Assembly: GCA_027533425.1 (NCBI GenBank) | Contig: JAPZUD010000006.1 | Location: 248,001-312,000 of the forward strand | Reading direction: 5' to 3' | Length of the DNA stretch: 64,000 nucleotides | DNA from: Beijerinckiaceae bacterium | GTDB taxonomy: Bacteria; Pseudomonadota; Alphaproteobacteria; Rhizobiales; Beijerinckiaceae | Part shown: positions 1 to 64,000 of the stretch, piece by piece | How the letters are laid out: every line of letters starts with the position of its first letter | How positions within the stretch are numbered: position 1 is the stretch's first letter | Position numbers and translations under genes: made by a program | The notes under the pieces: model-generated | Told to the model about the DNA's origin: nothing | The model's input: the letters and a program-made list of their open reading frames with translations, nothing else | The model's database searches: none

Positions 1-155
1 ACGAGCTTGGCCTGGTCCATCACGAGGCTGATCGTCTCGACGGCCGGCTGCTCGGCCCGCGCCGGCAGGCCGGCCAGGGTAACAGGGACAAGGCCTGCCG
101 CGAGAAACGCGATGGCCCGAACTTGCCGAGAGGTCGAACGCACAAAACCGAACAT
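1..155 (-). CDS. Pilus assembly protein N-terminal domain (CpaC-like), 5' part only
   Basis: Only the first 51 codons are inside the window; the gene runs off the left edge. The ATG at 155 opens a typical Sec signal peptide: basic start (RSTSRQVR), hydrophobic stretch (AIAFLAAGLVPVTLAGL) and a cleavage-like ARA-E near residue 32-35. The mature part begins VETISLVMDQAKLV, which resembles the start of the short beta domain found in CpaC/RcpA secretins and in small stand-alone Tad pilus assembly proteins. The Flp pilin genes on the other side of the intergenic region support a role in the Tad (tight adherence) pilus, acting in the periplasm or outer membrane. Whether the full protein is a secretin or the short stand-alone form cannot be told from 51 residues. 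Confidence 0.6.
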   Translation of the reverse strand, partial: MFGFVRSTSRQVRAIAFLAAGLVPVTLAGLPARAEQPAVETISLVMDQAKL

Positions 156-688
156 CACTGTCTTTCCCGCAAGACCGGAGGGCACAAGGCCCTGCCCGGA
201 TTCCTTTCAGTCTGCCCCAACAGGGTGAATGTTCGGTAAATTTCGATGAAGCCCCGGGACGTTGCCCGGAGGTCGTTCAAATTTGATAGAAATGAATCCG
301 GGCTTGCACCGGCAAAACCCTTGCGATCGGCGGGCCCGGAAACCGGCTTCCGTGAAGAGTGCAGCACCAGAACCAGAATAAGACTGGACCTAGCCGGCCT
401 GCATTTCGTAAGTCTATCTTGATATTTGGAAATCATTTTGATGATAACATTCAGTATTTGAATTCTTTCATTCGAAATTAACCAACATATTGAGGCTCCA
501 ATATTCAGTATTGGTTGAATTTTATCATTTTTAATTATATCGGACACCCAGATGATTACATGATGGAATCATTTTCTGAATTAACCCAGGCGAAAGAATC
601 GGCGGCTAATGTCGGCTTCGGTTCAGACGCACTGGTTCGGAAAGAGCAGGCGATCAGAAACCTGGAGCAACAGAGTAAGGAGCCTACC
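156..688. other. AT-rich divergent intergenic region upstream of the Flp pilins
   Basis: A 533-base gap between the divergent pilus assembly gene and the first Flp pilin. The part from about 400 to 600 is visibly much richer in A and T than the surrounding chromosome. It must carry promoters for both directions. ORFs listed here (155-547 minus and the long upstream extension of 515-862) have no recognisable protein features and no good ribosome sites, so I regard them as non-coding. A small dyad and two ATTCAGTATT direct repeats lie inside and are listed separately. Confidence 0.6.
498..514. promoter_or_regulatory. Candidate regulatory dyad upstream of flp
   Basis: The sequence CCAATA-TTCAG-TATTGG is an inverted repeat with 6-bp arms and a 5-bp spacer. 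The decamer ATTCAGTATT inside it (503-512) occurs again at 449-458, in the same orientation 54 bp upstream. Two matching decamers in an AT-rich promoter region look like binding sites for a transcription factor acting on the pilin or pilus assembly gene. The factor is unknown; chance occurrence in AT-rich DNA is possible. Confidence 0.3.
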
Positions 689-862
689 ATGTCGATTTTC
701 AACCGTTTCGTGAAAGACGAGTCCGGCGCCACCGCGATCGAGTACAGCCTCATCGCCGCCCTGATGGCCGCCGCGATCATCACCGCCCTCGGCACGTTCG
801 GCGGCGATCTGAAGACCGCCTTCACCAACATCGGCAACACGCTGAAGAACAACACCAAGTAA
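689..862 (+). CDS. flp: Flp/Fap-type pilin, copy 1
   Basis: A 57-residue Flp pilin, the major subunit of the Tad type IVb pilus, secreted through the inner membrane after prepilin peptidase cleavage. The start MSIFNRFVKDESG is followed by ATAIEYSLIAALMAAAIITAL, the family signature: a short basic leader, the Gly-Ala cleavage region, Glu-Tyr in the mature N-terminus and one hydrophobic helix. The ATG at 689 is chosen over the long ORF start at 515 because it has AAGGAG upstream and gives the usual family length. A strong terminator follows. The protein is almost identical to copy 2 (1542-1715) except for the N-terminal few residues and the tail, so the copies arose by recent duplication or are homogenised by gene conversion. 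Confidence 0.93.
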   Translation: MSIFNRFVKDESGATAIEYSLIAALMAAAIITALGTFGGDLKTAFTNIGNTLKNNTK

Positions 863-887
863 GTTCTTCCGGTGCCAACCGGTTCCG

Positions 888-915
888 AAAGGCAGGGCTC
901 GCGCCCTGCCTTTTT
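888..915 (+). terminator. Intrinsic terminator after flp copy 1
   Basis: Stem GGCAGGGC / GCCCTGCC with a TCGC loop, flanked by pairing AAA/TTT and ending in TTTTT. It lies 25 bases after the pilin stop codon. Confidence 0.9.
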
Positions 916-1110
916 CGTTTCAGCCGAACATCAATTCGAAGAAAATCACTGATCGCCGATCCTTTAACGAAGCGAAAACGCTGCCGGCAGGCCAGTCGTA
1001 GACTTTTGACCGCTTGCCGATCGAACCAGGGAATTGGCCGGAACGCTGCCCGATGGGTGACCCCGACTCGGGGCCCGGGGGGCTTCTCATCAGGAAACCG
1101 GGTTTCCATC

Positions 1111-1295
1111 ATGTGGATCGCCCATCGTCTTCTTCGCGATCGTTCCGGTGCCACGGCCATTGAAGAGAGAGCCTGATCGCGGCCCTCATGGTCGCCACGA
1201 TCATCACGGCTCTCGACACTTTCGGGGGTGACCGGAAGGCTGCCTTTGCCGATATCGGCAACACGCCGAAGCAGAACAGCAGCACCGTCAGGTAA
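1111..1295 (+). pseudogene. Frameshifted Flp pilin copy
   Basis: Read from ATG 1111 the first frame gives MWIAHRLLRDRSGATAIE and then hits TGA after EERA. Shifting frame at GAAGAGAG restores SLIAALMVATIITALDTFGG and on to DIGNTPKQNSSTVR and TAA. The Tyr codon expected after ATAIE is replaced by five bases, so the reading frame is broken by a 2-base insertion (or 1-base loss). Further decay signs are the lost Glu-Tyr pair, Gly to Asp in the helix and Leu to Arg after GGD. It keeps a terminator like its neighbours. It sits exactly between the two intact pilins, so this was a three-copy tandem array in which the middle copy has died. Confidence 0.88.
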
Positions 1296-1325
1296 GGCAT
1301 TCCGGCGCTCGCCGGTGAGGAAAGA

Positions 1326-1348
1326 CAGGGCTTGCGCCCTGCTTTTTT
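1326..1348 (+). terminator. Intrinsic terminator after the flp pseudogene
   Basis: CAGGGC-TTGC-GCCCTG followed by C and TTTTTT. It resembles the terminator of flp copy 1, showing that gene and terminator were duplicated as one unit. Confidence 0.82.
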
Positions 1349-1541
1349 GTTGGCCCGGTCTTCAAACGTGATCTTCATCAAGCGGAAACCCTGATGGAAC
1401 AGTCCCGTCGCAATTCTGGCTTTCTCCGATCCTGTTAAGAATTTCAGACAAGTCGAATGTTATGAAAGATGCATCTTCCTTGGAGCGGAAGAAGCCTTCT
1501 GGAGAACAGAAGGATCGTCAAACAAGATCTGGAGCACAACA

Positions 1542-1715
1542 ATGTCAGTTTTCAAGCGTTTCGCCGCCGATGAATCCGGCGCCACGGCGATCGAATACAG
1601 CCTCATCGCCGCCCTTATGGCCGCAGCGATCATCACGGCTCTCGGCGCTTTCGGCGGCGATCTGAAGACCGCCTTCACCAATATCGGCAACACGCTGAAG
1701 ACCAAGACCAAGTAA
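1542..1715 (+). CDS. flp: Flp/Fap-type pilin, copy 2
   Basis: A 57-residue Flp pilin absent from the supplied ORF track because of its size. It starts MSVFKRFAADESG and continues with the same ATAIEYSLIAALMAAAIITAL core as copy 1, ending LKTKTK. ATG 1542 follows GGAG at a usable distance (GGAGCACAACA). The N-terminal few residues and the C-terminal tail differ from copy 1, as does Thr to Ala before FGG. The high identity of the central part against a degraded middle copy suggests selection or gene conversion keeping the two outer copies alike. It would be polymerised by the Tad machinery whose first gene is cut by the left window edge. Confidence 0.93.
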   Translation: MSVFKRFAADESGATAIEYSLIAALMAAAIITALGAFGGDLKTAFTNIGNTLKTKTK

Positions 1716-1755
1716 GCGGAAGCCTGTCAAAATTGCCGATTGACGGCAACAGAGG

Positions 1756-1780
1756 AGCGGCCCGAAGCGGCCGCTTTTTT
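1756..1780 (+). terminator. Intrinsic terminator after flp copy 2
   Basis: Stem AGCGGCC / GGCCGCT with a CGAAGC loop and a T run, 41 bases after the pilin stop. Confidence 0.88.
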
Positions 1781-1878
1781 GTTGCCGGTCACCCTTTGGC
1801 GGATCCGAATGGCTTTCCTTTCGCAAGGCGCCATGGCATGGCCTCGCCGGACGCCAGACCGAGAGGGGGAAGCCGGAC

Positions 1879-2448
1879 ATGCAGCACGAACCCGGATTTC
1901 TCGAGCGTCTCGTGCCGGTCATCGAGACCTATCTCGTCCAGACCGCCGAACCCGGTGAGCATCTCTCGCTGTTGCGATGGCAGGTCGCCGAGCGGCACCG
2001 GCTCGAAAGCCGGGAGACCTATCCCGGCCACCTGACCACGAGTGCGATCATCGTCTCGCCTGACCTCGGCTCGACGCTGCTGATCGACCATCTCACCCTG
2101 AAACGCTGGCTGCAGCCGGGCGGTCATTGCGAGCCGGCCGTGCAGTTCTGGCATTCCGCCCGCCGCGAGGCGGAGGAGGAAACCGGCCTCGCCGCCCTCG
2201 CGCTCCACCCCTGGCATGCCGGCGGCGACACACCCTTCGTGATCGACAGCCATGATGTGCCGGGCAAGGCGGCGCGCGGCGAGCGGCCGCATGTCCATCA
2301 TGACCTGCAATTCCTGTTCGTGGCGGATCCCAAAGCCCCCCTCCTCGCGCAGCTGGACGAGGTAGCCTCGGCACGCTGGCACCCGATCAGCGCGCTGGCG
2401 GAGGTTTCGCCCCGCGCCTTCCGACGGCTCGACCGGCTGGCCGTCTGA
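1879..2448 (+). CDS. Nudix hydrolase
   Basis: A 189-residue cytosolic Nudix hydrolase, expected to cleave a nucleoside diphosphate linked to another group. The Nudix box is visible at about residues 81-104: WLQPGGH, then HSARREAEEETGL, with the REUXEEXGU half intact. The first Glu of the canonical GX5E half is replaced by Val, which resembles a Nudix subgroup whose members begin QPGGH and keep only the second half. An N-terminal helical region (residues 1-40) precedes the fold. The start ATG follows GAGAGGGGGAAG. It stands alone between the pilin terminator and the DUF2076 gene. Substrate cannot be predicted. Confidence 0.85.
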   Translation: MQHEPGFLERLVPVIETYLVQTAEPGEHLSLLRWQVAERHRLESRETYPGHLTTSAIIVSPDLGSTLLIDHLTLKRWLQPGGHCEPAVQFWHSARREAEEETGLAALALHPWHAGGDTPFVIDSHDVPGKAARGERPHVHHDLQFLFVADPKAPLLAQLDEVASARWHPISALAEVSPRAFRRLDRLAV

Positions 2449-2586
2449 ACCGGATTGTGCGGCAGCGCATCGCCCGGCGTGACTTGACACGAAAAAATCC
2501 GGCTACCCCCTGAAATTTGTCAAAATGCGTCTCTATCTACTGGGTCGCGTTGTCAGGGAGAGACAACCGAGCCAGGGAGCATTCTG

Positions 2587-3300
2587 ATGAATCCGCAAGA
2601 GCGTGCCGTGATCGACGGGATTTTTGAGCGCCTTCGCAATGTCGCGAACCAGCCGCGCGATCCCGAAGTGGAACGCTATATCGCAGACCTTCTCCGCCAG
2701 CAGCCCTACGCACCCTATGCGATGGCGCAGTCCATCTATGTGCAGGAGCAGGCGCTTCTCAACCAGCAGCAGCAGATCGAGCAGCTGCAGGCGGAGAATA
2801 CGCGCCTCCAGCAGCAGGCGCCGGCCGCAGCACCCGCCCAGTCCGGCGGATTCCTGTCCGGCCTGTTCGGCGGCGGCGCACAGCCCCAGCCGCAACGCCA
2901 GCCCGCCGGTGCCGAACCGGCCTATGGCCAGCGCAACCGCGAAATGGCGGCCGCGCCTGGCCCATGGGGCGGCCAGCAGAACCAGCCTGCGCCGGCGGCC
3001 GGCCCCTGGGGCCAGCAGGCCGGTGCCCAGCCGCAGCGCCAGGGCATGGGCTTCCTCGGCACGGCGGCCGCTGCGGCAGCCGGCGTGGCCGGCGGGATGA
3101 TGCTCGGCAACATCCTGTCGAGCGCGTTCGGTGGCGGCGGCGCCCACGCGGCGAGCAACCCGGCACAGAGCCCCGCCGCCGCGCCAGCCTCGCAGCAGGG
3201 TTCCGAATCGGCCCCGCAGGAGCCCGGCTATGACGAAGCCAATTATGACAATGGCGGCGATTTCGGCTTCGATGATGGTGGCGACAGCTACGACGTCTGA
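2587..3300 (+). CDS. DUF2076 domain-containing protein
   Basis: A 237-residue protein of the DUF2076 family. Residues 1-80 (MNPQERAVIDGIFERLRNV, then QPYAPYAMAQSIYVQEQAL and QQQQIEQLQAENTRLQQQ) form the conserved helical head with a short coiled coil. The middle (about 80-155) is low-complexity Gln, Pro, Gly and Ala. A hydrophobic Gly/Ala segment (FLGTAAAAAAGVAGGMMLGN) follows, then an acidic tail rich in Asp, Gly and Tyr. Family members are called periplasmic ligand-binding sensor proteins in databases, but I see no cleavable signal peptide and no proof of that role. ATG follows AGGGAG. The gene is monocistronic and ends in a strong terminator. Confidence 0.85.
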   Translation: MNPQERAVIDGIFERLRNVANQPRDPEVERYIADLLRQQPYAPYAMAQSIYVQEQALLNQQQQIEQLQAENTRLQQQAPAAAPAQSGGFLSGLFGGGAQPQPQRQPAGAEPAYGQRNREMAAAPGPWGGQQNQPAPAAGPWGQQAGAQPQRQGMGFLGTAAAAAAGVAGGMMLGNILSSAFGGGGAHAASNPAQSPAAAPASQQGSESAPQEPGYDEANYDNGGDFGFDDGGDSYDV

Positions 3301-3330
3301 CCCCCGGATCGCGGGTCGATAAAACAGGAA

Positions 3331-3356
3331 GGGCCCCGGAATCGGGGCCCTTTTTT
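3331..3356. terminator. Bidirectional terminator between DUF2076 gene and L,D-transpeptidase
   Basis: Perfect stem GGGCCCC / GGGGCCC around GGAATC, with TTTTTT on the plus strand. Read on the minus strand the same hairpin is followed by TTCCTGTTTT, so it can serve both convergent genes. Confidence 0.88.
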
Positions 3357-3385
3357 CTGGCGGCAGGATGAATTCTTCCGCCGGG

Positions 3386-4228
3386 TCAGATCACGACAAC
3401 CCGCGTCCCCACGCGGACGCGGCCATAGAGGTCGATCACATCCTCGTTCCGCATGCGGATGCACCCGGAGGACACGGCGCGGCCAATCGTCTCAGGCTCG
3501 TTGGTGCCGTGGATGCGATAAAGCGACGAGCCGAGATAGAGCGCCCGCGCGCCGAGAGGATTGTCGGGGCCGCCCGCCATATGGCGCGGCAGGTCCGGCC
3601 TGCGTTTCAGCATCTGCGCCGGCGGGCGCCAGTCCGGCCATTCCCGCTTCATCGAGACGGTCTTCATGCCGGCCCATTCGAAGCCCGGCCGGCCGACGCC
3701 GATGCCGTAGCGGAGGGCGCGGCCGTTGCCCTTCACGAGATAGAGGAACTTGTTCGGCGTATCGATCACGATCGTGCCGGGCGCATGGTTGCCCGGATAG
3801 GACACTTCCTGCTTCTCGTAGCGTGGGTCGAAGCCGGGCTCGATCGGGGCCGGAGCCCGGTCACGGCGCGGACCGCGCGGGGCAAGGCCCGGCTGGAGCA
3901 GCGGCTCGTCCTCGAGATAGGGGCTCGCCAGCGCATGCTGCTGGGCGGGGCGGGCCGGAACCGGCCGCGTATAGCCCGGCTGCGGCGGCACGTTGTAGAT
4001 CGCGCCGCCATGACGCGGGCCCGGGGCCGCGCCGGTCATCATGAACTCGATGAAGCCGCCGCCGAGATTGCCGCCGCCACGATAGGGGTCAGCCTGGACA
4101 GGCAGCGAGGCCGTCAGGCCGAGGGGCAACAGGGAGACGAGGGTCAGGGCCATGGGGGTGAGGGCCATGGACGCGCCAGCGGTCCGGGCCCGGGGGGCAG
4201 TAGCATTACGAAAACGGGGGTGTTTCAT
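3386..4228 (-). CDS. L,D-transpeptidase (ErfK/YbiS/YcfS/YnhG family)
   Basis: A 280-residue exported L,D-transpeptidase that should make 3-3 peptidoglycan cross-links or attach proteins to the wall in the periplasm. Residues 20-46 form a signal sequence (LTPMALTLVSLLPLGLTASLPVQA), followed by a Pro-rich linker of about 90 residues. The YkuD domain occupies roughly 150-280 and contains the catalytic motif HGTNEPETIGRAVSSGCIRM, with His 240 and Cys 256. The domain ends within a few residues of the C-terminus (VRVGTRVVVI), as usual. It is convergent with the DUF2076 gene. The N-terminal leader before the hydrophobic part is rather long and a later Met (residue 21) is an alternative start. Confidence 0.92.
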   Translation of the reverse strand: MKHPRFRNATAPRARTAGASMALTPMALTLVSLLPLGLTASLPVQADPYRGGGNLGGGFIEFMMTGAAPGPRHGGAIYNVPPQPGYTRPVPARPAQQHALASPYLEDEPLLQPGLAPRGPRRDRAPAPIEPGFDPRYEKQEVSYPGNHAPGTIVIDTPNKFLYLVKGNGRALRYGIGVGRPGFEWAGMKTVSMKREWPDWRPPAQMLKRRPDLPRHMAGGPDNPLGARALYLGSSLYRIHGTNEPETIGRAVSSGCIRMRNEDVIDLYGRVRVGTRVVVI

Positions 4229-4530
4229 GATTCATCCTCGCAACCAGGGAGACCCTTTCTGGCTCTCCTGACCGACAGAACATGCGGTCTTCCCCAAGAT
4301 TTCGCGCAAGGAGCCGACTGTTTGGCTAATTTTGTTGGATAACAGAAAGTAAACACGGAATTTTCTGTAAACCATTGTCTTTAGGGTTAATTTTTTATTT
4401 TCAGAAAACCATGCCATTTCACGCCATATTTATGATTAATGAATTATTTCAACAGAATGATGAACGCATGAACCTAAGTTTAACTTGTGGGGGAAAAGAT
4501 CAGACCGAGTGATGCAGAAGGCAAATCCCT
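4229..4530. other. AT-rich divergent promoter region
   Basis: About 300 bases between the divergent L,D-transpeptidase and CheZ-like genes. The section 4290-4480 is clearly AT-rich compared with the flanking genes. The minus ORF 4232-4417 has no recognisable features and abuts the transpeptidase start, so I do not call it a gene. No clear operator or riboswitch is seen. Confidence 0.5.
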
Positions 4531-5328
4531 ATGAGCGATAGTGCACGGCGTTTCCGTATCGAAGGCGGCACCCCCCGGCCGGCCATCAAGATCCCCGCGC
4601 CTTCCTTCGTGATGCCGGAGGCGATCGATCTGGCGCCGGCCGAGCCGGTGGCGATTGTTGCCGGCCAGCAGGCTGAAGCCATTTCTGGTCCGATTCTCGA
4701 GGAATTGCGGGCCCTTCGCTCTCTCGTCGCGCCTCTGCGCGGCATTATCGAGAACCTGAGCGACAATTACAGGACGGAACTGAAGAGCGTCACCAATCTC
4801 CGCGCCGATATCGGCGAGATCGACGAGGCCATCCGCGGCACCAAGAAGGAACTCGCGGCGATCAAGGTCGGCAGCAATATCGGCGGCGTCGATATCGCGG
4901 CGCTGGAACTGACCACCGTGGTCAGCCAGACGGAGCAGGCCACCAACGATATCCTGGCTGCGGCCGAAAACATCGAGACCATTGCCGGTGCCATCCAGAG
5001 CGAGACCACTTTGGACAACGCCAAGGCGCTGGCGGCCGATATCGCGGACCGCATCACCACGATCTACATGGCCTGCAACTTCCAGGACCTGAGCGGCCAG
5101 CGCGTCAGCCGCGTTGTCGACACGCTGAATTTCATCGAGAGCCGGATTCACCGGATGATCGATGCCTGGGGCGGCCTGCAGGCCCTGCATGACCTCATTG
5201 AAGCGGAAATCCAGGTCAAGGAGGAAGAACGCGCGACAGAAGGCAGCGCGGCGCTCCTCACCGGGCCGGTTCCGGTCAATTCCGAGGACCATGTCGACCA
5301 GAGCGCGATCGACGCCCTCTTCAACTGA
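4531..5328 (+). CDS. CheZ-family protein phosphatase
   Basis: A 265-residue, largely helical cytosolic protein of the CheZ family, expected to dephosphorylate a CheY-like response regulator. The segment ACNFQDLSGQRVSRVVDTL at 181-199 matches the CheZ active-site helix; D186 and Q190 align with E. coli CheZ Asp143 and Gln147 (DLTGQ). The protein ends DQSAIDALFN, like the C-terminal CheY-binding tail of CheZ and also like the EIDALL peptide of FliM. Long amphipathic helices fill residues 50-180. No chemotaxis or flagellar genes are next to it, so its partner regulator is elsewhere. Its last 8 bases overlap the 3' end of the convergent flippase gene. Confidence 0.82.
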   Translation: MSDSARRFRIEGGTPRPAIKIPAPSFVMPEAIDLAPAEPVAIVAGQQAEAISGPILEELRALRSLVAPLRGIIENLSDNYRTELKSVTNLRADIGEIDEAIRGTKKELAAIKVGSNIGGVDIAALELTTVVSQTEQATNDILAAAENIETIAGAIQSETTLDNAKALAADIADRITTIYMACNFQDLSGQRVSRVVDTLNFIESRIHRMIDAWGGLQALHDLIEAEIQVKEEERATEGSAALLTGPVPVNSEDHVDQSAIDALFN

Positions 5329-6742
5329 CACCGCGGCGCGGCAGACGGATCTGCCGCACCCCCGCAAGATCGACAAGCCAGGCGGCCAGCCCGAAGCCGG
5401 CCGCCCCGAACCCGATGGCGCCCAATGCCGCCAGAAGTCCGCTATCCCACTGACGGACAAGCGCAACCGGCAGCACCATGGTGAGAATCGCCACGGTCAG
5501 CTTGCCGAGAAAACGCGGCGACGGCGCCTGATATCCGGGGCTTCTGGCGGCGAGGAACAGCAACCCCACCGCCATCGAGGCCGCAAGAACCAGACCGATC
5601 CCGGCAATGCCTGCCCCGCCCATGCGGGCTGGCCACAGGGCCAGCACCCCGCCGCCCATGGCCGCAAGCACCACAACCGCCATCGCGGTAACCGGCAGGG
5701 TCCGGGTCCGTGCTGCCAGCTGCGCATAAGGGTGCACCGCATATTGGATCAGCGCGTACAGGAAGATCCCTGGCGTCAGCAGCATCACGGCATGCCCGAA
5801 CGGGCCCCGGAAATCCGGCCGCACCAGCAGGACCTCCAGCGCGTCGATGACGAGGAGCAGCCCGAGCGCCATCGCCAGAAGAAGCGACAGCACCATCTCC
5901 TGATTGCGCCCCAGCTGCGCCTGTCCGGCCTCGGGGCCGTTCTCACGCGCGGCCTGCACGGCCCGCTGGAACAGCCACAGATCGAGCGCGGAACCGAAGG
6001 TCGTGAAGAGTTTCAGCACGAAATCGAGCGCGAGGCTGACCTGCCCCGCCAGGGCGAGGCCTCCGGTCAGGGCCGCCCAACTCCGTAACCCGAAGAACAG
6101 GGCGAGATAGAGGAGGTTCGTCACCACGATCGGCCCGGAATAGCCGGCCATGGTGAAAAGCGATGGCAGCGGGGGTGCCGGCTCCGCCACCTCTCCGGGT
6201 TGGATTCGAGCCGCTTCGAGGTGCCATGCCGCGACAGAAGCGACCAGGAGGCTTGCGAAGAGCGCCGAAGCCGCCGCTTCGGCCGTTCCCCCGAGGCCGG
6301 CAGCCAGCGGCACGAGGGTGATGCCGAGCGCGTTCCGGACGAGGAGGACACTGGCATAATCCCCCTCGCGGAACCGGGCGCGCAGCATCGCCGCGACAAG
6401 ATCGAGGAATCCGGCCCCGAGCGCCAGCCCGACACCGAGCGCCGCGAGCGCGGGCCGCCCGCCGGGGAGCAACGGCCAGGCCAGTGCGGCCACCAGCAGT
6501 GCCAAGGCCACCGAGGCCAGGAAGGCAAGGATCAGCCGGCGCCGCAGCCCGGCCGCCCCGGCATGGAAGAACCGCGTTGCAGCGAGGCGCAGCCATTCGA
6601 AGCACAGGGTCTGCAGCAGGATGCCCGCCGCCACGGCCAGCGCATAGGCGCCGAATTCCGCCGGGCCAAGCAGCCAGGCGACAACCAGCCCGAGCAGGAA
6701 CTGCACAAGCGCGGACAGGACAAAGGCAGCAGACATTCCCAT
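5321..6742 (-). CDS. Polysaccharide flippase-like membrane protein (MOP/PST superfamily)
   Basis: About 473 residues with roughly 12-14 hydrophobic segments spread over the whole length, separated by short basic loops. The opening SAAFVLSALVQFLLGLVVAWLLGPAEFGAYALA is typical of Wzx/PST polysaccharide transporters, in which the helix-loop LLGPxEFGxYALA recurs. It would move lipid-linked oligosaccharides across the inner membrane. I start it at ATG 6742, which has AAGGGAG at a good distance, and not at the ORF-track start 6787. No glycosyltransferases are nearby, so the substrate is unknown. The stop overlaps the convergent CheZ-like gene by 8 bases. Confidence 0.82.
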   Translation of the reverse strand: MGMSAAFVLSALVQFLLGLVVAWLLGPAEFGAYALAVAAGILLQTLCFEWLRLAATRFFHAGAAGLRRRLILAFLASVALALLVAALAWPLLPGGRPALAALGVGLALGAGFLDLVAAMLRARFREGDYASVLLVRNALGITLVPLAAGLGGTAEAAASALFASLLVASVAAWHLEAARIQPGEVAEPAPPLPSLFTMAGYSGPIVVTNLLYLALFFGLRSWAALTGGLALAGQVSLALDFVLKLFTTFGSALDLWLFQRAVQAARENGPEAGQAQLGRNQEMVLSLLLAMALGLLLVIDALEVLLVRPDFRGPFGHAVMLLTPGIFLYALIQYAVHPYAQLAARTRTLPVTAMAVVVLAAMGGGVLALWPARMGGAGIAGIGLVLAASMAVGLLFLAARSPGYQAPSPRFLGKLTVAILTMVLPVALVRQWDSGLLAALGAIGFGAAGFGLAAWLVDLAGVRQIRLPRRGVS

Positions 6743-6901
6743 GCCGCCAATCTCCCTTATGGGCCACAAATGGCAAGCCCGGCGCAATCCCCGTCCACCG
6801 CTCCGGTTGCATGCCCCCGGGAGAGCGCCTAGAAAGGCGGCAACGCACGTTTTCGCACTGGCTCCCCCGTGACCTTTCCCGCGCTTCTTCTGGAAGGCGT
6901 G

Positions 6902-7675
6902 ATGCGCTTCGCGCCCGACCCGGTCTTCTGGATCGTCGGGCTCGGCACCATCGCCATGATCGCCTTCTCCAAGGGCGCCTTCGGAGGCGGCGCGGCGTCA
7001 CTTGGCGTGCCCATGCTGTCCTTTTTCATCGATCCGATCGGCGCGGCGATCATCGTGGCGCCGCTCGTCGTGCTGATGGATATGTTCACGCTTCGCACCT
7101 TCGGCCCGGCCAGCTGGTCGAAACCGGATCTGCGCCTGCTTGTCCCCGGGTTGATCGTCGGGCTGGGGCTCGGCTGGTGGCTGTTCGAAACAGTGGATCC
7201 ACGCCTCGTTGGCCTTCTGATCGGCGTGATCAGCCTCGTTTTCGCGGCCCAATGGTTCTGGAAACGGCAGGCCGGGCAGGCGGCCGAGGGCAAGCCACCG
7301 CATCTCGGCCTCGGCCTGCTGGCCGGCGCGACCTCCGGTTTCACCACCTTCATCGCCCATGCAGGCGGGCCGCCCATCGCGATCTATCTTGTCCGGCGCG
7401 GCCTCGACAAACGCCTTTTCGTCGGCACCAACACGGCGATCTTCACCATCGGCAACCTGATCAAGCTGGGGCCCTACGGCCTGCTGATGGCGGCCCGGGC
7501 GGAAACGGCCGCGGCCGCCCTGCTGCTTGCGCCGGTCATCCCGCTGGCGGTGATGCTCGGCATCCGGCTGCATGAGCGCCTTTCCCGCGAGGCGATCCTG
7601 CTGATCACGAACATCCTGCTGGTTCTTGGCGGCGCGCGGCTGGTCTTCGTTTCGGTGAAGGCGCTCTGGCCATGA
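6902..7675 (+). CDS. Sulfite exporter TauE/SafE family (TSUP) permease
   Basis: About 257 residues, integral membrane protein of the TSUP family, usually anion or organosulfur transporters. FSKGAFGGGAASLGVPMLSF near the N-terminus is the conserved FSKGxxGxG motif of the first repeat; AHAGGPPIAIYLVRR in the middle is the matching second-repeat motif. About eight hydrophobic segments are visible. ATG 6902 is preferred to the GTG at 6869 because GGAAGG lies just before it. The stop codon overlaps the next gene's start by four bases (ATGA), so the two transporters are translationally coupled. Substrate is not predictable. Confidence 0.87.
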   Translation: MRFAPDPVFWIVGLGTIAMIAFSKGAFGGGAASLGVPMLSFFIDPIGAAIIVAPLVVLMDMFTLRTFGPASWSKPDLRLLVPGLIVGLGLGWWLFETVDPRLVGLLIGVISLVFAAQWFWKRQAGQAAEGKPPHLGLGLLAGATSGFTTFIAHAGGPPIAIYLVRRGLDKRLFVGTNTAIFTIGNLIKLGPYGLLMAARAETAAAALLLAPVIPLAVMLGIRLHERLSREAILLITNILLVLGGARLVFVSVKALWP

Positions 7676-8559
7676 TCGCCCGCCTGCCACCAATGGCTTT
7701 GGCCATCCTCGCCATTGGCGTGCTGAGTGCCATGGATGTGCTGATCAAGATCGTCGGCGCGCGCTACCCGACGGTGCAGCTCGTCTTCCTGCGTTTCGCC
7801 TTCGGCCTTGTCGTCGCCGGCAGCCTCTGGCTCTGGATGCAACCCGGGAGGCCCAGCCGCGAGGCCGTGAAGGCCAATCTCCTGCGCGGGGTGATCGGGC
7901 TCGTCACGGCGACGAGCTTCTTCTACGCCTTGCAGACTCTGCCCCTGGCCGAGACCATCGCCTTCTCCTTCCTCTCGCCGCTCTTCCTGACGGCCTTCGG
8001 CATCCTCCTTCTGAAAGAGAAGCTGGTGCCGCGGCTTCTGGTCGGCCTCGCCATCGGCTTCGGCGGCATGGTCGTCATGGTGCTTGGCCAGGGCGCCGGC
8101 GGCCGATCCCTGCCTCTGCCGGGCGTGCTGGCGGCGATCGGCTCCGCCGTGACCTACGCGCTCTCGCTCACCCTCCTGCGCCAGCGCGCGCAGCAGGATG
8201 CGCTGATCACCATTGTTGCCTTCCAGCACGTCGTCCCGGCGGTGCTGATGGCGGCCCCCGCCGCCGCGTTCTGGGTCCCGCCGCCCGGATGGGACATCGC
8301 GATCTATGCCTGCATCGCCGTGATGGGCGTGGCCGGGCACCTGCTGATGGGCATGGCCTTCAAACGGGCCGAGGCCTCGAAGCTTGCGGTGGCGGAATAT
8401 TCCGCCCTCATCTATGCGGCCGTGCTCGGTTTCGTCGTTTTCGGCGAAATCCCCGGCCTGGCCACCCTTGCCGGCACGCTGCTGATCGTCGCCGGCACCG
8501 CGTTAGCCATGCGCGAACAAAAAACTGCCGGCGCGCCGCCGATCGATCCTGGCCCGTGA
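7672..8559 (+). CDS. DMT superfamily (EamA) transporter
   Basis: A 295-residue inner-membrane protein with ten hydrophobic segments in two repeats of five, the EamA/DMT layout. Signature stretches are LRFAFGLVVAGSLW, FFYALQTLPLAETIAFSFLSPLF and the second-repeat MGMAFKRAEASKLAVAEYSALIYAAVLGF. It likely exports a metabolite; family members carry amino acids, nucleotides or drugs. It starts inside the stop codon of the TSUP gene, so the pair is expressed together. The heat-shock promoter of groES begins only 9 bases after its stop codon. Confidence 0.88.
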   Translation: MIARLPPMALAILAIGVLSAMDVLIKIVGARYPTVQLVFLRFAFGLVVAGSLWLWMQPGRPSREAVKANLLRGVIGLVTATSFFYALQTLPLAETIAFSFLSPLFLTAFGILLLKEKLVPRLLVGLAIGFGGMVVMVLGQGAGGRSLPLPGVLAAIGSAVTYALSLTLLRQRAQQDALITIVAFQHVVPAVLMAAPAAAFWVPPPGWDIAIYACIAVMGVAGHLLMGMAFKRAEASKLAVAEYSALIYAAVLGFVVFGEIPGLATLAGTLLIVAGTALAMREQKTAGAPPIDPGP

Positions 8560-8567
8560 TATCGGCT

Positions 8568-8596
8568 CTTGACTCCGCGATTTCACGATCCCATAT
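8568..8596 (+). promoter_or_regulatory. RpoH-like promoter of groESL
   Basis: CTTGAC at 8568-8573 and CCATAT at 8591-8596 are separated by 17 bases. CTTG with a C-rich ATNT -10 box is the pattern of alphaproteobacterial sigma-32 promoters, while CTTGAC also suits sigma-70. The CIRCE operator starts 4 bases downstream, over the expected transcription start. Confidence 0.75.
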
Positions 8597-8600
8597 CGCG

Positions 8601-8627
8601 TTAGCACTCAGGTAAAGCGAGTGCTAA
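8601..8627 (+). promoter_or_regulatory. CIRCE operator (HrcA binding site)
   Basis: TTAGCACTC, nine bases, GAGTGCTAA: an exact match to the CIRCE inverted repeat bound by the repressor HrcA. It lies between the promoter and groES, so groESL is under HrcA repression besides the sigma-32-like promoter. hrcA itself is not in the window. Confidence 0.98.
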
Positions 8628-8725
8628 AGATCCAGGCTGCTCCCCGGCAGCCGGCCCGGCGGAACGGTTCCGCCAGCCAGTGGCAGCCGGGGCGGCCCCC
8701 GAAAATGAAACCCTGAGAGGACACC

Positions 8726-9043
8726 ATGACGAAGTTTCGTCCCCTGCATGACCGTGTCGTCGTGAAGCGCATCGACAGCGAAGAAAAGACGAAGGGCGGG
8801 ATCATCATTCCGGACACCGCCAAGGAAAAGCCCCAGGAAGGTGAAGTGGTCGCGGTGGGCGCCGGCGCCCGTGGCGAAGATGGCAAGCTCATCCCGCTCG
8901 ACGTGAAGGTCGGCGACCGCATCCTGTTCGGCAAGTGGTCCGGCACGGAAGTCAAGATCGATGGCCAGGATCTCCTGATCATGAAGGAATCCGACATCAT
9001 GGGCGTGATCGAAACCGGCGCGGCCTCCAAGAAGGCTGCCTGA
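8726..9043 (+). CDS. groES: Co-chaperonin GroES
   Basis: A 105-residue GroES (Hsp10), the heptameric lid of the GroEL chamber in the cytosol. The beginning [39 protein letters not shown] and the mobile-loop residues KTKGGIIIP are standard, as are [18 protein letters not shown] and the end DIMGVIE. Length is normal for the family with a short Ala/Lys tail. ATG follows GAGAGGAC. It is the first gene of the groES-groEL operon and is controlled by the upstream promoter and CIRCE site; the leader is about 120 bases. Confidence 0.98.
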
Positions 9044-9083
9044 GGGCTTCGGACCACCCCCCGTTACAACAATCCAGGAGTAA

Positions 9084-10806
<1,723 letters not shown>

Positions 10807-10826
10807 ATTCTTCGCCAAAGAAAACG

Positions 10827-10853
10827 AAAGGCCCGGGCAACCGGGCCTTTTTT
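10827..10853. terminator. Bidirectional terminator of groESL and the convergent secreted-protein gene
   Basis: Stem AAAGGCCCGG / CCGGGCCTTT with a GCAA loop and a run of T on the plus strand; on the minus strand the hairpin is followed by TTTCGTTTTC. Confidence 0.92.
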
Positions 10854-10890
10854 GTGATCTCGGCCCCCTTACGGCGGTTGATCTTGCCCC

Positions 10891-11259
10891 TTAACCCCGG
10901 ACGAGGAAGCGGATGCCCACACCCTTGCGCCGCTCGCCCGCCTCGTTCTGCATCGGGAACCGGACGAAGAAGCGGTCCTGACCGGCAAATCCCGCCTTTG
11001 CGGTGTAGATCAGCGAAGCCCCTTCAACCCGGAGCGTGCCATGCTTCGGCGGGCGGACAATGGTCGTCCCCGCCAGCGATATGCGGCCCGACCCGCCGAG
11101 ATAGACCGGAATCGTGCAGGGCTCGCCGGGACGGATTCCCGTGACCAGCCCGTCGCTGCGGGTGCCGGCCTTGCCATGGAAATGGGAATGGCACTCGGCC
11201 CGGGCCGCGAGGCCGGAGAGCAGGAGGGCAGCGGCAACAGCGGCAAGGCGACGGGACAT
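10891..11259 (-). CDS. Small secreted protein with cadherin/Ig-like fold signature
   Basis: A 122-residue exported protein. The true start is ATG 11259, which follows GGAG and opens a signal peptide (MSRRLAAVAAALLLSGLAARA-E); the longer ORF in the track runs back into the neighbouring gene. The mature protein begins ECHSHFHGKAG, with a Cys and several His that could bind metal or heme. The rest, with PKHGTL, LIYTAKAGFAGQDRFFVRF, resembles the repeat unit of cadherin-like and VCBS-type beta-sandwich domains (PxHGTL...Y.P...F.G.D.F.). It lies downstream of the enolase-superfamily gene on the same strand. Function unknown. Confidence 0.72.
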   Translation of the reverse strand: MSRRLAAVAAALLLSGLAARAECHSHFHGKAGTRSDGLVTGIRPGEPCTIPVYLGGSGRISLAGTTIVRPPKHGTLRVEGASLIYTAKAGFAGQDRFFVRFPMQNEAGERRKGVGIRFLVRG

Positions 11260-11314
11260 CGGCGATCTCCGGCAGGATACGGGACGGTTTGACAGGATGG
11301 CGCGGGCCACCCGC

Positions 11315-12433
11315 TCACGCAACCGGCTTCGCAAACCGTTCCCACGCTTCCCGCGTCGGCGTCGTGCTGGCACCGGGCAGTTGCGGCAGCAGGAAATGCC
11401 CGTCCCGCACCTCGGCCGGTTCCTCGAAGGCATCCTTGATCCACGGAATGTATTCCAGCACCGGCGTGCCGGAATGCCAGTAGGCCAGGTGCACATGGAC
11501 CTGGCTCATCTCGCCGGCATGCGGCGCGACAGGCAGGCGATAAGCGGTGGCGAGATCAGCCACCTGCAGATATTCGGTGATGCCCCCGAGCCGGGTCACG
11601 TCCGGCTGCACCCAGTGAACGGCGCCGGCGGCAATGAAGGCGCGGAAGGCATCGACCGTGTAGAGCTGCTCGCCGAGAGCGACGGGAATCGCCGTATTGC
11701 GGGCCAGCTCGGCATGCGAGCCGATATCATCATACCACATCGGCTCCTCGAACCAGAGCAGGTCGAGATCCTTTGCCAGCGCGCAAAAGCGCTTGCAGGT
11801 CGGCAGGTCCCATTTGCCGTTGCCGTCGATCGCCATTGTCACATGGGGCCCGATGGCCGCGCGGACCGCCTCGAGCCGCTTCACATCGACCACCGGATCG
11901 GCATGGCCGACCTTGACCTTGATGCGCCGGAAGCCCAGCACCTCGATCGCATGCCGGGCCCCGTCGATAATCTCCGGCAGGCTGAGCGAGAGCCAGCCGA
12001 TATCGGTATTGTAGGCTTCCTGCCGCGGTCGGGCCGCGCCGCCGAGCAACGCCCAGAGCGGCTGGGCGGCGGCCTTCGCCTTGAGATCCCACAGGGCAAC
12101 ATCCACCGCTGCCAGCGCGAGATGGGTAATGCCGGCCCGGCCGACCCATTGCAGCGCCGGAAAGCGCGCCAGCTTCATCCAGAGCCGGGTAATGTCGCCC
12201 GCCTCCTCGCCGATGAGCAGCTCGGCATAGCAATCCCGGATGCAGGACGTGATCAGCCGATCGGAGGGCAGATGGGCATGGGTGCCGGTATAGCCATACC
12301 CCTCGAGCCCGTCCTCGGTCACGATCCGCACACCGACCACACCCCAATGCGTCACGGTGTGGGTGGAATCCCGGATCGACCCTCCCGTGACCGGGACATG
12401 GAGGATGAACGGATCGACACGGGCGATGCGCAT
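11315..12433 (-). CDS. Mandelate racemase/muconate lactonizing enzyme family protein
   Basis: A 372-residue enolase-superfamily enzyme, cytosolic, that abstracts a proton alpha to a carboxylate, typically dehydrating or epimerising a sugar acid. The mandelate-racemase subgroup residues are all present: KVK at 172-174, metal ligands D203 (DGNGKWD, with N205), E229 (WFEEP) and E255 (LGEQ), then D278 and H305 (PHAGEM) as the Asp-His dyad. An N-terminal capping domain covers about 1-125. The FadR-type regulator gene lies immediately upstream on the same strand, arguing for an inducible acid-sugar or related catabolic step. No matching transporter or aldolase is adjacent, so the substrate is open. 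Confidence 0.9.
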
Positions 12434-12453
12434 GGGAGAGCTCCGGTTCGGGG

Positions 12454-13203
12454 TCAGGTCGGCATTTCGGGTGAAGAAGCGGGCAAAACGGCAGGGCGGG
12501 GAAAGGCGACGGCCTCGATCTCCGCCCGCGCATGTTCAATCATCTGCGTGAGGTGCCGGGCGGCACGATTGCCATCTCCGGCAGCAATGGCCTCGGCCAC
12601 GGCGCGATGGACCGGCAGGGCCTGCTCGACCGCCTCGAGACTGCCCGTCGACAGCCGGAACGAGACCCGCAGCACCGAGGAAATCAGCGGCACCAGCGAG
12701 AGGAAGAACTGGTTGCCGGTGGCCCGCAGGATGCCGACATGGAAGGCCAGATCCGCCTCCATATGGTCCTCGCGGAAGGTCTGGCTGGCGGCGGCCTGTT
12801 CCATGCGCCGGTAGAGGTGACGGACGAGCTCCCGCTCGGCCGCCGGCTCGCGTCGCGCCGCCAGAAGCGCGGCGGCCGGCTCGATGGCAAGGCGCAGCTC
12901 CATCAGGTCCTTCACGAAGGCCGCATCAACCCCGCATTCGAGCCGCCACTCGATCACCCGGGCATCGAACAGGTTCCAGCAGGATTGCGGCAGCACCTTT
13001 GTGCCGATCCGGGGCCCGGTAGAGACCAGCCCCTTTGCGACCAGCGTCTTGATCGCCTCCCGGACCACCGTGCGGCTGACTCCGAGCTCGGCGCAGATGG
13101 CCGGTTCGATCGGCAGGTTCTCCCCCACCGAAAAGCGTCCGTTGATGATCCAGCCCGCAATCGTCTCGACCGCATGGGTATGGATGCTCCGCCCGGTTCT
13201 CAT
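12454..13203 (-). CDS. GntR family (FadR/FCD subfamily) transcriptional regulator
   Basis: A 249-residue regulator with an N-terminal winged helix (about residues 8-75, including [32 protein letters not shown]) and a C-terminal helical FCD ligand domain (about 95-225). FCD features [37 protein letters not shown] and [12 protein letters not shown] are clear, with the metal-binding Asp/His pattern. It is transcribed with the enolase-superfamily gene, 20 bases apart, and is probably repressed by itself through the palindrome overlapping its promoter region. The inducer is likely the substrate or product of the enolase-superfamily enzyme. Confidence 0.93.
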
Positions 13204-13207
13204 GGGA

Positions 13208-13230
13208 AATCATCGTATGATACGATGATT
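13208..13230. promoter_or_regulatory. Palindromic operator of the GntR/FCD regulator
   Basis: AATCATCGTAT, one G, ATACGATGATT: a perfect 23-bp palindrome ending four bases before the regulator's start codon. The core GTAT-N-ATAC matches the operator pattern of FadR-subfamily GntR regulators. Binding here would block the leader of the regulator-enolase operon, i.e. autoregulation. Confidence 0.85.
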
Positions 13231-13255
13231 CACTGTCAAGCGTCGGGGCCGCAGC

Positions 13256-13663
13256 TCAGCGGAGCGGGACGAGCCGGAACAATTCACCGCGCTCGCCGGC
13301 AAGGATCAGCGCGCCCTGCCCAGCCGGTTCGACCCGCGTGACCTCTCCGAGCGCCGAGAGGAACCGCTGCTCCTGCGCCATCAGGCTTGCTGGACAAGCC
13401 ATCCGCGTGCCGGAGGCCTGCATGATGCGCAGGCGCTCGCCCTCGCGGATATAGCTGGCCATGAAGCGGTTGCAGCCGGTGCTGCCGGAAACCCGCCCGT
13501 CGGCATCGAATCGGAATGTGGCCGGCGGCTGGGCCGCAACGGCCTCGCCCGCCACCGACACGACAAGCCAGGCCTGCAGGGAGAGTTCCTGCGCCGTAAG
13601 CGTCAGCGGGGGGGAAGAGGCCAGTCCGGCAGCAAGGATCAGGCGGGCTTGCACGGGGTTCAT
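13256..13663 (-). CDS. META domain-containing (HslJ-like) exported protein
   Basis: About 135 residues. I use the ATG at 13663, which opens a signal-like segment (MNPVQARLILAAGLASSPPLTLTAQ), rather than the ORF-track start 13696. The META domain is shown by FRFDADGRVSGSTGCNRFMASYIREGERLRI and later GTRMACPASLMAQEQRFLSAL, the family's paired GCNxFxxxY and MACPxxxMxxExxFLxxL motifs with two conserved Cys. E. coli HslJ is an outer-membrane or heat-shock associated protein of unclear role. It is transcribed alone, with the GntR operator region downstream of its stop. Confidence 0.85.
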   Translation of the reverse strand: MNPVQARLILAAGLASSPPLTLTAQELSLQAWLVVSVAGEAVAAQPPATFRFDADGRVSGSTGCNRFMASYIREGERLRIMQASGTRMACPASLMAQEQRFLSALGEVTRVEPAGQGALILAGERGELFRLVPLR

Positions 13664-13898
13664 GGTATCTTCGACCAAACGGTTGCACCGGGGCATGAGC
13701 CCGATGGTTGATGGATCAACGATGCCCGAACTGTCGGGCAGGTCAATCGTCTCCGCGCCGGCCCGGCTAAACCCTTCGGATGAAATTATTGCGATTTTGC
13801 AAAATCAATGATCTTTAATCCTCTTGAACTTTGCAAAAATTCTGCTTTGTTGCGCGCCAGCTACGACTTTCCGCCAACACCGCTCTTTCAGGATATCC

Positions 13899-14291
13899 AT
13901 GATGAACAATCCCGCTCTCACCAACATCGCCCTTCTCGCTGGCCGCGTCCTTGTCGCGATTCCTTTCGTGCTCGGCGGCTACAACAAGATCGGCGGTTTT
14001 GCCGGCACCCAGAAATACATGGAGGCCTTCGGCGTGCCCGGCATGCTGCTGCCGCTCGTGATCGCGCTCGAACTCGGCGCCGGCCTGCTGCTGATCATCG
14101 GCTACCAGACGCGCCTCGCCGCTCTGGCGCTGGCCGGCTTCACGCTGGTGGCGGGCGTGCTCTTCCACGGCAAGCTGTCGGATCCGATGCAGGCGATCCT
14201 GTTCTTCAAGAACGTCGCCATGGCCGGCGGCATGCTGGCGATCGTCGCGGCTGGTGCCGGCGCCTTCTCGCTGGATGCCCGCCGCCGCTGA
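13899..14291 (+). CDS. DoxX family membrane protein
   Basis: A 130-residue integral membrane protein of the DoxX family with four hydrophobic helices. NIALLAGRVLVAIPFVLGGYNKIGGFAGTQKYMEAFGVPG holds the usual first helix and the LGGYNKI turn, followed by IALELGAGLLLIIGYQTRLAALAL and a last helix. The ATG at 13899 follows CAGGAT; the track start 13824 would add residues without family character. DoxX proteins are linked to sulfur metabolism or quinone-dependent redox processes, but no specific role can be assigned. The next gene is convergent. Confidence 0.88.
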   Translation: MMNNPALTNIALLAGRVLVAIPFVLGGYNKIGGFAGTQKYMEAFGVPGMLLPLVIALELGAGLLLIIGYQTRLAALALAGFTLVAGVLFHGKLSDPMQAILFFKNVAMAGGMLAIVAAGAGAFSLDARRR

Positions 14292-14299
14292 CCGGCTCG

Positions 14300-14968
14300 T
14301 CAGCCCGCGAGGGTCCAGACCACGGTGCGCTTGATGGCATGGTCCTCGAGCGCACCGACCACCGGCACCTCGTAGGCCGCAAGTTCCGTCAGCCCCTGTC
14401 TCGGCAGATAGCTCCGCCCGGGATCGCCCAGCAGCACCCGGGCGCCGCGCCGGCGGAGCCCTTCGAGCCAGCCCAGCACCCGCGCCGCCATCGCCTGCTC
14501 GTAGCAGACATCCCCGGCCAGGATCACGTCCCAGCCCTCGTCCAGCCCGATCATGTCGCGCTGGGCCGCTTCGATCGCCACGCCGTTCTCCGCCGCATTG
14601 AGCCGAGCCGCGACCGCGGCGAACGGGTCGATATCCACCGCCAGAACCGGCCCGGCCCCGGCGATGGCCGCCGCGATCGCCACCAGCCCCGACCCCGTGG
14701 CGAAATCCAGCACGCGCCGGCCCGCCACCTCCGCCGGATGATCGAGGACATAGCGCGCCAGCCCCTGGCCGCCGGCCCAGGCAAAGGCCCAGAAGGGCGG
14801 CGGCAGGCCCATCGCCTCCAGCTCCTCCTCGGTCTTCTGCCAGAGGGCGATAGCCTCATGGGCCACATGCAGGCGGATCTCGGGCACATGCGGCACGGGG
14901 CGGATCTCGGTCTCGGCCCGGATGAAGGCAGCGCGCTCGACCGCGGTGCTGCAGCGCAGGATGGTCAT
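14300..14968 (-). CDS. Class I SAM methyltransferase (nicotinamide N-methylase / METTL20-like)
   Basis: A 222-residue methyltransferase. The start MTILRCSTAVERAAFIRAET at ATG 14968 has GGGAG upstream; the ORF track extends far beyond it without support. PPPFWAFAWAGGQGLARYVLDHP precedes motif I, VLDFATGSGLVAIAAAIAG, then VLAVDIDPFAAVAARLNA and a motif like DVILAGDVCYE. The combination PFWAFAWxGGQ and GDVCYE is characteristic of the COG3897 / ETFbeta-lysine methyltransferase group, which in mitochondria and alphaproteobacteria methylates electron-transfer flavoprotein beta. Protein substrate is therefore plausible but unproven. It is convergent with DoxX and divergent from the RND operon. Confidence 0.85.
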   Translation of the reverse strand: MTILRCSTAVERAAFIRAETEIRPVPHVPEIRLHVAHEAIALWQKTEEELEAMGLPPPFWAFAWAGGQGLARYVLDHPAEVAGRRVLDFATGSGLVAIAAAIAGAGPVLAVDIDPFAAVAARLNAAENGVAIEAAQRDMIGLDEGWDVILAGDVCYEQAMAARVLGWLEGLRRRGARVLLGDPGRSYLPRQGLTELAAYEVPVVGALEDHAIKRTVVWTLAG

Positions 14969-15157
14969 TTCTGTCTCCCGGCGGAGCTCGGACAAGTTCC
15001 GGCCATCTTTCACCATGATAGCAAACAAAACCGCACCGTCCGGACCCGCGATGTCATGTTCGCCTGACACTGCGCGCGAGGCGTGATAACGGAACGATCC
15101 TTGGCGATCGGCAGAACCCGTGCGGCCAGGCTCGATTGCTGTCAAGAAAGGCCCCCG

Positions 15158-16219
15158 ATGTTCTGGGCGCGCGTGACCGCTCTGACTGTTGTTCTCCTGA
15201 CCGGCCTCTGGATCGGCTCGGGCTATCTGCGTCCGTCCACCTATGCACCTCCGCCGAGGGCCGATGCCGGCAAGCCCGCCTTCCGGGTGAATGTCGCCGA
15301 TGTCGGCGTGTCCGAGCACAGCCGTCGCTATGTCATCACCGGCCGGACGCAGAGCGACCAGCGCGTGATCGTCTCCGCCCGGACGAACGGGCTGGTCACC
15401 CGCGTCGCCGTGCGGCGCGGCAGCGCCGTCAAGCCCGGCGACGTGATCGCGGAGCTCTCCGACGAAGCGCGCGAGGCGAATGTCACGCAGGCCCGCGCCC
15501 GGCTGGCCCAGCGGGCGGCCGAACTGGAAGCCCGTGAGTCACTGGCGAAGCGCGGCAACTACCCGACGCTCAATCTCGAACAGCTCCGCGCCGAGAAACA
15601 GGCTGCCGAGGCGCTGCTGGCCACGGCCGAAGCGGAATTGCTCCGCGCCGCCATCCTCGCGCCGATTGCCGGGCTGGTGAATGACCTGCCCGCAGAAGTC
15701 GGCCAGACCATGCAATCCGGAGCGGCTGTCGCCGAGCTGATCGCGCCCGATCCGATGCTGGCCGTGGTGGAGCTGCCCGAGCGTCGCCTGGCCGGCGTGC
15801 GTGTGGGTGACCCCGCCGAGATCCGCCTCGTGACCGGCGAGACGCGGCAGGGCAAGGTGCGCTTCGTCGCCCGCCGGCCCGGCGGCGTGACGCGCACCTA
15901 CCGCGTCGATGTCGAATTCGCCAATCCGGATGGCGCGATCGCCGACGGCATCGCCGCGGAGGTCGCGCTCGTCCTCGCTCCGGTGCCGGCCGCGCGCGTA
16001 CCGCGCTCCGCGCTCACCTTCTCGGCGGAAGGCCAGCTTGGCCTCCGGATCGTCGATGGGGCGAATGTCGTCCAGTTCGTTCCCGTTACGCTCATTGATG
16101 ATGAGGAAACCCATCTCTGGGTCTCCGGCCTTTCCGGCACGACGCGGGTGATCACCCGCGGGCAGGAATTCATCCGCGAGGGCCAGAAGGTCGAGGCTGT
16201 GCCGGAATCCGGGACGTGA
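15158..16219 (+). CDS. RND efflux periplasmic adaptor (membrane fusion protein)
   Basis: A 353-residue membrane fusion protein linking an RND pump to the outer membrane channel. An N-terminal membrane anchor (ALTVVLLTGLWIGSGYL) is followed by the lipoyl/barrel-sandwich halves (SARTNGLVTRVAVRRGSAVKPGDVIAEL and APIAGLVNDLPAEVGQTMQSGAAVAEL) on either side of a coiled coil of about 70 residues, then beta-barrel and membrane-proximal domains. ATG 15158 with GAAAGG upstream is preferred to the track start at 15083. The permease gene begins five bases after its stop. No outer-membrane factor gene is present here, so the pump must borrow one. Substrate unknown. Confidence 0.92.
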   Translation: MFWARVTALTVVLLTGLWIGSGYLRPSTYAPPPRADAGKPAFRVNVADVGVSEHSRRYVITGRTQSDQRVIVSARTNGLVTRVAVRRGSAVKPGDVIAELSDEAREANVTQARARLAQRAAELEARESLAKRGNYPTLNLEQLRAEKQAAEALLATAEAELLRAAILAPIAGLVNDLPAEVGQTMQSGAAVAELIAPDPMLAVVELPERRLAGVRVGDPAEIRLVTGETRQGKVRFVARRPGGVTRTYRVDVEFANPDGAIADGIAAEVALVLAPVPAARVPRSALTFSAEGQLGLRIVDGANVVQFVPVTLIDDEETHLWVSGLSGTTRVITRGQEFIREGQKVEAVPESGT

Positions 16220-16223
16220 CCGC

Positions 16224-19200
16224 ATGAACGGCCTGATCCAGTATTCCATCACCCATGCGCGGCTGACGATCGCCGCCATGCTGTTCCTGCTGGTGGCGGG
16301 CATCTCGGCCTATCTTTCCATTCCAAAGGAAGCCGAGCCTGATGTGCAGGTACCCATCGTCTATGTCTCGGTCACCCAGCGCGGCATCTCGCCGGAGGAT
16401 GCCGAACGGCTGATCCTCCGCCCGCTGGAGACGCAGCTGAAATCCGTGGCCAATGTCAAGGAGATGCGCGCCTCCGCTTTCGAAGGTGGCGGCTTCGTGC
16501 TGCTCGAGTTCCAGCCCGGCTTTGATTCCCGGCGCGCCATCGCCGATGTCCGCGCCAAGGTGGATGACGCCAAGCGCGACCTGCCGCGCGATGCCGACGA
16601 GCCGAAGGTCGTCGAGGTCAATCTCTCGCTCTTCCCGGTCATCATCGTCGCGATGAAGGGGGAGGTGCCGGAGCAGACCATGGTCCGGCTGGCGCGCCAG
16701 CTCCGCACCGCCATCGAGCAGGTGCCGGGCGTGCTCTCCGCCGAACTGAAGGGCGCGCGCGACGAGGTGGTCGAGATCATCGTCGAGCCGACCCTGCTCG
16801 CCGCCTATGGCGTGTCGCTGGATGACCTGATCCGCATCGTCTCCGGCTCGAACACACTGATCGCCGCCGGCTCGCTCGAGAACCAGTCCGGCCGTTTCTC
16901 GGTCAAGGTGCCGAGCCTGATCGAGCGCCCGCAGGATATTCTCGACCTGCCGGTCCTCGCCAATGCCGGCGCGGTGGTGCGGTTGGGGGATGTCGCCGAG
17001 GTCCGCCCCACCTTCAAGGACGCCACCACCATCACCCGCGTCGATGGCAAGCCCGCCATCACGATCGAGGTGGCCAAGCGCGCCGGGGCCAACCTGATCG
17101 ACACTGTCGACGGGGTGAAATACGTGCTCGAGAAGGCGCGGCCGCTCATGCCCGCCACGATCGAGCTCTCGACCACGCAGGACCGCTCGATCACCATCCG
17201 CACCATGCTGGGCGACCTGCAGAATTCCGTGATTTCCGGCGTGCTGCTCGTCGCCATCGTCATCCTCGCCACGCTGGGCTTCCGCGCCTCGCTGCTGGTC
17301 GGGCTGGCCGTGCCCTTTTCCTTCCTCGCCGGCATCCTCGCGCTGCAGCTCTCGGGCCTGACGGTGAATATCGTCGTGCTCTTCTCGCTCATCCTCGCCG
17401 TCGGCGAGCTGGTCGACGATGCCATCATCGTCACCGAATTCGCCGAGCGCCGGATGGCCGAGGGTGTCGCACCGAAGGAGGCCTATGCCCTCGCGGCCAG
17501 CCGGATGACCGGCCCGGTCATCGCCGCCACCACAACGCGTGTCGCCGCCTTCTCGCCGCTGCTCTTCTGGCCGGGCATTGTCGGCGAATTCATGAAGTAC
17601 CTGCCGCTGACGCTGATCGCCACGCTCGCGGCCAGCCTCGTCTATGCGCTGTTCTTCGTGCCGGCCATCGGCGCGCTGATCGGCAGATCCGGCACGCCGG
17701 AGGATGGCGCCGCCCTGTCCCGCCGCGGGCCCTATATGCGCGCGGTCAGCCTCGCGCTCGATCATCCCGGCAAGACCATCCTGCTCACCATCGCGATGCT
17801 GGTCGCCATTCCGATGATCCACGCCAAAGTGGGCAAGGGCGTCGAGTTTTTCCCCGAGGTCGAGCCGGATTACGCGCTTGTCCAGGTCCGGGCGCGCGGC
17901 AATCTCAGCCTGATGGAGAAGGACCGCATCGTCCGCCAGGTCGAGCAGCGCCTTCTCGGCATGGAGGAGATCCGGACCGTCTATACCCGCCTCGGCGAGA
18001 TGGCCCGCGGCGGCAATGACGAGCTCTCCCCGGATACGATCGGGCTGATGCAGTTCGAGCTGATCGACTGGCAGAAACGCCGCAAGGCCACCGAGATCAT
18101 GGAGGATATCCGCCAGAAGACGGCCGATATCCCCGGTATCGAGATCGCAGTCACCAAGCCGAAGGCCGGCCCGCCGACCGGCAAGCCGATCCAGATCGAA
18201 CTCTCCGCCTTCGACCCCGCCTTGCTCGAGGGCGCGGCGAAAAAGGTCGCGGCCATGCTCGCCGCCCGGCCCGACATCACCGATCTCGATAACGGCCTGC
18301 CCCTGCCCGGCATCGACTGGACGCTCCGTCTCGACCGGGGCGAGGCCGCCAAGGTCGGCGCCGGCGCCGGCACGGTGGGCACGGCGGTGCAGCTGGTCAC
18401 CAACGGCGTCAAGCTGACGGAATATCGCCCCGCCACCGCCGACAAGTCGGTGGATGTGCTGCTGCGCTTCCCGCCCGGCCGCCGCTCGCTCGACCAGCTC
18501 GACGAGATGCTCGTCAACACCCCCGCCGGCCCGGTGCCGATCGGCACCCTCGTCAAGCGCGAGGCAACGCGCTCCGTCGGCACGCTGAACCGCGTGAACG
18601 CGACCCGCGTGATCAACCTCTCGGCGAATCTCGCCGCCGGCGCGCAATCGGCCGAGGTGCAGAAGGACGTGACCCAGGCCCTCGGCAAGCTGCAGCTCGG
18701 CGACGGCGTCTTCTTCCGGCTCAAGGGCGAGGACGAGGAGCGCGCCAAGGCTTCCGCCTTCCTGACCAAGGCCTTCGGCGCGGCCCTGTTCATGATCTTT
18801 GCCATCCTGCTGGCACAGTTCAATTCCTTCACCAGCGTCGGGCTGATCCTTTCCTCGGTGGTGCTGGCGCTGATCGGCGTGTTCATCGGGCTGATCGTGA
18901 TGGACCAGCCCTTCGGCGTGGTGATGACCGGTCTCGGCATCATCAGCCTCGCCGGCGTCATCGTGAACAACAACATCGTGCTGATCGACACCTATGACAT
19001 GCTGCGCCGCGAGGGGCTGGCCGCCCGCGAGGCCATCCTGAAAACCTGCGCCGAGCGCGCGCGCCCCGTTGTGATGACGGCTGCCTCCTCGGTGCTGGGC
19101 GTTGCCCCGATTGCCTTCGGCATCAATATCGACTTCGTCCTGCGCGACATCAGCGTCGGCGCGCCGGCCACGCAATGGTGGGTCCAGCTCTCGACTGCGA

Positions 19201-19331
19201 TGCTGTTCGGCCTCTCCTTCGCAACCGTGCTGACGCTGATCGTCACCCCGGCGGCGCTGCAGCTCGTGGCGAATGCCTCGGCCTGGCGCGCCCGCCGCCG
19301 CGAGCGCCGCCTCGCTGCGGTCACGGCCTGA
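16224..19331 (+). CDS. RND efflux transporter permease
   Basis: A 1035-residue proton-driven RND pump of the AcrB/HAE type, normal length. Visible: N-terminal TM1 (ARLTIAAMLFLLVAGISAYLSIPKEAEPDVQVPIVYVSV), two large periplasmic loops, and TM4-TM6 with GELVDDAIIVTEFAERRMAEG, the conserved Asp pair for proton relay. The second half has LAQFNSFTSVGLILSSVVLALIGVFIGLIV and AGVIVNNNIVLIDTYDML. Pore-domain repeats are present in both halves. It is the second gene of the efflux operon with the adaptor. The sequence resembles the heavier multidrug/solvent class rather than metal CusA types because the CusA Met/Asp-rich TM pattern is missing. Confidence 0.95.
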   Translation: MNGLIQYSITHARLTIAAMLFLLVAGISAYLSIPKEAEPDVQVPIVYVSVTQRGISPEDAERLILRPLETQLKSVANVKEMRASAFEGGGFVLLEFQPGFDSRRAIADVRAKVDDAKRDLPRDADEPKVVEVNLSLFPVIIVAMKGEVPEQTMVRLARQLRTAIEQVPGVLSAELKGARDEVVEIIVEPTLLAAYGVSLDDLIRIVSGSNTLIAAGSLENQSGRFSVKVPSLIERPQDILDLPVLANAGAVVRLGDVAEVRPTFKDATTITRVDGKPAITIEVAKRAGANLIDTVDGVKYVLEKARPLMPATIELSTTQDRSITIRTMLGDLQNSVISGVLLVAIVILATLGFRASLLVGLAVPFSFLAGILALQLSGLTVNIVVLFSLILAVGELVDDAIIVTEFAERRMAEGVAPKEAYALAASRMTGPVIAATTTRVAAFSPLLFWPGIVGEFMKYLPLTLIATLAASLVYALFFVPAIGALIGRSGTPEDGAALSRRGPYMRAVSLALDHPGKTILLTIAMLVAIPMIHAKVGKGVEFFPEVEPDYALVQVRARGNLSLMEKDRIVRQVEQRLLGMEEIRTVYTRLGEMARGGNDELSPDTIGLMQFELIDWQKRRKATEIMEDIRQKTADIPGIEIAVTKPKAGPPTGKPIQIELSAFDPALLEGAAKKVAAMLAARPDITDLDNGLPLPGIDWTLRLDRGEAAKVGAGAGTVGTAVQLVTNGVKLTEYRPATADKSVDVLLRFPPGRRSLDQLDEMLVNTPAGPVPIGTLVKREATRSVGTLNRVNATRVINLSANLAAGAQSAEVQKDVTQALGKLQLGDGVFFRLKGEDEERAKASAFLTKAFGAALFMIFAILLAQFNSFTSVGLILSSVVLALIGVFIGLIVMDQPFGVVMTGLGIISLAGVIVNNNIVLIDTYDMLRREGLAAREAILKTCAERARPVVMTAASSVLGVAPIAFGINIDFVLRDISVGAPATQWWVQLSTAMLFGLSFATVLTLIVTPAALQLVANASAWRARRRERRLAAVTA

Positions 19332-19347
19332 CGCTGGCCGGCATCGC

Positions 19348-20406
19348 CTACCCCCTCGCGCTCCGCAGCAGGGCGGCGATGTCAAAGGTCGATTCCCGGC
19401 CGATCGCGTCGAAATTTTTCGCCAGCCAGCTTTCCCCGGCTTTCCGGCCCCGGGCGAAGAGCAGCTCGATGAACCCCTTCTCGGCATTCACCTTCGAGGA
19501 GGCGGAGAGATCGCCGAGCGCCTTGTCCGCATCGATCCGGTGCAGCAGCAGGCTGCGATAACGATCGGCGGGAATGCGGTTCTCCTCCAGCAGGCGCTGC
19601 ACGAACTCGATCGCGCGGTATTCCGCCAGCAGCGGCGCGTTGAACGTGATCTCGTTCAGCCGGTTTTCGATGGCGCGCGCCGTTTTCGGCAGTTCCTTCC
19701 GGATCATCCGCGTGATCTGAACGATCAGCAGGTCGCGGCTGTCATTGGCCTGGAACAGCGGGAACAAAGCCGGGTTGCCGGTATAGCCGCCATCCCAATA
19801 GGGTACGCCGTCGATCTCGATCGCCTGGAACAGCGAGGGCAGGCAGGCCGAGGCCAGCACATGCTCGGCCGTCAGCGTTTTCTGGTCGAAGATCGTCACC
19901 CGCCCGGTATGGACATTCGTGGCGGCGATGAAGAGCTGCGTCTGCGAACAGGCCCGCACCTTGGTGAAATCGATCTCGACCTGCAGCACCTCGCGCAGGG
20001 GGTTGAGATCGAGCGGGTTGGTCTCGTAGGGGCTCGCCACCCGGGTCATCCATTCGAACCACAGGAAACCGGGTGTCTGCTCGATATCCCAGAGGCCAAA
20101 CAGCCGGTCCGCCAGCGTGCGCTGGATCGGCGAATAGCGCGCGCCATCGGAAATGCGCGTCCAGAAGGCGCGGAGCTGTTCGCGCGCGCCCTCGCGGCCG
20201 CCCTCGCTCATCCCCTCGGCGAGGGCGACAGCATTCATCGCCCCGGCACTGCTGCCGCTGATCGCGCGGATCTCGAGGCGTTCATCCTCGAGCAGCGCAT
20301 CGAGCACACCCCACGTGAAGGCGCCATGCGCGCCGCCACCCTGCAGGGCGAGATTGAGCGACTTGCGCACGGTCGACTTGCGCATGGTCGACTTGCTCGC
20401 GCTCAT
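19348..20406 (-). CDS. Patatin-like phospholipase family protein
   Basis: A 352-residue patatin-type acyl hydrolase. The oxyanion motif GGGAHGAF sits at residues 23-30, the nucleophile elbow GSSAG at 51-55 (Ser 53) and the catalytic Asp in DGGYTGNP at 205. The C-terminal third (about 230-352) looks like the DUF3734 extension found on bacterial patatins of this length. No signal peptide, so cytosolic. Its ATG overlaps the stop of the 3-hydroxybutyrate dehydrogenase gene (ATGA), giving tight translational coupling. The long composite ORF in the track is this gene fused to out-of-frame reading of the dehydrogenase. A role in polyhydroxybutyrate or lipid turnover is inference from that coupling. 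Confidence 0.88.
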   Translation of the reverse strand: MSASKSTMRKSTVRKSLNLALQGGGAHGAFTWGVLDALLEDERLEIRAISGSSAGAMNAVALAEGMSEGGREGAREQLRAFWTRISDGARYSPIQRTLADRLFGLWDIEQTPGFLWFEWMTRVASPYETNPLDLNPLREVLQVEIDFTKVRACSQTQLFIAATNVHTGRVTIFDQKTLTAEHVLASACLPSLFQAIEIDGVPYWDGGYTGNPALFPLFQANDSRDLLIVQITRMIRKELPKTARAIENRLNEITFNAPLLAEYRAIEFVQRLLEENRIPADRYRSLLLHRIDADKALGDLSASSKVNAEKGFIELLFARGRKAGESWLAKNFDAIGRESTFDIAALLRSARG

Positions 20407-21194
20407 TGCGCCGTCCAGCCGCCATCCATCGAGATCGTGGTGCCGGTGATCGAGGCCGCGACCGGCGAGGCGAGATAGACCGCAAGGGCCGCCACCTGCT
20501 CGACCGTGACGAATTCCTTCGTCGGCTGGGCCGCGAGCAGGACGTTCTTCTTGACCTCTTCCTCGGTCATGTTGCGCGCCTTCATCGTATCCGGGATCTG
20601 CCGCTCGACCAGCGGCGTCCAGACATAGCCCGGCGCGATCGCGTTCACGGTGATCTTGCTCTGCGCAACCTCGAGCGCCACCGTCTTGGTCAAACCGGTC
20701 ACGCCATGCTTGGCGGCGACATAGGCCGATTTGAACGGCGAGGCGATCAGCGCATGGGCGGAGGAGAGGTTGATGATCCGCCCGCCGCCGCGCGCCTTCA
20801 TGCCCGGCACGGCAGCCTTGATCGTGTGGAAAGCGGAGGACAGGTTGATGCCGATGATCTGGTCCCATTTCTCGTCCGGGAAATCCTCGACCGGCGAGAC
20901 GAACTGGATCCCGGCATTGTTGACGAGGATGTCGAGCCGCCCGAACCGCGATTCGGTCTGGGCCACGAGATCGCGGATCTCCGCCGGCTTGAGCATGTTC
21001 GCGCCGTGATAGCCGGCCTTGACGCCGAACGTCGTCTCGATGCCCTGCCGGATTGTCTCGATCTCGGCCGCATCCCCGAGCCCGTTCAGCATCACATCGG
21101 CGCCCTCCGCCGCGAAGGCCCGCGCCATGGCGAGGCCGATGCCGCTCGTTGACCCCGTCACCATGGCCACCTTGCCCTGGAACATTCCCGCCAT
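20403..21194 (-). CDS. bdhA: 3-hydroxybutyrate dehydrogenase (SDR family)
   Basis: A 263-residue short-chain dehydrogenase that oxidises D-3-hydroxybutyrate to acetoacetate with NAD, the first step after polyhydroxybutyrate depolymerisation. TGSTSGIG at 13-20 binds the cofactor, NNAG at 92-95, catalytic Ser 144/145, Tyr 158 and Lys 162 (YVAAK). The lid region VWTPLVERQIPDTMKARNMTEEEVKKNVLLAAQPTKEFVT is diagnostic of this enzyme. ATG 21194 is chosen because AGGAGG lies 8 bases before it. It is the first gene of a two-gene operon with the patatin-like protein and is divergent from zur. Confidence 0.93.
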   Translation of the reverse strand: MAGMFQGKVAMVTGSTSGIGLAMARAFAAEGADVMLNGLGDAAEIETIRQGIETTFGVKAGYHGANMLKPAEIRDLVAQTESRFGRLDILVNNAGIQFVSPVEDFPDEKWDQIIGINLSSAFHTIKAAVPGMKARGGGRIINLSSAHALIASPFKSAYVAAKHGVTGLTKTVALEVAQSKITVNAIAPGYVWTPLVERQIPDTMKARNMTEEEVKKNVLLAAQPTKEFVTVEQVAALAVYLASPVAASITGTTISMDGGWTAQ

Positions 21195-21297
21195 TTCCCA
21201 TTCCTCCTTGATTGGACCGAGGCGTTTTATCATGCTGCGCCGCAATATCCATGGCGACGATCTCGCTTTGCCGCGATTTCGGCATTATAGAGAAACC

Positions 21298-21858
21298 ATG
21301 GCTTCGCGCGCTGCCCATTCCCATGCCCCCCATCACCATGATCATGCGCATGATCATGGCGAAGCGGATGCCTGCTGTGCCGGCCATGCCATTCCGGCAG
21401 CGGAAACCGTGGCGCGTGCCGAGGAAACCTGCCGCCAGCGCGGCCTGCGGCTCACCCCGCAGCGCCGGGCCGTGCTCGAGGTGCTGGCCGAGACGAAGCG
21501 CCCGCTCGGCGCCTATGACATCATCGAGATGCTGCGCCCCGGCGGCGGAAGGGGCCCGGCCCCGATCGTCATCTATCGCGCGCTGGATTTCCTGCGCGAA
21601 AACGGCTTCATCCACCGGCTTGAATCGCTCAACGCCTTCATCGCCTGCCCGCACCGGCATGGCAGCGGCGAGAAGGTCGTCTTCCTCATCTGCGAGGCCT
21701 GCCAGCATGTCGAGGAAGCCGTGGCCGCCCCGCTCTCCGAGGCGCTGACCCGCCTCGCCCAGGGGCATGGCTTCGCTGCACGCCGGCAGGTCATCGAACT
21801 GGCGGGCACCTGCCGCCATTGCCAGCCCCTTTCGACAAGACAGGACGGACAGACGTGA
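21298..21858 (+). CDS. zur: Fur family zinc uptake regulator (Zur)
   Basis: A 186-residue Fur-family repressor. The first 30 residues are strikingly His-rich ([25 protein letters not shown]), a metal-sensing or buffering tail seen in alphaproteobacterial Zur. The winged helix spans about 45-105 ([19 protein letters not shown], then [23 protein letters not shown]). The dimerisation domain has CEAC at 132-135 and CRHC at 172-175 for the structural zinc and CPHRH for the sensory site. ATG 21298 begins the His-rich segment. Its stop overlaps the ispG GTG start, so the two are co-translated. No znuABC gene is in the window. Confidence 0.9.
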
Positions 21859-23123
21859 ACGACAGCCGCCCGCTGCCGCCGCTGGCGGCTTTCGGACCCG
21901 CCCCGCGCCACCGCACCATCGGCGTCCGCGTCGGCGAGGTGCAGGTCGGCGGCATGACCGCCGGCCAGGCGGCCCCGGTTGTCGTCCAGTCGATGACCAA
22001 CACCGACACGGCGGATATCGACGCCACGGTCAAGCAGGTCGCCGCCCTTGCCCGGGCCGGTTCGGAAATCGTCCGCATCACCGTCGACCGCGACGAGGCC
22101 GCCGCCGCCGTGCCGCATATCCGCGAGAAGCTTCTGAAGCGCGGCGTTACCGTGCCGCTGGTCGGTGATTTCCACTATATCGGCCACAAGCTGCTGGCCG
22201 ATCACCCTGCTTGCGCCGAGGCGCTCGACAAATACCGCATCAATCCCGGCAATGTCGGCTTCAAGGAAAAGAAGGACCGCCAGTTCGGCGCCATTGTCGA
22301 GGCGGCGATCCGCTACGGCAAGGTGGTGCGGATCGGCGCCAACTGGGGATCGCTCGACCAGGAATTGCTGACCGCCCTGATGGACGAGAATGCCCGGTCC
22401 GCCCAGCCGCTGGAGGCCCGCGCCGTGCTGCGCGAGGCGATGGTGCAATCCGCCCTCCTCTCCGCCGAGCGGGCCGAGGAGATCGGCCTCGGCGCCGACA
22501 GGATCATTCTCTCGGCCAAGGTCTCTGCCGTGCAGGATCTCATCACCGTCTACCGGATGCTGGCCCAGCGCTCGACCTATGCGCTCCATCTCGGCCTGAC
22601 CGAGGCCGGCATGGGCTCGAAGGGCATCGTCGCCTCCTCGGCCGCGCTCGGCATCCTGCTGCAGGAAGGCATCGGCGACACGATCCGCTTCTCGCTGACG
22701 CCGGAACCGGGCGGCGACCGCACCCTCGAGGTCCGGGCCGCGCAGGAACTGCTGCAGACGATGGGCTTCCGCACCTTCCTGCCGCAGGTCGCGGCCTGCC
22801 CCGGCTGCGGTCGCACAACCTCCACCGTCTTCCAGGAACTGGCGCGCGACATCCAGGACTGGATTGTCACCTCGATGCCCGAATGGAAGACGCGCTATCC
22901 CGGCGTCGAGACGCTGAATGTCGCCGTGATGGGCTGCATCGTGAACGGCCCGGGTGAATCCAAGCATGCCGATATCGGCATCTCCCTGCCAGGCACCGGG
23001 GAAACCCCGGCCGCCCCGGTCTTCATCGACGGCCAGAAAGCCATGACGCTGCGCGGCCCGGCCATTGCCGCCGAGTTCAAGACCCTGGTCGGGGAGTATA
23101 TCGAGAAGCGCTTCGGGGTGTGA
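21855..23123 (+). CDS. ispG: 4-hydroxy-3-methylbut-2-en-1-yl diphosphate synthase (flavodoxin)
   Basis: A 422-residue IspG (GcpE), which reduces methylerythritol cyclodiphosphate to HMBPP in the MEP isoprenoid pathway using a [4Fe-4S] cluster. Cluster ligands are seen as CPGCGR (C315, C318) and GCIVNGPGE (C361, with the nearby Glu). The TIM-barrel start [21 protein letters not shown] and [20 protein letters not shown] are standard. I choose GTG 21855, whose GTGA overlaps the zur stop, because homologues begin at this point; ATG 21819 is possible but would overlap zur by 40 bases. Placement behind zur suggests co-transcription. Confidence 0.95.
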
Positions 23124-23130
23124 GGCGGGC

Positions 23131-23814
23131 TCAGCCCGCCGCGGCGAGGCTGGCGAACAGGCCCTGCCCGTCCGTGCCGCCGACCAGGGCTTCCACCAGG
23201 TTCTCCGGATGCGGCATCATGCCGAGCACGCGGAGATTCTCCGAATAGATGCCGGCAATCGCATGGCGCGAACCATTCGGGTTCTCGCGCGTGACATCGC
23301 CATGGGCATCGCAATAGCGGAAGGCGATGCGGTTTTCGGCTTCGAGCCGCATCACCGTCTCGTCATCGCAGACATAATTACCCTCGCCATGGGCAATGCA
23401 GACCTTGATCACCTGCCCGGCCGTGTAATGCCGCGTGAAGGCGGTATCGATCCGGCCAACTCGCAGATGCTGCATGCGGCAGACGAATTTCAACCCGGCA
23501 TTGCGCATCAGCACGCCCGGCAGCAGCCCCGCCTCGCAGGCGATCTGGAACCCGTTGCAGACGCCGAGCACATAGCCGCCTCGCGCCGCATGGGCCCGCA
23601 CCGCATCCATGATATTGGCGCGCGCGGCGATCGCGCCGGTGCGCATGTAATCGCCATAGGCAAAGCCGCCCGGCAGCACGACGAGATCGGTGCCTGCCGG
23701 CAGGTCATGGTCGGCATGCCAGCTGGGGATCACCTCGGCCCCGGCCATCCGGAGCGCGCGGGCGATGTCGCCATCGCGGTTGGTGCCGGGAAAGGTGATG
23801 ACAGCGGCGCGCAT
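23131..23814 (-). CDS. purQ: Phosphoribosylformylglycinamidine synthase subunit PurQ
   Basis: A 227-residue class I glutamine amidotransferase that feeds ammonia to PurL for FGAM synthesis in purine biosynthesis. It begins MRAAVITFPGTNRDGD and has the nucleophile Cys 86 in GVCNGFQ, with the His-Glu of the triad in MMPHPENL. Length is normal. Its ATG overlaps the purS stop codon (TAATG), so subunits are co-translated. purL is not in the window on this side. The gene is convergent with ispG, only 7 bases between the stops. Confidence 0.97.
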   Translation of the reverse strand: MRAAVITFPGTNRDGDIARALRMAGAEVIPSWHADHDLPAGTDLVVLPGGFAYGDYMRTGAIAARANIMDAVRAHAARGGYVLGVCNGFQIACEAGLLPGVLMRNAGLKFVCRMQHLRVGRIDTAFTRHYTAGQVIKVCIAHGEGNYVCDDETVMRLEAENRIAFRYCDAHGDVTRENPNGSRHAIAGIYSENLRVLGMMPHPENLVEALVGGTDGQGLFASLAAAG

Positions 23815-24056
23815 TACCCCAGCACCTCGACCGTGTAATTCTCGACCACGAGATTGGCGAGCAGCTTCTCGCAGGCCTGCTTGAGCAGGGCCTCGGCGCG
23901 GCTTTTGTCCTGCGTGGCGATCTCGATATCGAAGACCTTGCCCTGGCGGACGCTGTCAATCCCCTCGAGACCGAAGCTCTTCAGTGCGCCTTCGATCGCC
24001 TTGCCCTGCGGGTCGAGAACGCCGTTCTTCAGGGTCACCGTCACGCGCGCTTTCAT
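23814..24056 (-). CDS. purS: Phosphoribosylformylglycinamidine synthase subunit PurS
   Basis: An 80-residue PurS, the small subunit that bridges PurQ and PurL. MKARVTVTLKNGVLDPQGKAIEGALKSFGLEGIDSVRQGKVFDIEI is textbook PurS. It is followed directly by purQ with overlapping codons. A terminator separates it from purC upstream, so purSQ needs its own promoter in the roughly 45 bases before its start or depends on readthrough. Confidence 0.97.
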   Translation of the reverse strand: MKARVTVTLKNGVLDPQGKAIEGALKSFGLEGIDSVRQGKVFDIEIATQDKSRAEALLKQACEKLLANLVVENYTVEVLG

Positions 24057-24100
24057 GGCATCCTCGTCTGGCAGACTTTCCGCGGCGGCGGCCCGGAAAC

Positions 24101-24127
24101 GAAAACGGGACGCCTGATGGCGTCCCG
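24101..24127 (-). terminator. Intrinsic terminator after purC
   Basis: On the minus strand CGGGACGCC-ATCA-GGCGTCCCG is followed by TTTTCGTTT. It lies 41 bases after the purC stop and before purS. Confidence 0.85.
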
Positions 24128-24167
24128 ATTAATCGCTTGTGCGGCACGAAGCAACCCGGAGCGGGGG

Positions 24168-24962
24168 TTACTGCACCAGTTTCGGGCCGGAGGATTTCGG
24201 ATTGTCGCCCTCGGTCAGGATGCCGAGACGGCGCGCCACTTCCGAATAGGCCTCGATCAGCCCGCCCATGTCGCGGCGGAACCGGTCCTTGTCCATCTTG
24301 TCGGCCGACTTGATGTCCCAGAGCCGGCACGAATCCGGCGAGATCTCGTCGGCGACGACGATGCGCATCATGTCGCCTTCATAGAGCCGGCCGCATTCCA
24401 TCTTGAAATCGACAAGGCGGATGCCGACGCCGAGGAACAGCCCGGTCAGGAAGTCGTTGACGCGGATGGCCAAAGCCATGATGTCGTCAATTTCCTGCGG
24501 GGTGGCCCAGCCGAAGGCGGTGATGTGCTCTTCCGAGACCATCGGGTCGTTCAGCTTGTCATTCTTGTAGTAGAACTCGATGATCGAGCGCGGCAGCTGC
24601 GTGCCTTCCTCGATGCCGAGGCGCTGGCTGAGCGAGCCCGCGGCGACATTGCGCACCACCACCTCGAGCGGCACGATCTCGACCTCGCGGATCAGCTGCT
24701 CGCGCATGTTCAGCCGGCGGATGAAATGCGTCGGCACGCCGATCGCATTGAGCTGGTTGAAGATGTACTCGGAAATGCGGTTGTTGAGCACGCCCTTGCC
24801 ATCGATCACTTCGTGTTTCTTGGCATTGAACGCGGTCGCGTCATCCTTGAAATGCTGGATCAGCGTGCCCGGCTCCGGACCTTCAAAGAGGACCTTCGCC
24901 TTGCCCTCATAAATGCGACGGCGACGATTCATCGGGGTGTACCGTGGTTTCATGAAATCCAT
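24168..24962 (-). CDS. purC: Phosphoribosylaminoimidazole-succinocarboxamide synthase (SAICAR synthetase)
   Basis: About 264 residues, ATP-dependent ligase joining CAIR and aspartate in purine synthesis. [42 protein letters not shown] and [19 protein letters not shown] are diagnostic, as are FKMECGRL and [14 protein letters not shown] start at ATG 24962 because GGAG lies 11 bases before it; many homologues begin at the later Met (24932, [10 protein letters not shown]), which lacks a ribosome site here. The ORF-track start at 25124 is unsupported. It is divergent from the DUF1476 gene and terminates before purSQ. Confidence 0.95.
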
Positions 24963-25246
24963 TGGTGCCGTGGCTCCTGTTGTGAATGAGCGCCGGCAGC
25001 GGCGACAGCTCGGGGGATTTTGGCGCATGACCGCGTCGTTAAGCCCCCCGGCTGATCCGGACCCTAGCCGATCCGGCCTGCGGTTACAATGTTGCGACGC
25101 CGAATAACCCGACTTAACAACCATTGATTTCCGGGCACCGGAACCCTATTCCCAAGCACAGCCTGATCGTGCGGGCCCCGCACCGGAGGCTCCAAGTCCC
25201 GCAGGCACCAAGCCTTCCCCTTTGGCCTAACGAGAGAAACCCTGAC

Positions 25247-25570
25247 ATGACGACATTCGACAATCGCAAGGATGCCGCCGAAAAGAAGTTCGCGCATGAC
25301 GCGGAGCTCCAGTTCAAGGCCGCTGCCCGCCGCAACAAGCTGCTGGGCCTCTGGGTCGCCGGGCAGCTCGGCAAGGATGGCGCCGATGCCGAGGCCTATG
25401 CCAAGACGGTGGTCATGGCCGATTTCGAGGAAGCCGGCGACGACGATGTCTTCCGCAAGGTGCGCGCCGATCTCGACGCCGCGAAGCTTGATGTATCGGA
25501 CCATGTCGTCCGCCGCACCATGGACGAGCTGATGGCCAAGGCCATCGAGGAAATCCAGGCCGGTACTTGA
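25247..25570 (+). CDS. DUF1476 protein (F1-ATPase inhibitor zeta subunit family)
   Basis: A 107-residue helical protein starting MTTFDNRKDAAEKKFAHDAELQFKAAARRNKLLGLW, the signature of DUF1476. In Paracoccus and related alphaproteobacteria this family is the zeta subunit that inhibits the F1FO-ATPase by inserting its N-terminal helix into F1. The N-terminal segment here is conserved with that role, though not every family member is an effective inhibitor. ATG 25247 is selected because the family begins here; the track ORF begins earlier. Divergent from purC. A cytosolic, membrane-peripheral location is expected. Confidence 0.9.
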   Translation: MTTFDNRKDAAEKKFAHDAELQFKAAARRNKLLGLWVAGQLGKDGADAEAYAKTVVMADFEEAGDDDVFRKVRADLDAAKLDVSDHVVRRTMDELMAKAIEEIQAGT

Positions 25571-25720
25571 TCATGCCGCCGGCCTTTTGGGGCTGGTCAG
25601 CCTGCTGAATTTCAGCATGATGGGCGCTTCCCTCCCGGGTGGCGCCTTTTTGCTGCCCTCCCTTCCCGATCACGGCCGCGCGCCCGCGCCGGGCCGGATC
25701 GCCCGAACCTGGACGTCGTC

Positions 25721-26530
25721 ATGTCTGCCAACCCGATCCTTTCTTTCGCCCGGCGCCTCCATGCCGGCCCTGCCTCCTTCTGCGCCTGGTCCGGCATGCG
25801 CGATCCCGCCATTATCGAGGCCCTGCTGCGCGAGGGCTTCGATTGCGCCGTCCTCGACTGGCAGCACGGCTTCCATGATTTCTCCTCGATCCAGGCCGGC
25901 ATCCTCGCCGCCCATGCCCATGGCGCAGCCGCAATGGTCCGGATCGGCGTCGGGCAATTCGCCGAGGCCGCCCGCTTCCTCGACTGGGGCGCGGCCGGCA
26001 TCATCGCGCCGATGATCAACTCGCCCGCCGATGCCCGCACCTTCGTGGAATACCTGAAATACCCGCCGAAGGGCGCCCGCTCCTGGGGCCCGGCCCGCGC
26101 GGCCAATCTCACCCGCACCGCGCCGATCGAGCATCTGCACGGCGCCAACGGCTTCACCCTCGCCATCGCGATGATCGAGACGAAGGAAGCCCTCGCCGCG
26201 CTGGATGATATCCTCGCGGTCGAGGGAATCGACGGCGTGCTGGTCGGCCCGTCTGACCTTTCCATCACCCTGACCGGCGGGGAAACCGTCGATGCCGCCC
26301 ATCCGCTGGTCGACCAGGCGCTGACCCGCGTTGCCGCCTCGGCCCGCGCCCGCGGCAAGCTCGCCTGCGCCTTCTGCATGGACGGCACGCGGGCGGCGGA
26401 ACTGGCCCAGCGCGGCTATCACCTGCTCTCGATCGGGCAGGATCAGATCCTGCTTCGCCTCGCCGGCCGGCAGGAACTGGCCAAGGCGAAGCTGGGTCTG
26501 CCCGAGGGCGCGGCCGGCGCGGGCTACTGA
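25721..26530 (+). CDS. HpcH/HpaI aldolase family protein
   Basis: A 269-residue class II pyruvate aldolase-like TIM barrel. CAVLDWQHGFHDF carries the barrel Asp and His, GAAGIIAPMINSPADAR and ETKEALAALDDILAVEGIDGVLVGPSDLSITL hold the metal-binding Glu and Asp with the GPxDLS loop typical of HpcH/HpaI. Such enzymes cleave 2-keto-3-deoxy acids or 4-hydroxy-2-oxoacids to pyruvate plus an aldehyde. The RSWGPARAANL stretch is the substrate-binding region of the family. It is a single gene with no pathway partners adjacent, so substrate is unknown. It is convergent with the esterase gene, 15 bases apart. Confidence 0.9.
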   Translation: MSANPILSFARRLHAGPASFCAWSGMRDPAIIEALLREGFDCAVLDWQHGFHDFSSIQAGILAAHAHGAAAMVRIGVGQFAEAARFLDWGAAGIIAPMINSPADARTFVEYLKYPPKGARSWGPARAANLTRTAPIEHLHGANGFTLAIAMIETKEALAALDDILAVEGIDGVLVGPSDLSITLTGGETVDAAHPLVDQALTRVAASARARGKLACAFCMDGTRAAELAQRGYHLLSIGQDQILLRLAGRQELAKAKLGLPEGAAGAGY

Positions 26531-26545
26531 GCCTGCACCCCCGCC

Positions 26546-27196
26546 TCAGCGCAGGGACTGCGCGAGGAAGAGACCGCCATGATGCAGCCCGCCGGCATCG
26601 ATCCCGTGGGCCGTGCCGACGGAAAGATGCCACTGGCAGGGAATCTCGGCCTTGCCGAGATGCTCCATCGCATCGAACAGCGCATCGACCGGGATGATCT
26701 CGTCCCGGTCACCATGGACGAGCAGGATCGGCGGCTTGCCCTTCGCCTCGGCCTTGAGATGCTCCGGCCCGACGAGATGGCCGGAATAGCCGATGATCGC
26801 CCCCGGCATCGCGGCGCGGCGCAGGCCGACATGCAGCGCCATCATCGCGCCCTGGCTGAACCCGACCAACGCCATCCGGTTCGGCGCAACCCCCGTCCGT
26901 GCCAGTTCCTGCTCGAGAAAGGCCTCGAGATCCGGCCCGGCCTGCTGGCACCCGCGCCACCGCTCGGACGGATCGCGCATGGTCAGCGGCCACCATTGCC
27001 GGCCGGTCGGGGCCATGCCGCAGGGCTCGGGTGCATGCGGCGAGACGAAGGCCGTATCGGGCAGGAGGTCGGCCCAGCTCTGGCCGAGATCGATCAGGTC
27101 GTTCCCGTCCGCGCCATAGCCGTGCAGGAACACGACCAGCGAACGTGTCGTGCCGGATTTCGGCTTCAGGCGCGGACCATCAAGCGGGCGGGGCAT
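26546..27196 (-). CDS. Alpha/beta hydrolase, phospholipase/carboxylesterase family
   Basis: A 216-residue esterase of the PldB/YpfH type. VVFLHGYGADGNDLIDLG forms the oxyanion region, GFSQGAM the nucleophile elbow, HGDRDEIIP the catalytic Asp and GTAHGID the His. ATG 27196 begins MPRPLDGPRLKPKSG, where homologues start; the ORF-track extension overlaps upstream sequence without support. No signal peptide, so cytosolic. It follows the membrane fusion protein gene on the same strand 94 bases downstream and may be co-transcribed. Substrate is unknown; members act on short-chain or lysophospholipid esters. Confidence 0.9.
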   Translation of the reverse strand: MPRPLDGPRLKPKSGTTRSLVVFLHGYGADGNDLIDLGQSWADLLPDTAFVSPHAPEPCGMAPTGRQWWPLTMRDPSERWRGCQQAGPDLEAFLEQELARTGVAPNRMALVGFSQGAMMALHVGLRRAAMPGAIIGYSGHLVGPEHLKAEAKGKPPILLVHGDRDEIIPVDALFDAMEHLGKAEIPCQWHLSVGTAHGIDAGGLHHGGLFLAQSLR

Positions 27197-27290
27197 GGCA
27201 AACCTCGGCAGGAAATCCCGGAGGCTCTTCCCTTCGCTGAAGACGGCGCGATGCGCAAGGTCTCCGGAGCAAGCAGGGGCAAGGCCCCTG

Positions 27291-28754
27291 TCAGGAGCGC
27301 GGCGCCGCCGGCTGGCTTTCGAGGACCAGATTCTCGCCGGGAGCGAGATCCTCGCCAAGGATCTCGGTATAGCGCCCGTCCGACAGCCCGGTCAGCACCT
27401 GGACAGGGCGCGGCTGGCCGCGATCATCGAGCACATACACGCGCCCGACTGCCACCGGGTTGCGCCGCTCGCCGCTGGTCCGGTTGCGCCGCGCCTCCTG
27501 CAGGGCCCGGTAGCGCAGGCGCTGCTCCGGCGTCAGCACCGGTTCGATGGCACGGGTGAACGCCTGCCGGGCCGCGCGCCTCTGCGCAGGATCCTGGCCT
27601 GCAGCCTGCAGATCGGCGCGCATCGTCTCGGCATGGCGGCGTACCTCGCGGATCTGCTCCGGCGTGAGCGAGAGATCCTCCTTCATCGCCTCGAACCAGG
27701 CGACGCCCTGCGCGGAGACGGCCGGATCGAGGAAGGGGCCGGCGGGGTTATCGGTCTCGACCGAAAGCGTCAATGCCGGCCGGGTGCGCCCTGCCGCCGG
27801 GGTATCGGTCCTGGCCGGCGGCTGCCAGCGCAGGGCGGCATTCGGCACGCGCAGCACTTCCTGCCGCCGGTCAGTGATGATGCGCAGGCTGCCGGGCATG
27901 CCGGGCAGGAGGGCAAGATCCTCGTTCGGCACGTCGATCGCCAGCCGGTAGGAAACCTTCCCGTTCGCCTCCTGCGGCTCGGGGCCGATCCGTTTCAGCC
28001 GCCCGCGGAAAATCCGCTCCGGATGGGCGGCCACGGCAATCTCGGCCTCCTGGTCCGGCCGCAGCCGGCCGGTCTCGGCCTGGTCGATCCCGGCCTGCAT
28101 CTCGACAAGGCGGAGGCTGCGCGCCAGCACGAAAAACGGGCCGGCCGGGCTGACATTCTGCCCCGTCTCCACCGCGCGGGTCAGGATGACCCCGTCAAAC
28201 GGCGCACGAAGTTCCGCCATCGCCAGCGCCGCCTCGCTCTCCTTGAGGCGGATCGATTCGCGGTCGATCCGTGCCCCGGCAATCGCCTGCTGGGCCTCGG
28301 CGAGGCGGAGATCGGCCTCGACGCCGGCGAGAGGTGGCGCATCGGGCAGCGCGCCTGACCGCGCCCGACCCATCTCCAGCCGGGCCCGCTCGACCTGCGT
28401 TTCCGCGAGCGCCCGTGCCGCCCGCGCTTCCGCCAGTGCCGCCCGGGCCTCGTCCCGCCGCGCCAGAAGGGGCACCGTATCGAACCGCGCCAGCACCTGC
28501 CCGGCCCGGACCGGATCGCCCGTATCGACCAGAAGCTCGATCACCTGCCCGGGGAAGGGCGCCGGCAGATGGGTGACGTCGCGCGCGGCCAGCACGCCTT
28601 CAGCGCTGATGCTGGCAAGGATCGGTCCCCGGCTGACACGCTCGGTGCGATAGGAAGGCGGGGCCTCGGCCGCAGGGCGGCCCTGCCGCGAGGCAACAGC
28701 CCAGCCCCCGAGCCCGACCGCGCCGGCCAGCACGAATCCGACAAGCATTCTCAT
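27291..28754 (-). CDS. Orphan membrane fusion protein with a Spy/CpxP-like LTPEQ insertion
   Basis: A 487-residue HlyD/MacA-type adaptor with an N-terminal membrane anchor (VGFVLAGAVGLGGWAVA). The barrel-sandwich halves are at about 62-92 (APFPGQVIELLVDTGDPVRAGQVLARF) and 182-205, around a coiled coil of about 80 residues; a beta-barrel follows to about 300. Between residues 310 and 436 an extra block interrupts the membrane-proximal domain. It contains LTPEQ twice (363-367 and 407-411) in long helices, the LTxxQ hallmark of Spy/CpxP periplasmic chaperone-like proteins. The C-terminal strand VGRVYVLDDRGQPRPVQVLTGLSDGRYTEIL resumes the adaptor. No pump permease or ABC gene is adjacent. ATG 28754 has GGAG upstream. 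Confidence 0.82.
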   Translation of the reverse strand: MRMLVGFVLAGAVGLGGWAVASRQGRPAAEAPPSYRTERVSRGPILASISAEGVLAARDVTHLPAPFPGQVIELLVDTGDPVRAGQVLARFDTVPLLARRDEARAALAEARAARALAETQVERARLEMGRARSGALPDAPPLAGVEADLRLAEAQQAIAGARIDRESIRLKESEAALAMAELRAPFDGVILTRAVETGQNVSPAGPFFVLARSLRLVEMQAGIDQAETGRLRPDQEAEIAVAAHPERIFRGRLKRIGPEPQEANGKVSYRLAIDVPNEDLALLPGMPGSLRIITDRRQEVLRVPNAALRWQPPARTDTPAAGRTRPALTLSVETDNPAGPFLDPAVSAQGVAWFEAMKEDLSLTPEQIREVRRHAETMRADLQAAGQDPAQRRAARQAFTRAIEPVLTPEQRLRYRALQEARRNRTSGERRNPVAVGRVYVLDDRGQPRPVQVLTGLSDGRYTEILGEDLAPGENLVLESQPAAPRS

Positions 28755-28859
28755 GCGGCCTGCTCCGATCCCCTGATCGGAGGAGCCTAGCACCTCGCCG
28801 GGCCGGGCGCATGTGAAAGCTTGGTAAGGAACGCCGGAAGCCTGGTCAGGAATTCGTGA

Positions 28860-29789
28860 TCAGTGCCGCCGGTTCTGGTTGAAGACCATCAGCGCGACCA
28901 GCGGTTCCGCTGCGGCGCCGAACGCCGCCTCGATGGCCGCGATTCCGCCGGCGCTGACCCGCTCGACTTCGCTCCGGGCCGCCTCGATGCCGAGCAGGCT
29001 GACAAAGGTGCCCTTTCCGGCCGCGGCATCCTTGGCGACGGCCTTCCCCACCAGGGCGGCATCCCCCTCGACATCGAGCAGGTCATCACGGATCTGGAAA
29101 GCGAGACCCAGGGCCTCGCCATAGGCCGTGAGCGCCGCCCGTTGTTCCGCCGTCGCCTGCGGCGCCATCAGCGCCCCGGCCTCGACGGCGAACCGGATCA
29201 GGGCACCGGTCTTCAGCGCCTGGAGATGGCGGATTGCCGCAAGATCCAGCGGCTGCGGCGCAGCATCGAACCGGCCTTCCGCCGCGAGATCGAGCAATTG
29301 CCCGCCGACCATGCCATCAATGCCCGAGGCCCGCGCCAGGGCGGAAACGAGGGCCACCTTCACCGCCGGCGGCAAGGTGACGGCGTCGGAGGCGACCATC
29401 TCGAAAGCCAAGGTCAGCAGGCCATCCCCCACCAGGATCGCCGTCGCCTCGTCATAAGCGCGATGCACAGTCGGCTGGCCACGGCGCATGTCGTCATTGT
29501 CCATCGAGGGGAGGTCGTCATGGACCAGCGAATAGCAATGGATCGCCTCCAGCGCCGCCGCGACCTGCAGCGGCGCCTCGCCCGTCACGCCGAAGAGCCG
29601 GGCCGATTCCAGCACCAGATAGGGCCGCATCCTTTTGCCGCCGGCGAAGGCGGCATGACGCATCGCCGCCACCAGCCGCGGCGGGCGGCCCGGCCGGTCG
29701 AGCCACCCGGCAAGGCAGGAATCGACCGCGCGGGCATGGTTTTCGAGCCGGCTGGCAAGGGCGGAAAGGATGGCGTCGGTTTCGGTCAT
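28860..29789 (-). CDS. ispA: Polyprenyl synthetase (farnesyl diphosphate synthase type)
   Basis: A 309-residue trans-isoprenyl diphosphate synthase. The first Asp-rich motif is DDLPSMDNDD at 91-100 and the second DDLLD at 235-239; GGKRMRP and the LKTGALIRFA stretch are also present. Length and the residues before the first Asp motif (CYSLVH) suit a short-chain enzyme such as farnesyl diphosphate synthase; geranylgeranyl product is possible. It acts in the cytosol downstream of the MEP pathway, to which ispG in this window belongs. Divergent from rpmF; monocistronic as far as visible. Confidence 0.93.
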   Translation of the reverse strand: MTETDAILSALASRLENHARAVDSCLAGWLDRPGRPPRLVAAMRHAAFAGGKRMRPYLVLESARLFGVTGEAPLQVAAALEAIHCYSLVHDDLPSMDNDDMRRGQPTVHRAYDEATAILVGDGLLTLAFEMVASDAVTLPPAVKVALVSALARASGIDGMVGGQLLDLAAEGRFDAAPQPLDLAAIRHLQALKTGALIRFAVEAGALMAPQATAEQRAALTAYGEALGLAFQIRDDLLDVEGDAALVGKAVAKDAAAGKGTFVSLLGIEAARSEVERVSAGGIAAIEAAFGAAAEPLVALMVFNQNRRH

Positions 29790-29984
29790 GCGATACTTCC
29801 GGCTGGCGAGACGTTCCGGGCGGATCCGGCCCCTCTTCGATTAAGCGCGAATCCATCACGGCAACAAGCATGACGTTTTGGGCTGGCTTTTCCCGTCGAA
29901 AGCGATTATGGACCGCGCTTCACGATTATCCCGGATCGAAAATCTGGCAGGTCCGCCAAGCGGACATCCGCAGGAGTTGAGAAA

Positions 29985-30170
29985 ATGGCTGTTCCGAAAA
30001 AGAAAGTCTCGCGCATGAAGCAGGGCCACCGCCGGTCGGCCGATGCGCTGAGCGCCCCGAGCTATATCGAGGACAAGAATTCCGGCGAACTTCGCCGCCC
30101 GCATCACATCGACCTGAAGACCGGCATGTATCGCGGCCGCCAGGTCCTGACGCCGAAGACCCAAGCCTGA
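29985..30170 (+). CDS. rpmF: 50S ribosomal protein L32
   Basis: A 61-residue L32: [25 protein letters not shown], then [30 protein letters not shown]. The Zn-binding Cys pairs of other L32 proteins are absent, as in alphaproteobacteria. ATG follows CAGGAG. It stands alone with its own promoter region of about 195 bases and a terminator after it. Confidence 0.98.
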
Positions 30171-30228
30171 TTTTCCGGGCCTGACCTGCCCCTGCAAGGG
30201 GCCGCGACGTTCCTTTGTCGAAATCCAG

Positions 30229-30259
30229 CCCGCAGCGTTCACTCGCTGCGGGTCTTTTT
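30229..30259 (+). terminator. Intrinsic terminator after rpmF
   Basis: Stem CCCGCAGCG / CGCTGCGGG with loop TTCACT and tail TCTTTTT, 58 bases after the stop codon. Confidence 0.9.
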
Positions 30260-30288
30260 GCGAGCCCGGCTGGGGCCGGCTAACCGAT

Positions 30289-30585
30289 TCAGGCGGTCTC
30301 GACCAGCCGCAGGAACGAGAGCGGCCGCGCCGAGGGCCGGCTCGCCAGCGCAGAGCCGTAGGCGTTCAGGCGTTGCTCGGCGAGATCGCGCCGGCCAAGC
30401 GCCTTGCGCAGGTCGGCATCGACACCCACCAGCACCTGGACAAGGAAGGCCGGCTGGCGCCTGTCCTCTCGGGGGGCCGCGGGCTGGCGCGGCGCCTGCC
30501 CCTGACCATCGCGGGACGGGTTCTGCCCGGTCTGGCGGCCGGATGTTTCGGAATGATACGGAACGAGGGCTTTGATCGTGCTCAT
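30289..30585 (-). CDS. Small hypothetical protein
   Basis: A 98-residue ORF not recognised as a known family. The N-terminal third is polar and Gln/Pro/Arg-rich (likely disordered); the second half FLVQVLVGVDADLRKALGRRDLAEQRLNAYGSALASRP reads like a real amphipathic helix and ends SFLRLVETA. No signal peptide or clear membrane segment. ATG 30585 has a weak GGGG upstream. It faces rpmF (convergent) and is divergent from the EAL gene. The overlapping plus-strand ORF 30258-30575 is more Arg-rich and less protein-like. Treat as a plausible but unproven gene. Confidence 0.5.
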   Translation of the reverse strand: MSTIKALVPYHSETSGRQTGQNPSRDGQGQAPRQPAAPREDRRQPAFLVQVLVGVDADLRKALGRRDLAEQRLNAYGSALASRPSARPLSFLRLVETA

Positions 30586-30731
30586 GCCGGGACCCCGGCA
30601 AGGCCCATGCCAGTGCCCCGCCCGGCTTAGCCAAACCTTTACCCTTGATCGGCATAGTTTACGGGCTGCGGTTCAGGCCGGTTGATGGCCATGCTGCGCA
30701 TTATCGGGATTGACAGGGGCCGGACCGGCAC

Positions 30732-32486
30732 ATGAACAACCAGAATGGCCTTCGGCCGGATCCCGCCGGCCCTGCCCCGGAACACGCGCCGGATGTCGCC
30801 ACGGGCGGCTTCGACATTGCCCATGCCGGCACCGATCTCGGCGAGGCCACCTATTCCTGGAACATCGAGACCGACCACGTGACCTGGAGCGTCGATGCGG
30901 CCCAGATCTTCGGGGTCCGGGATCTCTCGCCGCTCAGCACCGGCACCGTCTTCGCAACGCTTGTCGACCAGGCGAGCCCCACTTCCCGCCACGCCGAGAT
31001 TTTCGAGAGCGAGGGCCGCGATCCCGGGACAGGCGTCAATTTCGCTGCCCGCTACCTCGTCAACCCAGCGCCGGGCACCCGGTTCTGGATCGAGGATAGC
31101 GGCCGCTGGTTCGCCAACGAGGCCGGCCGGCCTCGCCTCGTCCACGGGGTCTGCCGGCGCATCCTCGCGCCGACTGCCGAGGAGATGGCGCTGGTGACCA
31201 AGCGCCAGTATGATCCGGCGACCGGCGCCCTGACCCGCGCCGATTTCTGCAACGCCCTTGCCCATGCGATTGACAGTACCGCGAAGGATACGCGGGGCCT
31301 GGTCCTGATGATGGTGGCGATCAACGATCTTGCCCAGCTGAACCGGCAATATGGCTATCAGATCGGCGACGAGGTGATTGCCGCCATCGTGCGCCGCCTG
31401 CGCGGCATGATCCGCCGCCGCGATACGCTCGGCCGCTACGCCACCAACAAGATCGGGCTGATCCTTGCGCCCAGCCTGGCCGAACATATGGAATTCGTGG
31501 CCAACCGCCTTGCCTCGGGCATCCGCTCGCAGCCGATCGAGACCAGCGCCGGTTCCATTTCCGTCTCGGTCCATATCGGCGGCGTCGCCGTTCCGCTGGA
31601 AGCGAAAACGACGATGGAAGCGCTCCATGCCTGCGAGGAAGCGCTCACCGATGCCGGCGAGCGGGGCGACACCACCTTTGTCGCCTATTCGAGCAACCCG
31701 GATATCGCCTCGCAGCGCTCGACGAACCGCGAATCAACCGATCTCGTCCTCTCGGCACTGAACGAGCGCCGGATCCGCTTGGCCTTCCAGCCGATCGTCT
31801 CCTCGAAAACCGGCAATATCGCGATGTACGAATCGCTGGTGCGCATGGTCACGCCCGAGGGCGAATGGCTTGGCGCCTCGCAGATCGTGCCTGTGGCGGA
31901 ACGGCTCGGCTTCCTGCATCTCGTCGACCACCGCGTGATGGAACTTGCCATCGAGACTTTGCGCGAGCGGCCGGACATCACCCTCACCTTCAATGTCGGG
32001 GTCGACACCGCCCTTCACCATGACTGGATGGCCGCCTTCCGCGCGCAGATCGCGCTCGACCGCAGCGTCGCCGCCCGGCTGATCGTCGAGATCACCGAAA
32101 CCTCGCTCATCGAGGACATCAACGCCGCGCGCAGCCTGATCGAGGGCATCAAGGAATGCGGCGCCCGCGTTGCCATCGATGATTTCGGCGCCGGGCATAC
32201 CTCGTTCCGCAACATGCGCCTGCTGCCGATCGACATCCTCAAGATCGACGGCACCTTCATCAAGAATCTCGCCCGCTCGGCGGATGACCGGTTTTTCGTG
32301 CAGACCCTGCTGCAGCTCGCCCGCCATCTGAAGATCGAGACTGTCGCCGAATGGGTCCAGGACGAGGAAACCGCCGCGCTGCTCACTTCCTGGCGGGTCG
32401 AATACCTGCAGGGTGACTTCCTCGGCACGGCGATGGATGGCATGCCCGCCCGGAAGACCGAATCGCCGGCGCGGCGCCTCGCCTGA
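30732..32486 (+). CDS. Cyclic-di-GMP phosphodiesterase-like protein (PAS, degenerate GGDEF, EAL)
   Basis: A 584-residue cytosolic signalling protein. Residues about 38-145 look like a PAS sensor (YSWNIETDHVTWSVDAAQIFG). A GGDEF fold covers about 165-320, but the active-site motif reads ATNKI at 237-241, so cyclase activity is not expected. The EAL domain (about 338-570) has ESL at 367-369, N421, E456 (ITETS), D483/D484 (DDFGAG), K504 (KIDG) and E540 (VAEW), i.e. most catalytic and metal-binding residues are kept. It therefore probably degrades cyclic-di-GMP, possibly regulated by the inactive GGDEF domain. The start ATG 30732 lacks a strong ribosome site. Stands alone before phaR (convergent). 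Confidence 0.88.
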   Translation: MNNQNGLRPDPAGPAPEHAPDVATGGFDIAHAGTDLGEATYSWNIETDHVTWSVDAAQIFGVRDLSPLSTGTVFATLVDQASPTSRHAEIFESEGRDPGTGVNFAARYLVNPAPGTRFWIEDSGRWFANEAGRPRLVHGVCRRILAPTAEEMALVTKRQYDPATGALTRADFCNALAHAIDSTAKDTRGLVLMMVAINDLAQLNRQYGYQIGDEVIAAIVRRLRGMIRRRDTLGRYATNKIGLILAPSLAEHMEFVANRLASGIRSQPIETSAGSISVSVHIGGVAVPLEAKTTMEALHACEEALTDAGERGDTTFVAYSSNPDIASQRSTNRESTDLVLSALNERRIRLAFQPIVSSKTGNIAMYESLVRMVTPEGEWLGASQIVPVAERLGFLHLVDHRVMELAIETLRERPDITLTFNVGVDTALHHDWMAAFRAQIALDRSVAARLIVEITETSLIEDINAARSLIEGIKECGARVAIDDFGAGHTSFRNMRLLPIDILKIDGTFIKNLARSADDRFFVQTLLQLARHLKIETVAEWVQDEETAALLTSWRVEYLQGDFLGTAMDGMPARKTESPARRLA

Positions 32487-32555
32487 AGGCGGGCTACCCC
32501 GCCTGCCATCAAGCTCTCCGCGTGGATGAGGGGCGTCGGGCTCAGGCCCGCGCCC

Positions 32556-33095
32556 TCATTTTCCCTTCTTCCGGGTGGGATCGGCTTCCGTCTCGCCAGC
32601 CTTCGGCGGGGCAAAGGGCGTGAAGGCCCGCATGGCCTCCTGGAAGATCGCCATATTGTTGCGCACCTGCTCCTCCATGGCCGCGGCCATGGGGTTCTGG
32701 CCGAACGCGCCGGCGGTAAAGGCATTGGTGCCGAAGCCCTTGGCGAATTGCTCGCGGAGTTTCTGCTGGTCGGCCATGAACTGACCGAGCGAGAATTCGA
32801 GATAGCGCGGCACGAGGGCCTGCATGTTGTCGCCATAGAACTGGATCAGCTGGCGCAGGAACGCAATGGGCAGCAGGAACTGGCCCTTGTTCTCCTGCTC
32901 GAAGATGATCTGCGTCAGCACGGAGCGGGTGATGTCCTCGCCCGTCTTGGCATCGGTCACCTGGAATTCCTCGCCCTGACGGACCATAAGCGCCAGATCT
33001 TCCAGCGTCACATAGGAGCTGGTGCCCGTGTGGTAGAGGCGCCGGTTCGCATATTTCTTGATGACCGTCGGTTCTTTCGAGCCCTGCTCCGCCAT
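32556..33095 (-). CDS. phaR: Polyhydroxyalkanoate synthesis repressor PhaR
   Basis: A 179-residue DNA-binding regulator that senses polyhydroxybutyrate granules. The N-terminal PHB/PHA accumulation regulator domain is clear: TVIKKYANRRLYHTGTSSYVTLEDLALMVRQGEEFQVTDAKTGEDITRSVLTQIIFEQE, followed by LLPIAFLRQLIQFYGDNMQ. The C-terminus is Met/Ala/Gln rich and amphipathic, the part that associates with granules. ATG 33095 begins MAEQGSKEP; the track start is far upstream and unsupported. Divergent from phaA; PhaR family members bind their own and phasin/pha promoters when PHB is absent, so the 213-base gap is a likely target. Confidence 0.95.
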   Translation of the reverse strand: MAEQGSKEPTVIKKYANRRLYHTGTSSYVTLEDLALMVRQGEEFQVTDAKTGEDITRSVLTQIIFEQENKGQFLLPIAFLRQLIQFYGDNMQALVPRYLEFSLGQFMADQQKLREQFAKGFGTNAFTAGAFGQNPMAAAMEEQVRNNMAIFQEAMRAFTPFAPPKAGETEADPTRKKGK

Positions 33096-33215
33096 GCCGT
33101 CTCCCTGTGCCGGTTCTGCGCCACGCCACGCGCTCGCCCTGCGAACATAGTGGCCCAGGCGGCACCTATCACGCAAACGCAACCATCGTATGCCCTTCTT
33201 ACTCTTGTTTCTGGC

Positions 33216-33244
33216 TTGACGATAGTTTCTTGGCAAGTCTGATA
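33216..33244 (+). promoter_or_regulatory. Candidate promoter of phaA
   Basis: TTGACG at 33216-33221 and CTGATA at 33239-33244, 17 bases apart, about 65 bases before the phaA start. The -35 box is good and the -10 box weak. It is the best match in the phaR-phaA intergenic region. Confidence 0.45.
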
Positions 33245-33308
33245 GAGGGAAGAGTTAAGCCCGAAGCCTGAGGAACAGGTCGGGCCGGAACGAGGCGAGG
33301 AGAGCTAA

Positions 33309-34484
33309 ATGTCGAAATCGATTGTTATCGCGAGCGCGGCCCGGACCCCCGTCGGGTCCTTCAACGGCGCTTTTGCCGAAATGCCCGCGCACCAGCTCGG
33401 TGCCCTCGCCATCAAGGGCGCGCTGGACCGCGCCAAGGTTTCCGGCGAGGAAGTCGACGAGGTGATTCTCGGCCAGGTCCTCTCGGCCGGCCAGGGCCAG
33501 AACCCGGCCCGCCAGGCCGCGATGGCGGCCGGCATTCCCCAGGAAAAGACGGCCTGGGCGCTGAACCAGCTCTGCGGTTCGGGCCTGCGCACCGTGGCGA
33601 TCGGCATGCAGCAGATCGCCAACGGCGACGCGCAGATCATCGTGGCCGGCGGCCAGGAATCCATGACGCTCTCGCCGCATGTCGCCTATCTGCGCGCCGG
33701 CACGAAAATGGGCGACATGAAGATGCTCGATTCGATGCTGAAGGATGGCCTGCTCGATGCCTTCCAAGGCTATCATATGGGCACCACCGCGGAGAACATT
33801 GCCGCGAAATGGCAGCTCACCCGCGAGGAACAGGATGCCTTTGCCGTCGGCTCGCAGAACAAGGCCGAGGCCGCCCAGAAGGCCGGGAAGTTCAAGGACG
33901 AGATCATCGCCGTCACGGTGAAGACCCGCAAGGGCGATATCGTCGTCGATGCCGATGAATATCCCCGCCACGGCGCCACGCTCGACGGCATGGCGAAGCT
34001 GAAGCCCGCCTTCTCGAAGGATGGCACCGTCACTGCCGGCAACGCCTCCGGCATCAATGACGGCGCGGCCGCCGCAGTCCTGATGAGCGAAGCGGAAGCC
34101 GCCCGCCGCGGCGTCACCCCGCTGGCCCGCATCGTCTCCTGGGCGACCTGCGGCGTCGACCCGGCCATCATGGGCACGGGCCCGATCCCGGCCTCGCGCC
34201 GGGCACTGGAAAAGGCCGGCTGGAAAGTCTCCGATCTTGACCTCGTCGAGGCCAACGAGGCCTTCGCGGCCCAGGCCCTCGCCGTGAACAAGGATATGGG
34301 CTGGGACCCGGCGATCGTGAACGTCAATGGCGGCGCCATCGCCATCGGCCATCCGATCGGCGCCTCCGGCGCCCGCATCCTGAATACCCTGCTTTTTGAA
34401 ATGCAACGCCGGGGGGCCAGGAAGGGCCTCGCGACGCTCTGCATCGGCGGCGGCATGGGCGTCGCCCTGTGCGTCGAACGTTGA
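33309..34484 (+). CDS. phaA: Acetyl-CoA C-acetyltransferase (beta-ketothiolase)
   Basis: A 391-residue biosynthetic thiolase condensing two acetyl-CoA to acetoacetyl-CoA, the first step of polyhydroxybutyrate synthesis. The nucleophile Cys is in [16 protein letters not shown] near residue 89; the His of [11 protein letters not shown] and the second Cys in [11 protein letters not shown] complete the site, with NEAFAAQ. Normal length. ATG follows GAGGAG. First gene of a phaA-DUF1737 run; phaB follows. Intergenic promoter with phaR is likely shared control. Confidence 0.97.
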
Positions 34485-34509
34485 TTGCTTATATTTTTCA
34501 GGAGATTGA

Positions 34510-34725
34510 ATGGAAAAGACGACAACGCTGTATCGCCTCCTGACCGGACCGGATGACGCCAGTTTCTGTCACCGCGTCAGCGAAGCGCTCAGCCGGGGCT
34601 GGCAATTGCATGGCAGCCCCAGCCTGACCTACGATGCCGGGCGCAAGCAGGTCATCGCAGGCCAGGCGATCATCAAGGTCAGGGCCGGTGGCTATGCGCC
34701 GGATCTCGACCTGAAATCGGAATAG
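34510..34725 (+). CDS. DUF1737 small protein
   Basis: A 71-residue protein of the DUF1737 family: LYRLLTGPDDASFCHRVSEALSRGWQLHGSPSLTYDAGRKQVIAGQAIIK. It resembles short alpha/beta proteins often seen with the pattern LTGxDDxxFCxRVxxxLxxGW. It is separated from phaA by 25 bases with AGGAG upstream (TTTCAGGAGATTGA), so it is co-transcribed with phaA. No known function; a role in PHB metabolism is suggested only by position. A terminator-like hairpin follows before phaB. Confidence 0.85.
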   Translation: MEKTTTLYRLLTGPDDASFCHRVSEALSRGWQLHGSPSLTYDAGRKQVIAGQAIIKVRAGGYAPDLDLKSE

Positions 34726-34749
34726 GCGGGACTTCCCGCCAGGACGACC

Positions 34750-34773
34750 GGGCGGGGGCAACCCCGCCCTTCT
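34750..34773 (+). terminator. Weak terminator-like hairpin between DUF1737 gene and phaB
   Basis: GGGCGGGG-GCAA-CCCCGCCC followed by TTCTC. The stem is strong but the U tract poor, so partial termination or attenuation before phaB is possible. Confidence 0.5.
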
Positions 34774-34887
34774 CATCGGCGAGGGGCCTTCCCGCAAGGG
34801 CCGGCCCGCCCGCCGCACCAACCAGACGCTGTCCGGGCGCGAAGAACCGGCAGCAGAAAAAGGCCGCAGCGTTCGAGGAGGAACATC

Positions 34888-35613
34888 ATGGCACGGGTAG
34901 CATTGGTTACGGGGGGGTCGCGCGGGATCGGCGCGGCGATCTCGAAGGCCCTCAAGGCGGCGGGATACAATGTGGCGGCCAGCTATGCCGGCAATGACGA
35001 GGCCGCAGCGGCCTTCACCAAGGAAACCGGCATCCCGACCTACAAATGGGACGTCTCGGATTTCGATGCCTGCGCCGCCGGCGTGGCGAAGGTCGAGGCC
35101 GAGCTCGGCCCGGTCGACGTGCTGGTCAACAATGCCGGCATCACCAAGGACGGCATGTTCCACAAGATGACGAAGGACCAGTGGTATGGCGTCATCAACA
35201 CCAACCTCAATTCGCTGTTCAACATGACCCGCCCGGTCTGGGAAGGCATGCGCGCCCGCAAGTTCGGCCGTGTGATCTGCATTTCCTCGGTCAATGGCCA
35301 GAAGGGCCAGATGGGCCAGGTGAACTATTCGGCCGCCAAGGCCGGCGATATCGGCTTCGTCAAGGCGCTCGCCCAGGAAGGCGCCCGCGCCGGCATCACC
35401 GTCAACGCGATCTGCCCCGGCTACATTGCCACCGAGATGGTCCGCGCGATTGATCCGGGCGTGCTGGAAAAGGCGATCCTGCCGCAGATCCCGGTCGGGC
35501 GCCTCGGCGAGCCGGAGGAAATCGCCCGCGCGGTGGTGTTCCTCGCGGCGGACGAGGCCGGCTTCATCACCGGCTCGACCCTCTCCGCCAATGGCGGCCA
35601 GCTGATGAGCTGA
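34888..35613 (+). CDS. phaB: Acetoacetyl-CoA reductase (SDR family)
   Basis: A 241-residue NADPH-dependent reductase making (R)-3-hydroxybutyryl-CoA for polyhydroxybutyrate. VALVTGGSRGIGAAISKALK binds the cofactor (GxxxGxG), NNAGITKDGMFHKMTKDQW and the catalytic SSVNGQKGQMGQVNYSAAKAG (Ser, Tyr, Lys) follow, then the C-terminal GFITGSTLSANGGQLMS. The KDGMFHKM and GQKGQ.GQ motifs distinguish PhaB from FabG. ATG follows GAGGAGG. The PHA synthase phaC is not in the window. Confidence 0.96.
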   Translation: MARVALVTGGSRGIGAAISKALKAAGYNVAASYAGNDEAAAAFTKETGIPTYKWDVSDFDACAAGVAKVEAELGPVDVLVNNAGITKDGMFHKMTKDQWYGVINTNLNSLFNMTRPVWEGMRARKFGRVICISSVNGQKGQMGQVNYSAAKAGDIGFVKALAQEGARAGITVNAICPGYIATEMVRAIDPGVLEKAILPQIPVGRLGEPEEIARAVVFLAADEAGFITGSTLSANGGQLMS

Positions 35614-35616
35614 GGC

Positions 35617-36087
35617 TCAGGCAAGGTCGGCAAGAACGGCTTCGTGGCCCTCCACGAAGCGGCTCTTGCCTTTCTCCCCGATCCGATGGCCTTCCGCCTC
35701 GAGGAAGGCCGCCTGCAGCCGGATCCCGCCGGGATATTTCGGATTGAGCGAGCCGTCCGAACGCAGGGCGCGCCAGAACGGTGTCACGGCCTCGGTCCCG
35801 AGTTCCCGCATCTCCAGCGCCGCACGGGCGGCAATCCCGATGAAGATCGCCGTCGAGACCGGGCAGGCAATCGTCGTGCCGTGCCGCCGGGCAAGGCATT
35901 GCCGGATGTCGTCGAGCGTTGTCACCCGGCCCGCCGGCACCTGCCGCAGGATCGAATCGACTTCGGCAGGCGTTGAGACGATCATGGACGCTCCGGGCGG
36001 GCCCCAATGCCGTGCGCCCTCGGGCAGGGATTCCACCCTTTTGGGCTGCCGGACCTGCTGCAACTGCGCAATCGCCGATTTCGCCAT
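35617..36087 (-). CDS. MGMT family protein lacking the alkyl-acceptor Cys
   Basis: A 156-residue protein whose residues 38-135 resemble the winged-helix DNA-binding domain of O6-alkylguanine-DNA alkyltransferase: QVPAGRVTTLDDIRQCLARRHG and the end ALRSDGSLNPKYPGGIRLQAAFLEAEGH. The active-site PCHR of MGMT is here PFWR (within TPFWR, 102-106), so the acceptor Cys and adjacent His are missing. In alkyltransferase-like (ATL) proteins only the Cys is replaced (PWHR) and they bind lesions without repair; this variant differs further. ATG 36087 has GGAGGAGA upstream. Convergent with phaB, three bases between stops. Likely DNA binding, lesion role unproven. Confidence 0.7.
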   Translation of the reverse strand: MAKSAIAQLQQVRQPKRVESLPEGARHWGPPGASMIVSTPAEVDSILRQVPAGRVTTLDDIRQCLARRHGTTIACPVSTAIFIGIAARAALEMRELGTEAVTPFWRALRSDGSLNPKYPGGIRLQAAFLEAEGHRIGEKGKSRFVEGHEAVLADLA

Positions 36088-36606
36088 CTCTCCTCCTCCG
36101 GGACGGGTTGATCCTTGGCGAATCCTGCCGCGGACCGCGCCCTTCGGCAACCGGTCAACCGGGCCGTGATTTCTATCTCAGGTTGCTGACTTCGCCCACG
36201 CCGAAAGCCGCGCAGGCTCGCGCCGCGCGGATATGGCGAAGGAAAGCGGGGTCCCGCCGGCTTCGTCGCCGGTTCGGAAACGTAAAGAGGGTGGGCGTGA
36301 ACCGGCCCGGAAGGCAAGGCGGGACCCCGTTCCGGCGGGGGCTGCGAGAATTCGCGGCTTCCCCCGCCGTTCACCGCGGGGAGGAACGGTCCGGATCCGG
36401 CCTTGTTCCCGTGGCGATGGGTGCAGTCTAGGCCCGGTCCGCCTCAGCGGGGAAAACCCGCCCCATTCAGCCAGCGCACAACATCGCAAGGCGCTGATCC
36501 GGCAAAGGTTTTTCCTTCCGATCCACACAAGGCGCGCGCTGTCGAAAGTTTTTCTGTCGCCCCCGGGGCTTTCCAGCAGGCGGGCGGCGGCGTATTGCCT
36601 CGCAGC
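36088..36606. other. 519-base gene-less region with a separated inverted repeat
   Basis: Between the divergent MGMT-like and DMT transporter genes. Long ORFs crossing it (36178-37218 minus, 35919-36431 plus, and the upstream extension of 36403-37488) show Arg/Pro/Gly-rich frames typical of shadows. It contains a perfect 12-bp inverted repeat, CGGGGTCCCGCC at 36247-36258 and GGCGGGACCCCG at 36318-36329, 59 bases apart. It is GC-rich, not AT-rich, unlike the other promoter gaps. I cannot match it to a known RNA family by eye. Confidence 0.5.
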
Positions 36607-37488
36607 ATGACCTTGCCTGACACTGCTTCCCGCCCGGGCCTTTCCCTTTCCACCCTGGCCGGCCTCGGCGCCATCCTGCTCTGGGGCCTTCTTGCCCTGC
36701 TGACGGCCTCGACCGCCGGCGTGCCGCCCTTCCTGCTGACAGCGCTCACCTTCGCGATCGGCGGCGGGCTTGGCCTCCTCGTGCTGATCCTGCGCGGGCA
36801 ACTCGGCCGGCTGCGCCAGCCTGCCGGCGCATGGGCGCTCGGTGTGGGCGGCCTGTTCGGCTACCATGCCGTCTATTTCGCCGCGCTGAAATCCGCCCCG
36901 CCGGCCGAGGCGAGCCTCATCGCCTATCTCTGGCCGCTGCTGATCGTGCTCTTCTCGGGCCTGCTGCCGGGCGAGAAGCTGGGCCTGCGCCCGGTTTTCG
37001 GCGCGATTGCCGGGTTTGCCGGCGTGCTGCTGCTGGCCCTCGCCAAAGGCGGGATCGGCGCCGGCTCGGCAATCCCCTGGCTGGGTTACGGCCTGGCCCT
37101 CGCCTGCGCTTTCCTCTGGGCCGGCTATTCCGTGCTCTCGCGCCGCTTTGCCGAGGTGCCGACCGAGGCCGTTGTCGGCAATTGCCTCGTCACGGCGCTG
37201 CTCGCCGCCCTCGCCCATCTCGCGCTCGAACCGGCCGGCCTGCCGCAGGGCGCGGGAACCTGGCTGGCGATCCTCGCGCTCGGGCTCGGCCCGGTCGGCG
37301 CAGCCTTCTTTCTCTGGGATATCGGGATGAAGAAGGGCGATATCCGCTTTCTCGGCACTGCCTCCTACGCGGCGCCGGTGATCTCGACCCTCGCGCTGGT
37401 GGCGGCAGGCCGGGCGGAAGCCGGCTGGCCCCTCGCCCTGGCCTGCCTGCTCATCGTCGGCGGTGCGGTGATCGCAAGGCCGCGCTGA
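36607..37488 (+). CDS. DMT superfamily (EamA) transporter, YddG-like
   Basis: A 293-residue inner-membrane protein with ten hydrophobic segments in two repeats. LLALLTASTAGVPPFLLTALTFAIGGGLGLLVL, FGYHAVYFAALKSAPPAEASLIAYLWPLLIVLFSGLLPGEKL and the later GPVGAAFFLWDIGMKKGDIRFLGTASYAAPVISTLAL match the aromatic-amino-acid exporter YddG subgroup (the YxWPLLIVL and SYAxPVxST motifs). ATG 36607 is chosen because homology begins at GLGAILLWG shortly after. Probably exports aromatic or related amino acids; unproven. Convergent with the GNAT gene, three bases between stops. Confidence 0.88.
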   Translation: MTLPDTASRPGLSLSTLAGLGAILLWGLLALLTASTAGVPPFLLTALTFAIGGGLGLLVLILRGQLGRLRQPAGAWALGVGGLFGYHAVYFAALKSAPPAEASLIAYLWPLLIVLFSGLLPGEKLGLRPVFGAIAGFAGVLLLALAKGGIGAGSAIPWLGYGLALACAFLWAGYSVLSRRFAEVPTEAVVGNCLVTALLAALAHLALEPAGLPQGAGTWLAILALGLGPVGAAFFLWDIGMKKGDIRFLGTASYAAPVISTLALVAAGRAEAGWPLALACLLIVGGAVIARPR

Positions 37489-37491
37489 ACC

Positions 37492-38250
37492 TCAGCGCTT
37501 GCGGCGCCAATAGGCGGCGGAATAGACCGGCACGAAGCCCAGCGAGCCATAGAGCCCCTGCGCCGCTTCGTTCTCGCTGGCAACCTGCAGGAACATCCGT
37601 TTCGCCCCGGCCTGATGCGCCCAGGCAATGATGCCCGATACCAGCCGGCGGCCATGGCCCTTGCCGCGCCTGTCCGGATCCACCATGACCGACCCGAATT
37701 CCGCCATGCCGCGATCGACCGAAACCAGCGCATAGGCCACCGGTTCGCCCCCCTCAAGCAACGTCGCGAAGCGCGTCGGCACGCGGATATTGCTGACAAT
37801 GCCCTGCAAGGCGGCGACATCGCGCTTGGCCCCGCTCTGCCAGCGGCAGGCGCCTTCGAGCCAGTCCGGCCCCGGCAGCGTATCGAGCCTGAGGCCGGCG
37901 GGAATCTCTGCCGACCGGGCCTCGCCGATCATGCCGATCGAGCCATCCTCGGCCGCATAGCCATCCTGTTCCAGCATCCGCATCACGGCCGGGCGGACCA
38001 GCGGCGAGAGCCGGATCGACGGCGGCAGCCCGGCCGCATTGTAGAGGCATTCGATATGCCGCAGGGTCTCGGAATCGAGATTGCTGGCGGGCTTGACGCA
38101 GCAGGCCGAGTTCGCGCGGCCGGAATAGCCCCTCGCGAACCGGCAGAGCCAGTCGCCGACCAGCACGGTCTGGTGGCTCGGCCAGCAATTGATCAGACGT
38201 TCCTCGCAGGCCTGCACATCGCCGAGGCCCCCGAACAAAGCTGCGCTCAT
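37492..38250 (-). CDS. GNAT family N-acetyltransferase
   Basis: A 252-residue acetyltransferase. The acetyl-CoA-binding GNAT core is in the C-terminal half: EFGSVMVDPDRRGKGHGRRLVSGIIAWAHQAGAKRMFLQV (motif A, RxxGxG/A as RRGKGHG) and ENEAAQGLYGSLGFVPVYSAAYWRRK (motif B, ALYxxLGF-like). The N-terminal half has a second, weaker GNAT-like segment. ATG 38250 overlaps the stop of the DUF985 gene by four bases, so it is the last gene of the gloB-DUF985-GNAT operon. Acetyl acceptor is unknown. Confidence 0.9.
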   Translation of the reverse strand: MSAALFGGLGDVQACEERLINCWPSHQTVLVGDWLCRFARGYSGRANSACCVKPASNLDSETLRHIECLYNAAGLPPSIRLSPLVRPAVMRMLEQDGYAAEDGSIGMIGEARSAEIPAGLRLDTLPGPDWLEGACRWQSGAKRDVAALQGIVSNIRVPTRFATLLEGGEPVAYALVSVDRGMAEFGSVMVDPDRRGKGHGRRLVSGIIAWAHQAGAKRMFLQVASENEAAQGLYGSLGFVPVYSAAYWRRKR

Positions 38251-38717
38251 GCCCGGCCTCCCGGCTTGCGCGGCGTCGGCCGCCAGTCCGGCGGGGCCAT
38301 CTCGAACCCGTCGAAGGTGAAGCCCGGCGCGACCGTGCAGCCCACCAGGGTCCAGGCGCCTAGGGAGGTCGCGCTCTGCCAATGGCCCTTCGGCACGATG
38401 ATCTGCGGCCGTTGGCCTGCCTCGAGTACCGGGCCGAGATGCTGCGCCGCCGCATCATGCCCGTTCGGGCTGATCGTGATGACCATCGGAGCGCCGGCAT
38501 AATAGTGCCAGATCTCGGCCGCATCGACACGGTGCCATTCGGATACCTCGCCCGCCTCGAGCAGGTAATAGATCGCCGTGCCGACCGAGCGCCCCGCCGC
38601 ATCGGCCTCGGGGTCGCGGAAGGTCTCGCGGAAATGCCCGCCTTCCGGGTGGGGCTGCAGCCCGAGCTGGGCGATGATCGCGCGCGCGGTGAGCGCCGTC
38701 TGGCTTCCGTCGGACAT
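38247..38717 (-). CDS. DUF985 cupin-fold protein
   Basis: A 156-residue cupin of the DUF985 family. LQPHPEGGHFRETFRDP, GTAIYYLLEAGEVSEWHRVDAAEIWHYYAGAPMVITIS and IIVPKGHWQSATSLGAWTLVGCTVAPGFTFDGFEMA are the family landmarks; the His/Glu positions of the cupin motif (HRVD..EIWHYY) may bind a metal. Function unknown; some members act on sugar nucleotides or related small molecules. It lies between gloB (9 bases upstream) and the GNAT gene (ATGA overlap), in the same operon. Confidence 0.92.
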   Translation of the reverse strand: MSDGSQTALTARAIIAQLGLQPHPEGGHFRETFRDPEADAAGRSVGTAIYYLLEAGEVSEWHRVDAAEIWHYYAGAPMVITISPNGHDAAAQHLGPVLEAGQRPQIIVPKGHWQSATSLGAWTLVGCTVAPGFTFDGFEMAPPDWRPTPRKPGGRA

Positions 38718-38726
38718 GCCCGCCCC

Positions 38727-39446
38727 TCAGAACCGGTTCTTGGCTTCGCGCAGGGCGGCGAATTCGGCAAGGTCCTTCGCCTTGACGAACACATTCGTGG
38801 CCCGCTCCGCGCCGATCGTCGTCGGCAGCGTGAAGTCACCCGCCGCGCGCTGCGCCTCGACCCGCGCGAGGCGGGCAGCAATGGCCTCGTTCTCCGGGGC
38901 GATATGGGCGCAGAAACGGGCATTCGAGAGCGTGTATTCATGCCCGCAATAGACGCGCGTTTCCTCCGGCAGCGTGGCGATCCGCATCACCGAGGCATGC
39001 AGCTTCTCGATGGTCGAGCTGATCACCCGGCCGCAGCCCATCGCGAAGAGCACATCGCCGGCAAAGAACACGCCGTCCCCGGCGAAATGAAAGGCGACAT
39101 GGTCCTCGCAATGACCCGGCACATGCCAGACCGCCGCCTTCAGCGCGCCGACCTCGACCGCGTCGCCCTCGCCGACATAGCGATAGGCCTGCGGCACAGC
39201 CTCGCGCGCCAGCACCGGCGCGATCACCATGGCGCCATGCGTGGCGACGAGGGCGGGGATGCCGTCGATATGGTCCGCATGCTGGTGCGTCACGAGGATC
39301 AGATCCAGCGTCCAGCCCCGCCGCTTCAGCGCCGCCTCGATCGCCCCCGCATCCGGGGCATCGATCGCCGCAACCTTGCCCGTGGCAGGATCGCGGATCA
39401 GCACGCCGTAATTGTCCGACCGGCACAGAAACAGTTCGATATCCAC
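38727..39446 (-). CDS. gloB: Hydroxyacylglutathione hydrolase (glyoxalase II)
   Basis: A 239-residue metallo-beta-lactamase-fold thioesterase hydrolysing S-lactoylglutathione to lactate in methylglyoxal detoxification. The metal motif THQHADH is at 53-59, with GHCEDHVAFHF, FAGDVLFAMGCGRV and CGHEYTLSNARFCAHIAPEN supplying the remaining His/Asp ligands and glutathione-binding region. Start is GTG 39446 with GAGGG upstream. Slightly shorter than E. coli GloB but normal for alphaproteobacteria. First gene of the gloB-DUF985-GNAT operon; divergent from a methyltransferase gene. Confidence 0.95.
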   Translation of the reverse strand: MDIELFLCRSDNYGVLIRDPATGKVAAIDAPDAGAIEAALKRRGWTLDLILVTHQHADHIDGIPALVATHGAMVIAPVLAREAVPQAYRYVGEGDAVEVGALKAAVWHVPGHCEDHVAFHFAGDGVFFAGDVLFAMGCGRVISSTIEKLHASVMRIATLPEETRVYCGHEYTLSNARFCAHIAPENEAIAARLARVEAQRAAGDFTLPTTIGAERATNVFVKAKDLAEFAALREAKNRF

Positions 39447-39537
39447 GCGTCCATTCCCTCATCGACAGGCCCGTCCCGCTCTGGCAATGCTTGAGCGTCG
39501 CGGCCGCGCCCTCCCTTATCATAAACCATTCGTAACC

Positions 39538-40275
39538 ATGCAACTTGATGTCGTCGATCTGAAATCCTTCTACGGCAGCCCGCTCGGCACGGTTGCGCGG
39601 GAGATGATCCTGCGTCGGGTCCGGCAGCGGTGGGAGGATCTCTCCGGGCTGGCCCTGCTCGGCCTCGGCTATGCGACACCCTATCTCGATACGCTCCGCA
39701 CGGGCACCGAACGCACCATCGCCTTCATGCCGGCCCGCCAGGGCATCGTCGCGTGGCCGCCGGGCCAGCTCTCGGCCGTCAGCCTCGTCGAGGGAACGGA
39801 CCTGCCCCTGCGCGACCAGGTGGTGGACCGCGTGCTGATGATCCATGCGCTCGAAACCTCGGATGATCCCGCCGCCCTGATGGGCGAGATCTGGCGGATC
39901 CTCGCCCCGGGTGGCCATGTGATGATCGTGGTGCCGAATCGCCGCGGCCCCTGGGCCCGGCAGGACACGACGCCTTTCGGCCACGGCCAGCCCTTCTCGA
40001 AGCGGCAGGTCACCGAATTGCTGCGCCAGGCCCTGTTCACGCCCACCCATTGGGATGAGGCCCTGTTCGTGCCGCCGATCCAGCGCGGCTTCTTCCTGCG
40101 CACGGCCCTCGCCTGGGAGCGGCTGGGCGCCAGCCTGCCCCTGCCCTTCGGCGGGGTCTATCTCGTGGAGGCGACCAAGCAGGTCTATCGCCCGGCCCTT
40201 TCCGGCAGGGCCGCGCGGGTGCGCGGGCTGCTCCAGCCGATCCTCGTGCCGAGCGGCGGCACGGCGGCGGGCTAG
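39538..40275 (+). CDS. SAM-dependent methyltransferase domain protein
   Basis: A 245-residue protein with a degenerate class I methyltransferase fold. MQLDVVDLKSFYGSPLGTVAREMILRRVRQRWEDLSGLALLGLGYATPYLD takes the place of the SAM-binding motif I (GLGYATPY), and DQVVDRVLMIHALETSDDPAALMGEIWRILAPGGHVMIVVPNRRGPWARQDTTPFGHGQPFSKRQ is the typical motif IV-V region of methyltransferase-11. The starting peptide and the C-terminal AxRxRGLLQPILVPxxG are shared with a widespread alphaproteobacterial family lying divergent from gloB. Substrate unknown. ATG 39538 is chosen over the longer track ORF. Convergent with metW. Confidence 0.85.
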   Translation: MQLDVVDLKSFYGSPLGTVAREMILRRVRQRWEDLSGLALLGLGYATPYLDTLRTGTERTIAFMPARQGIVAWPPGQLSAVSLVEGTDLPLRDQVVDRVLMIHALETSDDPAALMGEIWRILAPGGHVMIVVPNRRGPWARQDTTPFGHGQPFSKRQVTELLRQALFTPTHWDEALFVPPIQRGFFLRTALAWERLGASLPLPFGGVYLVEATKQVYRPALSGRAARVRGLLQPILVPSGGTAAG

Positions 40276-40277
40276 CT

Positions 40278-40898
40278 CTAGTCGCCCTGCCGGGCCAGCC
40301 AGAAGATCCCCTGTTCGCCCATCAGGTTCCAGAACCACCACGGCATCTTCACGCCCACCGGCTTGCCGGCGGCATCGAGCGCATCCGCACGGACGATCCG
40401 GGCCTGCAGCGCCTCGGCCAGCGCGACGAAATCGCGGATCGTGCAGAAATGGATGTTCGGCGTGTTGTACCACGTGTCCGGCAGGTTCTCGGTCACCGGC
40501 ATGGCCCCCTTGAACATCAGATGGGTGCGGATGCGCCAATGCCCGAAATTCGGGAAGGAGACGATGGCATTCCGCCCGATCCGGAGCATCTGTTCGAGCA
40601 CGATCTTCGGGTTCCGCGTTGCCTGGATCGTCTGCGAGAGGATCACGTAGTCGAAGCAATCATCGGGATAATCGGCGAGGTCGGTATCGGCGTCGCCCTG
40701 GATCACCGCCAGCCCCTTGGCCACGCAGGCCGCGACACCCTCGCGCGAGATCTCGATGCCGCGTGCATCGACCTGCTTGTGCTGCGCGAGGAAGGCCAGC
40801 AGCTCGCCATCGCCGCAGCCGACATCCAGCACCCGCGTGCCGGGCCGGACCATCTCCGCAACGAGGCGGTAATCGGAACGCAGGGCTTCGCTGCTCAT
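40278..40898 (-). CDS. metW: Methionine biosynthesis protein MetW
   Basis: A 206-residue MetW, a methyltransferase-fold protein required with MetX for homoserine acylation in many proteobacteria. [30 protein letters not shown] is the SAM-like motif, followed by [63 protein letters not shown] and [25 protein letters not shown], diagnostic of MetW. Its ATG overlaps the metX stop by four bases, so the two are translationally coupled. Confidence 0.97.
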
Positions 40899-42058
40899 GC
40901 CGCGCCTCCGGGAATGCCGCGCGCGGTCGCGGCGGCGTTGAGGAAGCCGCGCGTCGTCGCGAAGAGATTGGGCTCCTCGAGCAGGAAGGCGTCATGGCCC
41001 TTGTCGCTCTCGATCTCGACGAAAGAGACCGAAGCGCCGGCCGCGTTGAGCGCATGCACGATTTGCCGGCTGTCGGACGTCGGGAACAGCCAGTCCGAGG
41101 TGAAGGAGACCAGGCAGAACCGCGTCCGCGTGTTGCGGAAGGCCGCGCCGAGCGAGCCGCCATTGTCAGCGGCAAGATCGAAGTAATCCATTGCCCGGGT
41201 CAGGTAGAGATAGGAATTGGCGTCGAACCGCTCGACGAACGAGATCCCCTGGTGGCGCAGGTAGGATTCGACCTGGAAATCCGCATCGAAGGAAAAGGTC
41301 GGCGCCTCGCGGTCCTGCAGCTTGCGCCCGAACTTCCGTTGCAGGGCCGGCTCGGAGAGGTAGGTGATATGCGCCGCCATCCGCGCGACAGCGAGGCCCT
41401 TGACCGGGCGGGCGCCCTCCTGCTGGTAGCGGCCACGCCGCCATTCCGGATCGGCCATCACCGCCTGCCGGCCGACCTCATGGAAAGCGATGTTCTGCGC
41501 CGAATGCTTGGCGGCGGAGGCGATCGGCATCGCGGCGAACACCCGCGAAGGGAAAAGCGAGGCCCAGGCCAGAACCTGCATCCCGCCCATCGAGCCGCCG
41601 ACCACGGCGAGCAGCGTCTCGATGCCAAGATGGTCGATCAGCCGTGCCTGCGCGCGGACCATGTCGGAGATCGTCAGAACCGGGAAGCCGGTGGCGAAGG
41701 CCTCGCCGGTTTCCGGGTTGGTCGAGGCCGGGCCGGACGAGCCCATGCACCCGCCGATGACATTCGAGCAGATGACGAAGAAACGGTCCGTATCGATCGG
41801 CTTGCCGGGACCGACCATGGAGATCCACCAGCCGGCCTTGCCGGTGACCGGGTGGACATTGGCAACATGCTGGTCGCCCGTCAGCGCATGGCAGATGAGG
41901 ATCGCATTCGTCCGCTCGGCATTGAGCGTGCCATAGGTCTGGTAGGCGATCTGGACCGGCGCGAGGCTGGCCCCGGATTCAAGCACGAGCGGGTCGTCCG
42001 CACCAAGGCGCAGGACGAGGGAATGCGGTTCATCCGCTTCGTGGTGGCGCTGGTTCAT
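40895..42058 (-). CDS. metX: Homoserine O-acyltransferase MetX
   Basis: About 387 residues, alpha/beta hydrolase-fold acyltransferase acylating homoserine in methionine synthesis. [49 protein letters not shown] and the nucleophile elbow GGSMGGMQ are diagnostic; the catalytic Asp is in [12 protein letters not shown] and His in [12 protein letters not shown] 42058 ([11 protein letters not shown]) is preferred by homology; the ORF-track ATG at 42109 has AGGA too close. Whether acetyl- or succinyl-CoA is used cannot be decided by eye. Works with MetW downstream. I looked for a SAM-II riboswitch upstream and did not find one. Confidence 0.95.
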
Positions 42059-42203
42059 GCGCTGGCTGCCCTGCTCCCGCCGGAAGGAGAATTCGATTTT
42101 CCGGACCATTCCTGTTTAAAGGATAATATCGTTCGAATAAACGAACAAGAGGGAAGCATCGCTCCCCTGCATCGCCCGCCCGCTTGCTCTGCCGGCAAGA
42201 GAC

Positions 42204-42233
42204 GCCTTATGCAACAAGGGAGGCCTTATGCAA
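42204..42233 (+). repeat. Direct repeat upstream of the chorismate mutase gene
   Basis: GCCTTATGCAA occurs at 42204-42214 and again at 42223-42233, 19 bases apart start to start, within the 215-base divergent gap between metX and the chorismate mutase gene. It could be a regulator half-site pair; nothing else supports it. Confidence 0.6.
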
Positions 42234-42273
42234 GTCCGTCGGCCCTGTCACGGCCGGGAAGGGAAGGAAGTCC

Positions 42274-43113
42274 ATGTCCGCTGCCGCGCCGCCGCTCGCC
42301 CATCTGCGCCAGGAAATCGACCGGATCGACGGCGTGATCCATGCCGCCCTTGTCGAGCGTGGCGAGATTGTCGGCCAGGTGATCGCGGCGAAGAACGCGG
42401 CCGGCGATACCGGCTCGGCCTTCCGCCCGGACCGCGAGGCGGACCTCATGCGCCGCATCGTCCTGAAAGCGCCGGGCCGATGGCCGGTTGACGCACCGGA
42501 AAACATCTGGCGCGTCATCGTCGCTACCTCGACCTTCACCCAGGTGCCCTATCGCGTCCATGCCGATCTCTCGGGCGGCGATGTCGCCATCCGCGAGAGC
42601 ATGCGCTTCCATTTCGGCTTCACCGTGCCCTTCGTGCCGGCGGAGGATTCCCGCGCGGTTATCGCTGCGGTGGCGGCCTCGTTCGGCGATCTCGGCATGT
42701 TCCGGATCGACCAGTCCGCCACGCTCGGCGCCTGGTGGAAGGGGCTGGAACACCCGGCCGCGCCGAAGATCATCGCCCGCCTGCCGTTCGCCGAGCGCGC
42801 GGACCATCCGGTCGGCCTGCCGGTTTTCGTCATTGCCCGGCCCCAGAAGGAGGGCCTTGCCCGCGAGACGATTCTCGCCTCCGTGCGGGCGGAGCGCTGG
42901 CGCCAGCCGGCCCTCGAGGCGCTCGCGTCCCTGGGGGCGGAGCTGGTCGCCTCGGCCGGCGATGCCAATGGCGCCAATCTTTTGATCGCCCATCCGGCCG
43001 AAGTCTCCGCTCAAGGATTGACGGACGCGCTGGAAGGGGCGAAATGCGCGCCGTCGCGCTATATCGAGATCGGCTGCCATGCCCGGCGCTTTCGCCTCGG
43101 CAGCGGATCCTGA
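42274..43113 (+). CDS. Chorismate mutase (AroQ) with unknown C-terminal domain
   Basis: A 279-residue protein. Residues 1-85 are an AroQ-type chorismate mutase helix bundle: LAHLRQEIDRIDGVIHAALVERGEIVGQVIAAKNA, then PDREADLMRRIVLKAPGRWP and DAPENIWRVIVATSTF, with the Arg/Lys/Glu pattern that binds chorismate. The remaining 190 residues (AEDSRAVIAAVAASFGDLGMF and beyond) form an alpha/beta domain unlike a complete prephenate dehydratase. It leads a run with hisC and tyrC, so chorismate is channelled to prephenate for Phe/Tyr. ATG 42274 follows GGAAGG. The C-terminal domain is a family feature of Hyphomicrobiales chorismate mutases; role unknown. Confidence 0.87.
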   Translation: MSAAAPPLAHLRQEIDRIDGVIHAALVERGEIVGQVIAAKNAAGDTGSAFRPDREADLMRRIVLKAPGRWPVDAPENIWRVIVATSTFTQVPYRVHADLSGGDVAIRESMRFHFGFTVPFVPAEDSRAVIAAVAASFGDLGMFRIDQSATLGAWWKGLEHPAAPKIIARLPFAERADHPVGLPVFVIARPQKEGLARETILASVRAERWRQPALEALASLGAELVASAGDANGANLLIAHPAEVSAQGLTDALEGAKCAPSRYIEIGCHARRFRLGSGS

Positions 43114-43142
43114 TCCCGCGCATCCCTGAAGGAGTGTAGGCC

Positions 43143-44258
43143 GTGACCGCTGTTCCCAAGCCCCGCGAGAGCATTCTGCAGATCGAGGCCTATGTCCCCG
43201 GCAAGAGCAAGGCTCCGGCCGGCGTGAAGCTGCACAAGCTCTCCAGCAACGAGACGCCGCTCGGCCCCAGCCCCCGCGCGATCGAGGCCTTCCGCGCCGC
43301 CGGGGCCGCACTCGAGCTTTACCCCGATGGCAGCGCCGAGAAGCTGCGGGCCGCCATTGCTGCCCGCTACGGCCTCGATGCCGGCCGCATTCTCTGCGGC
43401 GCCGGCTCGGACGAACTGCTCTCGCTCCTCGCCTATGGCTATCTCAACCCCGGCGACGAGGCGATCTATTCGGAATATGGCTTCCTCGTTTACCGCATCG
43501 CCACGCTCGCGGCGGGCGCCGTGCCGGTCGTGGCGAAGGAGAAGAACCACACGGCCGATGTCGATGCGATCCTCGCCGCGGTGACGCCGAAAACGCGCAT
43601 GATCTTCCTCGCCAATCCGAACAATCCGACGGGCACCTACCTGCCCTTCGACGAGGTGAAGCGCCTGCATGCCGGATTGCGCGGCGATATCCTGCTCGTG
43701 CTCGATGCCGCCTATGCCGAATATGTCCGCCGGAATGACTATGCCTCCGGGCTGGAACTGGTTGCCACCAGCCAGAATGTCGTGATGACGCGGACCTTCT
43801 CGAAGATCCACGGCCTCGCCAACCTGCGCATCGGCTGGCTCTATGCCCCCCCGGCGATCATCGACGTGCTCAACCGCATCCGCGGCCCGTTCAACATGAA
43901 TGGCCCCGCCATCGCGGCCGGCGTGGCGGCGATGGAGGATACGGCCCATGAGGACAAGGCCGTCGCCCATAACACTCTCTGGCTCGAGAAAATGACCGTC
44001 GCGCTGGAAAGCCTCGGCCTCGTGGTCACGCCCTCCGTCGGCAATTTCGTGCTGGTCCATTTCCCGAAAGAAGCCGGCAAGAGCGCCGCCGATGCCGATG
44101 CCTGGCTGACCGAGCGCGGCATCATCCTGCGCCGGATGGACGCCTATGGCATGCCCGGCGCCCTCCGCCTGACCATCGGCAACGAGGAGGCGAACCGCGC
44201 CGTCGTGGCGGCTCTCGCCGGCTTCCTCGGCAAGGACGCCGCGAAAGCCCTGTCATGA
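43143..44258 (+). CDS. hisC: Histidinol-phosphate aminotransferase (HisC)
   Basis: A 371-residue PLP aminotransferase, fold type [17 protein letters not shown] begins the substrate pocket; the PLP-binding Lys is K221 in [31 protein letters not shown] and [10 protein letters not shown] are the family turns. HisC enzymes in bacteria can also transaminate prephenate or phenylpyruvate, and here the gene sits between chorismate mutase and prephenate dehydrogenase, suggesting a Tyr/Phe role as well as His. GTG start at 43143 with GGAG upstream. Stop overlaps tyrC start by four bases. Confidence 0.95.
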
Positions 44259-45217
44259 CGGCCGCCCTGACGAGCCTGCCCTTCGAGCGCGTCGGCATTG
44301 TCGGGCTCGGGCTGATCGGTTCCTCGATCGCCCGCGCCCTCCGCCAGTCGGGCAGCGCGAAAGCCATCGTGGCCATCGACCGCGACGAGGCGGTGCAGGC
44401 GCGCGTCACCGCACTCGGCCTGGCCGATGCCGTGACCGGCGATGCGGCAGCCGGCGTGGCGGGCTGCGATCTCGTGATCCTTTGCGTGCCGGTCCTCGCC
44501 AATGCCGCGATTGCCGAGCTGATCGGCCCGCATCTCGCGCCGGGCGCCATCGTCTCGGATGTCGGCTCGGTGAAAGGCGCCGTCGTGCGCGATATCGCCC
44601 CGCATCTCCCCGAAGGCGTGCATTTCGTGCCGGCCCATCCGGTTGCGGGCACCGAGCATTCCGGCCCCGATGCCGGCTTCGCCGAGCTTTTTGCCAATCG
44701 CTGGTCGATCCTCACCCCGCCGGCCGGCACCGATCCGGCGGCGGTCGAGCGCGTCCGCGCGCTCTGGCGCGCCTTCGGCTCGAATGTCGAGATCATGACG
44801 CCGGAGCATCATGACCTCGTTCTGGCCATCACCTCGCATGTGCCGCATCTCATTGCCTACAACATCGTCGGCACCGCGGCGGATATGGAAGCCGTGACCG
44901 AGAGCGAGGTCATCAAGTTCTCGGCCGGCGGCTTCCGCGACTTTACCCGCATCGCCGCCTCCGATCCGACCATGTGGCGGGATGTGTTCCTGACCAACAA
45001 GGATGCGGTGCTCGAGATGCTCGGACGGTTCAACGAGGATCTGGCCGCGCTCCAGAGGATGATCCGCTGGGGCGACGGCGAGGGGCTGCATGCCCTCTTC
45101 ACCCGCACCCGGGCGATCCGGCGGGGCATCATCGCGTCCGGCCAGGAAACCGCCGCACCGGATTTCGGCCGCCATGCCGGCCTTTCTGCCCCGAAGGAGC
45201 CCGCCCCGGGTCAGTAG
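44255..45217 (+). CDS. tyrC: Prephenate/arogenate dehydrogenase
   Basis: A 320-residue NAD-dependent dehydrogenase of the TyrA family acting on prephenate or arogenate for tyrosine. [21 protein letters not shown] at 12-32 is the Rossmann dinucleotide motif; [33 protein letters not shown] holds the active-site His; [12 protein letters not shown] and [26 protein letters not shown] are the C-terminal dimerisation helices. No ACT or chorismate mutase domain. Translated from within the hisC stop codon. Its 3' end overlaps the convergent DUF2125 gene by 7 bases. Confidence 0.94.
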
Positions 45218-46236
45218 AGCGGCGCCAGTTCGGCGATCGGGAACGGGCCGAACCGCATCCGCCCGCGTTCGAGGCTGAGCGCGATCGGCATGCCCTGCCC
45301 GCCGCTCAGGCGGCCGAGCAGCCCGCCCATATCCACCCCGCCGCGCCGCGTCAGCGAGCCGAGCAGCCCGTCGAGGCCGCGGGCGCGGCCCTGCAGGTTG
45401 CCTTCGGGCCGCCTTGCCTCGTCGAGCCCGATCTCGCCGGCAAGGTCGATCACGGCCGGGCCCTTGCTGGCCTTCAGCACGATCACCCGCGCCTTCTGCC
45501 CGCCGAGGCGCCAGGCCTCCAGCACGTCCTGGAAGCGGGCACGCGGATCCGGCACCAACCCCGGCGCGGTTGCCTGGAATTCCATCCGGATCGGATCCTT
45601 CGTGCCGGCGAGATGATCGAGCGGGGCGAAGGTCAGATCCTGGACAAGCGCGACGAGATCGGTCCCGGCCACGTTGCCGGGCGAGCGGCGCAGATGAAGG
45701 TCAATGCCCTTGGCCAGCGCCCGGGTGTCGAGCCGCTGCGGCGCGCCGGCGGCGAGGGTCGGCCCGACAATCTCGACCGAGGCCTCGGTGATGCTCTCCG
45801 CCCCGGCCCGCAGGCTCGCGCGGGCGGATGTCCAGCCGATCTCCATCATCCCGGCCTCGCCCTCGCGTGCGACGAAGGGCGCGCCGAGAATCGCGATGAA
45901 ATGCCCGGGCGAGAGGATGCGGGCATGCAGCGAGAGCGAGCCGAGCCGGCCCTCGCGCCGGAGGCCGTCCGGCTCGACCGTGACAAGCCGCGGCTCGTTG
46001 CAGGAAATGACAATCCGGAACGGATAGCCCCCGATCGAGCGGTTCGGGCAGACCCATTCGCGCCCGCGCTCGCCCTCACGCGCGATGAAGGCCTCCGCAA
46101 TCGACTCGGCGCGGCTGGCACTGAAGAACCAGATTCCGGTCCAGATCAGGCAAAGGGTGGCCATACCGATGAAGGGAAGGTAAAGACCCGCACGGAAACG
46201 CTTTGATTCCCCGGGCGGAACGATATGTTCGGCCAT
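45211..46236 (-). CDS. DUF2125 exported protein
   Basis: A 341-residue protein of the DUF2125 family. After ATG 46236 (MAEHIVPPGESKRFRAG) a single membrane-spanning or signal segment (LYLPFIGMATLCLIWTGIWFFSA) is followed by ESIAEAFIAREGERGREWVCPNRSIGGYPFRIVISCNEP, the family N-terminal signature, with paired Cys that may form a disulfide in the periplasm. The rest is beta-rich. The C-terminal [26 protein letters not shown] is another family landmark. Function unknown; likely anchored in the inner membrane. The track start 46326 is unsupported. Divergent from ChaC. Confidence 0.85.
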   Translation of the reverse strand: MAEHIVPPGESKRFRAGLYLPFIGMATLCLIWTGIWFFSASRAESIAEAFIAREGERGREWVCPNRSIGGYPFRIVISCNEPRLVTVEPDGLRREGRLGSLSLHARILSPGHFIAILGAPFVAREGEAGMMEIGWTSARASLRAGAESITEASVEIVGPTLAAGAPQRLDTRALAKGIDLHLRRSPGNVAGTDLVALVQDLTFAPLDHLAGTKDPIRMEFQATAPGLVPDPRARFQDVLEAWRLGGQKARVIVLKASKGPAVIDLAGEIGLDEARRPEGNLQGRARGLDGLLGSLTRRGGVDMGGLLGRLSGGQGMPIALSLERGRMRFGPFPIAELAPLY

Positions 46237-46317
46237 GTCTCGATCCTGTTCCGGTAAACCCGCCCTGCTGAACCATCTGGGCTGGCCAGCCGGATCCACC
46301 GCCTGAAACCCGATATC

Positions 46318-46893
46318 GTGTCGCACGCAAATTCGTCAATCGCCACCGAGATCGCCGGGCAGGACCTCTGGGTCTTCGGCTATGGCTCGCTGATGTGGCG
46401 GCCGGGCTTCGCCCATGTGGAACGCATCCCGGCTTTGCTGCGCGGCGCCCATCGTGCGCTCTGCGTCTATTCGGTGCGGCATCGTGGCACGGTCGAGGCA
46501 CCCGGTCTCGTTCTCGGGCTCGACCATGGCGGCGCCTGCCACGGCATTGCCTTCCGCGTCGCCGCGGCCGAGGTCGAAGCCACCTATGCCTACCTGACCG
46601 AGCGCGAACAGCTCAACAAGGTCTATCGCGAGGCCTTCCGCCCGGTCCGCCTCGCCGATGGCCGGCAGGTAAAGGCCCTCGCCTATCTGGTGAACCGGCA
46701 GCACCCGCAATATGCACGCGGGCTCGACCATGCGCGCCTGCTTGAACTTGTCCTGCAGGGCCATGGCCTTTCCGGCTCCTGCAGGGACTATGTGCTGAAC
46801 ACCCTCGCCTCGATCGAGGAACTGGGCATCCGCGATCACGCGCTGGATTGGCTGGGAGAAGCCTTGCGGTCCGACCCGCTGGTCGGGGCATAG
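46318..46893 (+). CDS. Gamma-glutamylcyclotransferase (ChaC-like)
   Basis: A 191-residue ChaC-family enzyme that splits glutathione into 5-oxoproline and Cys-Gly. The pocket motif FGYGSLMWRPGF is at 20-31; CVYSVRHRGTVEAPGLVLGLDHGGACHGIAFRV and EATYAYLTEREQL (with the catalytic Glu region) are ChaC features. GTG start at 46318. Cytosolic. The 3' end overlaps the antisense plsC gene by 58 bases, so the last about 18 codons of each are read from opposite strands. Glutathione turnover here fits with gloB nearby. Confidence 0.9.
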   Translation: MSHANSSIATEIAGQDLWVFGYGSLMWRPGFAHVERIPALLRGAHRALCVYSVRHRGTVEAPGLVLGLDHGGACHGIAFRVAAAEVEATYAYLTEREQLNKVYREAFRPVRLADGRQVKALAYLVNRQHPQYARGLDHARLLELVLQGHGLSGSCRDYVLNTLASIEELGIRDHALDWLGEALRSDPLVGA

Positions 46894-47693
46894 CCCGCTT
46901 CGGCCAGCAAGCGGTTGGTATTGTCCTCGATTGCCACCTTCAGCCGTTCGAAAAAGACCTCCGGCGCCAGGCCGGCCGGGATCGGCTCGAGATACTCCAC
47001 AATGATCCGCCGGGGAAAATGCAGGAACGTATTGCGCGGCCATGCAAGGCCCGAGGTCAGCGCCACGGGCAGGCAGGGGACATTCAGCTGGGCATACATC
47101 CGCGCCACGCCGAACTTGTAATCCGGCGGCGCGCCGACCTTCGTCCGCGTGCCCTCGGGGAAGATCATGATCTGCGCGCCGCGGGCCACTGCCTCGCGTG
47201 CATGGGCCTGCATCTTCGCCAGGGCCTGCTGGCGCTGGCCACGATCGATCGGGATCTGCTTCGCCTTGAGAAGGTGCCAGCCGAAAAGCGGCAGGCGCAG
47301 CAACTCGCGCTTCAGGATGTAGGTGGGGTAGGGCACGTGCAGCAGCAGGCCCATCGTCTCCCAGGCGCTCTGATGCTTGGCCGCGAGAATGAACGAGCCT
47401 TTCGGCACCCGCTCGATGCCACGGAACTCGAATCGCGCCCCTGTGGTGATGGCGTGGAGCCACAATGCCCCGCGCGCCCAGCCGCGCGCCACCGCCATGA
47501 TCACCCCGGTCGGGAATGGCCAGGTGCCGATGGCCACGATGAACCAGAACGCGCAATAGGGGTAGAAAAGCAGGTTGAACAGGACGGAGCGGAAGACGAT
47601 CAACGGCACGGAGAAACCCCGGATGGGAGGAAGGCGGCAGGCCCGAGCGATCTTCCTGCCCCATTTGCCGGCCCTCCGGCAAGGGATTCGCAT
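46836..47693 (-). CDS. plsC: 1-acyl-sn-glycerol-3-phosphate acyltransferase
   Basis: A 285-residue lysophosphatidate acyltransferase of the PlsC type, inner-membrane bound. A hydrophobic segment (VPLIVFRSVLFNLLFYPYCAFWFIVAIGTW) anchors it; catalytic KHQSAWETM is the HX4D-like motif in its HX4E form, common in Proteobacteria. YILKRELLRLPLFGWHL and IFPEGTRTKVGA (motif III) follow. The start ATG 47693 overlaps the ydcF stop, so it is the last gene of the ftsE-ftsX-ydcF-plsC operon. Its last 58 bases overlap chaC on the other strand. Confidence 0.93.
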   Translation of the reverse strand: MRIPCRRAGKWGRKIARACRLPPIRGFSVPLIVFRSVLFNLLFYPYCAFWFIVAIGTWPFPTGVIMAVARGWARGALWLHAITTGARFEFRGIERVPKGSFILAAKHQSAWETMGLLLHVPYPTYILKRELLRLPLFGWHLLKAKQIPIDRGQRQQALAKMQAHAREAVARGAQIMIFPEGTRTKVGAPPDYKFGVARMYAQLNVPCLPVALTSGLAWPRNTFLHFPRRIIVEYLEPIPAGLAPEVFFERLKVAIEDNTNRLLAEAGYAPTSGSDRKASPSQSSA

Positions 47694-48322
47694 CACGACC
47701 GGCCGGGCAGCCCGACCAGGATACGCACCCGCGCGACGGAATACTTGACGAATTCGAGCATGAGGATGCGCGTCAGGGCCGGCTCCTGCCACCAGCGATT
47801 GATGCGGGACGCTTCCGGCACCACCGGATAGACCTGCAGGCCCACATGCGGCATGGCCGTCGCGAATTCGAGCTGCGCCCGGGGCACATGGTAGCTCGCT
47901 GTGACAAGGATCAGCGAGGAAAAGCCGTGCCGCTGCACCCAGTCCCGTGTCTCGATCGCGTTGCCATAGGTGTTGCGCGCCCGGAAATCGAGATCGATGC
48001 AGCAGGCGAAGAGGGCATCCCGGCCCGGCCATTGCCGTTTCAGCGTCTCGGCCCGCGTCTGCGCATTGACGCCGGAAATGAAGAGCCGCCTGCCGAGCCT
48101 TTTCTCCAGGAGGTCGAGCCCGTCGAGGATGCGGTCGGCGCCGCCAGTCAGCACCACGATCCCCTCGGCCGGGCGCAGGGCCGCCGGCTCGCGCCGATCG
48201 AGCCGGGCCGCGAAGAGGATGGTGCCGAGAACGAGGCAGGCTGCGCCCAGCAGGACGAGGCGGAAGGTCCAGCGGGCCAGACCGGCCAGAAGACGCCAGG
48301 GCGCTTCCGGACCGGGAGCCAT
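47693..48322 (-). CDS. YdcF family (DUF218) membrane protein
   Basis: A 209-residue DUF218 protein. An N-terminal membrane segment (WTFRLVLLGAACLVLGTILFAARL) is followed by EGIVVLTGGADRILDGLDLLEKRLGRRLFISGVN, ARNTYGNAIETRDWVQRHGFSSLILVTASYHVPRAQLEF and MLEFVKYSVARVRILVGLP, the DUF218 core with conserved Glu/Asp residues (GG..R...L, NTxxNA). ElyC/SanA relatives act in envelope biogenesis or lipid carrier metabolism. ATG 48322 overlaps the ftsX stop (TAATG); its stop overlaps the plsC ATG. So ftsE, ftsX, ydcF and plsC are one tightly coupled envelope operon. Confidence 0.9.
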   Translation of the reverse strand: MAPGPEAPWRLLAGLARWTFRLVLLGAACLVLGTILFAARLDRREPAALRPAEGIVVLTGGADRILDGLDLLEKRLGRRLFISGVNAQTRAETLKRQWPGRDALFACCIDLDFRARNTYGNAIETRDWVQRHGFSSLILVTASYHVPRAQLEFATAMPHVGLQVYPVVPEASRINRWWQEPALTRILMLEFVKYSVARVRILVGLPGRS

Positions 48323-49332
48323 TACTCCTGCCCCTCGAGCGTGCGGTAGACCGTGACCCGCGAGACGATTGCCGTGACCGCCGATACGATGATCCCGATC
48401 AGCAGCACCGAGACATACCCGCCGAGCGGCAGGCTGAACCGGCCGAAAAGCGCTTCCACCTGCTCCGCCCCCGGTGTCGAGGCGAAGCGTTCGGACGAGA
48501 GCGAGATGAAGAGGTAGAACAGCACCGCGAGGAAACCGCCGGCGAGCCCGCCCCTGAGGCCGAGCCGCAGGAAATGGCGCTGGAATTCGCGCGCGATATA
48601 GCGGTCCTCCGCGCCCACGAGATGCAGGACATCGATGATATGCGCCGTGCCGGCCATGGCGCCGCGTGTCGCGAAGGCCACGGCGAGGCCCGTGGCCACC
48701 AGCACCAGCGCAAGGATGACGAGCCCGATCACCACGAGCGAATCCGCCATCAGCTTGAGCCGGCCGAGCCAGAGCCGGTGATCGTCGAGCCCGGCATTCG
48801 GCACGCGCTCGGCCAGAGCCGCCTTCAGCGCGGCGAAATCCGGCGCCGCACCCGAGGCGAGCTTCAGCACGATGAGTCGCGGCACCGGCAATTCCGACAG
48901 GTCGAGCCCGGCGCCGAGCCAGGGTTCGAGCAGCTTCTCGGCCTCGCTCCGCGCGAAGATCCGGACCGCCTCGATCCCCCGGGTGCGGCGGGCGATCTCG
49001 GCCGCCTCCTTGAGATCGGCCTCGATATCGCGCCCGGGCATCGGCCGGACCTGCACGGTCACCTCGCGCGAGAGGTCGTTCGACCAGCCGCGCGAGGCAT
49101 CGGCGATGAGATGCACCGCCCCGGCCGTGACGCCGGCGAGGAAGGTCATGATGACGATGACCAGCACCAGCGCCCGCCCGGCAATGGAGCGGGCCGGCAG
49201 GACCGGCGACAGCGCCTCGCCCCGGCCCGGCGCGCTGAACAGGGCGGCGCCCTGCCGGCGCAGCACGTCCAGCGCCCGCCCGAAGCCGGGCCTCGGAGCC
49301 TCGCCCGCTGGGATGTCCGGTTCGGCGCTCAT
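48322..49332 (-). CDS. ftsX: Cell division protein FtsX
   Basis: A 336-residue integral membrane partner of FtsE. After a 50-residue cytosolic Pro/Ala-rich tail a first TM (ALVLVIVIMTFLAGVTAGAVHLI) precedes a periplasmic domain of about 120 residues with PMPGRDIEADLKEAAEIARRTRGIEAVRIF, then three C-terminal TMs (SLVVIGLVILALVLVATGLAVAFATRG; GGLAGGFLAVLFYLFISL; YVSVLLIGIIVSAVTAIVSRVTVYRTL). FtsEX controls peptidoglycan hydrolases at the division site. Three bases separate it from ftsE; its stop overlaps the ydcF start. Confidence 0.93.
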   Translation of the reverse strand: MSAEPDIPAGEAPRPGFGRALDVLRRQGAALFSAPGRGEALSPVLPARSIAGRALVLVIVIMTFLAGVTAGAVHLIADASRGWSNDLSREVTVQVRPMPGRDIEADLKEAAEIARRTRGIEAVRIFARSEAEKLLEPWLGAGLDLSELPVPRLIVLKLASGAAPDFAALKAALAERVPNAGLDDHRLWLGRLKLMADSLVVIGLVILALVLVATGLAVAFATRGAMAGTAHIIDVLHLVGAEDRYIAREFQRHFLRLGLRGGLAGGFLAVLFYLFISLSSERFASTPGAEQVEALFGRFSLPLGGYVSVLLIGIIVSAVTAIVSRVTVYRTLEGQE

Positions 49333-49335
49333 GGC

Positions 49336-50064
49336 TCAATCATAGATATGCAGATGCCCCTCGGCGAGGACCATTCGGCGCGCATCCACCAGATCCATGA
49401 GCTGCAGGTCATGCGTCGCCAGCACGATCGCCGTGCCGGTCCGGTTCAGCTCGATGAACAGGCGCAGCAATCGCCGCGCCAGCGAGGGATCGACATTCCC
49501 TGTCGGCTCGTCGGCAAGCAGCATCTGCGGCTGGACGATCAGCGCCCGGGCAATGGCCGCGCGCTGCTTTTCCCCGCCCGACAGGATGACCGGCGGCACA
49601 TGCATCCGGTCACCGAGGCCAACCCATTTGAGCAGCTCGATCACCTCCGCCCGGTAGCTTGCTTCCTCGCGCCCCTGCACGACCAGCGGCAGCGCCACGT
49701 TCTCGTAGGTCGTCAGATGGTCAAGCAGGCGGAAATCCTGGAACACGATGCCGATCCGCCGCCGCAGCCGCGCCAGCTCTGCCTTGTCGATCGCATTGAC
49801 GGCATTGCCGAACAGCGTCACCCGGCCGCGGGTGGGTTTCAGCGTCTGCAGGATCAGCTTCAGCAGGGTGGTCTTGCCCGCCCCGGACGGCCCGGTCAGG
49901 AACTGGAACGAATGCGAGGGGATCGAAAACGAGAGATCGCGCAGGATTTCCGGCCCGATCCCGTAGCGCAGGCCGACATTCTCGAATCGCACAAGCTCCA
50001 GCGATTCGGAAGAATCCCCGGGATTTTGTGCCGGATTCGGCCCGGAATCGATGTTCTGGACCAC
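49336..50064 (-). CDS. ftsE: Cell division ATP-binding protein FtsE
   Basis: A 242-residue ABC ATPase. Walker A GPSGAGKTT, the Q-loop VFQDFRLLDHLTTYENVALPL, signature LSGGEKQRAAIARAL, Walker B MLLADEPTGNVDP and the H-loop LATHD are in order. FRLLDHLTTYENVALPL is typical of FtsE. GTG start at 50064. First gene of the operon continuing with ftsX, ydcF and plsC. Divergent from the zinc-ribbon gene, with about 93 bases between. Confidence 0.95.
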   Translation of the reverse strand: MVQNIDSGPNPAQNPGDSSESLELVRFENVGLRYGIGPEILRDLSFSIPSHSFQFLTGPSGAGKTTLLKLILQTLKPTRGRVTLFGNAVNAIDKAELARLRRRIGIVFQDFRLLDHLTTYENVALPLVVQGREEASYRAEVIELLKWVGLGDRMHVPPVILSGGEKQRAAIARALIVQPQMLLADEPTGNVDPSLARRLLRLFIELNRTGTAIVLATHDLQLMDLVDARRMVLAEGHLHIYD

Positions 50065-50157
50065 GGTTTTACCTGCCCTTAACGCTCATCAGCGAGGAAT
50101 AGCAGGGGGGAGCACATCCCGTGAACCCCCCTGTTCATGCGCGAGCCTCACAATCCC

Positions 50158-51177
50158 ATGGCGTTGATCCGCTGTCCCCAATGCGACACCCTCCATGATG
50201 TGGAAGGCTCGTTCTTCGCCAAGGGTCCCCGCAAGGTCCGGTGCGCCGAATGCCGGACGGTCTGGGAAGCCACGGACCCGGATGCGCCGCAGAAGCGCAC
50301 GATCATCCCGTCGCTCGACCTGAAGATCAATCCGCCGGAAGTCCGCGCTGCCGCAGCGAAGGCTGAACCCGAGGCCGTAGCCGCGCCGGCGCTCGACCAG
50401 GCCGCCATCGATGCCATGGATTTCGGGCTTCCCGCCGAGAACCCGGCGGAGGAACGCGCGATCTCGCCGGAGGAACTGGAGGCACTCTTCGCCGAAGAGG
50501 CGAGCCCCGCCCCGGCTGCGCAGAAAGCGGCCGACCCGCTGCCTGAAGGCGCGAAGGAACCGCCCGCCGGTTTCAACGAACCGATCCGCGTCCCGGAGGA
50601 AATGGCTGAAAGGCTGGCGCCCCCTGCGGCGGAAGGCGGCCCGGAGGACGGGCCGGATCGCCGGGCCAACCGGCGCAACCGCCGCCTTGCCGCCGCCGAG
50701 GCCCATCACCGCCACGAAGCAAAGGCCGCGGGCCGCACGTCGCTGACCGGCATTGTTCTGGCGGCAGGCATCGGCTCGCTCGCCATGCTCGGCATCCTCC
50801 GGCATGAGACGGTTCGCCTCTTCCCGCAGACTGCACCGCTCTTCGCGGCGATCGGCCTCGGCGTGAAGCAGCACCAGCTCGATATCGACAATGTCCGCTC
50901 GCGCCTCTCGCGCGAGAACGGGCTGGAGACGCTGGAAGTCACAGGCACCATCGCCAACCTGTCGAAATCGGTGCAGAAAATCCCGGTCATGCGGCTCTCG
51001 ATCCGCTCGACCAGCGGCCAGGAAATCTATGTCTGGACCGCTACAGCCGACCAGCCCGAACTCGCGCCTGGCGAATCGACCACCTTCCGCCGGCGGCTGG
51101 CCAGCCCGCCCGCCGATTCGCATTCGGTGATGGTGCGTTTTGTCGCGAAAGACGATATCGTCGCCGCAATCCGCTGA
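50158..51177 (+). CDS. MJ0042-type zinc-ribbon / DUF3426 membrane protein
   Basis: A 339-residue protein. The N-terminal zinc ribbon has C6, C9, C29 and C32 in MALIRCPQCD and RKVRCAECRTVW, the MJ0042 pattern. A long acidic, Ala/Pro/Glu-rich linker (residues 35-185) leads to a basic patch RRANRRNRRLAAAEAHHR and one TM segment (TSLTGIVLAAGIGSLAMLGIL), then a periplasmic beta-sandwich typical of DUF3426 (LDIDNVRSRLSRENGLETLEVTGTIANLSK). Lying divergent from ftsE-ftsX this arrangement is common in alphaproteobacteria; role in envelope or division is suspected but unknown. Start M at 50158 chosen because the ribbon starts there. Confidence 0.88.
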   Translation: MALIRCPQCDTLHDVEGSFFAKGPRKVRCAECRTVWEATDPDAPQKRTIIPSLDLKINPPEVRAAAAKAEPEAVAAPALDQAAIDAMDFGLPAENPAEERAISPEELEALFAEEASPAPAAQKAADPLPEGAKEPPAGFNEPIRVPEEMAERLAPPAAEGGPEDGPDRRANRRNRRLAAAEAHHRHEAKAAGRTSLTGIVLAAGIGSLAMLGILRHETVRLFPQTAPLFAAIGLGVKQHQLDIDNVRSRLSRENGLETLEVTGTIANLSKSVQKIPVMRLSIRSTSGQEIYVWTATADQPELAPGESTTFRRRLASPPADSHSVMVRFVAKDDIVAAIR

Positions 51178-51213
51178 AATCAGGCGGCACGCATTGCTAT
51201 AGCCGAGGTCTTC

Positions 51214-51792
51214 TTGTCCGCGACTCCCCTTCCTCCCGGCACCGTGCTGGCCGGTGACGACGACCATGTGATCCACGTCCTGTTCGACGAGGCTGCCATC
51301 AGCCAGCGGATCGAGGCGCTTGCGGCCGAGATCCGTGATGCCGAGCCCCGCGAATTGCTGGTCATCGCCATCCTGCGCGGTTCCTTCATCTTCGCGGCCG
51401 ATCTCGTCCGCGCGCTGCATCGTGTCGGCATGGCGCCGAGCGTGGAATTCATGCAGCTGGCCAGCTACCATTCCGGCATGGCCTCGTCAGGCCAGGTGAC
51501 AGTCATCAAGGATATCGACAACCAGGTCACCGACCGTGATGTGCTGCTGATCGACGATATCCTCGAATCCGGCCGCACCCTCGCCTTCGCCAAGGATCTC
51601 CTGTCCGCGCGCGGTGCCCGCCGCGTCATGGCGGCGGTGCTGATCGAGAAGCCCGTCCCGCGTGCCGTGCAATTCACGGCCGATTTCGTGGGCTTCCAGG
51701 CGCCGGACAAGTTCCTGGTCGGCTACGGCATGGATGTGGCCCACAAGTTCCGCGAATTGCCGTTTGTCGGCATGGTCGAGCCCCGCAACTGA
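51214..51792 (+). CDS. hpt: Hypoxanthine phosphoribosyltransferase
   Basis: A 192-residue purine salvage enzyme making IMP from hypoxanthine and PRPP. The PRPP loop is seen as VLLIDDILESGRTLAF, with LLVIAILRGSFIFAADLVRAL for the first loop and EFMQLASYHS for the flexible loop, and KFLVGYGMDVAHKFRELPFVG at the end. The apparent start is TTG 51214, because no ATG or good GTG occurs before conserved residues; the region DHVIHVLFDEAAISQRI is family start. 36 bases after the zinc-ribbon gene; probably co-transcribed with it and with cpdR. Confidence 0.94.
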   Translation: MSATPLPPGTVLAGDDDHVIHVLFDEAAISQRIEALAAEIRDAEPRELLVIAILRGSFIFAADLVRALHRVGMAPSVEFMQLASYHSGMASSGQVTVIKDIDNQVTDRDVLLIDDILESGRTLAFAKDLLSARGARRVMAAVLIEKPVPRAVQFTADFVGFQAPDKFLVGYGMDVAHKFRELPFVGMVEPRN

Positions 51793-51806
51793 CCGGAGGA
51801 GATGCC

Positions 51807-52187
51807 ATGGCCCGGATCCTGCTGGTCGATGACGAACCCTCCGTCCGGGCGCCGCTGGTCCGCGCGTTGCAGCTTGACGGGCATTACGTCGCCGAGGCCA
51901 CCGATGGCGCGGACGCCCTGGACAAGCTCGCCCATGCCGATATCGGCTTCGACCTGATGGTCTCCGATATCCGCATGCCGATCATGGATGGCATCGCCCT
52001 GACGCTCAGCGTCGCGGCGGAGCGCCCCGGCTTTCCTGTCGTGCTGATGACGGGCTATGCCGAACAGCGCGAGCGTGCCCGGGAGCTTGAAGGGCTGGTC
52101 GAGGATGTGCTGAGCAAGCCCTTCCCGCTGGCGGAATTCCGTGCCGCCATCCGGACCGTTCTGGAACGGCGCGGCCTCGGCGGCTGA
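51807..52187 (+). CDS. cpdR: CpdR-type single-domain response regulator
   Basis: A 126-residue receiver without output domain. ILLVDDEPSVRAPLVRAL has the acidic pair D8/D9, the phospho-acceptor D54 lies in DLMVSDIRMPIMDG, MTGY holds the Thr and LSKPFP the Lys. The strings MTGYAEQRERARELEGLVEDVLSKPFPLAEFRAAI are characteristic of CpdR, which when unphosphorylated targets ClpXP to substrates at the cell pole during the alphaproteobacterial cell cycle. ATG follows GGAGGAG. Directly downstream of hpt; convergent with tspO, the stops touching. Confidence 0.94.
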   Translation: MARILLVDDEPSVRAPLVRALQLDGHYVAEATDGADALDKLAHADIGFDLMVSDIRMPIMDGIALTLSVAAERPGFPVVLMTGYAEQRERARELEGLVEDVLSKPFPLAEFRAAIRTVLERRGLGG

Positions 52188-52700
52188 TCACGCGCCGGGG
52201 TTGAGGAGCACGATTCCCGTGTTGAGCGCGGCAGCGAAAGCCACCCAGGCGAGATAGGGATAGAGCGCGAAAGCCGCCGCCCGGTCGAGCGGCTTGAAGA
52301 CGCGGATCGTCACGGCGATCGACACGAAGAGCAGGCTCACCGCCACCAGCCCGAGCACCGGCGAGCGTTGGCCGAAAAACGCCCAGGACCATCCGACATT
52401 GAAGACGAGCTGGACAAGGAAGGCCGCAATCGCCTTGCCTTTCGGCCCCTGTTCCGGCCGCGCGCGGAGGATGCGCCAGAAGGCCATGGCCATCAGTGCG
52501 AAGAGGAAGGTCCAGGCGATGGGGAAGGCAATGTTCGGCGGGGTGAAGAACGGCTTTGCCAGCTGCGGATACCAGCTGATCAGCGCCCCGGCCGTCAGGT
52601 AGGAGCCGAGCATGCTGGCCATGACCGGCGGAACCAGCGCCACCGGCAGCAGCAGGGCAGAGCGGGCACTCAGCGCCGGATGGAGATGCGGATCGCGCAT
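52188..52700 (-). CDS. TspO/MBR family protein
   Basis: A 170-residue membrane protein with five hydrophobic helices, homologous to the tryptophan-rich sensory protein/peripheral benzodiazepine receptor. SYLTAGALISWYPQLAKPFFTPPNIAFPIAWTFLFALMAMAFW and LVQLVFNVGWSWAFFGQRSPVLGLVAVSLLFVSIAVTIRVFKPLDRAAAFALYPYLAWVAFAAALNTGIVLLN carry the conserved Trp, Pro and Tyr residues (WYxxLxKPxFxPP, YLxWVxFAxxLN). Binds porphyrins or cholesterol-like ligands; in Rhodobacter it affects photosynthesis gene expression under stress. Its stop abuts cpdR. Start 52700. Confidence 0.92.
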   Translation of the reverse strand: MRDPHLHPALSARSALLLPVALVPPVMASMLGSYLTAGALISWYPQLAKPFFTPPNIAFPIAWTFLFALMAMAFWRILRARPEQGPKGKAIAAFLVQLVFNVGWSWAFFGQRSPVLGLVAVSLLFVSIAVTIRVFKPLDRAAAFALYPYLAWVAFAAALNTGIVLLNPGA

Positions 52701-52739
52701 GACGGACCTTTCACGGGAGGGATGCCTCGCGGCTTTACC

Positions 52740-53639
52740 CTACCGGCGCGTGGCAAGGAAGACACCAAACGCCGCAACCGCCATGAACACCCCCTGCATC
52801 GGCGTCAGCATCTCGCCGAACATCGCATAGGCCTGCAGGGCCGCGGTCGGCGGGATGAGATAGATCAGCGCCGCGACACGGCTGACCGCGCCCCGCCGGA
52901 TCATCAGCAGCATCAGCCCGATCGCGCCGATCGAGAGCACGATGACCGACCAGGCCATGGCCGCCCAGGTCTCGAGGCGCATCTCGAACCGCATCGGTTC
53001 GAGCAGGATCGCGAAAGGCAGGATGGCGAGACAGGCGCCGATATATTGCAGCACCGTGGTGGTGCGCAGGTCGCCCGAGGCAACGAAATGCTTCTGGTAA
53101 TAGGTGCCGGCCGTCACCGCGACCATCGAGCCGATATTGATTGCCACGGCGAGGCCCAGCCCGGAAAGGCCGGCCACGGAAACACCGCCGAGCTTGGGGG
53201 CAATCACACCCAGCACGCCGGCAAACCCGATCACGATGCCGGCGAGGTTGATCGGCAGCAGCTTCTCGCCCATCGTCCGGGCGAGGGCGGCCGTCAGCAA
53301 TGGCTGGACTGCCGCGATCAGCGCCGAGACGCCGGCCGGCAAGCCCTGGCTGATCGCCCACCAGACGCCGCCGAGATAGATGGCATGGAGCAGCACGCCG
53401 CTGATGGCAGCATGGATCCGGGTCCGCCGGTCCGGCGGCCAGGGCGCGCCGGTCGCCCAGGCCAGCAGCGCGATGACGGCTGCCGCCAGCGCGAAGCGGA
53501 TCGCGAGAAAGGTCAGCGGGTCGGCAAAGGGCGCGGCGTATTTGGCGACGATCCAGCCGGTTGACCAGATCACGACGAAAAGCGCCGGTGCGAGCACCAG
53601 AAGGAACATGCGGGGTCCGGGCCGGCGCGGAACCGGCAT
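52740..53639 (-). CDS. DMT superfamily (EamA) transporter
   Basis: A 299-residue inner-membrane protein with ten hydrophobic segments in two repeats: APALFVVIWSTGWIVAKYAAPFADPLTFLAIRFALAAAVIALLAW and GVLLHAIYLGGVWWAISQGLPAGVSALIAAVQPLLTAAL, then PINLAGIVIGFAGVLGV and a second similar set, ending GVFLATRR. Start ATG 53639 immediately follows the 25-base hairpin at 53640-53664; an internal Met 10 codons in (53609) is an alternative start without ribosome site. It lies downstream of clpB on the same strand, so it may be expressed by readthrough. Substrate unknown. Confidence 0.88.
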   Translation of the reverse strand: MPVPRRPGPRMFLLVLAPALFVVIWSTGWIVAKYAAPFADPLTFLAIRFALAAAVIALLAWATGAPWPPDRRTRIHAAISGVLLHAIYLGGVWWAISQGLPAGVSALIAAVQPLLTAALARTMGEKLLPINLAGIVIGFAGVLGVIAPKLGGVSVAGLSGLGLAVAINIGSMVAVTAGTYYQKHFVASGDLRTTTVLQYIGACLAILPFAILLEPMRFEMRLETWAAMAWSVIVLSIGAIGLMLLMIRRGAVSRVAALIYLIPPTAALQAYAMFGEMLTPMQGVFMAVAAFGVFLATRR

Positions 53640-53664
53640 GAGAGGGCGTTGGTTGCGCCCTCTC
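53640..53664 (-). repeat. Perfect hairpin directly before the DMT start codon
   Basis: GAGAGGGCG, seven bases, CGCCCTCTC: a perfect 9-bp inverted repeat that ends at the base before the ATG. On the minus strand (clpB to DMT direction) no T run follows, so it is not a canonical terminator, although it lies 52 bases after the clpB stop. It would cover the ribosome site of the DMT gene if 53639 is the true start. Confidence 0.7.
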
Positions 53665-53716
53665 TAGTTTAGTTGGCCCCGTAAGACCATGCCTCTCCGT
53701 GCAGATCGGATTCGCA

Positions 53717-56341
<2,625 letters not shown>

Positions 56342-56514
56342 GGCTCTTCCCTGACATGAGGCGAAGGGGCAGACCGGGCAGGCCCGGCCGTGGTTCGGTC
56401 CCACTTCGTGGCGACCTTGACGGGAATGTAGGTGTTGCCCTAGCGCAACAAAAGGGGGCAGATCAAAGAACGCGCCCGCAAGGATCCGGGAACGGCAAAA
56501 AAGGAGAAATGAAA

Positions 56515-57282
56515 ATGCGGATCGCCGCGCTCTACCGCCACCCGGTCAAGGGCCTCAGCCCGGAACCGCTTGACGAGGCGACGCTGGAAACCGGCGCCCA
56601 TTTCCCGGAAGACCGGATCCTTGCGCTGGAAAACGGTCCCTCGGGCTTTGACCCTGCGGCAGCCGAACACCTGCCGAAGATGCGCTTCCTCATGCTGATG
56701 CGGCAGGAACGGCTGGCCCGGCTGGAGACACGCTTCGATTCGGCCAGCCGCCGGCTGACGATCCGGCAGGGCGGATCCGTGGTGGCGGAAGGCGTGGTGG
56801 ATTCCCCCGAAGGCCGCGCGGTGATCGAGCGCTTCTTCGAGACCTTCTGCGCGGAGGAGCGGCGCGGGCCGGTCCGGCTGCTCGTCGCCCCGCCCGGCTT
56901 CCGCTTCATGGATTCGCGCTCGGGATTCGTCTCGATTCTCAACACGGCGACGATCGCCGAGATCGGCATGGCGCTCGGCCGCCAGGCGCTGGATCCGCGC
57001 CGATTCCGCGGCAACATCCTGCTGGAGGGCCTGCCCGCCTTCACCGAGAATGACTGGGCTGGCCGCGTGCTGCGGATCGGCACGGCGGAACTCGAGATCC
57101 TCAAGCGGATCGACCGCTGCGCCGCGACCGATGTCAACCCGCGCCTCGGCCGGCGCGACACACGCATCGTCGAGACGCTGGAGCGCCTCTACGGCCATCA
57201 CGATTGCGGTGTCTATGCGCGCATCCGGACGGGCGGAACGCTCCGCCCGGGCGATGCGGCGATGCTCGTCGATCAGCCCTGA
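56515..57282 (+). CDS. MOSC domain-containing protein
   Basis: A 255-residue MOSC protein of the YcbX/mARC type. [39 protein letters not shown] is the MOSC N-terminal barrel with the HPVKGL motif; the C-terminal MOSC domain has [40 protein letters not shown] and [27 protein letters not shown], with the Moco-ligating Cys within RCAATDVNP. Such proteins bind molybdenum cofactor and reduce N-hydroxylated compounds or transfer sulfur. ATG 56515 with GGAG 8 bases before is chosen over 56509. The 3' end overlaps the convergent DUF4167 gene by 10 bases. Confidence 0.92.
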
Positions 57283-58115
57283 TCGACGCCCGGCGTATCC
57301 GGCTCGAAAGCCTCCTCGCCCCCTTCGCGTGCGCCGCGGGGACGCCGGCGACGACGGGCCCGGAAGGTGCCGCGCATCTCGTCGCTGCCGCCCTCGCCCT
57401 CGGCAGAAGGAGCCGGCTCGCTTTCAGGCGCATCGATCGGGATGGTCCGCGTCGGCGCGGTCAGGAAGGCCGGCAGGACCGGCTGTTCCGCACCCTCGAG
57501 ATCGGCCTGCGGACGGCGCGGGCGATTCGGGTCGAACCGCTCGCGGTTGCGGTCCCTGTCGCGATCCCGATCGCGATCACCACCCTGGCGGAACGGACGA
57601 TCCTGGTTCCGGTCCGGCCGGCCATTGCGGAACTGACGGTCATTGCGGTTGTTCTGCCGCGGCTCGCTTTGGCCCTGAGGCTGGTCATCGCCCTCGCCGG
57701 CCTCCATCCCCTCGCCACCCTCGCCGGGGCCGCGCTCCTGGCCGAAGCCGGGCTGCCCGCCCTGCTGCGGGTTGGATTGCTGGATCGAGCGGAAGGTGAA
57801 GCGGTCCGACGCCGTGTCGAAATCGTCGTCATCATCATCGCGGTCATCGGCCGTGCCGTTCTGCTGGGCCAGTTGCGCCTGATGGGCAGCGGCGATGATG
57901 CGGTAATAATGCTCGGCATGCTGGAGATAGTTTTCCGCCATCACCGGGTCGCCGGAGACATGGGCATCGCGGGCCAGCTGGGTGTATTTCTCGGTGATGT
58001 GCTGCGCGGTACCGCGCACCTTCACATCCGGCCCGTTCGATTCGTACGAACGCGTCAACGGGTTGGGGCCACGCCGATTGCGGCCGCGCATGCGCTTGTT
58101 CTGTCCTGGTCTCAT
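57273..58115 (-). CDS. DUF4167 protein
   Basis: A 280-residue basic/acidic protein of the DUF4167 family found next to prfA-prmC in Hyphomicrobiales. MRPGQNKRMRGRNRRGPNPLTRSYESNGPDVKVRGTAQHITEKYTQLARDAHVSGDPVMAENYLQHAEHYYRIIAAA is the conserved domain (residues 1-80). The remainder is intrinsically disordered: an acidic run DDRDDDDDD, then Gln/Gly/Asn-rich sequence and an alternating charge tract DRDRDRDRDRNRERFD, ending with RRRRPRGA. Such composition suggests RNA or ribosome binding, but no function is established. ATG 58115 begins the conserved domain. Operon with prmC upstream 278 bases away. Confidence 0.9.
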   Translation of the reverse strand: MRPGQNKRMRGRNRRGPNPLTRSYESNGPDVKVRGTAQHITEKYTQLARDAHVSGDPVMAENYLQHAEHYYRIIAAAHQAQLAQQNGTADDRDDDDDDFDTASDRFTFRSIQQSNPQQGGQPGFGQERGPGEGGEGMEAGEGDDQPQGQSEPRQNNRNDRQFRNGRPDRNQDRPFRQGGDRDRDRDRDRNRERFDPNRPRRPQADLEGAEQPVLPAFLTAPTRTIPIDAPESEPAPSAEGEGGSDEMRGTFRARRRRRPRGAREGGEEAFEPDTPGVDQG

Positions 58116-58393
58116 GAGTGTCTCAGCTGCAAAACCGGATAAACCCGGTGCTCCCCCGGCCCAAATGGGGCCATGCCCCGTGCCACCGGCCCAAAACGAC
58201 GCTCGCACCGTTTCGCCGGAATTGCGATCCCGCCTCAAGATCCCTGCCTTGACAGGTCCGGATGTCGGAAAGAATGGCTCTGTGTTCGACCCGCGCGCTC
58301 AAAGGGTCGGAACAACCTCGCGCAACTCATCGCTTTCCATCCCCTTAGCGTGCAGGGGCCCGCAACGCAAGCGCTACAAGGATGACGGCGGGT

Positions 58394-59290
58394 TCAATCG
58401 CGTTCTTTTTCGCGGTCAGGCTGTCGTCCGGCAACAACCCGGGCGATTCCTGCAAGGTCCGCTTGCAGGAAGACCTCGAGAAAGCCGGCATGGCGCATCC
58501 CCTCGGCAACGGCCGGCGCCTGCCCGGCCCCGACCTCGACGGCGAGCCATCCGCCCGGTCGCAGCCGGGCCGGGGCATCAGCCAGGATCCGCCGGTAGAA
58601 ATCGAGACCGTCCGCGCCGCCATCCAGCGCCAGCACCGGGTCATGCCGGCGGACTTCCGGGTCGAGCCCGGCGAGATCGCCGGTCGGAATATAGGGCGGG
58701 TTGGAGACGATGATGTCGAACCGCTCCTCCAGCCCCGCCATGAGATCGCCGGCACGGAACTCGGCCCGGCCATCAAGGCCGAGGGCGCTGGCGTTGATCC
58801 GGGCAGCAGCAACGGCCTCCGCTGCGATGTCGATGCCGAGGCCCGTCGCCTGCGGCAACCGGCTGAGCAAAGCCAGCAGGATAGCCCCCGTCCCCGTGCC
58901 GAGATCGAGCAGGCGGAGCGGCGCGTCGCGCCGACCCCTGGCATGAAGCCGGGCGAGAACGGCATCGACCAGTGTCTCGGTATCGCCCCGCGGATCCAGG
59001 GTCGCGGCGTTCAGACGGAACTCCAGCCCATAGAACTCCCGGCGGCCGAGAATGCGGGACAGCGGCATCCGGTCGAGCCGCGCGGCGAGAAACCGGGCGA
59101 TCGCAGCACCCGCTTCGCCGACCGGCATGTCCGGCCGCGCCAGCAAGGCCGCGAGGCCGTGGCCGGTTGCCGCCGCCAGCAACAGCCGCGCCTCGCGCCG
59201 GGGCTCGTCGATCCCCGCCTCGGCCAGAAGCGCCTCGATCCGCGCCTGTGCCGCCGCCAGCGACAACCCGGGCGGGAAGTCGCCGCTCAT
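58394..59290 (-). CDS. prmC: Peptide chain release factor N5-glutamine methyltransferase
   Basis: A 298-residue methyltransferase that methylates the GGQ glutamine of release factors. An N-terminal helical domain (about 1-85) is followed by [41 protein letters not shown] and the catalytic NPPY at 197-200 ([22 protein letters not shown]), then [37 protein letters not shown] 59290 overlaps the prfA stop by four bases, so substrate and enzyme are translationally coupled. Confidence 0.97.
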
Positions 59291-60372
59291 TCGTCTTCGC
59301 CGGCCAGCAGCCGCGCCTGATGGTCGGTGATCAAAGCCGCGATGAGTTCGTCCAGCGCGCCGCCCTCGATCACCGCCTCGAGCTTGTACAAGGTCAGGTT
59401 GATGCGGTGATCCGTCACCCGACCCTGCGGGAAATTGTACGTCCGGATCCGCTCCGACCGGTCACCCGAGCCGAGCTGCGCCTTGCGGTCAGCCGCCCGG
59501 AGGGAATCAAGGCGCTGCCTTTCGAGATCGAACAAGCGCGTCCTGAGGATCGACATGGCCCGCGCCCGGTTCTTGTGCTGCGAGCGTTCGTCCTGCACCA
59601 CGACCACAACCCCGCTCGGGATATGCGTGATCCGCACCGCCGATTCGGTCTTGTTGACATGCTGGCCGCCCGCCCCGCCGGCCCGCATCGTATCGATGCG
59701 CAGGTCGGCCTCGTTGATGGCCACATCAACCTCCTCGGCCAGCGGCAGCACAGCCACCGTGGCGGCGGAGGTATGGATCCGACCCGAAGCCTCGGTGTTC
59801 GGCACACGCTGGACACGATGCACGCCGGATTCGAATTTCAGCCGGGCATAGGCCCCATCGCCCCGGATCTCGGCGATGATTTCCTTGTAGCCACCGACCG
59901 TGCCCTCGCTTTCGGAGGAAATCTCCACCTTCCAGCCGCGCAATTCGGCATAGCGCGCATACATCCGGAAGAGATCGCCGGCAAAAAGCGCAGCCTCGTC
60001 TCCCCCCGTGCCGGCCCGCACTTCGAGGATGACGCTCTTGTCATCGGCCATGTCCCGCGGGAGCAGCGCGATGCGGATTTCCTGCGCCAGCTGGTCGCGC
60101 TTCTCCTCGAGCGCGGTCTTTTCCTCGAGCGCCAGGGCGCGCATCGCCTCGTCGAGGCCGCCATCCTCCAGCATCACCCGGGCATCGGCGAGTTCCTGCA
60201 CGATCTGGCGATAGGCGCCGATCGCCTCGACCACGGGGCCGAGCTGCGCGGCCTCGCGGCTGAGCGGAATGATCTCCGCCGGCCCGGTCGCCGTTTCGAG
60301 ATCGCGCTGGACCTGGCCATGCCGCAACAGAATCGCGTCGAGCTTGTCCTCGGGAAGGATGATCTCGGCCAT
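59287..60372 (-). CDS. prfA: Peptide chain release factor 1
   Basis: A 361-residue RF1 recognising UAA and UAG. The codon-recognition loop [12 protein letters not shown] near 191 has the P-x-T tripeptide, and the peptidyl-hydrolysis GGQ is at 235-237 in [25 protein letters not shown]. Normal length and domain order. Ends a few bases before ptsP in the opposite-strand numbering, i.e. it follows ptsP on the same strand with 6 bases between, in the order ptsP-prfA-prmC. ATG 60372. Confidence 0.98.
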
Positions 60373-60378
60373 GTCAGG

Positions 60379-62649
60379 CTAGAAGGAGAGATCGTGCGCG
60401 GCGGCGAATTCGCCGAGTTCGGCCCGGAGATTCCGGGCGCGCTCGGGCGAATCGAGGCGTTCCTGGACAAAGCGCTCGACGGCACCGAGATCAACAGACC
60501 GGACCAGGGCCTTGATCGGCCCGACATTCGACGGCGACATCGAGAAGGAGCGGAAGCCGAGGCCCAGCAGGGCAAGGGCTTCGAGCGGCTTGCCTGCCAT
60601 CTCGCCGCAGATACTCACCTTCTTGCCCGACCGGCGGGCTGCTTCGGCCACCCGGCGCAGCGGGCGGAGGAAGGAGGGATGCAGCGCGTCGAACCGGCTG
60701 GCGACGAGTGCATTCTCGCGGTCCACCGCAAACATGAACTGCATCAGGTCATTCGTGCCGACCGACACGAAATCCACCCGCTCGAACACCTGGTCAAGAT
60801 CGAAGAGCAGCGAGGGCACTTCCAGCATCACGCCGAACTGGACCTGCTTCGGCTGGCTGCGGTTGAGGCGGCGGAGGCGCTCGCGCTCACGCGCCAGCAT
60901 GGCCTGCGCCATGTCGAATTCTTCCAGCGTCGCCACCATCGGCAGCATGATGCGGAGATCGCGGTCCTGTGCGGCGCCCAGCAGGGCACGGAGCTGCGTG
61001 CGCAACAGGGCGGGCCTGTCGAGCCCGATCCGGACGGCACGCCAGCCAAGCGCCGGATTCTCCTCATCAACCTTGCGCAGGTAGGGCAGCACCTTGTCGC
61101 CGCCGATATCGAGCGTGCGGAAGGTGACAGGGCGCTTGCCGGCAATGTCGATGATCGTCCGGTAGAGTGCCTCCTGCGCCTGCGCCCGTGGCAGCGACGG
61201 CGCAACCATGAAGAGGATCTCGGTGCGGAACAGGCCGACGCCAACCGCACCGGTATCATCGAGATTCGGCAGATCGACCAGGAGGCCGGCATTCATCTGC
61301 AGGTCGATCGGCTGCCCGTCCTTCGAGACGGCCGGCTTGTCGCGCAGGGCACGGTATTGTTCCTGCCGGCGGGCGCGCAGCCGCGCCTTCTCGGCATAGG
61401 CCGCCTCGATATCCGGCTGCGGCCGCACCTGGATCTCGCCCGTCGTACCGTCGATGATGACGGCGTCGCCCGGTTCGACCAGCCCGATAATCCCCTCAGC
61501 CTTGCCGACGGTCGGAATGCCGAGCGCGCGCGCAACGATGGCGACATGGCTGGTCGCGCCACCTTCCTCGAGGATCAGCCCGCGCAGGCGCAGGCGCTGA
61601 TATTCGAGCAGGGCAGCCGGCCCCATGGCCCGGGCGACGAGGATGGCGTTTTCCGGCAGGTTCTCCGCCGCCAGCGTGAAAGCGGCACCGGTGAGCTGGT
61701 GCAGCAGGCGGTTGGCGAGGTCATCGAGATCATGCAGCCGCTCGCGCAGGTAAGGGTCGGTCTGGCGGAGAAGCCGGGCGCGCACATCCGATTGCACCCT
61801 CTCCACAGCCGCCTCGGCAGTCAGACCGGTATGGATGGCCTCCTGCAGGCGGCGGATCCAGCCGCGATCCTGCGCGAACATGCGGAAGGTCTCGAGCACG
61901 TCGCGATGCTCGCCGGCATGGCTGAGCCCGCCGGAATCCATAAGATCGTCGATCGAAGCGCGGAGTAGTTCGAGCGCATTCTGCAGGCGCTTGAGTTCGT
62001 GGTCAGGGTCATCCGCGACGAGATTCTTGATCTCGACCCGCGGCTCGTGCAGCACGACATGGCCGAGCCCGACGCCTTCCGCGATTGGCTGGGCCATCAA
62101 GGCCAGCGACCGGCGGACCACGGTGCCGCCGCTCCCCGGCCGCGCCAGCGATTCGAGCTCGCCGCCGGCGATCATCTCGGCCAGCACCATCGCCGTCGTC
62201 TGGAGCGCCTCGATCTCCTCCTCGGAATAGACCCGCGCCGCGCGGTTCTGGACAACGAGAACGCCGAGCGCGTTACCGCCCCGGAGAATCGGAACGCCCA
62301 GGAAGGACGCGTAGATCTCCTCGCCCGTTTCCGGCTTGTAGGAGAAGGCCGGGTGGCTCTGCGCATCGGACAGGGCGAGCGGCTGCGCCTCGCGCGCGAT
62401 CAGGCCGACAAGGCCCTCGTCCAGCCGCATCGTGGTGAGATGGACCGCCTCGCGGTTCAGGCCCTCGGTGGCATAGAGCTCGAGCGTATTGTCGGCGCGG
62501 GCGACATAGACCGAGCAGACCTCGGCCACCATGTTGTTGGCGATCAGGACGACGATGCGGTCAAGCCGGGCCTGGGCGTTCGCCGGCTCGCTCATGACCT
62601 CGCGCAGGCGCCGCAGCAGCACGCGGGGACCGACGAGCGTGCCTCGCAT
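60379..62649 (-). CDS. ptsP: Phosphoenolpyruvate-protein phosphotransferase PtsP (EI-Ntr)
   Basis: A 756-residue EI-Ntr, first enzyme of the nitrogen PTS, which phosphorylates NPr from PEP. An N-terminal GAF domain (about 1-165; GLVGLIAREAQPLALSDAQSHPAF, IYASFLGVPILRGGNALGVLVVQNRAARVYSEEEIEALQ) senses glutamine or alpha-ketoglutarate. The PEP-utilising His lies in EEGGATSHVAIVARALGIPTVGKAEG near residue 355; the C-terminal PEP-binding barrel has NPALGWRAVRIGLDRP, FGVMLEVPSLLFDLDQVFERVDFVSVGTNDLMQF and VSICGEMAGKPLEALALLGLGFRSFSMSP. ATG 62649 has AAGGAT upstream; the track start is a TTG one codon earlier. Transcribed after lysC. Confidence 0.97.
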   Translation of the reverse strand: MRGTLVGPRVLLRRLREVMSEPANAQARLDRIVVLIANNMVAEVCSVYVARADNTLELYATEGLNREAVHLTTMRLDEGLVGLIAREAQPLALSDAQSHPAFSYKPETGEEIYASFLGVPILRGGNALGVLVVQNRAARVYSEEEIEALQTTAMVLAEMIAGGELESLARPGSGGTVVRRSLALMAQPIAEGVGLGHVVLHEPRVEIKNLVADDPDHELKRLQNALELLRASIDDLMDSGGLSHAGEHRDVLETFRMFAQDRGWIRRLQEAIHTGLTAEAAVERVQSDVRARLLRQTDPYLRERLHDLDDLANRLLHQLTGAAFTLAAENLPENAILVARAMGPAALLEYQRLRLRGLILEEGGATSHVAIVARALGIPTVGKAEGIIGLVEPGDAVIIDGTTGEIQVRPQPDIEAAYAEKARLRARRQEQYRALRDKPAVSKDGQPIDLQMNAGLLVDLPNLDDTGAVGVGLFRTEILFMVAPSLPRAQAQEALYRTIIDIAGKRPVTFRTLDIGGDKVLPYLRKVDEENPALGWRAVRIGLDRPALLRTQLRALLGAAQDRDLRIMLPMVATLEEFDMAQAMLARERERLRRLNRSQPKQVQFGVMLEVPSLLFDLDQVFERVDFVSVGTNDLMQFMFAVDRENALVASRFDALHPSFLRPLRRVAEAARRSGKKVSICGEMAGKPLEALALLGLGFRSFSMSPSNVGPIKALVRSVDLGAVERFVQERLDSPERARNLRAELGEFAAAHDLSF

Positions 62650-62795
62650 CAACCGATATCCTTATGCTCGAGCCTGACGGGGAAACCCGGAATCCGAACC
62701 ATTCCCTTTCCCTGCTACAATGCCGCAGGGCCAGAACGCAAGTCATGCCTTTCCTGCGTGGGAAAAGCCACAAATCCCGGCTTTCTTCGCCAGAC

Positions 62796-64000
62796 TCAGG
62801 CGGCGTCGAGCCCGTAGAGCGAGTGCAGCGTGCGCACGGCCAGCTCGGTATAGGCCACGTCGATCAGCACCGAGAACTTGATCTCGCTGGTGGTGATCGC
62901 GCGGATATTGATGCCGCGTTCGGCCAGCGCCTTGAAGGCCTTGGCGGCAACCCCCGCATGGCTGCGCATGCCGACACCGATCGCCGAGATCTTCGCCACT
63001 TCCTGCGCGCTCTGGACCAGCTTGTAGCCGATCTCGGCCTTGCGCTTCTCGATCACATCCATCGCCCGGGCGTAATCGGCCGAGGGAACGGTGAAGGTGA
63101 TATCCGTCGTCGCGCCATCCGCCGAGACATTCTGGACGATCATGTCGACCACGATCGAGGCCGCAGCCAGCGGCTCGAAGACCGCGGCGGCAACGCCCGG
63201 CTTGTCGGCGACCTCGCGCAGCGTGATCTGCGCTTCATCCTTCGAATAGGCGATACCCGTGACGACAGGCTGTTCCATGATGTCTTCCTCGGCGCAGATC
63301 AGGGTGCCCGGCATGGGCTGGGCGGGATTGTCGAAGCTCGACCGGACGAAGGTCCGGACATTATGCACCATTGCCAGCTCGACCGAGCGAACCTGCAGGA
63401 CCTTGGCCCCGAGCGAGGCCATTTCCAGCATTTCCTCGAAGGCCACGCGGTCCAGCCGGCGGGCCTTGCTGACGATGCGCGGATCGGTCGTATAGACGCC
63501 GTCCACATCGGTGTAGATGTCGCAGCGTTCCGCCCGGATAGCCGCAGCCAGCGCGACGGCGCTGGTATCAGAACCGCCGCGGCCGAGCGTGGTCAGCCGG
63601 CCCGACGGGGCATGGATGCCCTGGAACCCGGCCACCACGGCAACCTCGCGGTCTCGGGCGAAGGATTCCAGCATGCGCGTCCCGTCAATGGCCTTGATCC
63701 GGGCCGAGCCATGGGCATCGTCGGTCTCGAAGGGCACCTGCCAGCCCTGCCAGGACCGCGCCTTGATGCCGATCGCCTGCAACGCGATGGCGAGAAGTCC
63801 CGTCGTCACCTGCTCGCCGCTGGCGACCACCGCGTCATATTCGCGCGGATCATACAGCGGCGCCGCTTCCTTGCACCAGGCGACAAGCTCGTTGGTCTTG
63901 CCCGACATGGCGGAAACCACGACGGCAACATCGTAGCCGGCCTCGATTTCCCGCTTCACATGCTGGGCCACGTTCTTGATGCGCTCGACATTGGCGACGG
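62796..64000 (-). CDS. lysC: Aspartate kinase, 5' end missing
   Basis: A nearly complete aspartokinase (about 401 of roughly 415 residues) committing aspartate to Lys, Met and Thr. The window edge removes only the very start, normally MxxLVMKFGGTSVA; the visible frame begins VANVERIKNVAQHVKREIEAGYDVAVVVSAMSGKTNEL. ASGEQVTTGLLAIALQAIGIKARSWQGWQV, GRGGSDTSAVALAAAIRAERCDIYTDVDGVYTTDP (kinase active site) and two C-terminal ACT domains (IAYSKDEAQITLREVADKPGVAAAVFEPLAAASIVVDMIVQNVS; AKISAIGVGMRSHAGVAAKAFKALAERGINIRAITTSEIKFSVLID) are clear, implying feedback inhibition by lysine/threonine. First in the lysC-ptsP-prfA-prmC run. Confidence 0.97.
   Translation of the reverse strand, partial: VANVERIKNVAQHVKREIEAGYDVAVVVSAMSGKTNELVAWCKEAAPLYDPREYDAVVASGEQVTTGLLAIALQAIGIKARSWQGWQVPFETDDAHGSARIKAIDGTRMLESFARDREVAVVAGFQGIHAPSGRLTTLGRGGSDTSAVALAAAIRAERCDIYTDVDGVYTTDPRIVSKARRLDRVAFEEMLEMASLGAKVLQVRSVELAMVHNVRTFVRSSFDNPAQPMPGTLICAEEDIMEQPVVTGIAYSKDEAQITLREVADKPGVAAAVFEPLAAASIVVDMIVQNVSADGATTDITFTVPSADYARAMDVIEKRKAEIGYKLVQSAQEVAKISAIGVGMRSHAGVAAKAFKALAERGINIRAITTSEIKFSVLIDVAYTELAVRTLHSLYGLDAA

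Follow-up and report, generated by a model that had tools for sequence, protein, structure and literature searches.

The minus-strand gene at 27291..28754 of the window (the whole stretch of 64,000 nucleotides analysed here) encodes a 487-aa MacA/HlyD-type adaptor that carries an inserted module akin by sequence to the LTXXQ/Spy proteins, has no MacB pump beside it, and is kept under purifying selection in a small clade of Beijerinckiaceae. We propose, at a probability of about 0.45, that this is a vertically inherited MacA which has lost macB and now most likely serves as an inner-membrane-tethered LTxxQ holdase or stress sensor. The features of the locus are as follows.

27291..28754, minus strand: orphan MacA/HlyD-type adaptor, 487 aa (profile and PDB matches)
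28665..28754, minus strand: residues 1-30, N-terminal hydrophobic segment, presumed inner-membrane anchor (from sequence and by analogy with MacA)
28215..28454, minus strand: residues 101-180, alpha-hairpin of 79 aa (helices predicted at 94-132, 143-162 and 164-197)
27867..28574, minus strand: residues 61-100 and 181-296, lipoyl and beta-barrel parts (the duct)
27471..27710, minus strand: residues 349-428, LTXXQ/Spy-related module of four predicted helices within the membrane-proximal domain
27654..27668, minus strand: first LTPEQ, residues 363-367, start of module helix 2
27522..27536, minus strand: second LTPEQ, residues 407-411, start of module helix 4
27315..27446, minus strand: residues 437-480, C-terminal strands of the membrane-proximal domain (GRVYVLDD...GLSDGRYTEI)
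28860..29789, minus strand: ispA-like polyprenyl synthase gene, conserved upstream neighbour
26546..27196, minus strand: carboxylesterase/phospholipase-like gene, conserved downstream neighbour
27197..27290, minus strand: 94-bp adaptor-esterase gap, the site of the macB ATPase and macB permease genes in sister species

The adaptor gene begins with an ATG at 28754, with a GGAG-like ribosome-binding site just upstream; the plus-strand frame across 27291-28754 is no gene of this kind, and the first-pass annotation had named no strand. The first-pass annotation had called the product an HlyD/MacA adaptor, and this was borne out by matches to RND_mfp TIGR01730 (1e-41; 143 bits versus a cut-off of 94.9) and HlyD_D23 (1.2e-20, 74 bits) and by MacA as the top PDB match (7.2e-19, over residues 32-308). 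Its identity as a periplasmic adaptor (RND_mfp/MacA/HlyD) is certain. Its score against the MacA equivalog NF008606 (91 bits) falls below the curated cut-off of 342 bits, as does that of a pump-linked sister adaptor (101 bits). The same annotation had noted that no gene for a pump permease, ABC protein or outer-membrane factor is adjacent, and we agree: the neighbours are ispA, the carboxylesterase, an HpcH/HpaI aldolase and DUF1476.

In MacA-type adaptors only a short stretch separates the strand 'LRVPNAALR' from the final strands of the membrane-proximal domain. In the window adaptor an insert of about 130 residues lies between 'VPNAALRW' and 'GRVYVLDD', and a Pro/Ala-rich linker (residues 313-348) directly precedes the module. 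Two LTPEQ motifs had been reported about 40 residues apart in the C-terminal part of the protein and were found at residues 363 and 407, a distance of 44. From the composition of the adaptor LTPEQ is expected 6.9e-4 times per protein, and no shuffled sequence among 200,000 contained two. These counts, together with conservation among homologues and the shuffled-profile controls described below, rule out coincidence. Spy likewise has two LTxxQ motifs (PMC4791398), although the further claim that their spacing is identical fails, as the distance is 73 residues in a Spy orthologue, other LTXXQ proteins have 57-76 and the adaptor has 44.

Kinship of the module to Spy was assessed using a profile made from an alignment of 30 homologous modules. 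The top match of this profile in the whole PDB was E. coli Spy (3oeo, 1.8e-6; 5wnw, 3.5e-5), and five stand-alone LTXXQ proteins scored 31-46 bits. In 200 trials no column-shuffled profile exceeded 11.3 bits against the same stand-alone proteins; the maxima were 0.7 bits for the reversed profile and 4.3 bits for a control with the adaptor's own coiled hairpin. Note that the five proteins were picked through their match to the module profile; the independent test is the PDB match. LTXXQ was detected at E values up to 1 in 29 of the 30 module members. The window adaptor is below the PF07813 gathering cut-off of 24.3 bits, both as a whole protein (7.7) and as the module (18.4), and two of the homologous modules checked exceed it (L023, 26.1 bits; L031, 25.9 bits). 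Judged by sequence, the module is kin to the LTXXQ/Spy proteins. Spy itself is a small ATP-independent dimeric chaperone of four helices with a basic concave surface (PMC8144458); the window module is shorter than Spy and has a net charge of about +4. A metal-sensor reading of the ZraP/CnrX kind was set aside; the module has no Cys and a single His.

The adaptor-module profile also recovered stand-alone Spy-like proteins of Gammaproteobacteria (L138, L141 and L142), a sequence link between the two groups. Separately, the genome of the window encodes one stand-alone LTXXQ (Spy/CpxP-like) protein, L150:4765-5346(-) on contig C11 near 894354, which scores 43 bits to PF07813 and is unlinked to the adaptor locus.

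Modelling suggests a helical unit of the expected order. A single-sequence AlphaFold model of the whole adaptor was poor (mean pLDDT 48) and was kept out of the fold searches, with confident helices at residues 349-361, 365-385, 389-403 and 409-427. When the module was modelled alone with two close relatives, four helices were predicted with pLDDT mostly 80-89. The predicted helix order is that of Spy, with LTPEQ opening helix 2 and helix 4. Foldseek searches with the module found nothing significant: Spy matched at a TM of about 0.30 with E = 1.6, and the best match had E = 0.33. The segment is confidently helical and occurs in all close homologues, rather than being disordered or absent from them. 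A Spy-like fold is plausible from these models. Of the original description of a Spy/CpxP-like module, the helical character and the kinship by sequence are supported, and the equal spacing is not.

The fusion had been described in an orphan adaptor. The adaptor is indeed orphaned, but the module is also found in MacA proteins encoded beside macB. The module is present in every adaptor of the family that was aligned, and in every fetched neighbourhood of the family outside the orphan clade the module-bearing adaptor adjoins genes for a macB ATPase and a macB permease. NCBIfam identifies these sister partners as MacB, divided between two genes (ATPase and permease). In other families of the same order macB lies beside the module-bearing adaptor in most neighbourhoods examined, with only the ATPase detected in two, and the module profile led to further families of Alpha- and Gammaproteobacteria in which the adaptor again adjoins macB. 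The fusion is ancestral to a widespread MacAB pump group of Alpha- and Gammaproteobacteria, and the orphan state arose later, through macB loss. Searches of open-access literature returned no relevant paper on efflux adaptors with an LTXXQ module; a description may exist elsewhere.

Among relatives in the family we also encountered single frames of 1,110-1,367 aa in which a P-type cation ATPase is joined to a C-terminal HlyD-type adaptor (L170:172-4215(+), L167:2-4102(+) and L169:3009-6338(-)), one of them with a hemerythrin domain between the two parts. This fusion looks unusual; L168:1-4164(+) may be a similar case.

Comparison of the locus across the genus shows how the adaptor was orphaned. 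Ten sister species have the order ispA-macA-macB(ATPase)-macB(permease)-esterase-aldolase-DUF1476, although in one of the ten the contig stops after the ATPase gene. In the window and in three relatives, with adaptors 79-91% identical, the order is ispA-macA-esterase, and in three more species of the same genus (G192, G227 and G217; loci L079, L080 and L081) ispA lies directly beside the esterase with neither macA nor macB. No macB remnant was detected in the 94-bp gap and no MacB orthologue was found elsewhere in the orphan genomes; the top permease match in G000 had E = 2e-10 at 27%, versus 1.7e-256 in G179. The description of the adaptor as an orphan is upheld, macB being absent from both locus and genome and present in the ten sisters.

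In a tree of the flanking genes the four orphan species group with G192 (support 1.0), which is nested among them. In a widely sampled adaptor tree the orphans are sister to the pump adaptors of the genus (support 0.999), with an orphan branch length of 0.88 versus 0.20 for the flanking genes. An earlier adaptor tree with few taxa had put the orphans beside the outgroups, a placement we read as long-branch attraction. The wide tree and the syntenic locus speak against horizontal replacement of macA, and vertical loss is therefore preferred.

The orphan gene has an intact frame in all four species, and dN/dS among them, taken over its full length, is 0.16-0.22, with 0.13-0.19 in the insert (the flanking genes give about 0.03-0.15). 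These findings rule out a pseudogene; macA of the orphan clade is kept under purifying selection. What has changed is the distribution of constraint along the protein. Mean identity of the lipoyl and barrel parts drops from 0.82-0.94 to 0.41-0.44 in orphan-to-sister comparisons, and that of the module less, from 0.55 to 0.46. Variable columns make up 39% of the duct, 20% of the module and 24% of the hairpin in the orphans, versus 8-21% of the duct and 43-63% of the module in two pump-linked sister sets. The duct thus changes fastest within the orphan clade, and the region-by-group interaction was above zero in all 5,000 bootstrap resamples, a comparison that is based on four orphan species and on columns that share a phylogeny and so lack independence. 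Constraint moved from duct to module in the orphans, for which the case is strong but not final.

The hairpin bears on whether the adaptor could still dock to an outer-membrane channel. It has 79 residues in the orphans versus 138 in 25 of 26 pump-linked homologues of the family and 125 in the remaining one. Although 59 aa shorter than that of the sisters, the orphan hairpin is about as long as that of E. coli MacA, so that TolC docking would still be possible; the idea of a hairpin too short for TolC was rejected. The TolC-docking RLS motif at the hairpin tip is RxxxLxxxxxxS (PMC3391258). In its strict form it is absent from all four orphans, in which RSGALPDAPPLA retains the R and L without the S, and prolines lie within this tip-like R...L......A stretch. 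In 18 of the 26 pump-linked homologues the tip is RLS-like with S/T, and the other 8 have A for S. As a separate observation, the hairpins of the pump-linked adaptors of the family (L013-L038) far exceed that of E. coli MacA and carry their RLS-like tip at a fixed place.

These features give some substance to the idea that the orphan works in trans, forming tripartite pumps with some other transporter of the inner membrane and one of the several outer-membrane factors of the genome, LTxxQ module included. The E. coli-like length and fair conservation of the hairpin and the retained R and L of its tip would suit such a role, and the genome encodes several outer-membrane factors and other MacB-like permeases. 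We nevertheless consider it unlikely, though a serious contender: the lipoyl and barrel parts that would form the duct change fastest (46% of lipoyl columns vary in the orphans versus 8-17% in sisters), the tip lacks the S and is interrupted by prolines, and the nearest MacB-like permease checked adjoins an adaptor of its own.

A relic that persists by inertia after macB loss, its module having no current role, would explain the long orphan branch and the fate of the gene in G192, a close relative nested among the orphans in the flanking-gene tree, where macA is lost altogether and is hence dispensable. Yet the intact frames and low dN/dS speak against decay, and the module sites are more conserved in the orphans than in pump-linked sisters, which makes inertia improbable. 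Least probable is a purely structural or oligomerisation element (a coiled spacer or dimer cradle) that binds no client and resembles Spy through ancestry only, which would fit the short module, the lack of a significant fold match and its occurrence in every aligned family adaptor whatever the substrate, but not the retention of LTxxQ motifs after the pump was gone, nor the long flexible linkers, atypical of a rigid spacer.

The reading of a tethered LTxxQ holdase or stress sensor can be set out as a sequence of events. The ancestor of a small clade of Beijerinckiaceae lost both macB genes of a MacAB-type ABC exporter. Within the pump the Spy/LTXXQ-related module, on its flexible linker in the membrane-proximal domain, lies near the adaptor-MacB contact, where it would probably bind an amphipathic or peptide substrate, or keep it unfolded, at the periplasmic entrance of the pump. 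With MacB gone, the lipoyl and barrel parts could drift, and constraint persisted on the module and the membrane-proximal domain. The orphan would then most likely act as a tethered binding protein, much as Spy/CpxP do, for polypeptides in the periplasm or close to the membrane. Client binding and any sensing role are inferred. The fuller account is offered tentatively, as somewhat doubtful when taken as a whole: that a MacA turned into a tethered Spy-like chaperone or stress sensor after deletion of its exporter, as selection left the duct and came to act on the LTxxQ module, and that by extension the MacAB pumps of the group have a built-in Spy-like substrate-handling module where substrates enter from the periplasm.

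Should the module handle clients, the adaptors of a broad group of MacAB exporters would contain a chaperone-like unit, with consequences for our view of peptide or protein uptake from the periplasm by these pumps. In the orphan clade nature has already run the experiment: with the pump gone and constraint shifted to the module, its function can be separated and tested directly.

Among known systems, E. coli MacA of MacAB-TolC (PDB 5nik, 3fpp), the top PDB match over residues 32-308, has a hairpin of similar length to that of the window adaptor, but its alignment (371 aa) stops at residue 308 of the adaptor, and E. coli MacA offers no space for the insert of about 130 residues; moreover, it sits with a single-chain MacB, whereas the window clade is without both macB genes. 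BesA of Borrelia (PMC3807786) is another atypical adaptor that departs from the TolC-docking hairpin plan. It is without a hairpin and has a pump, the opposite of the orphan, which kept the hairpin and lost the pump. Spy/CpxP proteins (PF07813; PDB 3o39, 3oeo) share two LTxxQ motifs, each predicted to open a helix of a four-helix unit, and a profile match of 1.8e-6. Unlike the window module, which is embedded in an anchored adaptor, they are free in the periplasm, their motif spacing is 73 rather than 44, and the Foldseek comparison is not significant. Further counterparts are the pump-linked LTxxQ MacA proteins of Hyphomicrobiales and other Proteobacteria (L013-L038, L110-L121 and L156-L166), which have the same architecture and insertion point and within the genus are orthologous to the orphan. 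They differ from it in adjoining macB and, in the family, in nearly always having the 138-aa hairpin with an RLS-like tip.
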